50,461 bases of DNA from Phycisphaerae bacterium (GTDB taxonomy: Bacteria > Planctomycetota > Phycisphaerae > SM23-33), in the NCBI GenBank assembly GCA_003551645.1, contig PUND01000114.1:1-50461 (forward strand), written 5' to 3'. Every line of letters begins with the position of its first letter. The first letter of the stretch is position 1. Shown here piece after piece: positions 1 to 50,461 of the stretch. The translations under genes were made by a program, and so were the position numbers. The notes below the pieces were generated by a model. That model saw only the letters and a list, made by a program, of their open reading frames with translations, was not told the origin of the DNA and made no database searches.

Positions 1-410
1 CTCCGGCTCCAGGGACCGGTCAAAACCTCATCGTAATCGTCCCTGGAAAACGACTCGCCGAGGTAATCAGACGCCGAACGGAACAATCCTGCGTCGTCGG
101 GCATCTCGTCGATGCCCAGCCCCTTCAGCACCTCGTCTCTGACCTCGTCCGCAAAGAACTCCGGCCCGAACACCCGGACCAGCGGCACGGCCGCGTTGTT
201 TTCCGGCGTGATGCCCTCGCTGTGCTTTTCGTTAAGCCAGGCGACGTAGTTCGGCGTGCCGTCTTCATTGAGCGGTTCGGTTATGAAGGTTGTCTCGCGC
301 CCCAGCGGCAAAACGCCGCGCTCGCGCGTCGGCTCCTGCTCGTCGCCAAGCCCCGTCGCGGCCAGCACCAGCAAAACCGCGAGTCCGGCCGAACCCGTCG
401 CCTTGATCAT
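1..410 (-). CDS. Exported hypothetical protein, C-terminus cut by window edge
   Basis: This frame is open from an ATG at 410 to the left edge, giving at least 136 residues. It is absent from the ORF track because its stop lies outside the window. The protein starts MIKATGSAGLAVLLVLAATG, a plausible Sec signal peptide, followed by a polar region with the phrase NYVAWLNEKHSEGITPENNA. I recall similar phrases in hypothetical exported proteins of planctomycetes, but I cannot name a function. A GGAGG ribosome site lies just upstream of the ATG, and a TAGAAT -10 box with a TTGCAA -35 box sits further up. It is divergent from galE. Confidence is high that it is coding and low on role. Confidence 0.75.
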   Translation of the reverse strand, partial: MIKATGSAGLAVLLVLAATGLGDEQEPTRERGVLPLGRETTFITEPLNEDGTPNYVAWLNEKHSEGITPENNAAVPLVRVFGPEFFADEVRDEVLKGLGIDEMPDDAGLFRSASDYLGESFSRDDYDEVLTGPWSR

Positions 411-448
411 GATGCTTCCTCCACCTGTATTACCTGGTGGGAGTGTTT

Positions 449-477
449 ATTCTAACCGCGCCGGGCGTCGATTGCAA
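449..477 (-). promoter_or_regulatory. Sigma-70-type promoter of the left-edge gene
   Basis: On the minus strand TTGCAA (472-477) is followed after 17 bp by TAGAAT (449-454). Transcription would start near 441, about 30 bp before the ATG at 410. The -35 hexamer is its own reverse complement and is also the -35 of the galE promoter. Confidence 0.6.
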
Positions 478-500
478 CGCTGTTTCGGGGTCTCTATAAT
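472..500 (+). promoter_or_regulatory. Sigma-70-type promoter of galE
   Basis: TTGCAA (472-477), a 17 bp spacer and a perfect TATAAT (495-500) lie 21 bp upstream of the galE ATG. The leader would be only about 15 nt and contains the ribosome site AAGGGAG. Confidence 0.75.
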
Positions 501-521
501 CCCGCCGCGAAGGGAGATGCG

Positions 522-1499
522 ATGAACGTACTGGTTACAGGCGCGGCCGGCTACATCGGCGCTCACATACTGCGGGCCTTGCAGGGAGCCGGGCACAGGC
601 CCGTCGGCTACGACAATCTCGTCAAGGGCCATCGCGCGGCCGTGGGCGATGCGGAGCTTATAGAAGCCGACGTCACCGACGCCGAAGCCATGACCGCGGC
701 CCTTGCGGACAACGAAATCGACCTGGTGATCCACCTGGCCGCTTTCGCCGAGGCGGGCGAGTCGTGCCGCCGGCCCGACAAGTACTTCCACAACAACACC
801 GTCGCCGGTCTGACGCTGCTGGATGCGATGCGCGAAGCCGGCGTTGGTAAGCTGGTCTTCTCCTCGACGGCCGCGGTCTATGGCGAGCCGGAGAGCATAC
901 CCATCCGCGAGACCGACCGGCTGGCGCCAATCAACCCCTACGGCGCCAGCAAGCTGTGCGTGGAATACATGCTGCAAAGCTACGCGGCCGCGTTCGACAT
1001 GGGCTTCGTGTCGCTGCGGTACTTCAACGTCGCCGGGGCCGACCCCGCCGGGGATATCGGCGAGGACCACCGCCCCGAGACGCACCTGATACCGCTTCTG
1101 CTGCAGGTGGCGCTGGGCAAGCGCGAGCAATTCAGCATCCTCGGCGACGACTACGACACGCCCGACGGGACCTGCATCCGCGATTTTATACACGTCTGCG
1201 ACCTCGCGGACGCCCACCTGCTGGCCGCCGAGGCAATCGAACCCGGCCGCGCAAAGGCCTACAACCTCGGAAGCGGCGAGGGCTTTTCGGTAAAGCAGGT
1301 ACTCCAGACCTGCCGGGAGGTGACAGGGGCGGAAATCCCCGCCGATATCGCCGAGCGCCGTCCCGGCGACCCGCCGCGGCTGGTTGCATCCTGTGAAAAG
1401 GCCCGCGACGAGCTTGGCTGGCGGCCGAGCTTCCCCGACCTGCGAACCATGGCCGACCACGCCTGGAACTGGCACAGCAAACACCCCGAAGGGTATTAG
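522..1499 (+). CDS. galE: UDP-glucose 4-epimerase
   Basis: Extended short-chain dehydrogenase that interconverts UDP-glucose and UDP-galactose in the cytoplasm (Leloir pathway, supply of galactose for surface glycans). At 325 residues it has normal family length. The NAD-binding glycine motif TGAAGYIG is at residues 6-13. The catalytic triad region is visible as SSTAAVYG near 114-121 and YGASK with Tyr140 and Lys144. The substrate-side phrase RYFNVAGADP and the C-terminal DPPRLVAS block are typical of GalE. The ATG follows AAGGGAG at a suitable distance, and a strong promoter precedes it. It is transcribed alone; the next gene is 351 bp away. Related NDP-sugar epimerases cannot be fully excluded, but GalE fits best. 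Confidence 0.93.
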   Translation: MNVLVTGAAGYIGAHILRALQGAGHRPVGYDNLVKGHRAAVGDAELIEADVTDAEAMTAALADNEIDLVIHLAAFAEAGESCRRPDKYFHNNTVAGLTLLDAMREAGVGKLVFSSTAAVYGEPESIPIRETDRLAPINPYGASKLCVEYMLQSYAAAFDMGFVSLRYFNVAGADPAGDIGEDHRPETHLIPLLLQVALGKREQFSILGDDYDTPDGTCIRDFIHVCDLADAHLLAAEAIEPGRAKAYNLGSGEGFSVKQVLQTCREVTGAEIPADIAERRPGDPPRLVASCEKARDELGWRPSFPDLRTMADHAWNWHSKHPEGY

Positions 1500-1850
1500 T
1501 GTTTGGGAATTTCGATTGCTGACCCCGCTTCGCCCGCCGCTATGCTAAGCTCCCCGGCCGCCCCAGCAGTGCACTCCGCGGAGCAGGACCGGCGGCCGGC
1601 GGAAAGCCGGCGCGGAACGGCGGCGTTTTGCTCTGGTGGCAAATGCCCATTACGATGCGTGATTCGAGCCGGCTAGCATGGTAATATGAGTGGCTCTTGT
1701 CGGCCACGCCGGCGAACACCAACATTAGCTGTCCGCCTGAGTCGGCACCGGCTTTTGGCCCATCAGCGCAAGCCAGGGCCAAACACCCGGCACGAGTCAG
1801 GATGCCGGCCCTGCCTCCAAGAGCATCGCGGACAGCCCAACAGGAGAAAC
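1500..1850. other. Intergenic gap without a recognisable gene
   Basis: This 351 bp gap separates galE from nfnA. The ORF track extends nfnA 55 codons into it, but that stretch is rich in Arg, Pro and His and has no family resemblance. A ribosome site AGGAGAA precedes the ATG at 1851, so I leave the extension out. A weak extended -10 (TGGTAATAT near 1680) is the only promoter-like element I see. Confidence 0.5.
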
Positions 1851-2690
1851 ATGTTTAAGGTTCTGCAAAACGAGGAGCTGGCCCCGGATGTCCATCGGCT
1901 GGTGGTCGAAGCCCCGCTGGTGGCGGCGGCACGCGAGCCGGGACAGTTTGTAATCGTCCGCCCCGAGGAAGGCGCCGAGCGGATACCCCTTACCATCGCC
2001 CACGCCGAACGTGAGCAGGGCACCATAACGCTCGTCGTCCAGGCGGTCGGGCACACGACTCGACTGATAGCCGAAACGCCCGTCGGCGGCGGCATACTCG
2101 ACGTGGCAGGCCCGCTCGGAAAGCCCACGGAAATCCGCAACTGGGGCAAGGTGGTCTGCATCGGCGGCGGCGTTGGGACCGCGGTGCTTTACCCCCTGGC
2201 CGAGGCGCTGGCCGAGGCGGGCAACCACGTAGTTACCATTATCGGCGGCAGGACGGAAAAACACCTGATTATGCGCGACGAGCTGGCCGCCATCAGCGAC
2301 GAGCTGCTACTGACCACCGAGGACGGCTCGGCCGGCGCCAGGGGCTTCGTGACCGCCGAGCTTGAGAAGCTGCTTTCCGACCAGACCACCCGACCGGACG
2401 CGGTGTACGCCGTCGGGCCTGTGCCGATGATGGCCGCTGTAGCCGACATGACCCGCCCGCACTCACTCAAGACAATCGTAAGCTTGAACCCGATCATGGT
2501 TGACGGGACCGGCATGTGCGGCGGCTGCCGCGTGAGCGTCGGCGACGAGGTGAAATTCGCATGTGTTGACGGGCCTGAGTTCAACGCCCACCAGGTGGAC
2601 TTCAGTGAGCTTTCCACACGCCAGCGGACCTACCAGGAAGAATACTGCCGGCTGGACGAGCAGCTACGCGACAAAGAGAAAGGCAAATGA
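1851..2690 (+). CDS. nfnA: NfnA/SudB-type FAD-NAD subunit (ferredoxin:NADP+ oxidoreductase, small subunit)
   Basis: Small subunit of the NfnAB/sulfide dehydrogenase-type flavoenzyme, which in characterised anaerobes couples NADH and reduced ferredoxin to NADPH by electron bifurcation. From the ATG at 1851 it has 279 residues. The FAD site is RIPLTIA (44-50). The pyridine nucleotide site is GGGVGTA (105-111). The C-terminal [2Fe-2S] ligands are in GMCGGC (Cys223, Cys226) and Cys238, followed by VDGPEF as in this family. It overlaps nfnB by the four bases ATGA, so the subunits are translationally coupled. The same fold occurs in dihydroorotate dehydrogenase PyrK, but the partner gene argues for Nfn. 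Confidence 0.88.
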   Translation: MFKVLQNEELAPDVHRLVVEAPLVAAAREPGQFVIVRPEEGAERIPLTIAHAEREQGTITLVVQAVGHTTRLIAETPVGGGILDVAGPLGKPTEIRNWGKVVCIGGGVGTAVLYPLAEALAEAGNHVVTIIGGRTEKHLIMRDELAAISDELLLTTEDGSAGARGFVTAELEKLLSDQTTRPDAVYAVGPVPMMAAVADMTRPHSLKTIVSLNPIMVDGTGMCGGCRVSVGDEVKFACVDGPEFNAHQVDFSELSTRQRTYQEEYCRLDEQLRDKEKGK

Positions 2691-4090
2691 CCGAGAAGCT
2701 TTCGCCCAAAGACCGAATGGCCATCGACCGGGTTGAGATGCCCGAGCAGGACCCGCAGGAGCGGGCCGCGAATTTTAGTGAGGTCAACCTGGGCCTGCCC
2801 GAATGGGCGGCCATTCAGGAGGCCAAGCGCTGCATCCAGTGCAGGAACCGTCCGTGCGTCGCCGGCTGCCCGGTGGCGGTGCGCATACCGGAAATGCTGG
2901 AGGCGGTCGCCGAAGGCGACTTCGCCACCGCCGCGGAGATACTCCGCGCCGACAACGCCCTGCCGGCCACCACCGGACGGGTCTGCCCCCAGGAGGAGCA
3001 GTGCGAGGGCGTCTGCATTCGCGGCAACAAGGGCGAGCCGGTGGCTATCGGCTGGATTGAGCGGTTCGTGGCCGACTGGGCCGACGAACACCTCGACCCG
3101 GACGAGGCGCCCGCCGAGGAGACCGGCCGCAGCGTCGCCGTCATCGGCTCCGGTCCCGGCGGCCTGACCGCCGCGGGAGAGCTTGCCCGGCTGGGTCACG
3201 ATGTCACCGTCTTCGAGGCGCTGCACGCGCCGGGCGGCGTGCTGCGTTACGGCATACCGGAGTTCCGGCTGCCCAAGCGTATCGTGGACCGTGAGTTGGA
3301 GAACCTCCGCTCGCTGGGCGTGAAGATTCAGTGCAACGTCATCGTCGGCAAGACCATCACCATAAGCCAGGTGATGGAGCAATTCGACGCGTGCTTCATC
3401 GCCAACGGCGCCGGGCTGCCGATGTTCCTGAACCTGCCCGGAGAGAACCTCAAGGGCGTTTATTCGGCGAACGAATACCTGACCCGCGTGAACCTGATGC
3501 GCGCCTACGAAGATCGTCCCGGCGGCACGCCTGTCGCCCGCGGCGCTACAAGCGTGGTCTTCGGCGGCGGAAACACCGCCATGGACGCCGTGCGGACATC
3601 GAAACGGCTCGGCTCACGGCGAGCGGTAATCGCCTACCGTCGCGGACGCGAGGAAATGCCCGCACGCGCCGAGGAGATCAAGCATGCCGAGGAGGAAGGC
3701 ATCGAGTTCATGTTCCTGGTTTCCCCGCTGGAGTTTCTGGGCGACGCCGACGGCTGGGTCCGCGCGGTGCGGCTGCAGCGGATGAAACTTGGCGAGCCGG
3801 ACGATTCCGGCCGACGCCGCCCCCAGCCGGTAGCCGGGAGCGAGTTCGAGCTGCCCTGCCAGCTTGCGATACTCGCCGTCGGCACCCAGGCAAACCCCCT
3901 GCTGACCGCCACAGTGCCGGAGATGGAGCTTGGCCGCTGGGGCAACATCGTCACCGACGACAACCACATGACCTCGATGCCCGGCGTCTTCGCCGGCGGG
4001 GACATCGTCCGCGGCGGAGCGACCGTCATCCTTGCGATGGGCGACGGCAAGGAAGCGGCGCGGAACATCGACGATTACCTTGGGAAATAG
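2687..4090 (+). CDS. nfnB: NfnB/GltD-type NADPH oxidoreductase subunit
   Basis: Large subunit partner of NfnA; annotation pipelines usually call it homotetrameric NADPH-dependent glutamate synthase. It has 467 residues. An N-terminal iron-sulfur domain holds Cys49, Cys52, Cys57 and Cys61 and a second group at Cys100, Cys106 and Cys110. The FAD dinucleotide fold GSGPGGL is at 154-160. A second nucleotide fold, VFGGGNTAMDA, lies near residue 290. The C-terminal GVFAGGDIVRGGATVI block closes the FAD site. The start overlaps the nfnA stop (ATGA). No glutamate synthase large subunit is nearby, so ferredoxin/NAD(P)H transhydrogenation is the likelier job. Confidence 0.88.
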   Translation: MTEKLSPKDRMAIDRVEMPEQDPQERAANFSEVNLGLPEWAAIQEAKRCIQCRNRPCVAGCPVAVRIPEMLEAVAEGDFATAAEILRADNALPATTGRVCPQEEQCEGVCIRGNKGEPVAIGWIERFVADWADEHLDPDEAPAEETGRSVAVIGSGPGGLTAAGELARLGHDVTVFEALHAPGGVLRYGIPEFRLPKRIVDRELENLRSLGVKIQCNVIVGKTITISQVMEQFDACFIANGAGLPMFLNLPGENLKGVYSANEYLTRVNLMRAYEDRPGGTPVARGATSVVFGGGNTAMDAVRTSKRLGSRRAVIAYRRGREEMPARAEEIKHAEEEGIEFMFLVSPLEFLGDADGWVRAVRLQRMKLGEPDDSGRRRPQPVAGSEFELPCQLAILAVGTQANPLLTATVPEMELGRWGNIVTDDNHMTSMPGVFAGGDIVRGGATVILAMGDGKEAARNIDDYLGK

Positions 4091-4177
4091 CAGGGACGCA
4101 GCGTTATTCGCAGAGATGCGCGAGATACAGGGGATGGTTTCCGGTGGCCGGTTACCGGTTCGGGAAGCCGGCGGGTG

Positions 4178-4350
4178 GAAAACTCGAAATACGAAGCACG
4201 AAATACGAAATCCGAATGTCCTAAACGCAGCACACCAATCAGCCCTTTGATAAATACTGGGCAGGCAATTCTTTCTTCCGTGGAGTCAAGGGAACAATCC
4301 GCAATCCGAAATTCGCAATCCGCAATCTGTTCATTCCCTGAATCCCTGCT
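4178..4350. repeat. Phrase-like intergenic repeats
   Basis: The gap after nfnB holds two blocks of short repeated words. 4178-4220 has variants of CGAAATACGAA and GCACGAAATACG. 4294-4330 has variants of CAATCCGCAATCCGAAATTC, ending in TTCATTCCCTGAATCCCTGC. Base composition is clearly lower in GC than in neighbouring genes. Similar words recur near 23586-24004 and 49905-50060. Confidence 0.6.
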
Positions 4351-4364
4351 ATCGTGCTGTGTCG

Positions 4365-6215
4365 TTACATCCGCAGGGCGTCGGCAACTTCCTGCGGCGA
4401 AGTGACACCGGCACGGAGTTTTTCGACGGCGGCTTGCCCGAGCAATTCTCTTTCGGGCTTGCCCAGTAAGCGTCGGATCGATTCGGCGTCCGCCCTGGAC
4501 CTCAGGCCAAGCCGCATTGCCTGGGTCTGGTCTCGAATTGCGAACACCGCCGTCCGCCCGGCGTAGCCGGAGCCGTCACACACATCACAGCCGACGGGCG
4601 TGTATGCACCAAAGTCCTCCCGCTCCCCCAGGCCGATAGCGGCAAGCTGGTCGTCACCCAAGGTAATCTCTCGCCGGCACTCCGGACATATCGTGCGTAC
4701 CGCCCGCTGGGTAATGACGCACCGTAACAGGCGCGCCGCCAACCACTCGCCGACGCCCATGGCGACAAGCTCAACAATGGCGGCCGCCGCGTCCGTCGCA
4801 CGCATGCCGGCCAGGACGGTCGCCCCGTCCTCCGCGGCAGCCAAGGCGGCCGAGGCGACCGGAGGTTCGGTAAGATCTTCGATCAACAGGGTGTCGCAGT
4901 CCATCCCGGCCGCGGCTCGGGCCGCCTCGCCAAAGGGCGTGCCGCCGGAGGCCGTCGGCACCTGCAAGACGCCCTCAAGCGGCGTCGCCGGCGGTTTCTC
5001 AACGGCGATGACGCTGCGGTTCAGCCGCACCCCCTCCCCCGCCAGTGCTCGCAGCGTGGTCCGCCTGCCGCTGCGAGGCGGCGCTGTTACCAACACCAGA
5101 CCGCCAGGTGCATCCAGAACTGCTCGCACGCGGGCAAGCTGCTGGGCGTCAAATCCCAGATCCGAAAGGCCGACGGGCGGCGCCGACGGCGATACCTGCA
5201 GCAGCAACTTTTCGCCGCGAAGCGTCGGACAGGTTGACAGCCGAACCTCGACGTCGCGACCTTCCACGGTCCTGGCGAAGCTGCCAAGCAGCGGACGGCC
5301 TCCGCCGGCCGGCACACCGGCAAGCGCCTTTATGTGTTCTACCACATCGATCCCCCCCTTACCGGCCAGCCGCGGACGGTACCTGTCCCGCTCAACAAGA
5401 CCGCGGGCGGACCTCATCAGGACCGCGTAACCCTCTCCCGACGGGTCCAGGTGCACGTACTCAGCGCCGTTTGCCAGAGCATCGCGCAACATGACCTCGA
5501 CCAGCGCATCCGGGGCATCCGGCAGAGCCGGCTGCCGGACGGGTGGCTCGGCCTCCTCCGGGGCCGGCGGCTCTTCCGGCTCCTTCGGCTGTTCCGAGGC
5601 CTCCTGTTCCGACGGTTGTTCGGGCGACTCCGGCGGAGCCGGCATCTCCGATACTTCATCATCCTGATTCTCTTCGGCTTCGGTGCCCCATGCCGCGGGT
5701 GCCTCGGACTCGGCGGCTAGTTGCTCGGACGGCTCCTGCTCGGCAGGGGCTTCAGCAGCCGCTTCAGCCGCCGGCTCCTCTGCCGTTTCCGGTTCGACCG
5801 GTGTTTCCACTGACTCGGTCTCGGCCTCGGGACCGTCCATATACGGCTCCTCCGCCTCAAGCGGGTGATCGGCGGGCGATTGGTTTTCGCCGATTTGCTG
5901 GTCTTGCCCGTCGGTGTCGTTGACCGGCAGCGCGGTTGGCCGTCTGTCCTGCCGGTGTCCGGCGTCCGGCTGTTCGGGCTGGTATTCGCCTTCTGGCTCA
6001 TCGCCGTTGCCTGTGGCGACCTTGGCCATTATCTGCGCCAGATCGATACCCTGATTCTTGAGGAATTCGATGAGCTGCCGCTCGGCGATGCGGACCGGCC
6101 CGTCGGACAGGCGTTTGAAGGGCAGCCAGCCCTTATCCATCCATTCAACGACTGTCCCGGGCGTTGTCTGAAGCAATTCCGCGATTTGGTACGTCGTGAA
6201 AAGACGTTCGGCCAT
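4365..6215 (-). CDS. HTH domain fused to a degenerate GspE/PilB-type ATPase
   Basis: The 616-residue protein has three parts. Residues 5-55 are a MerR/excisionase-like helix-turn-helix (TTYQIAELLQTTPGTVVEWM). Residues 70-230 are acidic, rich in Glu, Pro and Ala, and probably a flexible linker. Residues 235-616 match the type II secretion/type IV pilus ATPase core. The core lacks key residues: the Walker A position reads APPRSGRRTT (378-387) in place of GPTGSGKTTT, the Walker B region reads LLIEDLTE, and the usual LHTNDA box reads MRATDA. The four zinc-finger cysteines are kept (Cys510, Cys513, Cys543, Cys546). ATP hydrolysis is therefore unlikely. No pilus or secretion genes are next to it. 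The start has AGGAGG upstream. Role unknown; perhaps a regulator or scaffold. Confidence 0.85.
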   Translation of the reverse strand: MAERLFTTYQIAELLQTTPGTVVEWMDKGWLPFKRLSDGPVRIAERQLIEFLKNQGIDLAQIMAKVATGNGDEPEGEYQPEQPDAGHRQDRRPTALPVNDTDGQDQQIGENQSPADHPLEAEEPYMDGPEAETESVETPVEPETAEEPAAEAAAEAPAEQEPSEQLAAESEAPAAWGTEAEENQDDEVSEMPAPPESPEQPSEQEASEQPKEPEEPPAPEEAEPPVRQPALPDAPDALVEVMLRDALANGAEYVHLDPSGEGYAVLMRSARGLVERDRYRPRLAGKGGIDVVEHIKALAGVPAGGGRPLLGSFARTVEGRDVEVRLSTCPTLRGEKLLLQVSPSAPPVGLSDLGFDAQQLARVRAVLDAPGGLVLVTAPPRSGRRTTLRALAGEGVRLNRSVIAVEKPPATPLEGVLQVPTASGGTPFGEAARAAAGMDCDTLLIEDLTEPPVASAALAAAEDGATVLAGMRATDAAAAIVELVAMGVGEWLAARLLRCVITQRAVRTICPECRREITLGDDQLAAIGLGEREDFGAYTPVGCDVCDGSGYAGRTAVFAIRDQTQAMRLGLRSRADAESIRRLLGKPERELLGQAAVEKLRAGVTSPQEVADALRM

Positions 6216-6243
6216 GACAGACCCTCCTGTCGGCTGATGCTAC

Positions 6244-6272
6244 ATTCTGGAACAATACAGGACTATCGTCAA
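6244..6272 (-). promoter_or_regulatory. Putative promoter of the HTH-GspE gene
   Basis: On the minus strand TTGACG (6267-6272), 17 bp and CAGAAT (6244-6249) lie about 30 bp upstream of the ATG. The -35 is good and the -10 matches at four of six positions. Confidence 0.45.
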
Positions 6273-6580
6273 ACGCAAACTTTGAGGCACGAGCCAGGAG
6301 CTAACGGGCGTCAGTCACGAGTCGCTGGCAACATGCGCCTTTGTTTCAAGTTTCGTGCTTAGGATTTACGGGGATGTCCGAAAATTCTGGTACTTGCCAA
6401 CACCCACAGCAACCCAGGCGACATGGTATGCCAGACTTCCGGCGGCTTAGGCCTTCGCCTGTTTCCTTTCGGCCCATCGGGCCTGTTTCTGACGCATGTG
6501 TGTTGATTTCCCAGCAACTGCAACATGCTCTCGAATGATCGGACACCCTCGGTTACTGGCTGCCGGCTACCGGCCGCCGA
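6273..6580. other. Intergenic gap, low-complexity words only
   Basis: Between the HTH-GspE promoter and the aldo/keto reductase stop I find no gene. The part near 6284-6360 has phrase-like words (AGTCACGAGTCGC, TTTCAAGTTTCGTGC) related to the repeats elsewhere in the window. Confidence 0.45.
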
Positions 6581-7708
6581 CTAGGATTTTTCCTTCTTTT
6601 CTTCCTGCTGCTTTTCCAGGTCGCCGCCGGCGATTGCGGCGATCTCCTTGAGCCGTTCGCGGATGGGAATGTGCTGGGTGCACTTTTTCTCGCAGGCCCC
6701 GCACAATGAGCATGCCAGGGCATCCTCGGGCGACAGCGCCCAGTGATACTTCAGCCGGTCGGTGATGTGCCTTTCCTCCCGGCCCTGGAGGATGCGCATG
6801 TTGTAGGCATCCATCATCTTGGGTATCTCAACGCCCAGCGGGCACGGCAGGCAGTACCCGCAGCCGGTGCAAAGCCCTTCGAAGCTGCCGAGTAGTTTTT
6901 CGCGTATCCGCTCTACGTGCTCCTGGGGGTACGGCTGGAAGTCCTCGACGGCCTCGACCGCCTCATCCACGTGCTCGGTGGTGGTGCAGCCGACCAGCGC
7001 GCAGGTGATATCGGGGTGCGAGACGTTGAAGCGTATCGCCGCGCTTACCACCGAGGGGTCTTCCGGTTCCCGGAGGAAGTCGAAACGCTCGGCGTTCTGC
7101 GGGATCATCCCCCCGCCGAGGGGGTTCATCGTCACCACGCCCATGTTCTTCTCGGCCGCGGCCTGTACCGCCACCTCACGGAACGGGAAGTTGATGGCGC
7201 AGTAGCCCAGCGTTACGCCCTCGAAAGGTCCTTCATCCAGGACAACCTTCAGCTCGTCGCCGATCAGGTGGCTGGAGACCACCACGTGCTCCACCAGCCC
7301 CTCCTCCTTTGCCTTCAGCGCCTCCGCGACCGCCCCGCCGTCCTGGCGCTTCTTCCACTGGTCAAGCGTCACCAGACACCAGATGTGGTGGAAGTGCAGC
7401 TTCTCGACGCCCAGCCGCTTCAGCGACTTCTCCAGGTCCTTGCGGAACCCGGCGGCGTCCGAGGCCATCGACTTGCTGGACAGATAGAACGTGCCCGGGG
7501 TCATGTGGGCCACGGCCGCCCCGACGATGTCCTCGCTCTTGTCCTTGCAGTAGCCGGGGGCGGTGTCGAAGTAGTTGATTCCGCGCTTGTAGGCGTGCAG
7601 CACGACCTCGGCGTTGGCGTCTATATCCTCGGGGTTGTCGAACCGCATCCCGCCGAAACCGACAACCGAAATATCCTTACCTGTGCTTCCGTATGGCTTG
7701 GTCCACAT
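6581..7708 (-). CDS. Aldo/keto reductase with C-terminal two-[4Fe-4S] ferredoxin domain
   Basis: From the ATG at 7708 the protein has 375 residues. The ORF track start at 7876 adds 56 residues with no family match, while AGGAG precedes 7708 by about 12 nt. Residues 1-265 form an aldo/keto reductase barrel with the likely tetrad Asp48, Tyr53, Lys79 and His107 or His108. The C-terminus has CTGCGYCLPC (Cys280, 283, 286, 289) and CSLCGACEKKC (Cys333, 336, 339, 343), each fit for a [4Fe-4S] cluster. Ferredoxin-tailed members are common in anaerobes, where the carbonyl substrate is usually unknown. It is flanked by same-strand genes without obvious coupling. Confidence 0.88.
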   Translation of the reverse strand: MWTKPYGSTGKDISVVGFGGMRFDNPEDIDANAEVVLHAYKRGINYFDTAPGYCKDKSEDIVGAAVAHMTPGTFYLSSKSMASDAAGFRKDLEKSLKRLGVEKLHFHHIWCLVTLDQWKKRQDGGAVAEALKAKEEGLVEHVVVSSHLIGDELKVVLDEGPFEGVTLGYCAINFPFREVAVQAAAEKNMGVVTMNPLGGGMIPQNAERFDFLREPEDPSVVSAAIRFNVSHPDITCALVGCTTTEHVDEAVEAVEDFQPYPQEHVERIREKLLGSFEGLCTGCGYCLPCPLGVEIPKMMDAYNMRILQGREERHITDRLKYHWALSPEDALACSLCGACEKKCTQHIPIRERLKEIAAIAGGDLEKQQEEKKEKS

Positions 7709-7914
7709 GTAGCGATGCTGCTCCTTCCGCGTCTTTGGGCAAAGGCGACGAAACCATCTTAAGCGCCGCGCCGACTCTTGTCCACAGTGGCATCTCCAGT
7801 GCTCGCTGTGGCACGGGCTACCAGCCCGTGAAGCCGGATAAACCGGCGGAAGGGGCGACATGGGTATGATGCCCATGCCACTTCACCGCAACACCGCAAA
7901 TGGCTCCGCCGTGT

Positions 7915-9216
7915 TTACTCGGCCGGCTGCCGGTCGTCGCTTTCCGGCGGCAACCGGCGCACGCCCGGTGTGCGGACCGGCTCTTCGGGAAGCGGCTCTT
8001 CCTGGCGCGGATCGGCGTAGAGGTGGACGTTGTCCCAGAGATACTCGCCCGGCGGCCAGTAGCTGTATATCTGTATCTGGAGGTACTCGACGTCGGCCGG
8101 CAGCCCGCCCCGCGGCGGGAAGGGCTTGGCGAAGCGCTTCCACTCACCGTCCGAGGCGCCGCAGTTCAGATACGTCCGGTAGCACTCCACCAGGTAGCGC
8201 ATCGGGTTGGCCTCGGCGTCGGCGGCGATGATCTTTTCACGGCGCTTTTCGGGCAGTTCGGCGAACTGCCTCGGCGTCAGATCAAGCTCGGCCAGCGAGC
8301 TTTCCGGCAGCCCGTCGATGGCGTCGGCGAGCCGGCGGAAGCCCTTGACGAACACCTTCGCCCCGCCGGGGCCTTTGTGGTCGGCGACTATCCAGTATCT
8401 TTGGCCCGGCGTCGCCTCGAGAAAGTCGCTGCGGAAGTGCACGCCCTCCAGCCCGGCGACCGATGCGTAGCTTCTGTCGCGGCCGATAGAGGGCGGGTCG
8501 TCGGGGTCGGCCCGGCCCATGCGAAGCGCCCGGCGGTATCTCAGCCAAGGCCCGCGCTGAAGGTCCGTGCGGATGCGGAGTATCCGGCTCTGCCTGTCGG
8601 GGCATTGCTCGATGAAGGTGCCGACGTTGTCCGGCCGCTCCCAGCCGGCGGTGCCGCTCTCGAAATCGCCGTTGACGTTGATCGGATCGCCGTAGTCTTC
8701 CGGCTCCGGCTCATCGCCATATTGCGGCGGGATCCATTCAGGCCGACCGGTAAAATCCTCCACGATATTGCGGACGATGACGGCCCGGGCGCGTTCGGTT
8801 TCGTCAACGTAGGCCCGGTCGAAATCCAGCGGCTCCCCGCTCCGCAGGTCAATTCGCCTGGCCTGCACCACAAGCCCGTCGCCTCGCGGCCGGACCGTGC
8901 CGTAGAAGACAACGTTCACACCCAGACGTCGCAGCATCAGCCGGAGCACCTCGTCACGGTCGGCATCGGCGCCGGTGGGGACGGACATTCGCTGGGTGGT
9001 CAGCCGGTCGATGACGGTGAACTCGTCGTGGCGGCGCAGCCGCAGGCGCAAGCTGTCGGCCAGCCGTTCGCCCCGCTCGCCGCCGGCGAAATCCAGGACC
9101 GCGATGTAGGGATTCACCTCCGAGGGACGGGTCTCCGGCTCGTCCGCGGACAAACCCGCCGACACACAAGCCGCCAGAACAGCCAATATGCTTGTCCGGC
9201 TCCACATGGCTTCCAT
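7915..9216 (-). CDS. Exported protein with CsgG/TolB-like N-terminal domain and NGDFESG-type C-terminal module
   Basis: I choose the ATG at 9216 (MEAMWSRTS); the ATG at 9207 is equally possible, and neither has a clear ribosome site. Both give a signal peptide ending near AGLSA. About residues 36-130 resemble CsgG/FlgO/TolB-like domains that begin with a phrase such as IAVLDFAGG and include FTVIDR. From about 182 a second module starts with NGDFESGTAGW, a typical opening of carbohydrate-binding-like beta-sandwich domains, and ends in a Pro/Glu-rich tail. The protein probably acts outside the cytoplasmic membrane. I cannot assign a substrate or partner. Confidence 0.72.
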   Translation of the reverse strand: MEAMWSRTSILAVLAACVSAGLSADEPETRPSEVNPYIAVLDFAGGERGERLADSLRLRLRRHDEFTVIDRLTTQRMSVPTGADADRDEVLRLMLRRLGVNVVFYGTVRPRGDGLVVQARRIDLRSGEPLDFDRAYVDETERARAVIVRNIVEDFTGRPEWIPPQYGDEPEPEDYGDPINVNGDFESGTAGWERPDNVGTFIEQCPDRQSRILRIRTDLQRGPWLRYRRALRMGRADPDDPPSIGRDRSYASVAGLEGVHFRSDFLEATPGQRYWIVADHKGPGGAKVFVKGFRRLADAIDGLPESSLAELDLTPRQFAELPEKRREKIIAADAEANPMRYLVECYRTYLNCGASDGEWKRFAKPFPPRGGLPADVEYLQIQIYSYWPPGEYLWDNVHLYADPRQEEPLPEEPVRTPGVRRLPPESDDRQPAE

Positions 9217-9275
9217 TATACGATTTGGACACGCCGGCGACACTCTCGGCGTAGCGGGCCGGCAGGCACACCCTG

Positions 9276-10565
9276 CTACTCGAACATCACCCGCTTAAGC
9301 GCCGCGGCAACCTCGGTAACGCCGGGCCGTTCGCCCCGCAGCGGGACATCGCCGGTGGCCGCTATCACGCAGTCGTCGGCCGCTTCGATATCGTCCCGCC
9401 CGCGGCAGGCCCGGACTCGCGAGGGGTCCGGGTCGATGTCGCCCGGCGAGCGGCCGGGGAACAGTTCACACGGGTCGTATCCGCATCGCCCCGCGAAGTC
9501 GGGGCGTGCGGCTTCTCGAGGTGGTCGGTCTTCGGCGTCCCACCACGGATACGCCAGCCAAGCGTCAGGCCGGGCCACGGCGATGCGCTCGCCGGCGCGG
9601 TCGTGTCCCAGCCCCGGCTCGAACAGCTCATCACGCGGGCGGACCGACTCGACGGCCGGGTCTTCGGCGACCGCCTCGGCGGCGTCAGCCGCAACCGATT
9701 CATCTTCGCAGAACAGGTGGGCGACCTGGTGGTCCACCATCGCTATCGCCCTCGAGCGGTCCAGGTCCGGCACCAGCCCGTCGGGCGTATCGACGAACTC
9801 CAGCAGCCCGGCGCGTCGCAGCCGCTCGTTCGGCCGACCCACATTGGAGACGGCCAGGTACCCTCCGCCCCCCACCACGACGGTCTCTCCGCCAAGCTCG
9901 CCGACACACTCGGCTATGCGCCCCGAAAGGCCGAGCACACCGGCGACCGCCTCGGCCGCCCGCGACGAGTCCGGCCCGTGGCGGATCATCTCGAACTGCG
10001 CGCCGGGCAGGTGAACCCACATCAAGTCCGGCTTCCGGTCCCTCAGCAACTCACACGCGGCCGAGGCAATCCACTCGCCTGCGCGCCAGTCGGCCGCCGG
10101 GCCTCGAATACCGCGGGCCTCGGCGCGACCCAGCTTTTCGCTGAGCGACCGGCCGACGCTGACCGGCTGTGATACGACATGCCCGCAGGAGGCGCCGTAA
10201 CTGCTGACTCCGACCACCACGTCCGCCCCGCCGGCAAGAGGATGGTAACAGAACAGCATCGCCACCGTCGGACGTGCCGGCAGGTGCCGGCTGTGCCAGA
10301 AGCGTTTCTTGTTCAGCAGCGTGTTTGAGCGATCATCCAGCCCCAGCCGCCTGCTCTGGCGACGGAACAGGCCGCCGCCGATTATGCCGTGTACGCCGGG
10401 ACCGACGCCTGTGGTCATGCTCGCCTGGACCGTCGGCGGCACGGATGGAAAGACCGTCCGCAGCGGCTTAGGCCCGAACGTCAGAGAGCTTAGCCACCCA
10501 TCGCCGGAGGCCGACAGCGAACGCAAGCTCAGACCCGCGACATCAATGACACATACTCGTTTCAT
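9276..10565 (-). CDS. Alkaline phosphatase-superfamily (phosphodiesterase-like) protein with altered active site
   Basis: The 429-residue protein has the layout of the type I phosphodiesterase/nucleotide pyrophosphatase family: an N-terminal metal Asp8, the stretch FPSVPPTVQASMTTGV near 39-54, HGIIGGG, LPGAQFEMIRHGPDS near 186-200, and MVDHQVAHLF near 277-285. In active relatives the nucleophile Thr sits where this protein has Pro43, and the segment normally reads LPxLDYxxxRHGP. Here the metal Asp is Gln190 and the following ligand position is hydrophobic. Thr45 is two residues away and could be an alternative nucleophile. The protein may be inactive or changed in chemistry. No signal peptide is seen. 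This alignment is from memory. Confidence 0.72.
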   Translation of the reverse strand: MKRVCVIDVAGLSLRSLSASGDGWLSSLTFGPKPLRTVFPSVPPTVQASMTTGVGPGVHGIIGGGLFRRQSRRLGLDDRSNTLLNKKRFWHSRHLPARPTVAMLFCYHPLAGGADVVVGVSSYGASCGHVVSQPVSVGRSLSEKLGRAEARGIRGPAADWRAGEWIASAACELLRDRKPDLMWVHLPGAQFEMIRHGPDSSRAAEAVAGVLGLSGRIAECVGELGGETVVVGGGGYLAVSNVGRPNERLRRAGLLEFVDTPDGLVPDLDRSRAIAMVDHQVAHLFCEDESVAADAAEAVAEDPAVESVRPRDELFEPGLGHDRAGERIAVARPDAWLAYPWWDAEDRPPREAARPDFAGRCGYDPCELFPGRSPGDIDPDPSRVRACRGRDDIEAADDCVIAATGDVPLRGERPGVTEVAAALKRVMFE

Positions 10566-10806
10566 GGCAGACCGCCCGGCAGTTGCATTACGTGGACTCG
10601 CCGGAACATAATGTAACCCTAAGGCGTTCGGTTCGCGATGGCAAACATCCGCGCGGCGACAGACCGGTGAGCTTCCCGGCCGAACACCGAGACACTGATC
10701 TCAAGGGCTGTTCGCGGAACGGCGTGTCCATGAATGGGCGTGAGGGATCAGTGGACGCGAGCTTCCGCGTTTGAGCCATCACAGCAGGACCGGCAGGGAG
10801 AGCCAG

Positions 10807-11535
10807 ATGCACAGGACAGCCAGGACAGTTTTGCCGGTGATAGCGGGGCTTTTGCTGGCCTGGCTTTGCCCGCTGGCCGCCGAACCACCCGCCGCCGCTG
10901 AGACGACAGAGACCGACGACACGCCGCCGGCGACAAACCTGGACTACTGGCTCCGGCAGGCAGAGCCGGCCGACGACACCGACAAGGGGATCACCAGAGG
11001 CGCCAGGCCCTTCGGCGCCGGGACCGGGCCTGCCAGGGAAGACGCCGTGCCGGGGGCCGTGCAGCTTACCGACGGGCGCATCCTGGCCGGCTGGCTCTAT
11101 ACCACCCGCGAACAGCCCTGGGAGGTCTTCGACGCACGGACCGAGCGGTGGCGGCGGGTGCCGCTGGCGGCGATTCTGAGTGTAAGCGCGGAGGTCGTCA
11201 GAGAGGATATGGAGCTTGAGTGGCGATGGAAGGACATGGGGGTCCCCGAGCGCGTCTATACCGGTAGGATGTACCCTACGCGGCGGCTCATGTGGCGGTT
11301 CCGGCTTGCCGACGGCTCGACACTGACCGGTGCGGTGAAGGGCCGGCCGCTGTGGATACTGATGCCCGGCGGCGGGCGACAGGGTCCGTTCGTTCTGCAT
11401 GAGAGGATGCGGGGCGAGCCGGGCCAGGGGCTGGACGACCTGGTGCATATCCGCCGGGCGGTCGTCTCGCGACGCGTTCTGGAGCTGCTGGAGGACCAGG
11501 ACGGCGCAAACCGAGACGGGGAGGAATCACCTTAG
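10807..11535 (+). CDS. Conserved exported hypothetical protein
   Basis: The ATG at 10807 follows an AGGGAGAG ribosome site and gives 242 residues. The first 25 or so residues (TVLPVIAGLLLAWLCPLAA) are a signal peptide. The mature part contains VQLTDGRILAGWLYTTREQP, VPLAAILSVSAEV and a second DGSTLTGAVKG, so it may contain two related beta-rich halves built round a 'DGxxLxG' turn. I associate this pattern with a planctomycete hypothetical family of unknown role. It stands alone, divergent from the phosphodiesterase-like gene. Confidence 0.72.
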   Translation: MHRTARTVLPVIAGLLLAWLCPLAAEPPAAAETTETDDTPPATNLDYWLRQAEPADDTDKGITRGARPFGAGTGPAREDAVPGAVQLTDGRILAGWLYTTREQPWEVFDARTERWRRVPLAAILSVSAEVVREDMELEWRWKDMGVPERVYTGRMYPTRRLMWRFRLADGSTLTGAVKGRPLWILMPGGGRQGPFVLHERMRGEPGQGLDDLVHIRRAVVSRRVLELLEDQDGANRDGEESP

Positions 11536-11679
11536 ATCAGGCGGGATAAGTCCCACCGCGGGGTACGACAGGGGTAATGGCCGCAAGGCCGTAGCGGACG
11601 GGGGCGGAAGACCCGACTTGGCCCGGAGAAGATATCAGCGGAAGGTCTAAACTTGACTCAGGGGGTCGTCGAATAGTAG

Positions 11680-11701
11680 GTCGGGTCTTGACAAGCCCGA
11701 C
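11680..11701. other. Imperfect inverted repeat upstream of topA
   Basis: GTCGGG (11680-11685) pairs with CCCGAC (11696-11701), and CTT pairs with AAG inside, around a TTGACA-containing centre. It could be an operator or a leader hairpin. It lies about 60 bp before the topA start. Confidence 0.35.
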
Positions 11702-11758
11702 CCGCGGCCGAAAGATGTGCCGCCTTTTGCCTGCCGCGGTGTAGGGCGGAGGAGCCGC

Positions 11759-14500
11759 ATGGCGAAGTCGCAAGCCAAAAAGAAGAAGGCCTCCCGGAAG
11801 CGTTCCGGCGCCGGGCGAGGTACGTCCGGGCCGACGAACGGCCGGTCGCTGGTGGTGGTGGAGTCCCCGGCAAAGGCCAGGACCATCAACCGCTACCTGG
11901 GCGACGACTACCTGGTGAAGGCCTCGATGGGTCACGTCCGCGACCTGCCCAAGAAGGACATGGGCGTGGATGTCGAGCACGACTTCCGCCCCACCTACGA
12001 ACCGCTGCACGGCCGAAAGAAGGTCCTCACAGAGCTTCGCAAGACCGCCGCCAAGGCGCCGGCCGTGTATCTGGCGACAGACCTGGACCGCGAGGGCGAG
12101 GCGATCGCCTGGCATCTGAAAGAAGCGCTGGGGCTTGAGGACGACCGGGCCAGGCGGGTCATTTTCAACCAGATTACCGCCGACGCCATACGCAAGGCGT
12201 TCGAGCATCCATCCGACGTTGACATGAACAAGGTCAACGCCCAGCAGGCCAGGCGCATCCTCGACCGGATAGTGGGTTACATGATCTCGCCGCTTCTCTG
12301 GCGGAAGGTGGCGCCGGGGCTTTCGGCCGGGCGGGTGCAGTCGGTGGCGGTCCGGCTGATAGTCGAGCGGGAGCGGGAGATAGAGGCCTTCCAGCCGGAG
12401 GAATACTGGCGGATAACGTCGGTGTTCACGCCCCGGCCGGCAGAGGCCGGCGAGCTGGGCCGGGCGTGGCGAGAGCTGCTCGCGCGGCGCGACGAGGACG
12501 GCAAGGGGCCGACCCAGGCGGAGCGGCAGGAGTTTCTGGCCGACAGGTGCGCATTCGAGGCCGAGCTTATCCGCCTGGAAGGCGAGCGGTTCAAGGCCGG
12601 AGACCGCGACGATGCGCTGGCGGTGGCCGAGTCGCTGGGCATGGCGGTCGAGAAGATCGACCAGACCGAGGACGAGAACGCCAAGCCGCCTGCCAACCGG
12701 CTTGTTACCGTCCACGGGCGCGTCGGAGAGGACGCCCCGGAATACACCATCCGGAACGTCAAGCAGCGGGACAGCCGCAGCCGCGCGCCGGCGCCGTTTA
12801 CCACCGCGTCGATGCAGCAGACGGCGTCGGTTCGGATGCGTTTCGCGGCTTCACGCACCATGCGAATAGCCCAGCAGCTCTATGAGGGCGTCGAGGTCGC
12901 CGGCGAAGGCAGCGTCGGTCTGATAACCTACATGCGGACCGACAGCACCAACCTCGCTGACGAGGCGGTCTCCGCGGCCAGGTCGTACATCTCCGAGCAG
13001 TTCGGCGATGCGTACGTTCCCGACAAGCCAAACCGTTTCAGCTCCGCCGCCCGCGCACAGCAGGCGCACGAGGCCATCCGCCCCACCGACGTCCGCCGCA
13101 CGCCGCAACAGCTCCGCGACGGGCTGGACCGCGACCAGTACCGGCTCTACGAGCTTATATGGAACCGCTTCGTCGCCTGCCAGATGGCCCCGGCGGTGTG
13201 GAAGGTCACCGAGGCCGAGATTGTCGCCCGCGCCCGCGGGCCGCGCGAGGGCGAGGCGGTGTTCAAGGCGATGGGCCGCCGCCTGGCGTTCGACGGGTAC
13301 ATGAAGGTTGCCGGCATGCCCAAAAGCGGCGAGCAGATTCTGCCGGAGCTTACCGAAGGCGCTGGGGTGGCGCCGGCGGCCATCGAGCCGAGCCAGCACT
13401 TTACCCAGCCGCCGCCGCGATATACCGAGGCGTCGCTGGTGAAGGCCCTGGAGGCCGAGGGTATAGGCCGGCCCAGCACATACGCCCAGATTATCCAGAC
13501 CATCGAGGACCGCGACTACGTCCGCAGGGAGGGTCGCAGCTTCCGGCCGACCGACCTTGGAACGGTCGTTACAGACAAGCTTATCAAGCACTTTCCGAAG
13601 ATATTCGACGTTCGCTTCACCGCGCACATGGAGGATGAGCTGGACCGCGTTGAGGAGGCCGAGCTGGACTGGGTGGCCGTGCTGCGGGAGTTCTACGAGC
13701 CGTTCAGCAAGAACCTCGAATCCGCCACCGAGAACATGGTCCACGCCAAGGCCGAGCAGGAGCCGAGCGAATACACCTGCGAGAACTGCGGCAAACCGAT
13801 GGTGTATCGTTTCAGCAAGAACGGCAAGTATCTCGCCTGTACCGGCTACCCCGAATGCAAGACCACCCACCCGATCGATGACAAGGGCCGGAAGATCGAG
13901 CGCAAGGACGTGGATGTGCCCTGCCCCGACTGCGGCAAAAGCCCTATGGTGCTCCGGCGGAGCCGGTACGGGCCTTTCCTGGGATGCGGCGACTACCCCG
14001 AATGCAAGGGCACCATGCCGGCGACCGAGGACGGCCGGCCGGTCAAGACCGTCAAGCCGGAGGAAATAAAGCAGACCTGCGACGAATGCGGCGCGCCGAT
14101 GGAGGTGAAGTTCAAGGGGCGGCGGTCGTTCCTGGGCTGCTCGCGGTATCCGGAGTGCAAGAATACCTCGAAGCTTCCCGAGGGCGTCCGTGTCGAGCCG
14201 CCGCCGAAGCCCAAGCCCAAAGAAGCCGGCGTCAACTGCCCCAAGTGTGGCAAGCCCATGGTCATCCGCACCGGCAAGCGCGGTGAGTTCCTGGCGTGCT
14301 CGGGTTTCCCCAAGTGCCGCAACGCGATGGACGTGGATAAGCTCGACGATTTGAAGCGCCAGCAGAGCCAGGGGCAACAGGCCGGCGACGATAAGGCCTC
14401 CGAGCCGGCCGCTAAGAAGTCCTCAAAGAAGTCAAAAAAGTCGAAGAAGAAGTCGAAGAAGAAATCCAAGAAGAAGCGGTCGTCGAAGAAATCGAGTTGA
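11759..14500 (+). CDS. topA: DNA topoisomerase I
   Basis: Type IA topoisomerase that relaxes negative supercoils. The ATG at 11759 follows GGAGGAG, giving 913 residues; the 14 extra ORF codons are not needed. A Lys/Arg-rich head (1-28) precedes the Toprim domain (LVVVESPAKA at 31-40, then TDLDREGEA). The active-site Tyr391 is in GLITYMRTDST. Compared with E. coli TopA (Tyr319) there is the head plus about 45 extra residues before the tyrosine. From about residue 674 there are four C4 zinc ribbons (for example CENCGKPM, CPDCGKSPM, CDECGAPM, CPKCGKPM). A tail of repeated Lys/Ser ends the protein and probably aids DNA binding. It converges on the hydrogenase operon. Confidence 0.95.
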   Translation: MAKSQAKKKKASRKRSGAGRGTSGPTNGRSLVVVESPAKARTINRYLGDDYLVKASMGHVRDLPKKDMGVDVEHDFRPTYEPLHGRKKVLTELRKTAAKAPAVYLATDLDREGEAIAWHLKEALGLEDDRARRVIFNQITADAIRKAFEHPSDVDMNKVNAQQARRILDRIVGYMISPLLWRKVAPGLSAGRVQSVAVRLIVEREREIEAFQPEEYWRITSVFTPRPAEAGELGRAWRELLARRDEDGKGPTQAERQEFLADRCAFEAELIRLEGERFKAGDRDDALAVAESLGMAVEKIDQTEDENAKPPANRLVTVHGRVGEDAPEYTIRNVKQRDSRSRAPAPFTTASMQQTASVRMRFAASRTMRIAQQLYEGVEVAGEGSVGLITYMRTDSTNLADEAVSAARSYISEQFGDAYVPDKPNRFSSAARAQQAHEAIRPTDVRRTPQQLRDGLDRDQYRLYELIWNRFVACQMAPAVWKVTEAEIVARARGPREGEAVFKAMGRRLAFDGYMKVAGMPKSGEQILPELTEGAGVAPAAIEPSQHFTQPPPRYTEASLVKALEAEGIGRPSTYAQIIQTIEDRDYVRREGRSFRPTDLGTVVTDKLIKHFPKIFDVRFTAHMEDELDRVEEAELDWVAVLREFYEPFSKNLESATENMVHAKAEQEPSEYTCENCGKPMVYRFSKNGKYLACTGYPECKTTHPIDDKGRKIERKDVDVPCPDCGKSPMVLRRSRYGPFLGCGDYPECKGTMPATEDGRPVKTVKPEEIKQTCDECGAPMEVKFKGRRSFLGCSRYPECKNTSKLPEGVRVEPPPKPKPKEAGVNCPKCGKPMVIRTGKRGEFLACSGFPKCRNAMDVDKLDDLKRQQSQGQQAGDDKASEPAAKKSSKKSKKSKKKSKKKSKKKRSSKKSS

Positions 14501-14572
14501 GCCGACGCGGCTATCTCCGCCATCTTACCGCCGGGGGCAACCGTCCGCCACACCGACGGGTCGCCTGCCTGC

Positions 14573-14604
14573 AAAAACGCGGCGGCCGGATATCGACCGC
14601 CGCG
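14573..14604 (-). terminator. Rho-independent terminator of the hydrogenase operon
   Basis: On the minus strand the stem CGCGGCGG / CCGCCGCG (8 bp, 11-nt loop) is followed by TTTTT, 30 bp after the hydA stop. In the plus direction the stem is followed by CAAAAC, so it serves the minus strand better than topA. Confidence 0.8.
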
Positions 14605-14633
14605 CAAAACTCGAGACTCGACACTCGCGATTC

Positions 14634-15938
14634 TTACACCCAATCGACCTTCAGCAGGTGGACCGAGCAGGAGATACACGGGTCGTAAGCCCGTACGAGC
14701 ATCTCCAGGTCGTGCTCGATCTGGTCCTGCGAGCGGTCCTCGATGACCTCCGGGACGTATTTCTGCATGTCCCGGTCGATGTTTCCGAGGTTCATGCCGG
14801 TGGGGATGATGCAGTTGGCCTCTGTGCAGACGCCGTTTTCGTCGTAGGTGTAGTCGTGTATCAGCAGCCCGCGCGGCGCCTCGGTGGCGCCGACACCCCG
14901 CCCGGCCTTTGGCACCACGTTCGGCGCGAGCTTTTCCTCGGTCAGGTCGGCAGCGATAAGCTCATCCAGGCAGTTGACCGCCTCCTGGTACGCGTGGGCG
15001 GCCTCAACCACCTGCGCGACGTTGTTCAGGTACGGGTTGTGGCAAGGCGCCTCCAGCCCCAGCGCCTTGGCCGCGGCGACGCCGAACTCGTTGAGCTGGG
15101 CGCTGTTGTTGTTGAACCGCGAAAGCGCCCCGACCGCGAACGACTCCTCCACGTTGTAAACGTGCTTGCTGGTGGAGTGCTCGACGCACTTTTCCTTGAT
15201 AAACTCCAGGTAGTCGCGGTGGTCTATCTGTCCGGCCTTCGAGCTTTTCAGCTCACCGTTGTAGATGGCATACTCATCGTCGCGGACCAGGGAGATGTCC
15301 TCGCGCTCTCGCTCGAACGACGGGAACTTATCCAGCACGCCGGAGATGGTCTCGACCGTGGCCTCGATGTCGGCGCGGGCGTCGGCGTACAACTGCTTCA
15401 GTTCCACAAGGCCCTTCTTTGGCGGGACATAGGTGAACCCGCCAGGGACCAGCGAGATCGGGTGCACGTGCCGGCCGCAGAGTACCGCGCAGGTGTAGTT
15501 GGCGAGCTTCTTGAGCTTCAGCGCCCGCTTGACCACCTCCGGGTGCGACGACGCCAGCGGGATCACGCTCGGTGCGCCGAAGGCGTCCGGCGCGGCCAGG
15601 AAATACACGTGCAGCACGTGGCTCTGGAGCACCTCGGCGTACATCAGCAGCTTGCGCAGCGTCAGCGACTCCGGCGAAAGCTCCAGGCCGAAGGCCTCGT
15701 CGGTGGCCAGAATGCTCGCCGTCGTATGAGCGACCGAGCAGATGCCGCATATCCGGCAGGTCAGCAGCGACGTGTCCCGCCAGCGCAGGCCCTCGATCAT
15801 GCTCTCGAAGACCCGCGGGGTCTCGACGATCTCCAGAACGCACTTCTCGACCTTCCCATCGGAGGCCCGCACGACGATGTTGCCGTGTCCTTCCACGCGG
15901 GTGAGGTGATGAACATTGATATCCAGTGACTTCGCCAT
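14634..15938 (-). CDS. hydA: NiFe hydrogenase large (catalytic) subunit, group 3-like
   Basis: Catalytic subunit of a soluble NiFe hydrogenase, 434 residues. The N-terminal nickel ligands are in RICGIC (Cys64, Cys67). The C-terminal pair is in DPCISCSVH (Cys421, Cys424), with His427 as the expected protease cleavage point and a seven-residue tail LLKVDWV to be removed on maturation. The length and lack of a signal peptide fit cytoplasmic group 3 enzymes. It is the last gene of hydB-hydG-hydD-hydA, the order known from group 3b sulfhydrogenases. The ATG follows GGGAG. A strong terminator lies downstream. An Mvh-type (3c) assignment is possible from the subunit alone, but the two neighbours argue for 3b. 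Confidence 0.92.
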   Translation of the reverse strand: MAKSLDINVHHLTRVEGHGNIVVRASDGKVEKCVLEIVETPRVFESMIEGLRWRDTSLLTCRICGICSVAHTTASILATDEAFGLELSPESLTLRKLLMYAEVLQSHVLHVYFLAAPDAFGAPSVIPLASSHPEVVKRALKLKKLANYTCAVLCGRHVHPISLVPGGFTYVPPKKGLVELKQLYADARADIEATVETISGVLDKFPSFEREREDISLVRDDEYAIYNGELKSSKAGQIDHRDYLEFIKEKCVEHSTSKHVYNVEESFAVGALSRFNNNSAQLNEFGVAAAKALGLEAPCHNPYLNNVAQVVEAAHAYQEAVNCLDELIAADLTEEKLAPNVVPKAGRGVGATEAPRGLLIHDYTYDENGVCTEANCIIPTGMNLGNIDRDMQKYVPEVIEDRSQDQIEHDLEMLVRAYDPCISCSVHLLKVDWV

Positions 15939-15960
15939 CGATTATCTCCCGTAGTCGGAG

Positions 15961-16737
15961 CTACTGCTTCTCCACTCGCGCCTCTGTGGGCGGCTGCGAA
16001 ACGTCGTAGACGCCGTTGAACAGTCGGAACTCGGTCAGCACGTCGTCTATCGTCAGGCCGAACTCCTCGAGCACGTCGAAGGCGGCCTGGTTGTTCGGGT
16101 CGCTTATCAGCCCGCGGCAGGCGTAGCACCGCCCGCCGTAGCTGGGGCACCAGGCGTCGCAGCCGGCGCGGGCCAGCGGACCCATGCAATACTGGCTCTT
16201 GTGGTACAGGCACTCGTTCTCGCGGAGCTTGCACTCCACGCAGACCGGGTGGTCCGGTATCCGCGGCGTGCGACCGGCGAGCAAGCTGGTTACGACCTCC
16301 AGGAACTCCTGCCGCGGAATCGGGCAGCCGTGGACCTTGTAGTCCACCTTGATCGCCGCCTCAACCGGAAGCGCCTGGGAAGTCTCGTACCAGTCGGCGC
16401 TGTCGCCATATACGGTCTTCATCGACTTTTCGAGGCCGCGGAAGTTCTTGAGCACGTTCAGCCCGCCCGTGCAGGCGCACGCGCCGAGAGCGACCACGAT
16501 TCCGGCCTTGGAGCGTATGGTCTCCAGACGCTTGCGGTCGGATTCGCGAGTGAAGGCGCCCTCGATAAAGGCCACGTCGTAGCTGTCCGCCTTGTCGTCG
16601 ATCGCCTCGCGGAACTCGACGATGTCCACCGCGCCGAGGATGTCCAGCAGCTCGTCCTCGCAGTTGAGAACCTGTAGCTGGCAGCCCTCGCAACTGGTGA
16701 AATCGTGAAACGATATAGTCGGTTTGCTCTCTGCCAT
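15961..16737 (-). CDS. hydD: NiFe hydrogenase small subunit
   Basis: Electron-transfer small subunit, 258 residues. The proximal cluster ligands start with CEGCQLQVLNC (Cys16, Cys19), then GACACTGG (near 86-92) and GCPIP (Cys138). A second set at Cys166, 169, 176, 184, 193, 197, 204 and 207 gives a further ferredoxin-like pair of clusters, as in group 3 enzymes. There is no twin-arginine signal, so the enzyme is cytoplasmic. An AGGAG site precedes the ATG, and hydA follows after 22 bp. Confidence 0.92.
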   Translation of the reverse strand: MAESKPTISFHDFTSCEGCQLQVLNCEDELLDILGAVDIVEFREAIDDKADSYDVAFIEGAFTRESDRKRLETIRSKAGIVVALGACACTGGLNVLKNFRGLEKSMKTVYGDSADWYETSQALPVEAAIKVDYKVHGCPIPRQEFLEVVTSLLAGRTPRIPDHPVCVECKLRENECLYHKSQYCMGPLARAGCDAWCPSYGGRCYACRGLISDPNNQAAFDVLEEFGLTIDDVLTEFRLFNGVYDVSQPPTEARVEKQ

Positions 16738-16802
16738 CGGCTGTCACTCCTCGCGGCCGCAACGGCCGCGCTTCTGTTCCAAAGCAAATCCAAGCGGCGC
16801 CC

Positions 16803-17654
16803 CTAGATGCCCTCCCGAAGGCGCATCACCTCGGCGTAGCTGAATATTGGCCCGTCCTGGCAGACGTACACGTTGCGTATCTGACAGTGTCCGCACTTGC
16901 CCAGACCGCACTTCATCCGCCGCTCCAGCGAGCAGTAGATGTTGTTCTTGCGAAGGCCCATCGCCAGGGCCTCCAGGACGGTGAACTTGAACATAACAGG
17001 CGGACCGATGATGAACGCGGCCGTGTTGGCCGCGTCCGGGCGGTCTATCTTCCTGAAAAGCGTGGTTATGACGCCGGTGTTGCCGGTCCAGTCATCGTCG
17101 CCTCGGTCCACGGTAACCAGGAACTCGCAGTCGTCCCTGTCCCGCCAGGCATCCAGATCGTATGCGTAGAGCAGGTCCTTCGGCGTGCGGGATCCGTAGA
17201 GTATGGTCACCCGGCCGAACTTCTCGCGGTTCTCCAGCGCCGTGAGGATGAAGCTCCTGCACGGAGCCAGGCCCAGTCCGCCGGCGACGAACAGCAGGTC
17301 CATGCCTTCCATGGCGTCCATGTCCAGCCCGTTGCCCATAGGTCCGCGCAGCCCCACGGTGTCGCCGACGTTAAGCTCGTGCAGCGCGTTGGTCACGTCG
17401 CCCGCCGAGCGGATGCACATCTCCAGGTCGTCGCGCTTACCGCCGGAAGAGCATATCGAAATCGGCGCCTCGCCGATGCCGAATACGCTGACCTCCATGA
17501 ACTGTCCGGGCAGATACTCGATGCCCTGCCCATCCTCGAACTCGAAGCGGAAATACTTCTCCTGCTCGGTGAAATCCTTTGCCTCGACGATCTTCGCCGC
17601 CCTCGGAAGGTAAGGCGAAACCGCTTCCGCCGGCTGTTGCGTTGCCTGACTCAT
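16803..17654 (-). CDS. hydG: Hydrogenase FAD/NAD(P)-binding subunit (gamma)
   Basis: Ferredoxin-NADP reductase-like subunit that passes electrons between NAD(P)(H) and the hydrogenase clusters. The true start is the ATG at 17654, which overlaps the hydB stop as ATGA and has GGAGGAG upstream; it gives 283 residues. The FAD-binding region holds LPGQFMEVSV and GEAPISIC (61-68). The nucleotide site is VAGGLGLAP (123-131). The C-terminal [2Fe-2S] ligands are Cys249, 254, 257 and 265 in KCGLGKCGHC and the Cys that follows. It resembles sulfite reductase AsrB, hence the name sulfhydrogenase for this class. The NADPH preference is inferred from family. Confidence 0.9.
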   Translation of the reverse strand: MSQATQQPAEAVSPYLPRAAKIVEAKDFTEQEKYFRFEFEDGQGIEYLPGQFMEVSVFGIGEAPISICSSGGKRDDLEMCIRSAGDVTNALHELNVGDTVGLRGPMGNGLDMDAMEGMDLLFVAGGLGLAPCRSFILTALENREKFGRVTILYGSRTPKDLLYAYDLDAWRDRDDCEFLVTVDRGDDDWTGNTGVITTLFRKIDRPDAANTAAFIIGPPVMFKFTVLEALAMGLRKNNIYCSLERRMKCGLGKCGHCQIRNVYVCQDGPIFSYAEVMRLREGI

Positions 17655-18736
17655 TGTGACTCCTCCCGGGCGGCCGCGATTTCCATCGCCGAAACCGCCG
17701 CCTCGTCGGCTATCTGTTGGTATGCCTCCAGGATCGATATATCGGCCACGCAGTGCACGCTGCATCGCCCGCATCCGACACAGCCGGGCTTGCCGGTCTG
17801 CTCGTATATGAACTTGCCCTTACGGAACATCCTGTGCCTCAGCCGGCTGGAGCGATGCTCGCGGAAGTTCTCCCCGCCGGCGACCTCGGCGAACGTGTGA
17901 AGCTGGCAGGAGTCCCACTGCCTGCGGCGCACGCCGCTGGCGGCGTCCAGATTCAGCTTGTCCTGAACGTCGAAGCAGTAGCACGTCGGGCAGACGTTGG
18001 TGCACGTTCCGCAACTGAAGCATCGCCGGGCGACGGCGTCCCACAGCAGCGAATCGTAGCTCTCGGACATCAGTTCCGGCAGGTAGCGCGTGTCGTAAGG
18101 CAGTCGCTTGGGCAGGTTGGAGGCCTTTTCGTTGTCGAAGGCCTGTTTGGCCTTGTGGTCGTCGCCGGCGGCCTGGGTGAACATGCCCGCGGCCTGGTGC
18201 AGCTTGGAGCCGGCGTCGCTGCCTACCTCGACGTAGTACCTGTCTCCGAGGTCAGTCATGAACAGATCCCAGCCGCCTTCGGGCGGCTCGGTGGTGCGCA
18301 TGTCGGCCATGAACTGCTCGTCGTTGACATAGCCGCGGATGTTAATGCCGATAAGCAGCGTGGCGTCTCGCTTGGTGGCGTAATAGGGGTCCGCCGGCTC
18401 GGCGCGCATGGCCGCGTCGGTGGTGGCTATGGCGTGCAGGTCGTAGGGATGGGCGCCGAGAATCACGGTCGGCTCGGCCTGTATCGGCGCCTCCCCGGTG
18501 GCCGGGTCGCGCCCGCCGAAGCGAAGAAGCTCCTCGTACATCGGGTGAAGGAACTTCTTCGGCGGCAGGATGGTGATGTCGTAATCCATCCTTATTCGCC
18601 CGACATCCTCGGGCGTCTCGATAAACTCGAAGGCGAACTGGTGACCTTTGGCCACCGGCGCCGCCAGCCGATACTCGCCCATCAGGAATCGGGCGAAGTC
18701 GGCCAGTTTGTCCTTGGGCAGGATCTGTGGCAGCAT
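17651..18736 (-). CDS. hydB: Hydrogenase iron-sulfur subunit (beta, AsrA-like)
   Basis: Iron-sulfur subunit of the HydBGDA complex. The ORF track starts at a GTG (18742), but the ATG at 18736 has AAGGA at a better distance, giving 361 residues. The first 235 residues are the AsrA-like domain, including GAHPYDLHA and LLIGINIRGY. Two [4Fe-4S] motifs follow: CFSCGTCTNVC (Cys239, 242, 245, 249) with a CPTCYCFD extension, and CVGCGRCSVHC (Cys319, 322, 325, 329). It shares the ATGA overlap with hydG. The gene lies directly after the receiver gene. Confidence 0.9.
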   Translation of the reverse strand: MLPQILPKDKLADFARFLMGEYRLAAPVAKGHQFAFEFIETPEDVGRIRMDYDITILPPKKFLHPMYEELLRFGGRDPATGEAPIQAEPTVILGAHPYDLHAIATTDAAMRAEPADPYYATKRDATLLIGINIRGYVNDEQFMADMRTTEPPEGGWDLFMTDLGDRYYVEVGSDAGSKLHQAAGMFTQAAGDDHKAKQAFDNEKASNLPKRLPYDTRYLPELMSESYDSLLWDAVARRCFSCGTCTNVCPTCYCFDVQDKLNLDAASGVRRRQWDSCQLHTFAEVAGGENFREHRSSRLRHRMFRKGKFIYEQTGKPGCVGCGRCSVHCVADISILEAYQQIADEAAVSAMEIAAAREESQ

Positions 18737-18774
18737 CTGCACGTCCTTTCTATCACGGCTTGGACCGATACGAC

Positions 18775-19158
18775 TTATTCCAGAATCTCGGCGACCTTCG
18801 CCTTGAGCGTCTCGCCGTCCAGCGGCTTGCGAAGGAACGCTTGGACCGGCAGGTAGTCGCCGGCCTTGTCCGGCTCCAGCACCTCTCCTGTCTTTTCCTC
18901 GATGCAGGTCAGGATGATGATGGGGATGTCCTTAAGTTCCGGGTCTTCCCGCACGTTGTAGGCCATGTGGAAGCCCTCGGTCTCGGTCTCCATCATCACA
19001 TCCAGCAGAATCAAATCCGCCTTGTTCCGGCGCAGCTTCTCCATGCCCTCGGCGGCGCTTCCGGCGGTCTCGACCTCATAACCGGCGCCGCGGAGTATAA
19101 TCTGCGTGGCCTCCCGGATGTCCGGGTCATCATCCACTATCAAAATGCGTTTCGCCAT
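18775..19158 (-). CDS. Stand-alone response regulator receiver domain
   Basis: A single CheY-like receiver of 127 residues without an output domain. The acidic pocket is VDDDP (8-12), the phospho-acceptor is Asp53 in LILLDVMM, a Thr is in IIILTCIEEK, and the conserved Lys is in FLRKPL. A longer loop (EEKTGEVLEPDKAGDYLPVQ) lies between strand 4 and strand 5. It is the first gene before hydB, with 38 bp between them, so it is probably co-transcribed with the hydrogenase. AGGAG precedes the ATG. Such a domain usually acts by protein contact; the partner is not known. The nearest kinase in the window is at 26044. Confidence 0.88.
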   Translation of the reverse strand: MAKRILIVDDDPDIREATQIILRGAGYEVETAGSAAEGMEKLRRNKADLILLDVMMETETEGFHMAYNVREDPELKDIPIIILTCIEEKTGEVLEPDKAGDYLPVQAFLRKPLDGETLKAKVAEILE

Positions 19159-19173
19159 ATCCGGCTCCTAAGT

Positions 19174-19186
19174 GAAAGTTACTTTC
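19174..19186. promoter_or_regulatory. Perfect 6-bp dyad upstream of the receiver-hydrogenase operon
   Basis: GAAAGT (19174-19179), one base, then ACTTTC (19181-19186), 15 bp before the receiver ATG and just upstream of its ribosome site. The position suits a repressor operator. No clear promoter could be read in the 198 bp between hypE and the receiver; TTGCTC/ACTATG-like hexamers near 19210-19240 are weak. Confidence 0.35.
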
Positions 19187-19356
19187 CCAGCGGCGCGTGG
19201 CCTGATGCGACACATAGTCACAGGTAATGGGCCAGCGAGCAAGTCGGCTCTACTGCCCTTCTTTTAAGCTCCGCGTCCATGTGTGGCACTTTTTTGTTGT
19301 CTGCGCCGGCGTCGGTCGCGCCATCGGCAAAGAACCGCCAGCTTCCTGCCGCATCC

Positions 19357-20367
19357 TCAGCAGATTCTCGGCAGTTGCTCTCCATACGGCTTCTGAATCA
19401 CACGCCGCCCGCCGACGCGTGTAATCATCTCCACCAGTCCGCCGGCGGCTCCGACGGTGCCGATAACCGCCGCGCGGGCGGATATTTCGTGCCCGGCGAG
19501 CATCTCGCGGGCCTGCTCCGCGGCATCCTCGGCCACCACGGCCACCAGCTTGCCCTCGTTGGCGGCCGAGAGCAAATCCAGTCCGAGCATTTCCGCGGCG
19601 GCTTCGGCCGCCCGGTTGACCGGAATCGCGGATTCGTCAATCTCCACGTCCCGTCCGGTCGCCTCGGCTATCTCGGTCAGCGTCGCGGCCAGCCCGCCGC
19701 GCGTCGGGTCGCGCATGAACCGCACCCGCTCACCCAGCCGCTCCACAAGCTCCAGCGCCGGCCGGTGTATCGAGCAACAGTCACTGACGACCTCCGACGA
19801 AAAGCTCAGCCGCTCCCGCCGGCTCATCACGGCAATCGCATGCTCGCCCGGCGGCCCGGAAAGCAACACCCTGTCGCCGGCGCGGATCCGCTCGAATCCC
19901 AGCCGAGCGCCCGGCAGGATCTCGCCTATCCCGGCAGTGTTGATAATCATCCCGTCACAGGCGTCTCGCTCGACCACCTTGGTGTCGCCGGTAACAATAG
20001 TCACGCCGGCGTCTCTCGCTTCGGCGGCCGCCGAGGCCAGCACCCTCCGCAGAAGGTCTATCTCAAGCCCCTCCCGCAGCACCAGGGCCAAGCTCAAATA
20101 CCGCGGCGTCGCACCACAGACCGCCAGGTCGTTCACCGTGCCGCAGACTGCCAGCTTGCCGATGTCCCCGCCGGGAAACTCAAGCGGGCGGATAACAAAC
20201 GTATCGGTTGTAAAAGCGGCTTTCCCGGCCGTCTCAAATACGGCCGCATCCGTCAGCTTATCCGGCTGCTGCCCGCCGACAGCCGGCAGTATGACCTCAT
20301 CCAGCAACTCCGAGGTCAGTTGACCGCCGCCGCCGTGGGCTAGCTCTATGTAACCGCCGCGCATCAT
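19357..20367 (-). CDS. hypE: Hydrogenase maturation protein HypE
   Basis: HypE dehydrates the carbamoylated C-terminal cysteine to a thiocyanate that donates cyanide to the Fe centre. The ORF track adds 48 residues; the ATG at 20367 overlaps the hypD stop (ATGA) and gives 337 residues. The start IELAHGGGGQLT, the ATP-binding part GDTKVVERD and the exact C-terminus PRIC with terminal Cys are diagnostic. Its partner HypF is not in the window. Confidence 0.95.
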   Translation of the reverse strand: MMRGGYIELAHGGGGQLTSELLDEVILPAVGGQQPDKLTDAAVFETAGKAAFTTDTFVIRPLEFPGGDIGKLAVCGTVNDLAVCGATPRYLSLALVLREGLEIDLLRRVLASAAAEARDAGVTIVTGDTKVVERDACDGMIINTAGIGEILPGARLGFERIRAGDRVLLSGPPGEHAIAVMSRRERLSFSSEVVSDCCSIHRPALELVERLGERVRFMRDPTRGGLAATLTEIAEATGRDVEIDESAIPVNRAAEAAAEMLGLDLLSAANEGKLVAVVAEDAAEQAREMLAGHEISARAAVIGTVGAAGGLVEMITRVGGRRVIQKPYGEQLPRIC

Positions 20368-21455
20368 CGTTCCGTAGCCGCGGCCGGCGCCTCGTACTTG
20401 TATGCCGCCGCGCAGGCGCCTTCCGAGGATACCATGCACGGTCCGACCGGCTCGCGAGGCGTGCATTGCGTGCCGAACAGCCCACAGTCCCGCGGCCGGC
20501 AACGGCCGCATATAACATCGCCGCAGCGGCAGCCGGGCAACTCATAGCTCTCGGACTCCGGAAGATCGAGCTGCCTCGCCGCATCAAACCTCGCATACTC
20601 GTCGCGAAGCTCCAAGCCGCTGTCGGGTATCTTGCCCAGCGCCCGCCAGACGGCCGGGTCCGCGACAAAGACCTCATCCAGAAGCTCCATCGCCCGCCGG
20701 TTGCCTTCCCGCGTAACCGCCGGGTAAACAGAACACGCGGCCGACTCGCCCGCTTCAAGCTGGCGGAGAATCTCGGCGATGCCCGAAAGTATCTGCGCCG
20801 GGTCGAAGCCGGCAACCACGCACGGCGCGGAAAACTCCTTAACAAGCGACTCGTACGCGCCCCAGCCGAGTATCACGCTCACGTGCCCCGGGCACAGGAA
20901 CCCGTCGATACGTATATCCGGGCTGCTCAAAAGCGCCCTCATCGCCGGGACAATCAGCTTGTGAGCCGTAAACACCGAGAAGTTCCGCACGTCCTCTTCT
21001 GAAGCTCGCTTCACGGCAAGGGCCGTGCCCGGGGCGGTGGTCTCGAACCCGACGCCCAAGAACACCACACGGCTGTCCGGATTGTCCCGGGCGAGTTCCA
21101 CGGCCTGGTCGGCCGAGTACACCACCTCCACCTCGCCTCCGGCGGCACGGGCATCCGCGAGCGAGCCGGAGCGGCCCGGGACACGCACCATATCGCCGTA
21201 GGTCGCGACGATAACGCCCGGTCTCTTCGCAAGCGCCACGGCCGAGTCTATGTACGACTGGTCCGTAACGCAGACCGGACATCCCGGCCCGCTTATCAGG
21301 CGCAGCGGCTCCGGAAGCAGAGAACGCAGACCGTTGCGGGCGACGGACATCGTGTGCGTTCCGCAGACCTCCATGATTCGGACCGGTTGCGTATCGTCGA
21401 GGCGGGCGACGGTATCGTGAATTTTTTCACAAAGCTCGGCAACGGCTTTGACCAT
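20364..21455 (-). CDS. hypD: Hydrogenase maturation protein HypD
   Basis: HypD is the iron-sulfur scaffold that, with HypC, assembles the Fe(CN)2CO unit. It has 363 residues. Typical blocks are MEVCGTHTMS near residue 28, GPGCPVCVT near 56, GFETTAPGTA and DGFLCPGHVSVI. The C-terminal cluster cysteines are in GCRCGDVICGRC. It overlaps hypE by four bases. hypC, usually next to hypD, is absent here; I checked 21456-21619 and found no HypC-like start. Confidence 0.95.
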   Translation of the reverse strand: MVKAVAELCEKIHDTVARLDDTQPVRIMEVCGTHTMSVARNGLRSLLPEPLRLISGPGCPVCVTDQSYIDSAVALAKRPGVIVATYGDMVRVPGRSGSLADARAAGGEVEVVYSADQAVELARDNPDSRVVFLGVGFETTAPGTALAVKRASEEDVRNFSVFTAHKLIVPAMRALLSSPDIRIDGFLCPGHVSVILGWGAYESLVKEFSAPCVVAGFDPAQILSGIAEILRQLEAGESAACSVYPAVTREGNRRAMELLDEVFVADPAVWRALGKIPDSGLELRDEYARFDAARQLDLPESESYELPGCRCGDVICGRCRPRDCGLFGTQCTPREPVGPCMVSSEGACAAAYKYEAPAAATER

Positions 21456-21553
21456 CCGAATCCTCTACAACCTGGGGCATGGTCCACGGAAAGCCCCGAC
21501 CCTCGGCCGGGGTACACATGTCGCGGCGGATAAGCCGCGAAGCGCGGCAAACC

Positions 21554-21583
21554 ATTCTATGAGACCGCGCGGTGGTTTTGCAG
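21554..21583 (-). promoter_or_regulatory. Possible promoter of hypDE
   Basis: On the minus strand CTGCAA (21578-21583), 18 bp and TAGAAT (21554-21559) lie about 100 bp upstream of the hypD start. The match is moderate. Confidence 0.35.
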
Positions 21584-21619
21584 TATCTTTTGCCCTCTTT
21601 CAAAAGGTTTTCGCCCACA

Positions 21620-22666
21620 TCACCACCTGGCGGCGTCCATCATCTCATCGACTGTCGTAACCGCCGCGGCGCAGGCCTCATCGGCGGCGCCGTAGTAGAT
21701 CGTCATCCCGCCGTCGTCGTCCACGATAAGACCGTTGCAGAAGACCACGTTGTGCAGCACTCCGCTCAACTCGTAGTCCGCCTCGGCCCGCAGCACCGGC
21801 TCGGAGCCGACCGACAGCACGCGCTCCGGATGCTCAAGGTCGCTCAGCATCGCCACCAGGGAGTATCCGCCGAAATCATCCGCGCCGTGGATTATCTCCA
21901 GCCAGCCGGCGTCGGTGCGTATCGGCGGGGCGCCGGCGCCGACACGCTGGGCGCTCCACGTATGCGGCGTCGGAGCGAGCGTCTGCTCGTGCCGGCCCCA
22001 CGAGAGCATATCCGGCGAATACGCCGTCCAGATGCACGCGTCGTTGAACTCGCTCATATAAGGCCGGTGGCGGCAGACGTACATGCCGCGGACCTTCTCC
22101 GGGAAGATGCAGACATCCTTCTGATACGGCGGGAAGATGATGCCGTGCCTGGTGAAAGTCTGAAAGTCCTCCGTGGACGCCAGCGCCACTGTAACGCCCC
22201 TTTCGGACACGGCTGTGTAGGCGATCCAGTATTTGCCGTCGATGTGCGTAATGCGGGCATCCTCGCAGCCGTAGGCCTCGTAAGGGGTCGAGGGAAAGAT
22301 CGCCGGCTCCGGATCGAAAGTGAAGTTCACGCCGTCCTTGCTCCGCGCGATCCGCAGGTGCGACATGCTGGTCAGCAGCACCTGTCCCTTGTAGAAGAAC
22401 TTCCGCGGGTCGGTGGTATCCAGCTCCGGCGCATCCCGCGGGATATGGTCCACGCGGAGGTCTTCGTTTACCGGGTCATAGAGCAGGCACGCCAGGTTGG
22501 TTTCGCTCGCCGGCGCCCGCTCGCCGACGCGGACCAGCAGCAGTATCTCGTCACCGAAGCGCACGGCCGCGGGGTTCAGTGTACACATCACCTCCAGACC
22601 CGGCCGCGTCGGCCGGACGTCTTCGGGCGTCAGGATCGGATTCTGCTCGAAACGTTTCACGGGCAT
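21620..22666 (-). CDS. Glycoside hydrolase family 130 (mannoside phosphorylase-like)
   Basis: GH130 enzymes phosphorolyse beta-mannosides with inversion. I use the ATG at 22666 because GCGAGG precedes it at a good distance, giving about 348 residues; the ATG at 22672 is possible. The five-bladed propeller pattern is visible in NPILTPEDV, TLNPAAVRFGDEILLLVRV, the signature YGCEDARIT, and HGADDFGGYSLVAML. In GH130 the general acid Asp lies in the ARIT region. The exact substrate cannot be read. It is divergent from the amidohydrolase gene. Confidence 0.88.
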   Translation of the reverse strand: MPVKRFEQNPILTPEDVRPTRPGLEVMCTLNPAAVRFGDEILLLVRVGERAPASETNLACLLYDPVNEDLRVDHIPRDAPELDTTDPRKFFYKGQVLLTSMSHLRIARSKDGVNFTFDPEPAIFPSTPYEAYGCEDARITHIDGKYWIAYTAVSERGVTVALASTEDFQTFTRHGIIFPPYQKDVCIFPEKVRGMYVCRHRPYMSEFNDACIWTAYSPDMLSWGRHEQTLAPTPHTWSAQRVGAGAPPIRTDAGWLEIIHGADDFGGYSLVAMLSDLEHPERVLSVGSEPVLRAEADYELSGVLHNVVFCNGLIVDDDGGMTIYYGAADEACAAAVTTVDEMMDAARW

Positions 22667-22790
22667 CGGCATCCTCGCGCGATTGTGCCGCGGGCATCGC
22701 GGGTCGCGAAGTATTCCACCGACGGCGGCGCATTTCAAGGCCCGGGGGGTTGAACAGCAGCCGCCAACGGGCGATCATGTTTGACACACC

Positions 22791-23585
22791 ATGAGCGGAG
22801 TCGATGCACATACACACGCTTTTCCGGACTCACTCGCCGAGCGGGCGATAGCCAAGCTCGAAAGCGAGTGCCCCTGGAAGGCGCCCGGCGACGGCACTGT
22901 CGGCGGGCTGCTGGAGTCCATGGACGCCGCGGACCTGGACATCTCACTGGTCTGCGCGATCGCCACAAAGCCGGACCAGACCGACGGCATATTCAAGTGG
23001 TGCAAGTCGATCCGCTCCGACCGCATCGAGCCGCTGCCGTCGCTGCACCCGGACACGGAAAAGAAGGACAAATGGGTCCGAAAGTTCGCCAAGGCGGGCT
23101 TCGCGGGCATGAAGCTGCACCCGATGTACCAGGAGTTCCCGCTGGACGATGAGCGGATGGACGAGCTTTACTCGGCCGCGGCCGACGAGGGGCTGTTCAT
23201 CTCGCCGCACTGCGGGCTGGACATCGCTTACCCGCCGGACGACGACCGCGCATCGCCCGAGCGGATGCGCCGCGTGATAGACCGCCACCCGAACCTGACC
23301 GTCCTGTGCACCCACCTTGGCGGCTGGAAGAGCTGGGACGAGGTGGAAAAGCACCTCATCGGCACGGATGTGTACATGGAGACCAGCTTCACCGTCCAGT
23401 ACCTGCCGCCGGAGCGGCTGGTCGATATGATCCGCCGCCACGGGACCGACAAGGTGCTGTTCGGCACCGACTGGCCATGGGCCAGGCAGGACACCGAACT
23501 GGCAGAGTTCAAAAAACTGCCGCTGACACAACAGGAAACCGACGACATCCTCTACCGCAACGCGGCCAAGCTGCTGGGCTACTGA
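22791..23585 (+). CDS. Amidohydrolase-family (amidohydrolase 2) metal enzyme
   Basis: A TIM-barrel amidohydrolase of 264 residues. Metal-site elements are DAHTHAF (His7, His9), MKLHPMYQ, ISPHCGLD, LCTHLGG and LFGTDWPW, in the expected order. The C-terminus LYRNAAKLLGY is typical of amidohydrolase 2 (decarboxylase/hydrolase) members. No substrate can be inferred from neighbours; the adjacent GH130 gene is on the other strand. There is no ribosome site of note before the ATG. Confidence 0.85.
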   Translation: MSGVDAHTHAFPDSLAERAIAKLESECPWKAPGDGTVGGLLESMDAADLDISLVCAIATKPDQTDGIFKWCKSIRSDRIEPLPSLHPDTEKKDKWVRKFAKAGFAGMKLHPMYQEFPLDDERMDELYSAAADEGLFISPHCGLDIAYPPDDDRASPERMRRVIDRHPNLTVLCTHLGGWKSWDEVEKHLIGTDVYMETSFTVQYLPPERLVDMIRRHGTDKVLFGTDWPWARQDTELAEFKKLPLTQQETDDILYRNAAKLLGY

Positions 23586-24004
23586 TCCGATTGCGGATTG
23601 CGGATTGCGGAATGCGGATTTTTGATTGACGAGTGATGGAATGCGGGTCGGAATCGTGGGTCGGGCGTACGTGCTCGACAATACAGGCGATTGCGGGGTT
23701 TTGAAGTTACCAATCGTCATTATCATCAGGGATTCAGGAGATGCAGGGGATTGGCGAGTGCCGATTTTCGATTGGCGATTGAGCGCCTCGTGGTTGCTCG
23801 GTCACATGCCTCCGGCATGCTCACTCACAGCCCACGGCACCCCGACATGTTCCCCCGCAGCTCATGGCGCCTGGTCAAGTTGTTTGGTACCACCCGGACC
23901 GTTGCGTAGCGTAACAGCCCAAATACTATCCGCTGTTCTCTGCGTCCTCTGCGTCTCTGCGACCCATATTGAAGACTCACGATTCGCGACTCGCCACTCG
24001 CGAT
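23586..24004. repeat. Phrase-like intergenic repeats
   Basis: The 419 bp gap has no gene. It contains three blocks: 23586-23645 with tandem ATTGCGGATTGCGG words; 23725-23785 with AGGGATTCAGGAGATGC and CGATTTTCGATTGGCGATTG words; and 23932-24004 with TCTCTGCGTCCTCTGCGTC followed by ACTCGCCACTCGCGATT. The last block abuts the stop codon of the URO-D-like gene. Sequence between the blocks shows no coding signal. Confidence 0.65.
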
Positions 24005-25030
24005 TCAGCAGTATTTTCCGAACTCGACGAATGCTTCGCAGGCGATGTTTTGTATATCCTGCGTGATGCCGATGGCATCGGGCGTGGGGTAGTTTCCGGC
24101 GATGAATCCGCCTCTGCCACGGCCGGGGTCGTCGCGGCCGGCGTTGCCGAGCTTCTCGACCATCAGCTTCGCATCGGCCCGGATTTTCTCGCGGTCGCGG
24201 GTCTGTAGCGTCCGCTGCGTATCCACCGGGCACCAGAACGCCACCCGCCCGCCGAAGCGCTCGGCGAGCAGGTCTATCCCGTGCACCCTCGGCTGGTCGA
24301 ACTGGAGGCACCCGACGCCTAGCGCGATGAGGTCTTCGATGATGTCGGTCATCTTCCCGCAGGTGTGCATGATGACCGTCAGCCCGCGCCGCCTCGCTCG
24401 GCCGGCGAGCGCCTCGAACTCCGGCGCGAAAAACTCCCGCCACATCGCCGGGGATATCATCAGCCCCTGCTGCGTGCCCCAGTCTTCGGGAAACATCACC
24501 GCGTCGGCCCCGGCGTCAGCCAGCCGGTCGATGGCCTTGAGAAGCTCCGCCCGGACAAGCTCGTTGAGTCGGCGCACGCGGTCCGGCTCCAGCACCAGGT
24601 CGCAGAGGTAGTTGTCCAGCCGGCGCAGCTTGCGGGCGACGTTGAAGGTGAACCCCGGCAGGTGGCCTATTCGGTAGCGGTGCGGGTCGGCGGCGAAGGC
24701 GGCGGCCACGTCGGCGTAGTCGTCGGCCTGGCCGAGGTCCGGCGGCCGGTAGCCGTCCAGGTCGGCCCAGTCGGCGATGGCCGGCTCGACGACCTCGCCC
24801 TTGTCGAACTCCGTCAGCGACGCCCACGTGCAGCCCCATTCGTCGGTCCATCTCCTGCGCTCGTGCGACATCGGCTCAAGCCGCTGTTCGGGCGTCGGCG
24901 GCGTGCGCGCGGCGTGCACCGTGTCGTCCGGGTACGGGTCCGGCATGGCGTAGCCGATCCGCGGCGGGTCGGCGAATGTCAGCACATCCCGGAAAATCCC
25001 GCGCGGCGCAGGCGTCTGGTCGGCAATCAT
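24005..25030 (-). CDS. Uroporphyrinogen decarboxylase-like (corrinoid methyltransferase-type) protein
   Basis: The ATG at 25030 overlaps the stop of the upstream gene as ATGA, so I trim 27 residues from the ORF and get 341. The fold is the URO-D/methylcobamide methyltransferase barrel: MFPEDWGTQQGLMISP, then a metal-site-like IMHTCGKMTDII, and LQFDQPRVHGIDLLAERFGG. The HTCG motif matches the zinc-binding His-x-Cys of MtaA/MtbA-type enzymes rather than heme-pathway HemE. The methyl donor is unknown and no corrinoid protein gene is adjacent. The stop lies inside a repeat block, so the last residues may have been altered by repeat spread. Confidence 0.82.
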   Translation of the reverse strand: MIADQTPAPRGIFRDVLTFADPPRIGYAMPDPYPDDTVHAARTPPTPEQRLEPMSHERRRWTDEWGCTWASLTEFDKGEVVEPAIADWADLDGYRPPDLGQADDYADVAAAFAADPHRYRIGHLPGFTFNVARKLRRLDNYLCDLVLEPDRVRRLNELVRAELLKAIDRLADAGADAVMFPEDWGTQQGLMISPAMWREFFAPEFEALAGRARRRGLTVIMHTCGKMTDIIEDLIALGVGCLQFDQPRVHGIDLLAERFGGRVAFWCPVDTQRTLQTRDREKIRADAKLMVEKLGNAGRDDPGRGRGGFIAGNYPTPDAIGITQDIQNIACEAFVEFGKYC

Positions 25031-25578
25031 AGTATCTCGATCCCGGTCCTGGGCGTGTCCATGTCGATTATGCGCCAGCCGTCCGGCCGTCGGACCCACT
25101 GGATGTTCCACATCAGCGATACACGCCCTGTTCCGGCCGCGGTGCCGGCGAAGGTGACCACCGTGCTGAACACGGTCTCGGCGCGGTCGCCGTCAACCTC
25201 CACGCGAAGGTTGACGAAGCCGACCTGCTCGACGGCGTATCTGTCGATTGCGTTGCCGGCCCGGGAGATGATGCCCTCCTTGCTGCCGCCAAATCCCCTG
25301 TATTCATCGTCCAGGTAAAGCTCGCCCGCGGCGGTGCTGCCGGCTACGGCGTCGTCGGCTATCTCATTAAGGGCGCGGGTTATCTGCTCCCGGTCCGTCT
25401 CCACGATGGTCGATATCGCGAACACCGCCCCCGCGAGCGCCACCGGGATCAGCAGCGACAAGGCCCAGTTACGCCCGCGACGCTCGTACCATATCGCCAG
25501 CAGCACGAGCCAGCCGAAGCCCAGACCCAGGTAAATATAAAACGGGTCCTCGAAAAGCGCCGTCTTGATGGTTTCCAT
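25027..25578 (-). CDS. Small membrane protein with NTF2/SnoaL-like soluble domain
   Basis: The 183-residue protein has two membrane segments, about residues 13-30 (FYIYLGLGFGWLVLLAIW) and 40-58 (ALSLLIPVALAGAVFAIS). A soluble domain follows, with ITRALNEIADDAVAG and ending in WVRRPDGWRIIDMD, typical of NTF2-like folds. It is translationally coupled to the URO-D-like gene by an ATGA overlap. I do not know its function. Confidence 0.75.
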   Translation of the reverse strand: METIKTALFEDPFYIYLGLGFGWLVLLAIWYERRGRNWALSLLIPVALAGAVFAISTIVETDREQITRALNEIADDAVAGSTAAGELYLDDEYRGFGGSKEGIISRAGNAIDRYAVEQVGFVNLRVEVDGDRAETVFSTVVTFAGTAAGTGRVSLMWNIQWVRRPDGWRIIDMDTPRTGIEIL

Positions 25579-25653
25579 GCGATGGATTGTAATCGCCCCG
25601 GCGACGGCGGCTAAAGCTTTTCCCCCGGCCGGGCGATAAACGAACGGTTACCC

Positions 25654-25902
25654 ATGGCGCGCAAGGGACGCTCAAAAAACGATCTGGTGCGGATATCGGC
25701 GGCAGCCGAGGCGGCCGGCGTCAGCAAGCAGACAGTCGAGTATTACATCCTGCTGGGGCTGATAAAGCCGATACGCGTGCCCGGGAAGCGCAGCCGATAC
25801 TTCGACCGCGAGCTTATCCGTCGCATCCGGCTCATCCGACGGCTCAACAAATCCGGCTACACCCTGAGGGACATCCGTGAGACCTACCTGCGCAACCGCT
25901 GA
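25654..25902 (+). CDS. Minimal MerR-type DNA-binding protein
   Basis: An 82-residue protein made only of a winged HTH: RISAAAEAAGVSKQTVEYYI, GLIKP, and RSRYFDRELIRRIRLIRRL, ending LRDIRETYLRNR. It lacks the dimerisation coil and effector domain of full MerR proteins. It lies 76 bp after the divergent start of the membrane-protein gene and 141 bp before the sensor kinase. It could regulate either; this is inference. Confidence 0.8.
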   Translation: MARKGRSKNDLVRISAAAEAAGVSKQTVEYYILLGLIKPIRVPGKRSRYFDRELIRRIRLIRRLNKSGYTLRDIRETYLRNR

Positions 25903-26043
25903 CGGCCGCGATACGTCGGCGAAGGCGTGCTCGGCTATCCGTATGCCGCCGCGGAAGATGGCTCGCCCGCGCCGATCCGCCATACGCCTGTCGGCGGGCC
26001 GAAGACGTGCAAAGGCGGCCTCGGAGCCGTTAGAATACGCACC

Positions 26044-27633
26044 ATGGCCAAGCGGTTCGTAAAGATATCCCTGGCGATCAAGTTTCGCCTTCTTTTCGGG
26101 GCGGCGGTTCTGGGCATTATCGCCGTGGCTCTGGCGGTCCCGTGGACGTTCGCCGCGCGGCTGGCCGAGCAGACCGCCCAGCGGCCCGGCGACGAGCTGA
26201 CCCGGCTGCGGCTGAACGAGTGGCTGGCCAAGCATCCCACCAACATCGCCGCGGCCGAAGACACCGCCAGCAGCGTGGTGGCAATGCACACCGCCGGCGA
26301 CGCCAGGGGTCGAAAAGGCCCGCTGCTGATAAGGCTCCGTCCGGACATGACCACCGACCGGCTCGACGGCCCGCGGGAACAGGCGCTGCGGGCGTTCGTC
26401 GGTAACGTGAACCAGCGGGTGGCGATGGTACGAACCGAGGATGACGCCGGAACGACAATCTACCGCTGCTTCCGCGCCGTCCGCGTGGAGCAGACCTGCA
26501 TGCACTGTCACGGGGCAACCGAGCCGCTAGAGCGTCAGTACCAGCCGGGACAGCTCGTGGGGATAATCGACGTGGCGATCCCGGGCGAGGAGGCCGGCGG
26601 GTGGATGGTCAAGGCCACCTGGTGGGCTTTCATCATCGGCGGCGTGCTGTCGGGCCTGCTGGCGTTCTTCCTGTTCTCGCTGATCAGTCACCGGCTTGTG
26701 CTCCGGCCGGTGCGACAACTGCGCAACCTCGCCGACAAGGTGGCCGACGGCGACCTGGCGGTCCGCAGCAGGGTCCGCACCGGCGATGAGCTGCAGCACC
26801 TCGGCGACAGCTTCAACGAGATGCTCAACGCCATATCCAGCCAGCATGAGAAGCTCCGGTCCGCTAACCGGGCTTTGGACCTGAAGCTGGACGAGCTTGC
26901 ACAGGCCAACGTGGCGCTGTTTCACGCCAACAGGGTCAAGACGGAGTTCCTGGCCAACATCTCACACGAGCTGCGAACGCCGCTTAACAGCATCATCGGC
27001 TTCGCCGACCTGCTGGCCGAGTCCGACGACGAGCGCACCAGCCGCTACTGCCGGAACATCGGCTCGGCCGCCAGGAACCTGCTGAATATGATCAACGACC
27101 TGCTGGACCTGGCGAAAATAGAGGCCGGCAAGGCGGTCATCAGCCGCGAACAGGTCGCGATAGCCGACATATGCAAGACGCTCCTGGCGCTGATGCAGCC
27201 GCAGGCGGACAAGCACCGCATCGTTCTGCACTCGAAACTCGACAAAAACCTGCCGGTCATCTCCACCGATCCGGGCAAACTCCAGCAGATCCTCTACAAC
27301 CTGCTTTCCAACGCCATCAAGTTCACCCCCGCCGGAGGGGAGGTCACGCTGTCGGCGGGACAACACGCAACCACGCGCGGCGGCCAGCGGATAAAGGAAG
27401 TCTCGATTTCGGTCGCCGACACCGGCCCCGGAATACCCGAAGCCGAACAGCAGCGAATCTTCGAGAAGTTCTACCAGGCCGAACGCTCGCTTACCCGCTC
27501 ATCCGGCGGAACGGGACTTGGACTGGCAATCTCGCGTGAGCTGGCGAACCTGCTCGGCGGGCGTCTGTCGCTTAGAAGCTCGCCGGGACACGGAGCGGTA
27601 TTCACAGTCACCCTGCCGGTGGACCAGGACTGA
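26044..27633 (+). CDS. Sensor histidine kinase with heme-c (DUF3365/Tll0287-like) periplasmic domain
   Basis: The ATG at 26044 starts MAKRFVKISLAIKFRLLFG and gives 529 residues; the 39 upstream codons look non-coding. A first membrane segment spans about 13-35. The periplasmic domain carries a c-type heme motif CMHCH (152-156) in the context expected for DUF3365. A second membrane segment (TWWAFIIGGVLSGLLAFF) is near 190-215. HAMP, HisKA with His308 in FLANISHELRTP, and a full HATPase domain (N box NLLSNAIKFT, G boxes DTGPGIPE and GTGLGLAIS) follow. It probably senses redox state, NO or CO. No response regulator is adjacent. Confidence 0.9.
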   Translation: MAKRFVKISLAIKFRLLFGAAVLGIIAVALAVPWTFAARLAEQTAQRPGDELTRLRLNEWLAKHPTNIAAAEDTASSVVAMHTAGDARGRKGPLLIRLRPDMTTDRLDGPREQALRAFVGNVNQRVAMVRTEDDAGTTIYRCFRAVRVEQTCMHCHGATEPLERQYQPGQLVGIIDVAIPGEEAGGWMVKATWWAFIIGGVLSGLLAFFLFSLISHRLVLRPVRQLRNLADKVADGDLAVRSRVRTGDELQHLGDSFNEMLNAISSQHEKLRSANRALDLKLDELAQANVALFHANRVKTEFLANISHELRTPLNSIIGFADLLAESDDERTSRYCRNIGSAARNLLNMINDLLDLAKIEAGKAVISREQVAIADICKTLLALMQPQADKHRIVLHSKLDKNLPVISTDPGKLQQILYNLLSNAIKFTPAGGEVTLSAGQHATTRGGQRIKEVSISVADTGPGIPEAEQQRIFEKFYQAERSLTRSSGGTGLGLAISRELANLLGGRLSLRSSPGHGAVFTVTLPVDQD

Positions 27634-27634
27634 C

Positions 27635-27656
27635 CGGTCTCGGCCGTCGGAGACCG
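27635..27656. terminator. Hairpin between converging genes
   Basis: CGGTCTC (27635-27641) pairs perfectly with GAGACCG (27650-27656) directly after the kinase stop. There is no T-run, so termination is uncertain. Confidence 0.4.
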
Positions 27657-27723
27657 CCCTCCCGATAAAACGCGGCCACATCCGCTATTCCGATCGCCTG
27701 CGGCCGGGGATGCGCCGTACCGC

Positions 27724-28206
27724 CTAATACCACACGGTGACGATCAGGTTCGGCTCGGTGGTCTTGCCCTCGAAATTGCCCACGATCTGCCCGACGTGCT
27801 TGACCTCTATCTCCTCGTCGTCGAGCCACGCGTTTATCTGGTTCTGCATGTAGTTCAGCGGTGCCTCGGCAATCTTCGAGTGAAAGATCCGACAGCGTAT
27901 GGCCCCCTGACCGGTAACATTGGGCGTGCGGGAGAACCCGCTCTCGGTGCTGACGGCCGGACCGCCGGCGGCCGAGCCGAACGCCTTGATGTGCCCGCGC
28001 TTGGTGCCCTGTTCGGCCTCGTCGGCATCGACCAGCCCGATCGGCTCCACGTCTTCTTCCTCTTCTTCCGGGGTAACCGGCGCAAGCTCCTCGTCCTGGT
28101 CCTGCTGTTCGGGCGGTTCGGCGGGATGATCCTGCTGTTCGGGCGGCTCCGAGGGACGGTCCTGTGACTGCTGCTGGTCGGGATCGAAAGGTTTCTTTTT
28201 TCGCAT
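27724..28206 (-). CDS. Small protein with Gln/Pro/Glu-rich head and conserved C-terminal domain
   Basis: The 160-residue protein has a low-complexity head (1-65) with repeated PPEQQD and EEEEED. The folded C-terminus (about 100-160) contains RIFHSKIAEAPLNYMQNQIN, WLDDEEIEVKHV and a final LIVTVWY. I recall similar endings in planctomycete hypothetical proteins, with unknown role. There is no signal peptide; the start is basic (MRKKK). CAGGAG precedes the ATG, and a near-consensus promoter suggests strong expression. Confidence 0.78.
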   Translation of the reverse strand: MRKKKPFDPDQQQSQDRPSEPPEQQDHPAEPPEQQDQDEELAPVTPEEEEEDVEPIGLVDADEAEQGTKRGHIKAFGSAAGGPAVSTESGFSRTPNVTGQGAIRCRIFHSKIAEAPLNYMQNQINAWLDDEEIEVKHVGQIVGNFEGKTTEPNLIVTVWY

Positions 28207-28281
28207 AATAAAGCTCCTGGATATGACCCTTGTAAACTTGCCGACGCGCGCTGCGCCGGCGATGTGCAGCCAACCGCGCGC

Positions 28282-28309
28282 ATTATAGCAGCCGCCCCTG
28301 GCGGGTCAA
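28282..28309 (-). promoter_or_regulatory. Strong sigma-70-type promoter
   Basis: On the minus strand TTGACC (28304-28309), 16 bp, and perfect TATAAT (28282-28287). It drives the 27724-28206 gene with a leader of about 70 nt. Confidence 0.8.
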
Positions 28310-28659
28310 CACGCACGGCCACGATAGTTTTGACAAGCCCGCACCGAAAAATCATCATAGGGGTTCCTACCGACGGTAAGGACCCGACATGCCAGGCACC
28401 CGACACACAGCGAGCAAAGGCAAGCTGATTGGGGCTGTTCGTGATACTTGTGGCCGCGGCGATGGGGCCTGGGCTGCCGGGAACCGACCGGACCGGCGGA
28501 TACCTCCTATGTGCCTATCGGCAAGCCCGCTCTGGATGTCATAATGGAACATTGCTCTGGACCGAGAAGAACGAGACTGACCCAGGCGGCCGCGCAGCCG
28601 AGGGCCGCTGAACCGCCTACGGCCGGTTTGACGGAGGCCCCGGCCGCCGAAGACCAACC
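28310..28659. other. Intergenic gap before the propeller gene
   Basis: I see no gene in these 350 bp. No clear promoter or ribosome site for the plus-strand gene at 28660 can be read. The ORFs here (60-100 residues, both strands) have no recognisable features. Confidence 0.45.
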
Positions 28660-31623
28660 ATGACAGCACGAGCCAGGATAGGATACGCGTCAGTATGCCT
28701 GTTGCTCGCCTCGACCGCCGCAGGCGGCGACGGCGCCATACGCTCCCTTCACGTAGATGGCGGGACCATCTGGGCCGCAGGCGACGCTTCCACCGTCCTG
28801 GTCAGCAGGGACTCAGGCAACAGCTTCAGTCGCGTGGAGGTTCCGATTAAGGCCGACTTCGAGGCCGTCTCCGTCGAGGGCGACACCGTCCGCCTGCTCG
28901 GTGGACAGGCCGTTTACGGCCACCCGGACGCGCGCGAACGCGCCGTCATCCTCCGCAGCGACGACGGCGGAAAGACCTTCGAGCAGGCGCCCGCCCCGCC
29001 GGGAGGACGGCTCTACGGCGGTGCGTTCGATGCCCGCGCGGCCGTTGTCTTCGGTGAAGCCACGCCGAACGCCCCCTCCGGCGTCTGGCGAACCGTAACC
29101 GCCGGGGCCAGATGGACGCCCGTTGAGTCAGAACAGGACGGATACCTGCTCGGCGGCGATTTCTCCGGCGTACGGCTGGGTTACGCCGTCGGCGGTAATC
29201 GCCGCATCATGAGCATCCGCAGACTCAAAGAGCCGGACATCCGCCCCCCTCCGCTGAACTCGAGGCACGCCCTGCGGGCAGCGGCACTGTCGGACGAGCA
29301 GACCTGCTGGGCCGTCGGCGACGCCGGAACGGTGCTCAAAAGCCGCCCGGGCGGTCAGCCATGGGATAAGCAAGCCCTCCCGGCCCCGCCGGAAACGGAA
29401 ACGCTCGCCGACTTTAGTGCCGTCTGCTCACCATCGCCCGAAACCGTCTATGTCGGCGGTGGCGTCATGGGGAGCATCTTCCGCACCACCGACGGCGGCG
29501 AAAATTGGCGGCGGCTGGATGCGCCCGGCCCCGGCGCCGTCCATACACTGACCGCCGTTGACGACGATGTCGTGTTCGCCGGCGGCGATTCCGGCCGAAT
29601 CTGGCGCAGCAACGACGGAGGCCTGAACTGGAAGCGCCTGCACGGGCCGGAGAGCACCGACGTCCTGTTCATCATCTCACCGGCCGAAACGACGGTGTAC
29701 CCGGCAATCGTCGCCCACGCGCTCTCCGGTGCGGATGTGGCGGTGGTTTTTGCCACTTGCCCGGAAGGCCCGGCCGGTGCAGCCCCGGACCAGGCGCTGC
29801 GCGCGGCGGCCGCCGAAGCCGGCGCCGGCGGGATAACCGTATTCGGCAGCTTCCCCTCGCTGGCCGCGAGTGATTATCACACGCTCACGGCCGATCATGC
29901 GCTGGAGGAGTGGACGGACGCTCTGAACGCCCCGGCCAGAGATGAAATGCTTCGGCACATGGCCGCTGTGATACGCCTTTATCGCCCGGCGGTGGTAGCA
30001 CTGGGACCGGATACATCGCACAAATCCGGAGCGGCGGCGGAGCGCGGCTTCGTTTCGGAACTGGCCCGGGAGGCGGTCGATCTGGCGGCCGACGAGGGCG
30101 CCTTCGACGAACTTGAGCAGGTGAACCTGCCGCCGTGGAAGGTTCAGCGGGTCTTCACGGGCATGGAAGGCAACGACCGATGGACCGGTCCGTGGCGCCG
30201 CCGGGAGAGCGACGGCAGAGACGGCAACTTCAGCATCGACGCAACCGCCTTCGCCGCCGCGGCCGACAATCACCCCATAGAGATGCTCTCGCAGCGGGCG
30301 ATCTGGCGACTGCCGGGAACCGGCCCGACGGACCGACCCGCCACGATTACCAACTACCGGTGCGAAGACGAGCATCGTCGCCTGCCGCTGTTCACCACCG
30401 GCCTTACGTCTCACTCCCTTCGAGCCGATCGCGTTGACGACCACCTGAGCCAACTCGCCTCGGCCGCGCAAGTCCGCTTCGCATCTGCGCGGGGCAATCT
30501 GGTCACCGCGCTAGGCCCCCTGATGCGGATCGCCGAACACCAGGACGCCGACGACGCCGCACGCGTACTCGCCGCCGACCGCATACTGCTGACATGGTGC
30601 GGACTGCTGGAGCAGGGACGCTTCCAGGAGGCCGGCCAGGCGGAGAGAAAGTTTCTGCGGATAGGCCGGTCTCATCCGCTCTACGAACAGGTCAGAGTTA
30701 CGGCGCTTGTGCGCGCAACCTCGCGGGAGTGGCTGGCTCAGCTCACCGCCGAGGGTCCGCAGCAGCCGTTCGCCCACGAGGAACGGGAACAGGCCATTGG
30801 ATCATTCGCCGAAATGCCCGCCTGGTCGCTGTCAGCCCCGGGGCGCATGCTTCATGGGCGGGCGCTTGCCACGGCCGGACGTCAGGCCGACGCGGCCGAT
30901 GTGTACCAGCGACTGGCGGACGGACCTTACCCGCCTTACTGGCGAAACCGGGGGTTGCTGGAGCTTGTGGACACCATCGAGCGTCTGCCGGATGAGGACA
31001 GGCCCCGCGTCGTACAGGCCATGCCCATAAACATCCGCGGGCAAATCGACGGGCGGATGGATGAGGACTTCTGGTCCGACGCGACAACAACCGCCCTGCT
31101 GAAGCCGGACGGCTCAACCCCGCGCTACCTTCCTTCGGCTACCATGAAGGCCGTGCGCGCGCAGGCCCTCGTGGTGCTGGGCTTCCGCCTGCCGGCCTAT
31201 GACGACGAGCACTGGCGGCTGGACGTTGCCGTCGACGGCGACCGGGACGGCTGGACACAGCTTGTCGTCACCTGCGATACACGCGGGGACAGCTCCGTAC
31301 GCCTGGTAACCCGCTGCGGCCCGGATGCCAGCCCCGCACCGGATACCGCGATGGTCGCCGTCGCCGAAGACAATGACGGCTATTCCGCGGAGATTGCAAT
31401 ACCTGTCGCGGCCGTGGGGTCGGACAGCGGACCTGACGCATGGGGCTTCCAGGTCCGCGCGACGTTCGACGACGGCGGCCGCAGGCAATGCCTATACGCC
31501 CAGCCGCAGGACGACCCGCGGCTACTGCCGGAACGCTACGGGCTGCTCGTGCTGCCGCGGGCGGCCGGGCCGCCGAGCAATGGCGACGAAGACCCGCCGC
31601 CACAGACCCCCGCCCGCCGATAG
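28660..31623 (+). CDS. Large exported protein: Ycf48-like propeller, PIG-L-like domain without its metal motif, CBM9/DOMON-like C-terminus
   Basis: The 987-residue protein starts with a signal peptide (IGYASVCLLLASTAAGG). Residues 25-330 have repeated propeller words such as GNSFSRVEVP, GGENWRRLD and GGLNWKRL, as in Ycf48/sialidase-like propellers. Residues 335-600 look like the PIG-L/LmbE deacetylase fold (VLFIISPAETTVYPAIVAHA, then ADVAVVFATC), but the expected HPDDE metal motif is not there. Residues 600-780 are helical. From 785 a beta domain (INIRGQIDGRMDEDFWSDA to DAWGFQVRATF) resembles CBM9/DOMON-like carbohydrate-binding modules. The role is unknown; it is likely extracytoplasmic. The domain reading in the middle is tentative. 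Confidence 0.78.
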   Translation: MTARARIGYASVCLLLASTAAGGDGAIRSLHVDGGTIWAAGDASTVLVSRDSGNSFSRVEVPIKADFEAVSVEGDTVRLLGGQAVYGHPDARERAVILRSDDGGKTFEQAPAPPGGRLYGGAFDARAAVVFGEATPNAPSGVWRTVTAGARWTPVESEQDGYLLGGDFSGVRLGYAVGGNRRIMSIRRLKEPDIRPPPLNSRHALRAAALSDEQTCWAVGDAGTVLKSRPGGQPWDKQALPAPPETETLADFSAVCSPSPETVYVGGGVMGSIFRTTDGGENWRRLDAPGPGAVHTLTAVDDDVVFAGGDSGRIWRSNDGGLNWKRLHGPESTDVLFIISPAETTVYPAIVAHALSGADVAVVFATCPEGPAGAAPDQALRAAAAEAGAGGITVFGSFPSLAASDYHTLTADHALEEWTDALNAPARDEMLRHMAAVIRLYRPAVVALGPDTSHKSGAAAERGFVSELAREAVDLAADEGAFDELEQVNLPPWKVQRVFTGMEGNDRWTGPWRRRESDGRDGNFSIDATAFAAAADNHPIEMLSQRAIWRLPGTGPTDRPATITNYRCEDEHRRLPLFTTGLTSHSLRADRVDDHLSQLASAAQVRFASARGNLVTALGPLMRIAEHQDADDAARVLAADRILLTWCGLLEQGRFQEAGQAERKFLRIGRSHPLYEQVRVTALVRATSREWLAQLTAEGPQQPFAHEEREQAIGSFAEMPAWSLSAPGRMLHGRALATAGRQADAADVYQRLADGPYPPYWRNRGLLELVDTIERLPDEDRPRVVQAMPINIRGQIDGRMDEDFWSDATTTALLKPDGSTPRYLPSATMKAVRAQALVVLGFRLPAYDDEHWRLDVAVDGDRDGWTQLVVTCDTRGDSSVRLVTRCGPDASPAPDTAMVAVAEDNDGYSAEIAIPVAAVGSDSGPDAWGFQVRATFDDGGRRQCLYAQPQDDPRLLPERYGLLVLPRAAGPPSNGDEDPPPQTPARR

Positions 31624-31657
31624 CGTCTGGGCGAGATTCGTTCCCCACGCCGGTGGC

Positions 31658-32458
31658 TTATTCGCCTGTCACGCGGACCTCGGCGCCCACGCCCGCGGAC
31701 ATCGCATAGGACGCCCTATCCTGGTTGATAGCAACCTCAAGAAGCCCCATCGAGTTTATCAGCGCAAGCGGCTCTCCCGGCTCGACGTGGCCGTAGCTTA
31801 TTCTCAACGGTCCTATCCGCGTCCGGGCGCACCAGACTACGGCCCTGGCGGGGTCCTGCCAGCGACGTGATATCGCATCCGCCGGTATGTTGCTAACCAG
31901 GTTGCCGAAATGGTCCACGTATATGACCTGGCCGATGATTGCGTCCACATCCTCGCTCGGCTCCGGGGTCTGGAGCATCTTGTAGGTCTGCGGCGTGGGG
32001 CCTAGCCGACGCGGGTCCAGCCCTTCCAGCAGCCGGACGGCCAGCGGCGCGAATACGTCGCGACCGTGAAACGTGCTCGATGGCGGGGCCGACGGGACGT
32101 AATCGGCGTTGCGGCAGAGGCGGATCAGCTCCAGCGGCGCCGACCTGGCCACGAACGTGATGACGCCGTTGTCCGGAAACAGGAACTGCCGCCCGCCGAA
32201 ACGCGCGTACAGCAGTTGGCGATCAGTCCCGACCGTCGGGTCAACGACTACCACGTTCAGCGTCCCAGGCGGGAACCACGGCGCCGTATGCGCCAGGACC
32301 AGCCCCGCAGCCAGCACATCATGGGCGGGTATGTCGTGGCTGATGTCCACTATACGGAGGTCCCGGGAGCCGCTGAGCAGCACGCCCTTCATCGCGGCCA
32401 CATAAGGGCCTTCTCGGCCGAAGTCGGTCAGCAGTGTCAGAAGTTTTTGCTTGGCCAT
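31658..32458 (-). CDS. S-adenosyl-L-methionine hydroxide adenosyltransferase (DUF62)
   Basis: Family members cleave SAM with water-derived hydroxide to adenosine and methionine, and are related to fluorinase and chlorinase. The 266-residue protein starts LLTLLTDFG and shows the family blocks IVDISHDI and FHGRDVFAPLA, then VIYVDHFGNLVSNI. The usual VVDPGVGT is VVDPTVGT here. There is no halogenase-specific insert that I can see. It is divergent from pcm with a 53 bp gap. GGAAGAG lies near the ATG. Confidence 0.88.
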   Translation of the reverse strand: MAKQKLLTLLTDFGREGPYVAAMKGVLLSGSRDLRIVDISHDIPAHDVLAAGLVLAHTAPWFPPGTLNVVVVDPTVGTDRQLLYARFGGRQFLFPDNGVITFVARSAPLELIRLCRNADYVPSAPPSSTFHGRDVFAPLAVRLLEGLDPRRLGPTPQTYKMLQTPEPSEDVDAIIGQVIYVDHFGNLVSNIPADAISRRWQDPARAVVWCARTRIGPLRISYGHVEPGEPLALINSMGLLEVAINQDRASYAMSAGVGAEVRVTGE

Positions 32459-32501
32459 CTCTTCCTGCTCGCTTTGACGGTTGCCCTCCGCCGCCGGTCC
32501 T

Positions 32502-32507
32502 TATAAT
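32502..32507 (+). promoter_or_regulatory. TATAAT element immediately before pcm (possible leaderless start)
   Basis: A perfect TATAAT ends five bases before the ATG at 32512, and no ribosome site is present. Transcription would begin at or very near the ATG. TTGACG lies 22 bp upstream, too far for a normal -35. Confidence 0.4.
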
Positions 32508-32511
32508 AAAA

Positions 32512-33174
32512 ATGACCATGAACGACCAGAAAGACAAATACGCCGCCGACCGTCGCCGCATGGTCGAACGTCAGCTTCGCTCGCGCGGAATCTCAAACCC
32601 TCGACTGTTGGAAGCTTTTGAACGCGTTCCGAGGGAGCTTTTCGTACCGGCCGATCACGCGCACGAGGCCTACAGAGACCACCCTGTGCCTATCGGCAAC
32701 GGCCAGACCATTTCCCAGCCGTATATCGTGGCCCTGATGATACAGGAGCTTGACCCCGGACCGGGCGACCGGATTCTCGATGTCGGCGCCGGCAGCGGCT
32801 ACCAGACCGCGATTCTGGCGCATCTGGCCGGCCACGTGTACGCCATGGAGCGGATCGAGTCGCTGGCCGAACAGGCGACCGGGGCAGTCGGCGCGTTGAA
32901 CCTGACCAACGTCAGCTTCCGCACCGGCGACGGTACGCTCGGCTGGCCAGAAGAAGCCCCCTTCCACGGCATCATTTGCGCTGCGGCCGCCCCGGAGGTG
33001 CCCCACGCCTGGACAGACCAGCTCGCCGACGGCGGCCACATCGTGGTCCCGGTAGGCGAACCGGGCGCCCAGAAGCTTATCCGCCTCGATAAGAGCGAAG
33101 GTCGAATTCTCCGCCAGGACATCTGCAACGTGCGTTTCGTCAAGCTCATCGGGCAGGAGGGCTGGCCGGATTAG
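32512..33174 (+). CDS. pcm: Protein-L-isoaspartate O-methyltransferase
   Basis: This enzyme methylates isoaspartyl residues in damaged proteins, using SAM. From the ATG at 32512 it has 220 residues (32518 is an alternative); the 26 upstream ORF codons overlap the divergent gene's start region and are dropped. Signature blocks are MVERQLRSRGI, RVPRELFVP, GNGQTISQPYIVA, the SAM motif LDVGAGSGYQTA and GGHIVVPVGE. The protein is cytoplasmic. There is no ribosome site, but a TATAAT box lies just upstream. Confidence 0.94.
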   Translation: MTMNDQKDKYAADRRRMVERQLRSRGISNPRLLEAFERVPRELFVPADHAHEAYRDHPVPIGNGQTISQPYIVALMIQELDPGPGDRILDVGAGSGYQTAILAHLAGHVYAMERIESLAEQATGAVGALNLTNVSFRTGDGTLGWPEEAPFHGIICAAAAPEVPHAWTDQLADGGHIVVPVGEPGAQKLIRLDKSEGRILRQDICNVRFVKLIGQEGWPD

Positions 33175-33403
33175 CGTTAGTGAGAATGCGCCGGCAGGAC
33201 CAGGACACACCCCCTTACGAAACAGATCATCGCTGGGGCGGATACGGATACACTACCTCGCGCGCACGATGGTCATCCCTGTTACCTTAGGGTTTTTGGT
33301 TTGCAAATGCCGCGTCGCCGGTCCATATAGTCAGGTCGGTAATGCGCCCGGCTTAAGCGGCCGCACAGGCGCATACGACGTGTTCAAGCCCCAGGAGGCA
33401 ATC

Positions 33404-35356
33404 ATGCCCCAGCAGCAGGCGCAACTGATGAATCTTACGGATAAGTCGCTACGCCGCACCACGCAGCGCTACGAGACCTTCTTCGGAGGCGGCGGCGGGA
33501 TGGTGGAGACTACACTGGTCTCGCTCGACCGCGCCGACTGCGACGCCGCCGACGGCCTGGCGCGGGTTACCTTCCACGAGAGTGGCGCATCCGTCGAGTG
33601 GCTGCCCGAGGCGGTCGAGCTTCCGGAGAACTGGCAGGGCTTCGACGCCCTGACTCTCTCGGCCGTCGGCGCCGACAAGCCGTTGAAGCTCACACTGACA
33701 ATACTGCACGCCCGCTGCCGGCTGGTCGAGACCGCAGAGCTTGGCGCGGGCGATGAGGCCGAACTGAACATAGACCTCATCGACCTGCCCCTTGCCGCCG
33801 GCATAAAGCCGCTCTTTGAGCCGACCGGGCTTAAGATATCGGCCGAGTGGGAAGGCGAAGGCCCTCGAAGCGTGGCACTGCGGGAGATGCGGCTGGTCCC
33901 GGCCACATCTGAAAGACCCCGACCTTGTGTGGACCGCTTCGGCCAGAGGGTCAACGGCGACTGGCCCGGCAAGGTCAGGTCCGAGGATGAACTTCGGGCC
34001 GCGGCCGAAAAGGAAGTCGAGAAGCTTGCCGACTTGTCCCCCCCTCCCGATCGCGACGCCTACGGCGGCTGGACCGGCGGCCCCGACGCGCCGCGATTTG
34101 AAGCGACGGGCTTTTTCCGCGTGGAGCAGAACGACGATGGGCGATGGTGGCTGGTGGACCCCGAAGGCAACCCCTTCATATCGGTCGGAACAACCGGCGT
34201 GCGAACCACCGACCAGACACCGGTCGAAGGCAGGGAGTTTCTGTACGAGGAGCTGCCCGACAAGGACGGGCCTTACGGCTCGGCGTGGCTGGATAAGGGG
34301 CTGAGCTTCTACAAGCTTAACGCGCTGCGCAAGTACGGCTCGCTGGAGGCCTGGCGCGACCGCGTGCTGGAGCGTTTCCGCAAGTTGGGCTTCAATACAA
34401 TCGCCAACTGGTCGGAGGAGATAATGCTCCGCCAGCAGGTGGTCCCCCACGTGCGGACGCTCAGCTCCCGCCTTGAAGGCGCCCCAATGGCGAGCCGCAG
34501 ATTCGCCGACGTATTCGACCCGAAGTGGGAGCGGGTGCTGGACGAATCATTCGCCGAGCTGGCCGCCCCGAATAAGGACGACCCGTGGCTAATCGGCTAC
34601 TTCGTGGACAACGAGATGCCGTGGCGCAATCTGCGCCTGCTGTCGGCGCCGCCGGGCGCCGCCGTGCGCAAGGCGTGGGCGGACTTCTGCCGGGAGCGCT
34701 TCGCCGACCTCCAGGAGGCGCGGAAGGTCCTGGGCGCGGAGTTTTCGGACTGGTCGGACGTCGCGGAGATGACCCAGGAGCAGATTCCCGACTCCGGCCC
34801 CGCGAGAGAGGCGATGGACGGCTTCGAGGCCGTGTACGCGGACAGATACTTCTCGGCCGTTCGCCGCATCCTCAAGAGCCACGACCCCAACCACATGTAC
34901 ATGGGCTGCCGGTTCGTAAGGCGGATGCCGGCCGAGGAGATAGTCACCGCCGCAGGGAAGTATTCAGACATCGTCAGCGTCAACTGCTACGGGCCGTATC
35001 CGCAGCGGAAGGAGTTCCAGCCGTGGCACGACGTCAGCGGCCGGCCGATACTCATCGGCGAGCACCATCTGCCGCTATGGAGCGAGCGTCAGCTACAGCC
35101 GCTATACCGGGCCTTCACACCGGCCGAACGGCGGACCGGATACGTCAAATACGTCAGCGAGTTCGTGAAGATGCCCTTCGGGCTTGGCTGCCACTGGTTT
35201 CAGCACGCCGACCAGCCGCTGACAGGCCGCTTCCAGGACGGCGAGGACCAGCCGGTGGGATTTGTCGATATCACCGACCAGCCGCACCCGGAGCTTTTCG
35301 AGGCGGCCCGCGAGGTGACCGAGAACATGTACCGCTGGCACGCCGCCAGCGAGTAG
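33404..35356 (+). CDS. GH50-like (beta-agarase-type) glycoside hydrolase
   Basis: The ATG at 33404 follows AGGAGG and gives 650 residues; the 45 upstream codons are excluded. Residues 1-175 form a beta-sandwich-like domain. The catalytic barrel begins near FFRVEQNDDGRWWLVDPEGN. The likely acid/base is Glu404 in GYFVDNEMPW, and the likely nucleophile is Glu553 in ILIGEHHLPLW. The phrase YFVDNE is what I know from GH50 agarases. No signal peptide is evident at this start, which is unusual for an agarase, so an intracellular oligosaccharide substrate is possible. Confidence 0.75.
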   Translation: MPQQQAQLMNLTDKSLRRTTQRYETFFGGGGGMVETTLVSLDRADCDAADGLARVTFHESGASVEWLPEAVELPENWQGFDALTLSAVGADKPLKLTLTILHARCRLVETAELGAGDEAELNIDLIDLPLAAGIKPLFEPTGLKISAEWEGEGPRSVALREMRLVPATSERPRPCVDRFGQRVNGDWPGKVRSEDELRAAAEKEVEKLADLSPPPDRDAYGGWTGGPDAPRFEATGFFRVEQNDDGRWWLVDPEGNPFISVGTTGVRTTDQTPVEGREFLYEELPDKDGPYGSAWLDKGLSFYKLNALRKYGSLEAWRDRVLERFRKLGFNTIANWSEEIMLRQQVVPHVRTLSSRLEGAPMASRRFADVFDPKWERVLDESFAELAAPNKDDPWLIGYFVDNEMPWRNLRLLSAPPGAAVRKAWADFCRERFADLQEARKVLGAEFSDWSDVAEMTQEQIPDSGPAREAMDGFEAVYADRYFSAVRRILKSHDPNHMYMGCRFVRRMPAEEIVTAAGKYSDIVSVNCYGPYPQRKEFQPWHDVSGRPILIGEHHLPLWSERQLQPLYRAFTPAERRTGYVKYVSEFVKMPFGLGCHWFQHADQPLTGRFQDGEDQPVGFVDITDQPHPELFEAAREVTENMYRWHAASE

Positions 35357-35438
35357 CACGAAGCGGCGCGGAACTCGCGTTCCGGACTGGTGCCGGACAA
35401 TCGCAGGGGTAACCCAAAATGATTGCCCGGCAGATTGC

Positions 35439-35466
35439 TTGACACAGTCGGCGACGATGGTATTAT
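35439..35466 (+). promoter_or_regulatory. Strong sigma-70-type promoter
   Basis: Perfect TTGACA (35439-35444), 16 bp, then TATTAT (35461-35466). It drives the LysM lipoprotein gene and perhaps recG. Confidence 0.8.
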
Positions 35467-35507
35467 CGGACCGTCAGTTAATCGCGAACCTTCATGGAGG
35501 ATGCACA

Positions 35508-35900
35508 ATGCGCTACACACTGACAGCAGTCGCGCTAGTGGGGCTTCTGATCGGCTGCAACGGCCAGGACGGCCCCCAGACCACCGAGATCGACCCGCCC
35601 ACTCGCACACTGGATCAGCTTTCGCCGGAGCATGACGGCCCGGCGGACATGCACCAGCGAGACAGGGACGGTATGCCTCCGCCGGCCACCTTCGAGGCCG
35701 AATCGCCGGACAACGACCTTCCCGCCGGAGTCGTCCCCGGCGAGCAGAGCTACGTTGTCGAGGAGGGCGATACACTGTGGTCGATCGCCGAACGCCTGCT
35801 TGGCGACGGGCAGCGATGGCGGGACATCGTTGAGATGAACCCCGGCCTGGTCCCCGAAGAGCTTCATGCCGGACAGACCCTGAGTCTGCCGGAGGAGTGA
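35508..35900 (+). CDS. LysM-domain lipoprotein
   Basis: From the ATG at 35508 (GGAGG upstream) it has 130 residues. The lipobox is LLIGC with Cys17, so the protein should be anchored in a membrane. A Pro/Asp-rich linker (18-80) leads to one LysM domain (about 83-128: YVVEEGDTLWSIAERLLGDG, then AGQTLSLPEE), which binds peptidoglycan. The recG start follows after 25 bp, so the two may be co-transcribed. Presence of LysM supports a peptidoglycan wall. Confidence 0.88.
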   Translation: MRYTLTAVALVGLLIGCNGQDGPQTTEIDPPTRTLDQLSPEHDGPADMHQRDRDGMPPPATFEAESPDNDLPAGVVPGEQSYVVEEGDTLWSIAERLLGDGQRWRDIVEMNPGLVPEELHAGQTLSLPEE

Positions 35901-35925
35901 ACCGGCGGATATCGGTCGCGACGCC

Positions 35926-38001
35926 GTGGGCGACATCACACTTGACACCGAGGTTCGGTTCGTAAAGGGCGTAGGCCCGAGGCGTGCCGAGCAGTTGTCG
36001 GCCTTGGGCGTCGAAACGGTCGAAGACCTCCTGACCTATTATCCGCGCCGGTTTGGACTGCGCCGACAGGCCCAGCCGATGGGCACCCTCCGCGGTGACG
36101 AGCAGACCGCCACGGTGGCCGGAGAGGTGGTCCACACAGGGTACAAGCCGTTCGGCCGTCGTCCCTACTTCGAGTGCACGCTGAGGGATGAGACCGGCTG
36201 GGTGGGCGTCAAGTGGTTCCACGGCGGCTATCTCCGCAGCCAGATCAGAGAAGGCATGACCATCGCCGTCAGCGGCAAGGTTGGCGTCTATCGTGAGGCG
36301 ATTCAATTCGTCAATCCGGAGTTCCAGACAATATGGGCTCCCGAGAGCACCGACCTGGACAAAGATGAGCTTATGCCGGTCTATCCGGCGGGCGGGCAGC
36401 TCAGCAGCGGACGGATAGCCCTGATAATCAAGAAGGTCCTGCCGAGGGCGAAGCATCTCATACCGGAAATACTGCCAGGGGACCTGCTCGCCGACCGGGC
36501 CTTGATGCCGCGGGCGGACGCCGTGGCCGCGATGCACCGGCCGGAGGACCGCGACCAGTGGGGACAGGCCCGCCGACGCATGGCATATGAGGAATGCCTG
36601 CTGATGCAACTGGGCATAGCCCTGGTGCGAATGCGCGAGGTCAGCAGGCCCGCACACCCGCTGGCCGGCAGCGAGGAAATCGACAGGCGCATCCGCGCCA
36701 GATTCCCGTTTGAACTGACGGCCGCACAGGACCGCGCCGTCTCCGACATCTCGGCCGACCTGTCTCGGGAGCGCCCGATGAACCGACTGCTCCAGGGCGA
36801 CGTCGGCTCCGGCAAGACCGTAGTGGCGCTATATGCGGCCCTGCTGGCCGTCGCCAATCGCAAGCAGGTCGCGATAATGGCGCCGACGGAGATACTCGCC
36901 GTCCAGCACTACCGCAATATCCGGCAGTACCTCGCCGGCAGCAGGGTTCGGATTGAGCTGCTGGTAGGCGGTCAAAGCCGGCAGCAGCGCCAGGAAACCC
37001 GCCACCGGCTGGCCGAAGGCGAGATAGACATAGTGGTAGGCACGCACGCGCTGGTGGAAGGCGACGTCCGCTTTAGTGAGCTTGCGCTGGTGGTGGTGGA
37101 TGAGCAGCACAAGTTCGGCGTCCGCCAGCGCAGCGGCATCCGCGGCAAGGGCCACGCGCCCCACTACCTTGTGATGACCGCCACGCCGATACCCCGGACT
37201 CTGGCGATGACTGTCTTCGGCGACCTCGACGTCTCGGTGATAGACGAGCTTCCGCCGGGCCGCGGCAAGACCGAAACCCGGGTAGCCCGCCGCAACGAAA
37301 TACCCGGGGTGCTGGAGTTCGTCAGGTCTCAACTGTCCGCCGACAGGCAGGCCTACTTCATCTACCCGCTGGTTAATCCCTCGGCGAACACCGACATGAC
37401 CGCCGCCCGGGACGCATACGAGGAGCTTGCCGGCGGCGAGCTGAAGGATTTCGGCGTGGCGCTTCTGCACGGACAGATGCCGGCCGATGAGAAGGACCGT
37501 GTGATGAGCGAATTCCGCGACGGTCGCGTGCGGGTGCTCGTGGCGTCGGTCGTGGTGGAGGTCGGCGTGGACGTTCCGTCGGCGGGCGTGATGGTCGTGA
37601 TGCACGCCGAGCGGTTCGGGCTTGCGCAGTTGCACCAGCTCCGCGGGCGCATCGGCAGGGGCGGAGACGATGCCGTCTGCATACTGGTCGCCGGCGGGAG
37701 CACCGACATGGCCGGGAAGCGTCTGGAAGTGCTCGAAAAGACCTCCGACGGATTCGAGATCGCCGAACAGGACCTTCGCCTCCGGGGGCCGGGAGAGCTT
37801 TTCGGCACGCGGCAGCACGGCCTGCCCGAACTCAAGGTGGCCGACCTTATCGAGGACTTCGATCTGCTCCGTCTGGCGAGGCGGGACTCATTCGCGATAG
37901 TGAAGTCCGACCCGGGACTGAACGCGCCGCACCACCAGCGTCTCCGCACCGAGATGCTCAAGGCCTACGCCGGGAAACTCGATCTGCTTACCGGCGGATA
38001 A
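35926..38001 (+). CDS. recG: ATP-dependent DNA helicase RecG
   Basis: RecG reverses stalled forks and moves Holliday junctions. It has 691 residues, as usual. The start is a GTG at 35926. The N-terminal wedge/OB domain includes VKGVGPRRAEQL and YYPRRF. Helicase motifs are GDVGSGKTVVA (from about 290), APTEILA, VVVDEQHKFG, MTATPIPRTLA and the C-terminal LHQLRGRIGRG. It converges on the lptC-like gene. Confidence 0.95.
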   Translation: MGDITLDTEVRFVKGVGPRRAEQLSALGVETVEDLLTYYPRRFGLRRQAQPMGTLRGDEQTATVAGEVVHTGYKPFGRRPYFECTLRDETGWVGVKWFHGGYLRSQIREGMTIAVSGKVGVYREAIQFVNPEFQTIWAPESTDLDKDELMPVYPAGGQLSSGRIALIIKKVLPRAKHLIPEILPGDLLADRALMPRADAVAAMHRPEDRDQWGQARRRMAYEECLLMQLGIALVRMREVSRPAHPLAGSEEIDRRIRARFPFELTAAQDRAVSDISADLSRERPMNRLLQGDVGSGKTVVALYAALLAVANRKQVAIMAPTEILAVQHYRNIRQYLAGSRVRIELLVGGQSRQQRQETRHRLAEGEIDIVVGTHALVEGDVRFSELALVVVDEQHKFGVRQRSGIRGKGHAPHYLVMTATPIPRTLAMTVFGDLDVSVIDELPPGRGKTETRVARRNEIPGVLEFVRSQLSADRQAYFIYPLVNPSANTDMTAARDAYEELAGGELKDFGVALLHGQMPADEKDRVMSEFRDGRVRVLVASVVVEVGVDVPSAGVMVVMHAERFGLAQLHQLRGRIGRGGDDAVCILVAGGSTDMAGKRLEVLEKTSDGFEIAEQDLRLRGPGELFGTRQHGLPELKVADLIEDFDLLRLARRDSFAIVKSDPGLNAPHHQRLRTEMLKAYAGKLDLLTGG

Positions 38002-38054
38002 GCGCCGCCCGGGGGCCGGGGGGCACATTCAGCGGCGACGTTCAAATTGTCGTG

Positions 38055-41000
38055 CTACTGTCCGCCCACCGCCTCGGCCGGGCCGGTCTCGACCCGGTAC
38101 ACCTCGCCGTCGCGGATGAAGGCGGTGAAGCGGCTGCTGCGGACGGTGCTCCGCCTGCCGGTTTGCGGGTCTTCGTAATCTATCTGAGCATTGGCGACGG
38201 GCCGACCTTCACGGTATCCCCAGACAACGGCAAGGTCGTTCTCCCGGTGATACAGCAGCCGTTCGCCCTGGATATGGGCCTCGTTGATCCGGAGGTTCAC
38301 CTGCTCGGTGGCGGTGAACATATCCAGCGGTCCGACTCTCGGCCCGGCCACATCATCGGCCGCCACGGCCCCAGCCGACGGGTCTTCGGACGGCTCGCCG
38401 AATCTCGCCACCATCTGCTCGCAGGTCAGCGTGGCGTGCCGTCCGGACGGGAGCTGCTCTATGGACCACTCCGGATGCGGAATGCCCTCGAGCAGGTCGT
38501 CCCTTTCGCCGAGCGCCCGCCCGCTGAGGTGGACCATCCTCACGTTGCCGGTCATGACCACCAACCGTTCCTCCTGAGCCAGTTTCATCGACTCATCCCA
38601 GGCGAACAGGGTCTGGAACGGCCGTTCGACGCCCTCGTCACCGGCGCCGTCGTCGTCCCGCGGCGGGCGGTAATCCTCAACCAGCAGAGTGCCTGCTTCA
38701 TAGACGTCGAACTCACCGTCCGGCACGTCCAAGCTCAGGCGCGCCCCGCGAAGCTGCAACCGCTGTGTAAGCGCCTCATCCGGATCGGTCCGGCTGCTGA
38801 AAAGCAACACATCGTCCCGTGCGCGTATCAGACGAATGCTACGGTCGCTGTAGCTTTCCATGCCAAGCCCGACTCGTCCTGTCGAGGTCCTGTCCGGCTC
38901 AGCCGGCGGCGCCTCGGCCACCGTTTCGACTTCGGCAGCTTCGGCTTGCGCCGAATCCGCTTCATGGGGTTCCCCCTCGCCGGTTTCGCCTTCGGCCAAC
39001 GGCTCGTCGGTCGCTTCCGCGGGTTCATCCGGCGTCGGGGAGAAGAATATATCCATCTCTCCGCATTCCAGGCGGTCCATGTCGCTTATAAGCTCCACAC
39101 CGCCACGGAATTCCGCCAGGCCCTCGTCGTCGGCGCCGGGGCCGTAATTCATGGAATCCCGCCAACTGATGCGAACCGGGCGGGATTCGTCAAGCTCGGC
39201 CCCGCTAAGGTCCCTGTCGAACTCGAACTCCAGCACGCCGGCGCCCGGGACCATCAGCGTCCGCTCACGGTCATCGAGGTATATGGCCTCACCGGAAAGC
39301 GAGTCCCTGCCGCGGATGATGGAGGCGTTCCCGGTAAGTTCAGCCCTTTCGTCCTCCGGCCAGACCTCCAGCCGGTCGGCGGAGGCGGTACCGGGTTCTT
39401 CTTCGTCTTCGGCCGAGCTGCCTAGGACGGTAACATTGCCTTCCGCCAGCAGCCGCACCGGTTCCCTCTGAGACGAAAGCCACAGGGAGGCCCTGTCGGC
39501 TTCGATTTCGTCGTCGCCCTGTATCGCCCGAACCGAGCCGGATGCCACCGCACGTTCGACGTACAGAGAGCCACCGTTGACCCGCGCGGTCCGGACATGC
39601 AGTTCATCGCTGGTGATGAAGTCGTCCGTGTCGGCCTGTGTCAGCTCGACACCTCCGGTGAAAATCGCCTCTCGCAGCCCCCTTCGGCGTTCACCATCGC
39701 GGTCAAACGCAGCGATTACCTCCCCTCCGAAGGTGATGGCGTCGTAGTCCGTCTCGGCCGGTTGTGCTTCGGGAATATCCTCCGGCCGGTCCTCCTCACC
39801 CTCGTCCGCCAGGGCCTGCCCTGCGGAGTCCGCCGGCTGGAGTAGCCGGCCTGGTCCGGTCAGATGGGCCACTCCTCGAGCGTCGTCGAAGCGTATCCGG
39901 CGACAGGCGATTATCGCGCCGTCGTCCAGGTCCAGCCGGGCGGGAGTCTCGTCAACGCCCAGCAACCAGGCGACTCCGGCGTCCCCGTCGTGGTCATAGA
40001 CCATCCTGCGACAGGTCGCTATGTTTCCGTCGGATACCAGCGAGACCCTCTCGCCGTCTGCCTCGATAATGTAGCGGTCCGATGACGGCGTGGGCGTATG
40101 TCCCTGGGGCTGTATGACCAGCGGACCGCTCCAGAAGACCTCCAGCGGCTCGGCCTCGGTTTCATCCGGCTCCTCTTCTTCGTCTATTTCCGGCGACTCG
40201 CCCGGAGTCGGCTCGGCCGGCGTTGAGACGTCCGGTTCGCCGGGAGAGCGGAAGTCATCCGTGCCGTTGAACTGCCCTTCCCACTGGAAGGTGATGGCAA
40301 TCGTGTCCGCCCCATTAACCTGTCCCTCGGGCGAGCGGACACGTACGCTACCGGCGTCGCTGCCGTGAAAGACGGCCTGATAAATGTTCCTCGGCTCACC
40401 CTCCGGGGCATCTTGTATATCCATCTTCGGTGGAACGAACTCTGCCTCAGCCAGCTCCGTCGGCGGCGCTTCGGGCGGCATGGCGGCCGGGTCGATGTCC
40501 ACGACCGGCATGGTCGTCGGCCACAGGTCCTCCGGCAATGCCGTCAGTTTCTCCAGGTCCGGGACGGCCGGTTCGGCCTCCGGCGGCTCGTCGGTGGTAT
40601 CTTCGACCGCTGTGGAAAGCCCGGTGATCTGCCGGGCGCCCGTATAGACGGCCAGGTATTCGCCCTGTTCGATCCGCAACAGGCGAAGCTCCCTCTGCTG
40701 GCCTTCGCCAAGCCCCTCGTTCCAGGCAATGGTCAGGCCCGTGCCGAAGATATCCGCCTCCGCGGAGTAAAGCTCCACCCTGTCCTCGGTGTTGATTTCG
40801 AGCCGTTCGTTGTCGAACTCGATGGAATCGGTGTATATCCGCACCACCTCATGCAGCCGCTGATCCATGGGCGGCGGGTCCGGCTCGGTGGACTGGTCGA
40901 AGTATATCTGCACATCGCCGCTGAGCCGCCCGCTTCGGATGGTCATCCGACCGCCCGCTTCCAGGGGCTGAGCCAGTCCATGCTCTGCGGTGATGGTGGT

Positions 41001-41318
41001 CTGCTGTCCGCCGGGATGATGGAAAATCACCTTCGGTTTTTCCAGTCGGATGTTGTCGTCCGGGAGTTTTTCCCATCGAGCCGCGGTGTACAGGCCGCGA
41101 AGACTGCCCTCGTCGTCGCGATCCACGATTTCAAGGTCGGTACCGGCCGGCGCATCCAGGGGGCTGGCTTCCTGGCCCGGCTCCGAGACTTCTTCCAGGG
41201 TGTCCGGTTCACTCGGAAGTTGCCGATCCTCGCCGACCTCCTCGAAGGCGCGATAGACCAGGAATGTCATAAGCACCAGCGCGAACGAACCGACCAGAAG
41301 TAGCACGCGCCGTTTCAT
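38055..41318 (-). CDS. lptC: Giant LptC-LptA-like fusion for LPS transport
   Basis: The ATG at 41318 overlaps the kdsC stop (ATGA), giving 1087 residues, against about 190 for E. coli LptC. One membrane segment (RRVLLLVGSFALVLMTFLVY) lies at 4-23. The LptC-like part follows (LRGLYTAARWEKLPD, KPKVIFHHPGG). Several OstA/LptA-like beta repeats come after it, clearest near GNVTVLG, RAELTGNASIIRGRDSLSG and FRGGVELISDMDRLECGEMDIFF. These are separated by acidic linkers rich in Glu and Pro. In E. coli the order is kdsD-kdsC-lptC-lptA-lptB. Here lptC seems to have absorbed lptA-type modules; no lptB is in the window. It probably forms a periplasmic LPS bridge. Confidence 0.78.
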   Translation of the reverse strand: MKRRVLLLVGSFALVLMTFLVYRAFEEVGEDRQLPSEPDTLEEVSEPGQEASPLDAPAGTDLEIVDRDDEGSLRGLYTAARWEKLPDDNIRLEKPKVIFHHPGGQQTTITAEHGLAQPLEAGGRMTIRSGRLSGDVQIYFDQSTEPDPPPMDQRLHEVVRIYTDSIEFDNERLEINTEDRVELYSAEADIFGTGLTIAWNEGLGEGQQRELRLLRIEQGEYLAVYTGARQITGLSTAVEDTTDEPPEAEPAVPDLEKLTALPEDLWPTTMPVVDIDPAAMPPEAPPTELAEAEFVPPKMDIQDAPEGEPRNIYQAVFHGSDAGSVRVRSPEGQVNGADTIAITFQWEGQFNGTDDFRSPGEPDVSTPAEPTPGESPEIDEEEEPDETEAEPLEVFWSGPLVIQPQGHTPTPSSDRYIIEADGERVSLVSDGNIATCRRMVYDHDGDAGVAWLLGVDETPARLDLDDGAIIACRRIRFDDARGVAHLTGPGRLLQPADSAGQALADEGEEDRPEDIPEAQPAETDYDAITFGGEVIAAFDRDGERRRGLREAIFTGGVELTQADTDDFITSDELHVRTARVNGGSLYVERAVASGSVRAIQGDDEIEADRASLWLSSQREPVRLLAEGNVTVLGSSAEDEEEPGTASADRLEVWPEDERAELTGNASIIRGRDSLSGEAIYLDDRERTLMVPGAGVLEFEFDRDLSGAELDESRPVRISWRDSMNYGPGADDEGLAEFRGGVELISDMDRLECGEMDIFFSPTPDEPAEATDEPLAEGETGEGEPHEADSAQAEAAEVETVAEAPPAEPDRTSTGRVGLGMESYSDRSIRLIRARDDVLLFSSRTDPDEALTQRLQLRGARLSLDVPDGEFDVYEAGTLLVEDYRPPRDDDGAGDEGVERPFQTLFAWDESMKLAQEERLVVMTGNVRMVHLSGRALGERDDLLEGIPHPEWSIEQLPSGRHATLTCEQMVARFGEPSEDPSAGAVAADDVAGPRVGPLDMFTATEQVNLRINEAHIQGERLLYHRENDLAVVWGYREGRPVANAQIDYEDPQTGRRSTVRSSRFTAFIRDGEVYRVETGPAEAVGGQ

Positions 41319-41857
41319 CGTCGCTGTTCCCTTCCGGCCGGGAAGTAGCGCGACAATATGTCGTTCCACTTGCCGGCTCGTTTGAGCAGAAGTTCGATAA
41401 CTTCACGGACGCACCCGGCGCCGCCGCCGAGATGCGTAACGTAGTCGGCCATCGCGCGGACTTCCTCGGGCGCGTCGGGGGTCGTGGCCGCGAAGCCGCA
41501 CCTGCGCATCACGGGGATATCCGTCAAATCGTCGCCGACAGCCGCGGCACGCTCGGCCGGGATGTCCAGCTCGACAAGCACTTCCTCCAGCGCGGGCAGT
41601 TTGTCCTTCGCGCTGAGCCGCACCGCATCGACCGAAAGCTCCTTCGCCCGTATCTTCACCGCCGCCGAGCCACGACCGGATATGATAGCCAGCTTCCCGC
41701 CGGCCCTTTTCCAGTACTTCATGCCGGCGCCGTCGCGAGCGTTGAATACCTTGGCCTCCTCGCCGCTCGGCGAAAGTATGATGCGGCCGTCGGTGAGCAC
41801 GCCGTCAACATCCAGCACCAGCAACTCGATATTTGTGAACTCATCCACGTTCATCAT
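41315..41857 (-). CDS. kdsC: 3-deoxy-D-manno-octulosonate 8-phosphate phosphatase
   Basis: HAD-family phosphatase of 180 residues that makes Kdo from Kdo-8-phosphate for LPS. The nucleophile motif is LDVDGVLTDG (Asp16, Asp18). Other HAD motifs are IISGRGS, the Lys of AKDKLPAL, and GDDLTDIPVM. It overlaps kdsD upstream by 17 bp and lptC downstream by 4 bp, so translation is coupled. Two ATGs in a row make the exact start uncertain by one codon. Confidence 0.93.
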   Translation of the reverse strand: MMNVDEFTNIELLVLDVDGVLTDGRIILSPSGEEAKVFNARDGAGMKYWKRAGGKLAIISGRGSAAVKIRAKELSVDAVRLSAKDKLPALEEVLVELDIPAERAAAVGDDLTDIPVMRRCGFAATTPDAPEEVRAMADYVTHLGGGAGCVREVIELLLKRAGKWNDILSRYFPAGREQRR

Positions 41858-42869
41858 TGAAGGTCTTCAAAGCCAGCAGGTCCTGGACATCGATTATACC
41901 GACGGGCCTACCTTGTCCATCGAGCACCGGCAGCTCATCCACGCGATACTGGTTCAGCACCGCCATTGCTTCACTGGCCAGGTCGTCGGCGCGAACGGTC
42001 TTGGGGTCGCGCGTCATCAACTCGGCCACCGGGCGTTTTAGCAGACTCTCGGCAGGCCCGGTCAACAGCAGGCGGCGCAGGTCCGCGTCGGTGATTATCC
42101 CGCTGAGACGTCCGTCTTCATCCACAAGCAGCACCGCGCCGCTTCGGCGGGGTACGTCGCGTTCGGCCTCGACCAGCGCCTCGCCCAGCGTCAGGGAGTC
42201 GGACGCCACGTTCAGCCACTCGCCCCGGCGGAACCACATGGCCTCCCGAACCTTCAGCAGCCGCCTGCCGATCGAGCCGGCCGGGTGGAAGGCGGCAAAC
42301 TCATCCGGGGTGAAGCTGCGCATTTTCATTACAGTCAGGGCAATCGCATCGCCCAGAGCCAGCATACACGATGTCGATACGGTCGGCGCCAATCCCAGCG
42401 GGCAGGCCTCGTCCACACAGCCGTAACACACAGATACATCCGCATTACGCGCCAGCGGCGAGTCCGGCTCGGCTGTTATGGCTATCAGCGAAGCGCCGCG
42501 GGACTTGATATGGTCCAGCAGCCGCAGCAGTTCGTCGGTCTGTCCGCTGTGGCTCAGTGCTATGGCCACATCGCCGCGCTGGACTCTGCCCAGGTCGCCG
42601 TGCAGCGCCTCCACCGGGTGTAGGAAGATGCTCTGTGTTCCCGTGGAGGCGAGCGTCGCCGAGACCTTCCGTGCGACTATGCCCGCCTTGCCGATGCCGG
42701 TGAGCACAACCTTGCCGGCACAGGCGTGAACCGCGGCGGCGGCGCGAGCGAACTCGTCGCCGACCTTTTCGGCCAGTGCGGCGATGGCGTGTCCCTCGGC
42801 CGACAAGGCCCGCCGGGCGGTGTCGAGTTCCGACCGGGCGAGGTCGATTTCGTTCTGGTCCAAGCTCAA
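41841..42869 (-). CDS. kdsD: Arabinose-5-phosphate isomerase
   Basis: KdsD/KpsF converts ribulose-5-phosphate to arabinose-5-phosphate, the first step of Kdo synthesis. It has 342 residues. The SIS domain spans about 40-175 (GIGKAGIVARKVSATLAST, HGDLGRV, LSHSGQTDE). Two CBS domains are in the C-terminal part (about 215-270 and 280-338). The start appears to be TTG at 42869, with AAGGAAC upstream and no in-frame ATG nearby. A promoter TTGACC/17/GATAAT precedes it. Confidence 0.92.
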   Translation of the reverse strand: MSLDQNEIDLARSELDTARRALSAEGHAIAALAEKVGDEFARAAAAVHACAGKVVLTGIGKAGIVARKVSATLASTGTQSIFLHPVEALHGDLGRVQRGDVAIALSHSGQTDELLRLLDHIKSRGASLIAITAEPDSPLARNADVSVCYGCVDEACPLGLAPTVSTSCMLALGDAIALTVMKMRSFTPDEFAAFHPAGSIGRRLLKVREAMWFRRGEWLNVASDSLTLGEALVEAERDVPRRSGAVLLVDEDGRLSGIITDADLRRLLLTGPAESLLKRPVAELMTRDPKTVRADDLASEAMAVLNQYRVDELPVLDGQGRPVGIIDVQDLLALKTFNDERG

Positions 42870-42934
42870 GCGATAAACCCGTTCCTTGGGGCAATTTGCG
42901 CACCACCGCCGATGGGCGTTGCAAGTTCGCGCGC

Positions 42935-42963
42935 ATTATCGGCGGACGGCGCGGTCCGGTCAA
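42935..42963 (-). promoter_or_regulatory. Promoter of the kdsD-kdsC-lptC operon
   Basis: On the minus strand TTGACC (42958-42963), 17 bp, GATAAT (42935-42940). The leader to the TTG start is about 60 nt. Confidence 0.7.
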
Positions 42964-42984
42964 GCAAAACGCCCGCCGGCTGTT

Positions 42985-43623
42985 TCACGCGGACCGTCCA
43001 TGTTCGCATTCGTCGCAAGCTTCAAATGTCGCCCGCCCGCAGCCGTCCAGCACCCTGGGACACCGCTCGTTGAGCAACATGAAGTATGGCGTCACTATCG
43101 GCTCGCCTACAAGCTCAAGCTCACGGCTGACGGCCTCTATGGCCTCCGGGGACGGACCTTCTATCTCCACGAACGTGCCCAGCAACGGCAGCTCATCCAG
43201 CGATACCTCGCAGTCGTGAAGACGCCATCGGCGACGCCGCTTCTGGATGGTCACCTTCGAGATCAGTCCGCAGGCCCGCAGAAGCTCGCCCATCGCATCG
43301 ATATCGCCGACTGTCGATTCGATTTCCTCGCGCTGCTTGGAGCCGCCGCTGTGTTGGCGCGGCCCTTTGTAGGTCAGCGAGCCGCGCGGTTCGCCGCGGT
43401 CGGCCCGCGACGATCGCAGCCGCAGTCCCCTGTCGCCACGGCTCAGATCGCCGGCGGGCGTATCGAAGAAGGTGTCGGTCTCGGTCACCTCGCCGGCCGG
43501 CTCGGCGCCGAGCGAGCTAAGCTTCGCCTCGACCTCGTCCAGGGACGCCGCCTCGTATTTGGCCTCTATCTCCGCAGGCACAGTGGCATTGTACCGTCCC
43601 AGGGCCGCAAGTTCAGCCGGCAT
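42985..43623 (-). CDS. CYTH-domain protein (class IV adenylate cyclase/thiamine triphosphatase family)
   Basis: The start at 43623 follows GGGAG and gives 212 residues; upstream ATGs lie inside the MFS gene. The family signature ExExK is EIEAKY near residue 18. Other blocks are DTFFDTPAGDL, GLRLRS, GSLTYKGPR, EEIES and GTFVEIEGPS. Members act on triphosphates or polyphosphate; the substrate cannot be read. It overlaps the MFS stop by 11 bp, suggesting co-translation. Confidence 0.87.
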   Translation of the reverse strand: MPAELAALGRYNATVPAEIEAKYEAASLDEVEAKLSSLGAEPAGEVTETDTFFDTPAGDLSRGDRGLRLRSSRADRGEPRGSLTYKGPRQHSGGSKQREEIESTVGDIDAMGELLRACGLISKVTIQKRRRRWRLHDCEVSLDELPLLGTFVEIEGPSPEAIEAVSRELELVGEPIVTPYFMLLNERCPRVLDGCGRATFEACDECEHGRSA

Positions 43624-45307
43624 TCGTGGAATCTCCCGGGCCATCCGAACCACCTTTGCCGTCACGTGGGCGTCGGTGGTGCGGTATCAGCAAGCCCAGT
43701 CCGATCAGCCGGCCCGCGAAGGCCACTCGCGGCGCCAGTATGTTGTACACGTTTCCACGGGCCAGGCGGACAATGTCGCGAACTCTGGCGGCACCCGGTT
43801 CGGACATCCGCACAGCCAGCACCAGCGCAGTCACCCTCGCAGCCAGTGACAGCACGAACGTGGCGTGCCAGTTGTTCCACAGGAACGGGCCGGCAACTAT
43901 CGGCTCCCGCTGAAGGAACTCCAAAGACTGGGCGAGCAGTCCGCCGGCCAGCCCGCCGAGCACGCCCCCGAAGCTGATAATGACGGCCTGGGCCGCGACG
44001 TAGCGGCTTCGGCCGGGACCATCGGCGAAGCCCATCATGATGCCCTCGCGCGCCAGGTTGATGCCCGTCCAGCCGGTTCCGCCGATGAGGACCGACACGG
44101 ATATTATCAGCCAGGCCCCCATCGGCGTGGCTTCCCCCACTGGTTGCCAGTCCCCGCCGAACAACCCCGAAAGCCAGGCAGCGGCCGCGTTGACGGCATC
44201 GGCCAGCCACTGCGGGTTCGGCGTATGCGGCGACGCCAGCAGGTGAGGCAGGTCCGAAAAGACGATGCAAACGCACGCGATGATCAGCACCGGCCGCCGG
44301 CCCCAGCGGTCTATGGTCCGGCCCCATATCAGCGTGGAGGCGATGCCCGCCAGCGGACCTATGACCAGGAACAGCCCGTCGGCGCCGAGCTGGCCGAATC
44401 GAAGATTCTCCAGACAGTTCCGCCAGAAAAACGCACCCGCGCTGGTCATGGCGAAGGAGGCCACAGCGTAGAAGCCGGCCACCTGCCGGAACTGCTTGTC
44501 TCGCAACGGGGCTATCAGCAATGTCTCGGTTTGGCGCCACAGACCGCCGATTGCTCCACCGGACTTGCTTGCGGCGGCTTCCTCAACGCTCTGCGCGGGC
44601 CTGGGGGCACAAGGAAGTGGACGGAAGACCTCGCGCATTTTGCGGAACAGTAGTATATCGATCGCGCCGAAGACCGCGCCGATGGCGAAGACGATAGAAA
44701 TGCCCATCAGCAGCGGCCTCTGGTGTTCGGCCGTCAGCGGCAGGTCCGGGCGCATCAGCCGGTCCATACCCCAGGCCAGCACGATGACCGCGGGTATGTG
44801 CACCGCCTGGGTGATGCGCACCCGGTTTGCGAGGAACCGCCCGCGGACTCGCCGTGGGATGATGTCGCCCATCCACATCAGCCATGCCGGCGTCGCCAGA
44901 TGCGACAGGAACCAGCTAAGCGTCAGTATTCCCAGCATGGTCAACACGGCCGCCCTGGAAGGCACGGGCATTATAAGCGGCACCGCCGCCACGGCGACCC
45001 ACAACAGACGGTGGATGGTTGCGCACTGGAGGAACTGGAACTTGCGCAACCCGGTCCGCTCGATGAGCATAGCCGCGGCCAGTTGGGCCAGAGTCGCCAC
45101 AAACGGCAGGGCCGCCAGCACCCCGAATTCAAAATCGCTGAAACCAACCATTCTGGCGAACAGCGTGATGCGGCTTCCGGTCACGCACGTCATCCAGACG
45201 ATGCCGTACATCCATGCGATGATGACCGTCCGCAAGGCCCGTCGCAGTTGCGGACCACGGACGCTGAGCGCCGGCAGTTCGTCGAAGGTTTTCCTGCGCC
45301 AGCTCAT
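43613..45307 (-). CDS. Major facilitator superfamily transporter
   Basis: The 564-residue membrane protein has about twelve hydrophobic segments, in two halves separated by a polar loop (about 215-265, with PAQSVEEAAASKSGG). The cytoplasmic loop motif after segments 2 and 8 is only partly kept (GRTIDRWGRRPVLI in the second half is clear). A long loop near 375-400 (SPHTPNPQWLADAV, SGLFGGDWQPVGE) is unusual. The substrate is unknown. It shares an overlap with the CYTH gene downstream. Confidence 0.85.
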   Translation of the reverse strand: MSWRRKTFDELPALSVRGPQLRRALRTVIIAWMYGIVWMTCVTGSRITLFARMVGFSDFEFGVLAALPFVATLAQLAAAMLIERTGLRKFQFLQCATIHRLLWVAVAAVPLIMPVPSRAAVLTMLGILTLSWFLSHLATPAWLMWMGDIIPRRVRGRFLANRVRITQAVHIPAVIVLAWGMDRLMRPDLPLTAEHQRPLLMGISIVFAIGAVFGAIDILLFRKMREVFRPLPCAPRPAQSVEEAAASKSGGAIGGLWRQTETLLIAPLRDKQFRQVAGFYAVASFAMTSAGAFFWRNCLENLRFGQLGADGLFLVIGPLAGIASTLIWGRTIDRWGRRPVLIIACVCIVFSDLPHLLASPHTPNPQWLADAVNAAAAWLSGLFGGDWQPVGEATPMGAWLIISVSVLIGGTGWTGINLAREGIMMGFADGPGRSRYVAAQAVIISFGGVLGGLAGGLLAQSLEFLQREPIVAGPFLWNNWHATFVLSLAARVTALVLAVRMSEPGAARVRDIVRLARGNVYNILAPRVAFAGRLIGLGLLIPHHRRPRDGKGGSDGPGDSTNAG

Positions 45308-45457
45308 CCTTCGCCTCTTGCGAATAAGGGCGGCCGCCCCGGTGTATCAACACCCAGAAGCTACCCTCGGCCCTTCCGGCGGCAAGAAAAAAGCGGCTTT
45401 TGGGGCAAAATCAGCAAAGTTTCCCCTCGTTGTGGCAAAAACAGACCATTGAAGGGC

Positions 45458-45486
45458 TTGTCAGGAGAGCCGGAGGTCCGTATTAT
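45458..45486 (+). promoter_or_regulatory. Promoter of rpmH
   Basis: TTGTCA (45458-45463), 17 bp, TATTAT (45481-45486), followed by a leader of about 40 nt with AGAGGAG before the GTG. Confidence 0.75.
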
Positions 45487-45533
45487 GTGTGGCTCACACA
45501 CACACGGCAGGACAACCCAGAGGAGCAAGCAAC

Positions 45534-45668
45534 GTGCATTACCCCAGAAAGATATCGAAGGTGAAGCGGGCCAAGAAAATCGGCTTTCGCAGCCGGATGA
45601 AGACCAGCAGCGGACGGAAGCTCATCAAGCGCAAGCGCCGTCGCGGCCGGCAGGTCCAGGTCGCCTGA
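45534..45668 (+). CDS. rpmH: Ribosomal protein L34
   Basis: This 44-residue gene is too short for the ORF track. It starts with GTG and reads MHYPRKISKVKRAKKIGFRS at its N-terminus, then RMKTSSGRKLIKRKRRRG. The core GFRSRMKTSSGRK corresponds to GFRARMATKNGRK of E. coli L34. The MHYPR-type start is one I associate with planctomycetes. It has its own promoter, an AGAGGAG ribosome site and a terminator hairpin. The usual neighbours rnpA, yidC and dnaA are absent; the flanking genes are an MFS transporter and metK, both on the other strand. Confidence 0.93.
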   Translation: MHYPRKISKVKRAKKIGFRSRMKTSSGRKLIKRKRRRGRQVQVA

Positions 45669-45733
45669 GTCGCATAGCCCCCTTCAGCCCACACCAATTG
45701 ATTGGCGGGCGTGTCATACTCCGCGCACCAATG

Positions 45734-45768
45734 CAACACACCGGGCCGCCTTGCGACCCGGTGTGTTG
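45734..45768. terminator. Long perfect hairpin between rpmH and metK
   Basis: CAACACACCGGG (45734-45745) pairs over 12 bp with CCCGGTGTGTTG (45757-45768), with an 11-nt loop. It lies between the convergent rpmH and metK and may terminate both. The T-run is poor on either side. Confidence 0.65.
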
Positions 45769-45855
45769 ATGTTACCGCTTTATACCTGTCTTGCGACCTT
45801 TTCCGGTCCACGAGCCGCGGTATGACAGCCGCGACTGCTCACCGACGGCGCTTAC

Positions 45856-47082
45856 TCAGACACCGCAGGCCTTGCGAAGGTCGTCGGCCCGGTCGGTCTT
45901 CTCCCAGGTGAAATCCTCGGTCTCACGGCCGAAGTGCCCGTCGTGAGCGGTCTCGCGGTAGATCGGCCTGAGCAGGTTCAGATGCGATATAATCCCGCTC
46001 GGCTTCAGCGGGAACAGTTCGCGCACCACCTCCGAAAGCTTCGCCTCCGGGACCTTCGCGGTGCCCTCGGTATTCACAAGCACGCTGACCGGCTCCGCAA
46101 CACCAATGGCGTAGGATAGCTGCACCTCGCATACGTCGGCCAGGCCGGCGGCCACCACGTTCTTGGCGACGTAACGCGACATGTAGCTGGCCGAGCGGTC
46201 CACCTTGGAGGGATCCTTTCCGGAGAAGGCCCCGCCGCCGTGGGCGCCGCGACCGCCGTAGGTATCGACGATTATCTTGCGCCCGGTCAGGCCGGTATCA
46301 CCGTGGGGGCCTCCGACCACGAAACGGCCGGTGGGGTTGATGTGGAACTTCATGCCGTCGTTCCAGAGGGCGGCATTCTCACGCTCAACGACCGGTCGGA
46401 TGACCTTCTCAATCAGCTCCTGCTTCGCGGCGTCGGACATGTTGTCTGTGGCCGGGTCCACCACCTCTTCGGTGTGCTGGGTGGACAACACCACCGCGTC
46501 GATGCGGACCGGCTTGTTGCCCTGATACTCAATAGTCACCTGGCTCTTGCCGTCGGGCCGCAGCCAGGAAACCTCGCCCTGCTCGCGGACCTCCGAGAGC
46601 CGGGCCGTCAACCGCTGGGCGAGATAGATGGGCATCGGCATCAGCGCCTTGGTCTCGTTGCAGGCGAAACCGAACATCAGTCCCTGGTCGCCGGCGCCCT
46701 GCTCCTTGTCCTTGTCCGCGTCGGCACTCACGCCCTGGGAGATGTCCGGCGACTGGCTGTGCAGCGTCCGGACGACGGCGCAGGAGCGATGGTCGAAGCC
46801 GGTGGCGGGGTCGTCGTAGCCGATGGCACTGACGGCCTCCCGCGCCGTGTCCTCGATATTAAGCAGCGCCTTCTCCGCCTCGTGGTTATGGACGGTGATC
46901 TCGCCGGCCAGCACGATAAGCCCCGTCGTCACCAGCGTCTCGCATGCAACGCGGGCGTTCTGGTCTTTGGACAGAAGCTCATCCAGAACCGCATCCGAAA
47001 TCTGGTCGGCCACCTTGTCGGGATGTCCCTTGGTAACCGACTCGCTTGTAAAAAAGTACTTCCTGTTGGAGTCTTCCATCAT
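45856..47082 (-). CDS. metK: S-adenosylmethionine synthetase
   Basis: MetK makes SAM from methionine and ATP. The ATG at 47082 follows AAAGGAA and gives 408 residues; the 15 upstream ORF residues are excluded. Signature blocks are [21 protein letters not shown]-like N-terminus, [12 protein letters not shown], the hexapeptide region [13 protein letters not shown] and the P-loop-like [16 protein letters not shown]. It is full length. No SAM riboswitch could be recognised in its leader. Confidence 0.96.
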
Positions 47083-47139
47083 GGTTCGTTCAGTTCCTTT
47101 CTGTACCTGCGTTGAAACCTCCCACAAATCAGGCCCGGT

Positions 47140-47168
47140 AGTTTATACACCCGCCGACCAAACTGCAA
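47140..47168 (-). promoter_or_regulatory. Possible promoter of metK
   Basis: On the minus strand TTGCAG (47163-47168), then TAAACT (47140-47145) at 17 bp or TATAAA (47142-47147) at 15 bp. It is about 60 bp upstream of the ATG. Confidence 0.4.
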
Positions 47169-47266
47169 GCTTCCCGAAGGCGGCTTTCCGACTGCTCGAC
47201 GAGCTCGGGGAAAGGAACGTTTTTTGGCCGGTATTCAGGACCGCCCGCGCGGCGGTTGCCGGAAAT

Positions 47267-48376
47267 CTACTCCAACGTAGCTACGAGCCGGCCGTAGCGC
47301 GCCAGTTTGTCCTGCAGGACCCTCACGCCAGCCCCGCGACCCAGCGGTCGGAGCCGCCCGCCAAAGCCGAACCGCGGACTCGGACGTGTCAGGTCGTCCC
47401 TTAGCAGCAGCCGGCCGTAGTTGCCCTCGACAAAACGCGGCTCTGGTATCATCTGCAGCAATCGCCGCTGGGCGGCCGAGAGGATGCCGCTTTCTCCGAC
47501 CATGCAGCCGACGGTGAAGGGCACGCCTCGGGCCTGGGCAAGCTCGGCGAGTTGCCGACAGCGTGCGAGTCCGCCGTTCTTGCTCAGCCGGATGTTCCAC
47601 CACAGGCGTTTCGGCTCGGCCAGCAGCAGTCCGGCGTCCGCTTCGGTCAGCAGCGACTCATCGGCCATCAGCGGCAGCTCGCAGAGCCGGGCAAGCTCGA
47701 GGAGTTGCTCGGCCGGCGCGAAGACCGGCTGCTCGACTACGCAGACGCCCCTGCCTGCCAGCTCGGCGACTCGCCCCGGCGTCTGGTCCGCCGTCCACGC
47801 GCCGTTTACGTCCACCCGCAGCGAGGCCCGCCGCGCGGCCATGGCCCGGCGCAGCCGCCCACAGACGATATCCAGGTTCGCCTGGTCGACCCGATCGCCG
47901 AATCCGAGCTTGAGCTTGAAGTCGCGCAGCCCGATAAGCCGCATCAGCCGCAGTCGCCGGGCGGTGCGGGATGGATCGTCGGAGCCGAGCACGCCGGAGA
48001 CACGAGCGTTGATACGCCGCGATGAGGCGTCCGGCGGCAATCGCCCCCCGCCCGCAAGGTCGATCGCGCAGGCGGCCGCGTTGATGCAGCTTCCGTCGCC
48101 GTCGCGGGCCGGCAACTCCGGCGGTTCGCCCGGCGAAAAGCCCCGCTTACGGAGCATCGGCCAGAGGGTGTCCGTTATGGTCCGCACCACACCATCCAGC
48201 GTCTCGCCGGTTACATACTCACGCGGAAGCGTCTCGCCCCAGCCGACGGTCCCGTCGGCGAACCGCATGCGCGCCAGGACCGCCTCGGACAGGTCGCGCT
48301 TTGCGGCGGCATGGGCAAAGCCCCGCGTTGGAATGGCCGTGCGGTAAATATCCAGACGGATCGGATGAACACTCAT
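47267..48376 (-). CDS. Enolase-superfamily (mandelate racemase/MLE group) enzyme
   Basis: The 369-residue protein shows the MLE-subgroup active site: the Lys pair in FKLKLG (near 155), metal ligands Asp in RVDVNGAW, Glu in CVVEQP and Asp in MADES, and the second-side Lys in NIRLSKNGG. The capping domain includes VGWGETLPREYVTGET. Known relatives include dipeptide epimerases and o-succinylbenzoate synthase. The neighbours do not settle the substrate. It is on the same strand as metK and about 185 bp upstream of it. Confidence 0.85.
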   Translation of the reverse strand: MSVHPIRLDIYRTAIPTRGFAHAAAKRDLSEAVLARMRFADGTVGWGETLPREYVTGETLDGVVRTITDTLWPMLRKRGFSPGEPPELPARDGDGSCINAAACAIDLAGGGRLPPDASSRRINARVSGVLGSDDPSRTARRLRLMRLIGLRDFKLKLGFGDRVDQANLDIVCGRLRRAMAARRASLRVDVNGAWTADQTPGRVAELAGRGVCVVEQPVFAPAEQLLELARLCELPLMADESLLTEADAGLLLAEPKRLWWNIRLSKNGGLARCRQLAELAQARGVPFTVGCMVGESGILSAAQRRLLQMIPEPRFVEGNYGRLLLRDDLTRPSPRFGFGGRLRPLGRGAGVRVLQDKLARYGRLVATLE

Positions 48377-48434
48377 GGCAAGCCCGCGAGAATCGGTTCA
48401 GCGACGGCGAGTTTAACCTCGGCGGGCGCATAAA

Positions 48435-48464
48435 CAAAGGCCCCGCCCGGGAAAGCGGGGCCTT
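48435..48464 (-). terminator. Terminator of the PEP-CTERM gene
   Basis: AAGGCCCCGC pairs with GCGGGGCCTT over 10 bp (48437-48446 and 48455-48464). On the minus strand the stem is followed by TGTTTATG, 33 bp after the gene stop. Confidence 0.75.
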
Positions 48465-48497
48465 GGCGGAAAGGAGAAGGGAAGTTCTCCAATCTTA

Positions 48498-49211
48498 TCA
48501 GTCGCGTCCGCGTCTGCGGCGGCAGACAAGGGCGCCGGCGCCGAGCGCCAGCAGCGACAGCGTCGCCGGCTCGGGAATCGGAAGCTGCTTCAGTGCGAAC
48601 CTGTAGTTCTCGAAGGTATTTTCCACATCGACGTTGATCTCGAGATAGCCGCTGGAGTAGATGCCCGGGCGGAAGATGTCCCCATCCTCTACCAGGCCGT
48701 CAAAGACGCTGAGCTTCTCGGTAGTCTCGCCGATGTCCCAGGCGTGCTGGTTGAACGGATGGACGTCCCAGACGCCTTCGGGCGCATCGGGCGGATAGCC
48801 GGTGTACACGGGAATATCGGTGTTGAAGGAGGAGTGCTGGAAGTTGGACAGGATCCAGTTGTATCCGGTCCAGTCGGCGCCGGTGGCGTTGAAGATATCC
48901 TCATCCCTGATGCGGATGTTGGGGACCGGCGCGGCATCCTCCGCCGTCTGGATGAAAGACAGCGTAATCGGGCTGAAGTTGCCGTCGGCATCCGGGGAGA
49001 CCCAATGGTTCTTGTGGATCTCGATCAGGACGTACGAATCATCGGGGTCGTCGGCCCAGTGGACCGCGTCGGTGATGACGTTGAGATCCATGAAATCAGG
49101 CCCGGAGACCTTCCATCCACTGTCGCCGAGGTCATCTACGGCGCTTCCAAAAGCCGGGACAGACAGAGACACTACTACCAGAACGAGCGCGATTTGTCGG
49201 GCCTTGAGCAT
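48498..49211 (-). CDS. PEP-CTERM anchored exported protein
   Basis: The 237-residue protein has a signal peptide (IALVLVVVSLSVPAFGSA) and the C-terminal sorting tripartite signal: PEPATLSLL, a hydrophobic stretch ending ALVC, and RRRRGRD. Such proteins are processed by exosortase and go to the envelope or exopolysaccharide. The middle (ADDPDDSYVLIEIHKN, NATGADWTGYNW) looks like a beta-rich domain without known function. AAGGAGG precedes the ATG. A promoter and terminator frame it as a single-gene unit. No exosortase is in the window. Confidence 0.9.
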   Translation of the reverse strand: MLKARQIALVLVVVSLSVPAFGSAVDDLGDSGWKVSGPDFMDLNVITDAVHWADDPDDSYVLIEIHKNHWVSPDADGNFSPITLSFIQTAEDAAPVPNIRIRDEDIFNATGADWTGYNWILSNFQHSSFNTDIPVYTGYPPDAPEGVWDVHPFNQHAWDIGETTEKLSVFDGLVEDGDIFRPGIYSSGYLEINVDVENTFENYRFALKQLPIPEPATLSLLALGAGALVCRRRRGRD

Positions 49212-49249
49212 GGCCGTCCTCCTTCTACATTAAGCTGCCTAACATCTAT

Positions 49250-49273
49250 GCTCGGTGAGATGGTGAGCCGAGC
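49250..49273 (-). other. Leader hairpin of the PEP-CTERM gene
   Basis: GCTCGG and CCGAGC (49250-49255 and 49268-49273) can pair within the roughly 90-nt leader. It may be a stabilising or regulatory structure. Confidence 0.3.
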
Positions 49274-49309
49274 TGTTCACCTCCCTGCCGAGCCACTTGA
49301 GCTTACGAC

Positions 49310-49337
49310 ATTATACCGCGCATCCCGCATGCGACAA
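49310..49337 (-). promoter_or_regulatory. Promoter of the PEP-CTERM gene
   Basis: On the minus strand TTGTCG (49332-49337), 16 bp and perfect TATAAT (49310-49315). Confidence 0.75.
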
Positions 49338-49427
49338 GAAAAAAATGCAAAAAATTCATCCGCTTCCTGCATCGGTCCGCCGGGCAGCCCGCTGAAGCCG
49401 TATTCGGCATAATTTCGGCGTTCGCAC

Positions 49428-49457
49428 TTGACGCGGCAGCCCCCGGCCCGCTATTAT
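49428..49457 (+). promoter_or_regulatory. Promoter of tRNA-Glu
   Basis: TTGACG (49428-49433), 18 bp, TATTAT (49452-49457), about 50 bp before the tRNA. Confidence 0.65.
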
Positions 49458-49509
49458 CCCCTGCGTCGGAATCCCCATCAGGGCACCCGACAAGAAAAAG
49501 CTGACAGAC

Positions 49510-49582
49510 GCCCCCATCGTCTAGTGGCCTAGGATACCAGGTTCTCATCCTGGCGACAGGGGTTCGAATCCCCTTGGGGGTG
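49510..49582 (+). tRNA. tRNA-Glu (anticodon CUC)
   Basis: The 73-nt cloverleaf reads from GCCCCCA to TGGGGGT plus discriminator G. The anticodon stem CCAGG/CCTGG encloses TTCTCAT, giving anticodon CUC. The T arm AGGGGTTCGAATCCCCT is canonical. The 3' CCA is not encoded. The sequence closely matches known bacterial tRNA-Glu in the D and T arms. Confidence 0.95.
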
Positions 49583-49637
49583 TTTGCCGTACCCTCTTCA
49601 GCCACCGGAGCTTGTGCAATATCCGGCAAGCTCCCGC

Positions 49638-49661
49638 AAGCCCCCATGCGTCGGGGTTTTT
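49638..49661 (+). terminator. Terminator after tRNA-Glu
   Basis: AAGCCCC, a loop with ATGCGTC, then GGGGTTTTT. The stem is short but the T-run is good. Confidence 0.6.
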
Positions 49662-49904
49662 GCTTTGCCCGGCCGTCGGCCCGTCCTGTGCTTCGCCCCG
49701 CCCTTGCGGGCCGTTGCGGCCCAATGCCGACCTATGATGCAGCGCTTTTTGTAGCGCACTGCAAGGTTCGCCGACCGCCCCGGCGCCGACAGACAGCCAA
49801 TCGCGCAGTCAGTAGCGGTTGCTGTTCGTCGTGGAGCAGCTTTGCCCGCGGCCTCTGGATCGCCGGCCGACGCGACTGACGACTTACGGCAGCGCACATC
49901 ACAA

Positions 49905-50060
49905 AACGCGGGGATGAACGCGGATGCGGGTTGGCCGTTCAAAGAGAAAGCAGGGATGCATGGGATTCAGGGGATGTTTTTGAATACCAGGAGACGTGAT
50001 GGGTGAAATCCGCAATCCGCAATTAGAAAAGCCAGCAGAGATGCACAAGAAGCGGGGGAT
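49905..50060. repeat. Phrase-like intergenic repeats
   Basis: Words such as CGCGGGGATGAACGCGGATG, GCAGGGATGCATGGGATTCA, GAAATCCGCAATCCGCAATT and GCAGAGATGCACAAGAAG occur in a row. They match the vocabulary of the blocks at 4294-4350 and 23586-24004. The 760 bp between the tRNA and the intron contain no convincing gene. Confidence 0.55.
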
Positions 50061-50343
50061 TCATCACAAAGCCCACAAGCCCGCGAATTTCACGCAGCAT
50101 TTGCACAGGGTCCTGCAGTGGTTGTTTGCGACTTGCCGACGCGATCGCCAGCCGCAAACACATGCTCGCGCATATGGCCATGCTCAGCCGGTTGGGCAAG
50201 CGACACAGTTGCCCGTCCTACCCGAGCACTGCGGCCGGCCTGGCCCCCGCGGCGGGGCGTCCGGGATACCTCCGACAGCGCCCCCGGGCGGAGCCGCCAG
50301 AACCGGGCGGCCGTGAACAGCCGGTCAGGCGCCATGCCCGGCG

Positions 50344-50461
50344 ATCGGGTAGGCAGGGGCGATTGCTCGCCCCGGCCTCCCACACCACCGTACGTACGGT
50401 TCCGTATACGGCGGTTCAGCAGGTGCTCTCAAGTCGTCGATGCTCGGCAAGCAGGCTTACA
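50344..50461 (-). mobile_element. 3' end of a group II intron (domains V and VI), cut by window edge
   Basis: On the minus strand a domain V hairpin lies at about 50383-50417. It starts with ACCGCCGTA, has the helix TACG/CGTA closed by GAAC, a two-base bulge CG, and returns with TACGGTGGT. The catalytic triad position reads CGC, as in many bacterial introns. Domain VI follows with GGGGCGA/TCGCCCC round GCAA (50356-50373), and the intron would end in CCTACCCGAT at 50344. The 5' part and any reverse transcriptase gene lie beyond the right edge. The exact 3' boundary is inferred. Confidence 0.78.

Follow-up and report, generated by a model that had tools for sequence, protein, structure and literature searches.

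On the reverse strand of the window analysed here (a whole contig of 50,461 nucleotides, PUND01000114.1, from a Phycisphaerae bacterium), the gene at 38055..41318 encodes a protein of 1087 aa that is an LptC-containing fusion and not a plain LptC, the latter being a single domain of about 180–250 aa. Taking together the open reading frame, the family matches, the relatives and the AlphaFold2 (AF2) and Foldseek results, we consider it likely that lptC has here become naturally fused to tandem lptA-like repeats, the product taking on the roles of both LptC and a set number of LptA subunits. In the mechanism that we propose, the N-terminal helix would act as the inner-membrane anchor, LPS or another Kdo-containing glycolipid related to it would pass from LptB2FG to the LptC domain, and the grooves of the repeats would then conduct the acyl chains towards outer-membrane LptD. 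The repeats may stack as one continuous groove, and the chain presumably binds LPS and docks directly on LptD with no other protein completing the bridge; a single chain anchored in the inner membrane would thus make up the periplasmic LPS bridge largely or entirely.

The gene is the last of a kdsD-kdsC-lptC operon, with all three members on the same (-) strand. Upstream of it lie kdsC, for Kdo-8-phosphate phosphatase (41315..41857, TIGR01670 at 157 bits, above the cut-off), and kdsD, for a KpsF/GutQ arabinose-5-phosphate isomerase with a SIS and two CBS domains (41841..42869, TIGR00393 at 266 bits, above the cut-off). This confirms the order recognized by the sequence-only reading as that of Escherichia coli up to lptC, as well as the more than fivefold excess in length (1087 aa versus about 190 aa in E. 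coli). The ATG start at 41318 overlaps the kdsC stop codon as ATGA, the pattern expected of translationally coupled genes. The open frame extends upstream to a GTG at 41369, and the ATG is preferred because of this overlap and its agreement with the N-termini of relatives. The downstream neighbour is a convergent recG, and the E. coli order therefore stops where lptA and lptB would come. A 457-aa ORF opposite the long gene (38052-39425, +) is regarded as spurious. Elsewhere in the window, a gene for a CYTH-domain protein (42985-43665, -; PF01928, 3.5e-23) immediately precedes kdsD in the same orientation, and a 695-aa protein with a glycoside-hydrolase-type look (33269-35356, +) gave no Pfam match at E<=0.001.

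The chain begins with a predicted membrane anchor helix (residues 2-27, 41238..41315, -), which has the best hydropathy window (2.17); no window exceeds 0.82 past residue 40. The LptC domain follows (residues 58-224, 40647..41147, -), identified by PF06835 (residues 63-197, E=5e-5, 23.4 bits versus a cut-off of 21) and by the LptC equivalog TIGR04409 (40.3 bits versus 38), both matches lying within residues 59-198. It aligns at 96.7% in hhalign with the LptC part of relatives of ~660 aa from other planctomycete families. Beyond it, an acidic, proline-rich linker (residues 231-309, 40392..40628, -; 25% acidic, 20% Pro) with pLDDT <50 over most of its length leads into the repeats. A phmmer search of the whole protein against PDB sequences gave no match.

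Four repeat units were delimited, all of them on the (-) strand and all within the LptC chain and not in a separate soluble periplasmic protein with its own signal peptide. The most LptA-like is unit 2 (residues 520-703, 39210..39761), which contains the PF03968 (LptD_N/LptA) match at residues 589-684 (E=1.8e-16, 60.8 bits versus a cut-off of 20.4); the LptA equivalog TIGR03002 scored 49.6 bits, under its cut-off of 71.7. In hhalign comparisons unit 2 reached 94% with proteobacterial LptA and 97% with unit 3 (residues 705-890, 38649..39206), which itself reached 84% with LptA and includes a disordered acidic linker at 765-814. Unit 4 together with a C-terminal cap (residues 895-1087, 38058..38636; 11 strands between 901 and 1078) gave 97.8% with unit 3, 90% with unit 2 and 36% directly with LptA. 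Units 2-4 are thus mutually homologous at 90-98%. Unit 1 is the weakest (residues 300-515, 39774..40421); its beta strands, at 310-345 and 392-495, are interrupted by an acidic linker (349-391), and it gave 92% with unit 3, 60-70% with units 2 and 4, and no match in a direct hhalign comparison with proteobacterial LptA. The inputs were parts of a 15-protein alignment from the order and, on the LptA side, four alphaproteobacterial LptA proteins; controls (column-shuffled alignments and KdsD) stayed at <=1%. The linkers contain 24-40% Asp+Glu, and the net charge of the whole protein is -136. Both the OstA/LptA-like beta repeats and the acidic linkers described in the sequence-only reading are therefore borne out, the former by PF03968, hhalign and Foldseek alike.

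An AF2 model computed from a shallow alignment (24 sequences) had a mean pLDDT of 74.6 and a pTM of 0.60. Beta structure was predicted at residues 58-224, 310-345, 392-495, 525-759, 828-882 and 901-1078, a confident beta-rich architecture well past residue 250, and pLDDT fell below 50 in the linkers at 29-51, 231-294, 349-386 and 765-814. Foldseek with the whole model against the PDB retrieved LptD (E down to 5e-8), LptH/LptA (TMt 0.69-0.71 over about 130 residues) and LptC (3my2, TMt 0.68), and a 706-aa homologue gave a similar AF2 model. The model has 43 strands after the LptC domain; LptA of E. coli has 16, which gives about 2.7 LptA equivalents, so the four sequence repeats do not amount to four whole LptA units. 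The units are homologous and in tandem, with a pTM of 0.60 and linkers of up to ~80 residues that leave their stacking unfixed, and linkers of that length could interrupt the groove.

The source genome is a draft of 2.83 Mb in 150 contigs, 93.9% complete. Its single LptC match and its single LptD_N (LptA/OstA) match both fall in the long ORF, and the OstA_2 profile had none across the genome. With PF03968, OstA_2 and a profile of repeat unit 2, no separate lptA was found in this 93.9%-complete assembly. The usual partners are encoded on other contigs: one LptB match above the cut-off, an LptF-LptG pair of 597 and 458 aa (G000:C65, L047:4771-7951) and a LptD of 960 aa (G000:C100, L048:1267-4149). 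LptF and LptG of E. coli have roughly 360 aa each, and further Lpt parts may be enlarged here as well. The N-terminal part of LptD is long and escapes PF03968 and the repeat profiles. The repeat units gave no match when set against individual sequences of LptF, LptG and the N-terminal part of LptD, which reflects the limits of the profiles and not the absence of these domains. Since the LptD N-terminus was missed in this way, a divergent separate LptA could be overlooked too. The sequence-only reading had taken the enlarged LptC as a single covalent bridge. The presence of LptA-like repeats and the lack of a detectable lptA beside lptB, lptF, lptG and lptD agree with it; that a continuous bridge replaces the LptC-LptA oligomer is something that we infer.

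These detection limits are what lend some weight to another explanation, that the fusion makes up just the inner-membrane half of the bridge, the remainder being supplied by a divergent LptA encoded separately or by an extended N-terminal part of LptD. A 960-aa LptD with a long N-terminal part that the profiles do not see shows that the limits are real, and E. coli bridges tolerate monomeric LptA (PMC5575297). However, three profiles found no separate LptA in the source genome or, apart from one marginal match, in the rest of the order, and each such LptA would have to evade profiles that do detect the repeats of the fusion; we regard this explanation as unlikely. It seems much less probable that the repeats are a scaffold or tether whose acidic linkers bind, for instance, peptidoglycan or cations, while LptC alone transfers LPS. 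The linkers are indeed strongly acidic and disordered, and a model with a pTM of 0.60 does not fix the continuity of the groove, but the only homology found for the repeats is to LptA, and no other LptA was detected that could cross the periplasm.

The layout of the chain also recalls TamB and YhdP, in which a single inner-membrane-anchored beta chain spans the periplasm, and a TamB/AsmA-like bridge might carry phospholipids instead of LPS. Against this, the family matches are to LptC and LptA, the high-probability PDB matches are Lpt proteins, the gene is located in a Kdo operon and lptB, lptF, lptG and lptD are present in the genome, all of which makes a phospholipid bridge highly improbable; the likeness to TamB/YhdP is by analogy only, these belonging to another family with another cargo and giving no sequence or fold match to the 1087-aa protein. 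Finally, the genome being a draft, an assembly or frame error might have joined lptC and lptA, or lptC might be read through by chance. Such an artefact, to which we attach practically no credence, is refuted by the many other genomes in which frames of 1044-1255 aa are intact. The reading that we prefer remains the natural fusion of LptC with LptA-like repeats.

A homologue was present in 34 of the 38 genomes of the order, with intact full-length frames of 1044-1255 aa that align from end to end at 27-35% identity and have invariant residues throughout. LptD_N gave exactly one match in each of 25 of these 38 genomes, always inside the long frame, and the unit-2 repeat profile matched in 33, only in the long ORF except for one marginal match (E=0.025). 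The kdsD-kdsC-long lptC order is kept in relatives. Named loci in further assemblies were gathered through the kdsD neighbour; among those from Phycisphaerae and Sedimentisphaerales, complete genes following kdsC encode proteins of 680-1147 aa. In a wider set of 292 genomes from the phylum, 61 had LptC matches; the frames holding them measured about 520-1751 aa in most cases and 178-410 aa in a few. Most of the 292 had no match to either profile family searched; presence throughout the phylum is likely. The length comparison over planctomycetes thus shows a long gene that is widespread in the phylum and not peculiar to the source genome, and the LptC-LptA fusion is probably lineage-wide and ordinary within Planctomycetota.

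Several of these relatives deserve description. In two families (f47, possibly anammox bacteria, and f76; loci L066-L073) kdsC is followed by a ~660-aa LptC with 2-4 LptA stretches, which occupies the same operon place and has the same order of LptC domain and LptA-like stretches as the 1087-aa protein, but is shorter, with shorter linkers and LptA repeats that are easier to detect; at these loci it precedes a glycerophosphodiester phosphodiesterase-like gene. The longest LptC-matching frames, 1751 aa (match at G247:C24:69574-69735) and 1700 aa (match at G307:C12:155619-155792) in family f37, could be still longer fusions. At one locus (L104:7358-12265) kdsC is followed by an LptC-like frame of 828 aa, and the protein encoded next, of 806 aa and unmatched in Pfam, may be a further bridge protein or one resembling LptD. 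In another relative (L063:7502-9907) kdsC and the long lptC come immediately after lptD, the outer-membrane partner being there linked to the fusion. A few relatives (L058, L063) have extended N-termini, which probably come from reading the overlapping kdsC sequence upstream in a different frame and were left out of account.

In the phyla checked outside Planctomycetota, LptC and LptA are separate, as in Rhodospirillales (L113; LptC 245, LptA 277 and LptB 269 aa). Ignavibacteria (L110/L115) have an enlarged LptA-like protein of 459-461 aa with OstA repeats in a kdsD-lptC-lptA-lptB operon, but their LptC is a gene of its own (177-179 aa). The planctomycete protein shares with E. coli LptC (PF06835, TIGR04409) the N-terminal inner-membrane helix, the beta-jellyroll and the place after kdsC, but runs on into LptA-like repeats. 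These are homologous to E. coli LptA and Pseudomonas LptH (PF03968, TIGR03002) by profile and by fold (TMt about 0.7), yet LptA and LptH are separate secreted proteins forming head-to-tail oligomers, whereas here several units are contained in one membrane-anchored chain.

In E. coli, the jellyrolls of LptC, LptA and the LptD N-terminus join, the number of LptA molecules being unsettled; bridges tolerate monomeric LptA, and a bridge with one LptA has been estimated at 16 nm for a periplasm of 21 nm (PMC5575297). If each of the 1.7 extra LptA equivalents of the planctomycete chain added perhaps 4-5 nm, the resulting span, in the low twenties of nanometres, would be close to that of the E. coli periplasm, and a wide periplasm therefore need not be invoked. 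The suggestion in the sequence-only reading that the long chain might suit an unusually wide periplasm found no support, as about 2.7 LptA equivalents roughly fit 21 nm and the lengths of relatives vary widely (~640-1750 aa). Planctomycetes can have an enlarged, variable periplasm (PMC5394234), and one might speculate that flexible linkers let the chain follow such variation.

A survey from 2022 described the Lpt system of Planctomycetes as "largely reduced" (PMC8871954), and a study from 2012 took only LptD, BamA and TonB as markers (PMC3422733). A search covering open-access literature turned up no account of LptC and LptA naturally fused in one protein, and the novelty of the fusion is provisional. 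An LptA hidden inside a divergent LptC may explain the "largely reduced" set (PMC8871954). Both the number of LptA per bridge and whether bridges are stable or assembled on demand are unsettled in E. coli, and a one-chain bridge offers a fixed stoichiometry to measure, together with a natural length series, in frames of about 640 to 1750 aa, for comparison with membrane spacing. The LptC-LptA and LptA-LptA interfaces targeted by thanatin-type peptides would be covalent in the fusion. More tentatively, and as a generalization that we find about as plausible as it is doubtful, perhaps slightly less so, most Planctomycetota may build the bridge as one covalent LptC-LptA chain, its length differing between lineages, and lack free LptA altogether; the gene would then fix length and stoichiometry, which might track the distance between the two membranes.
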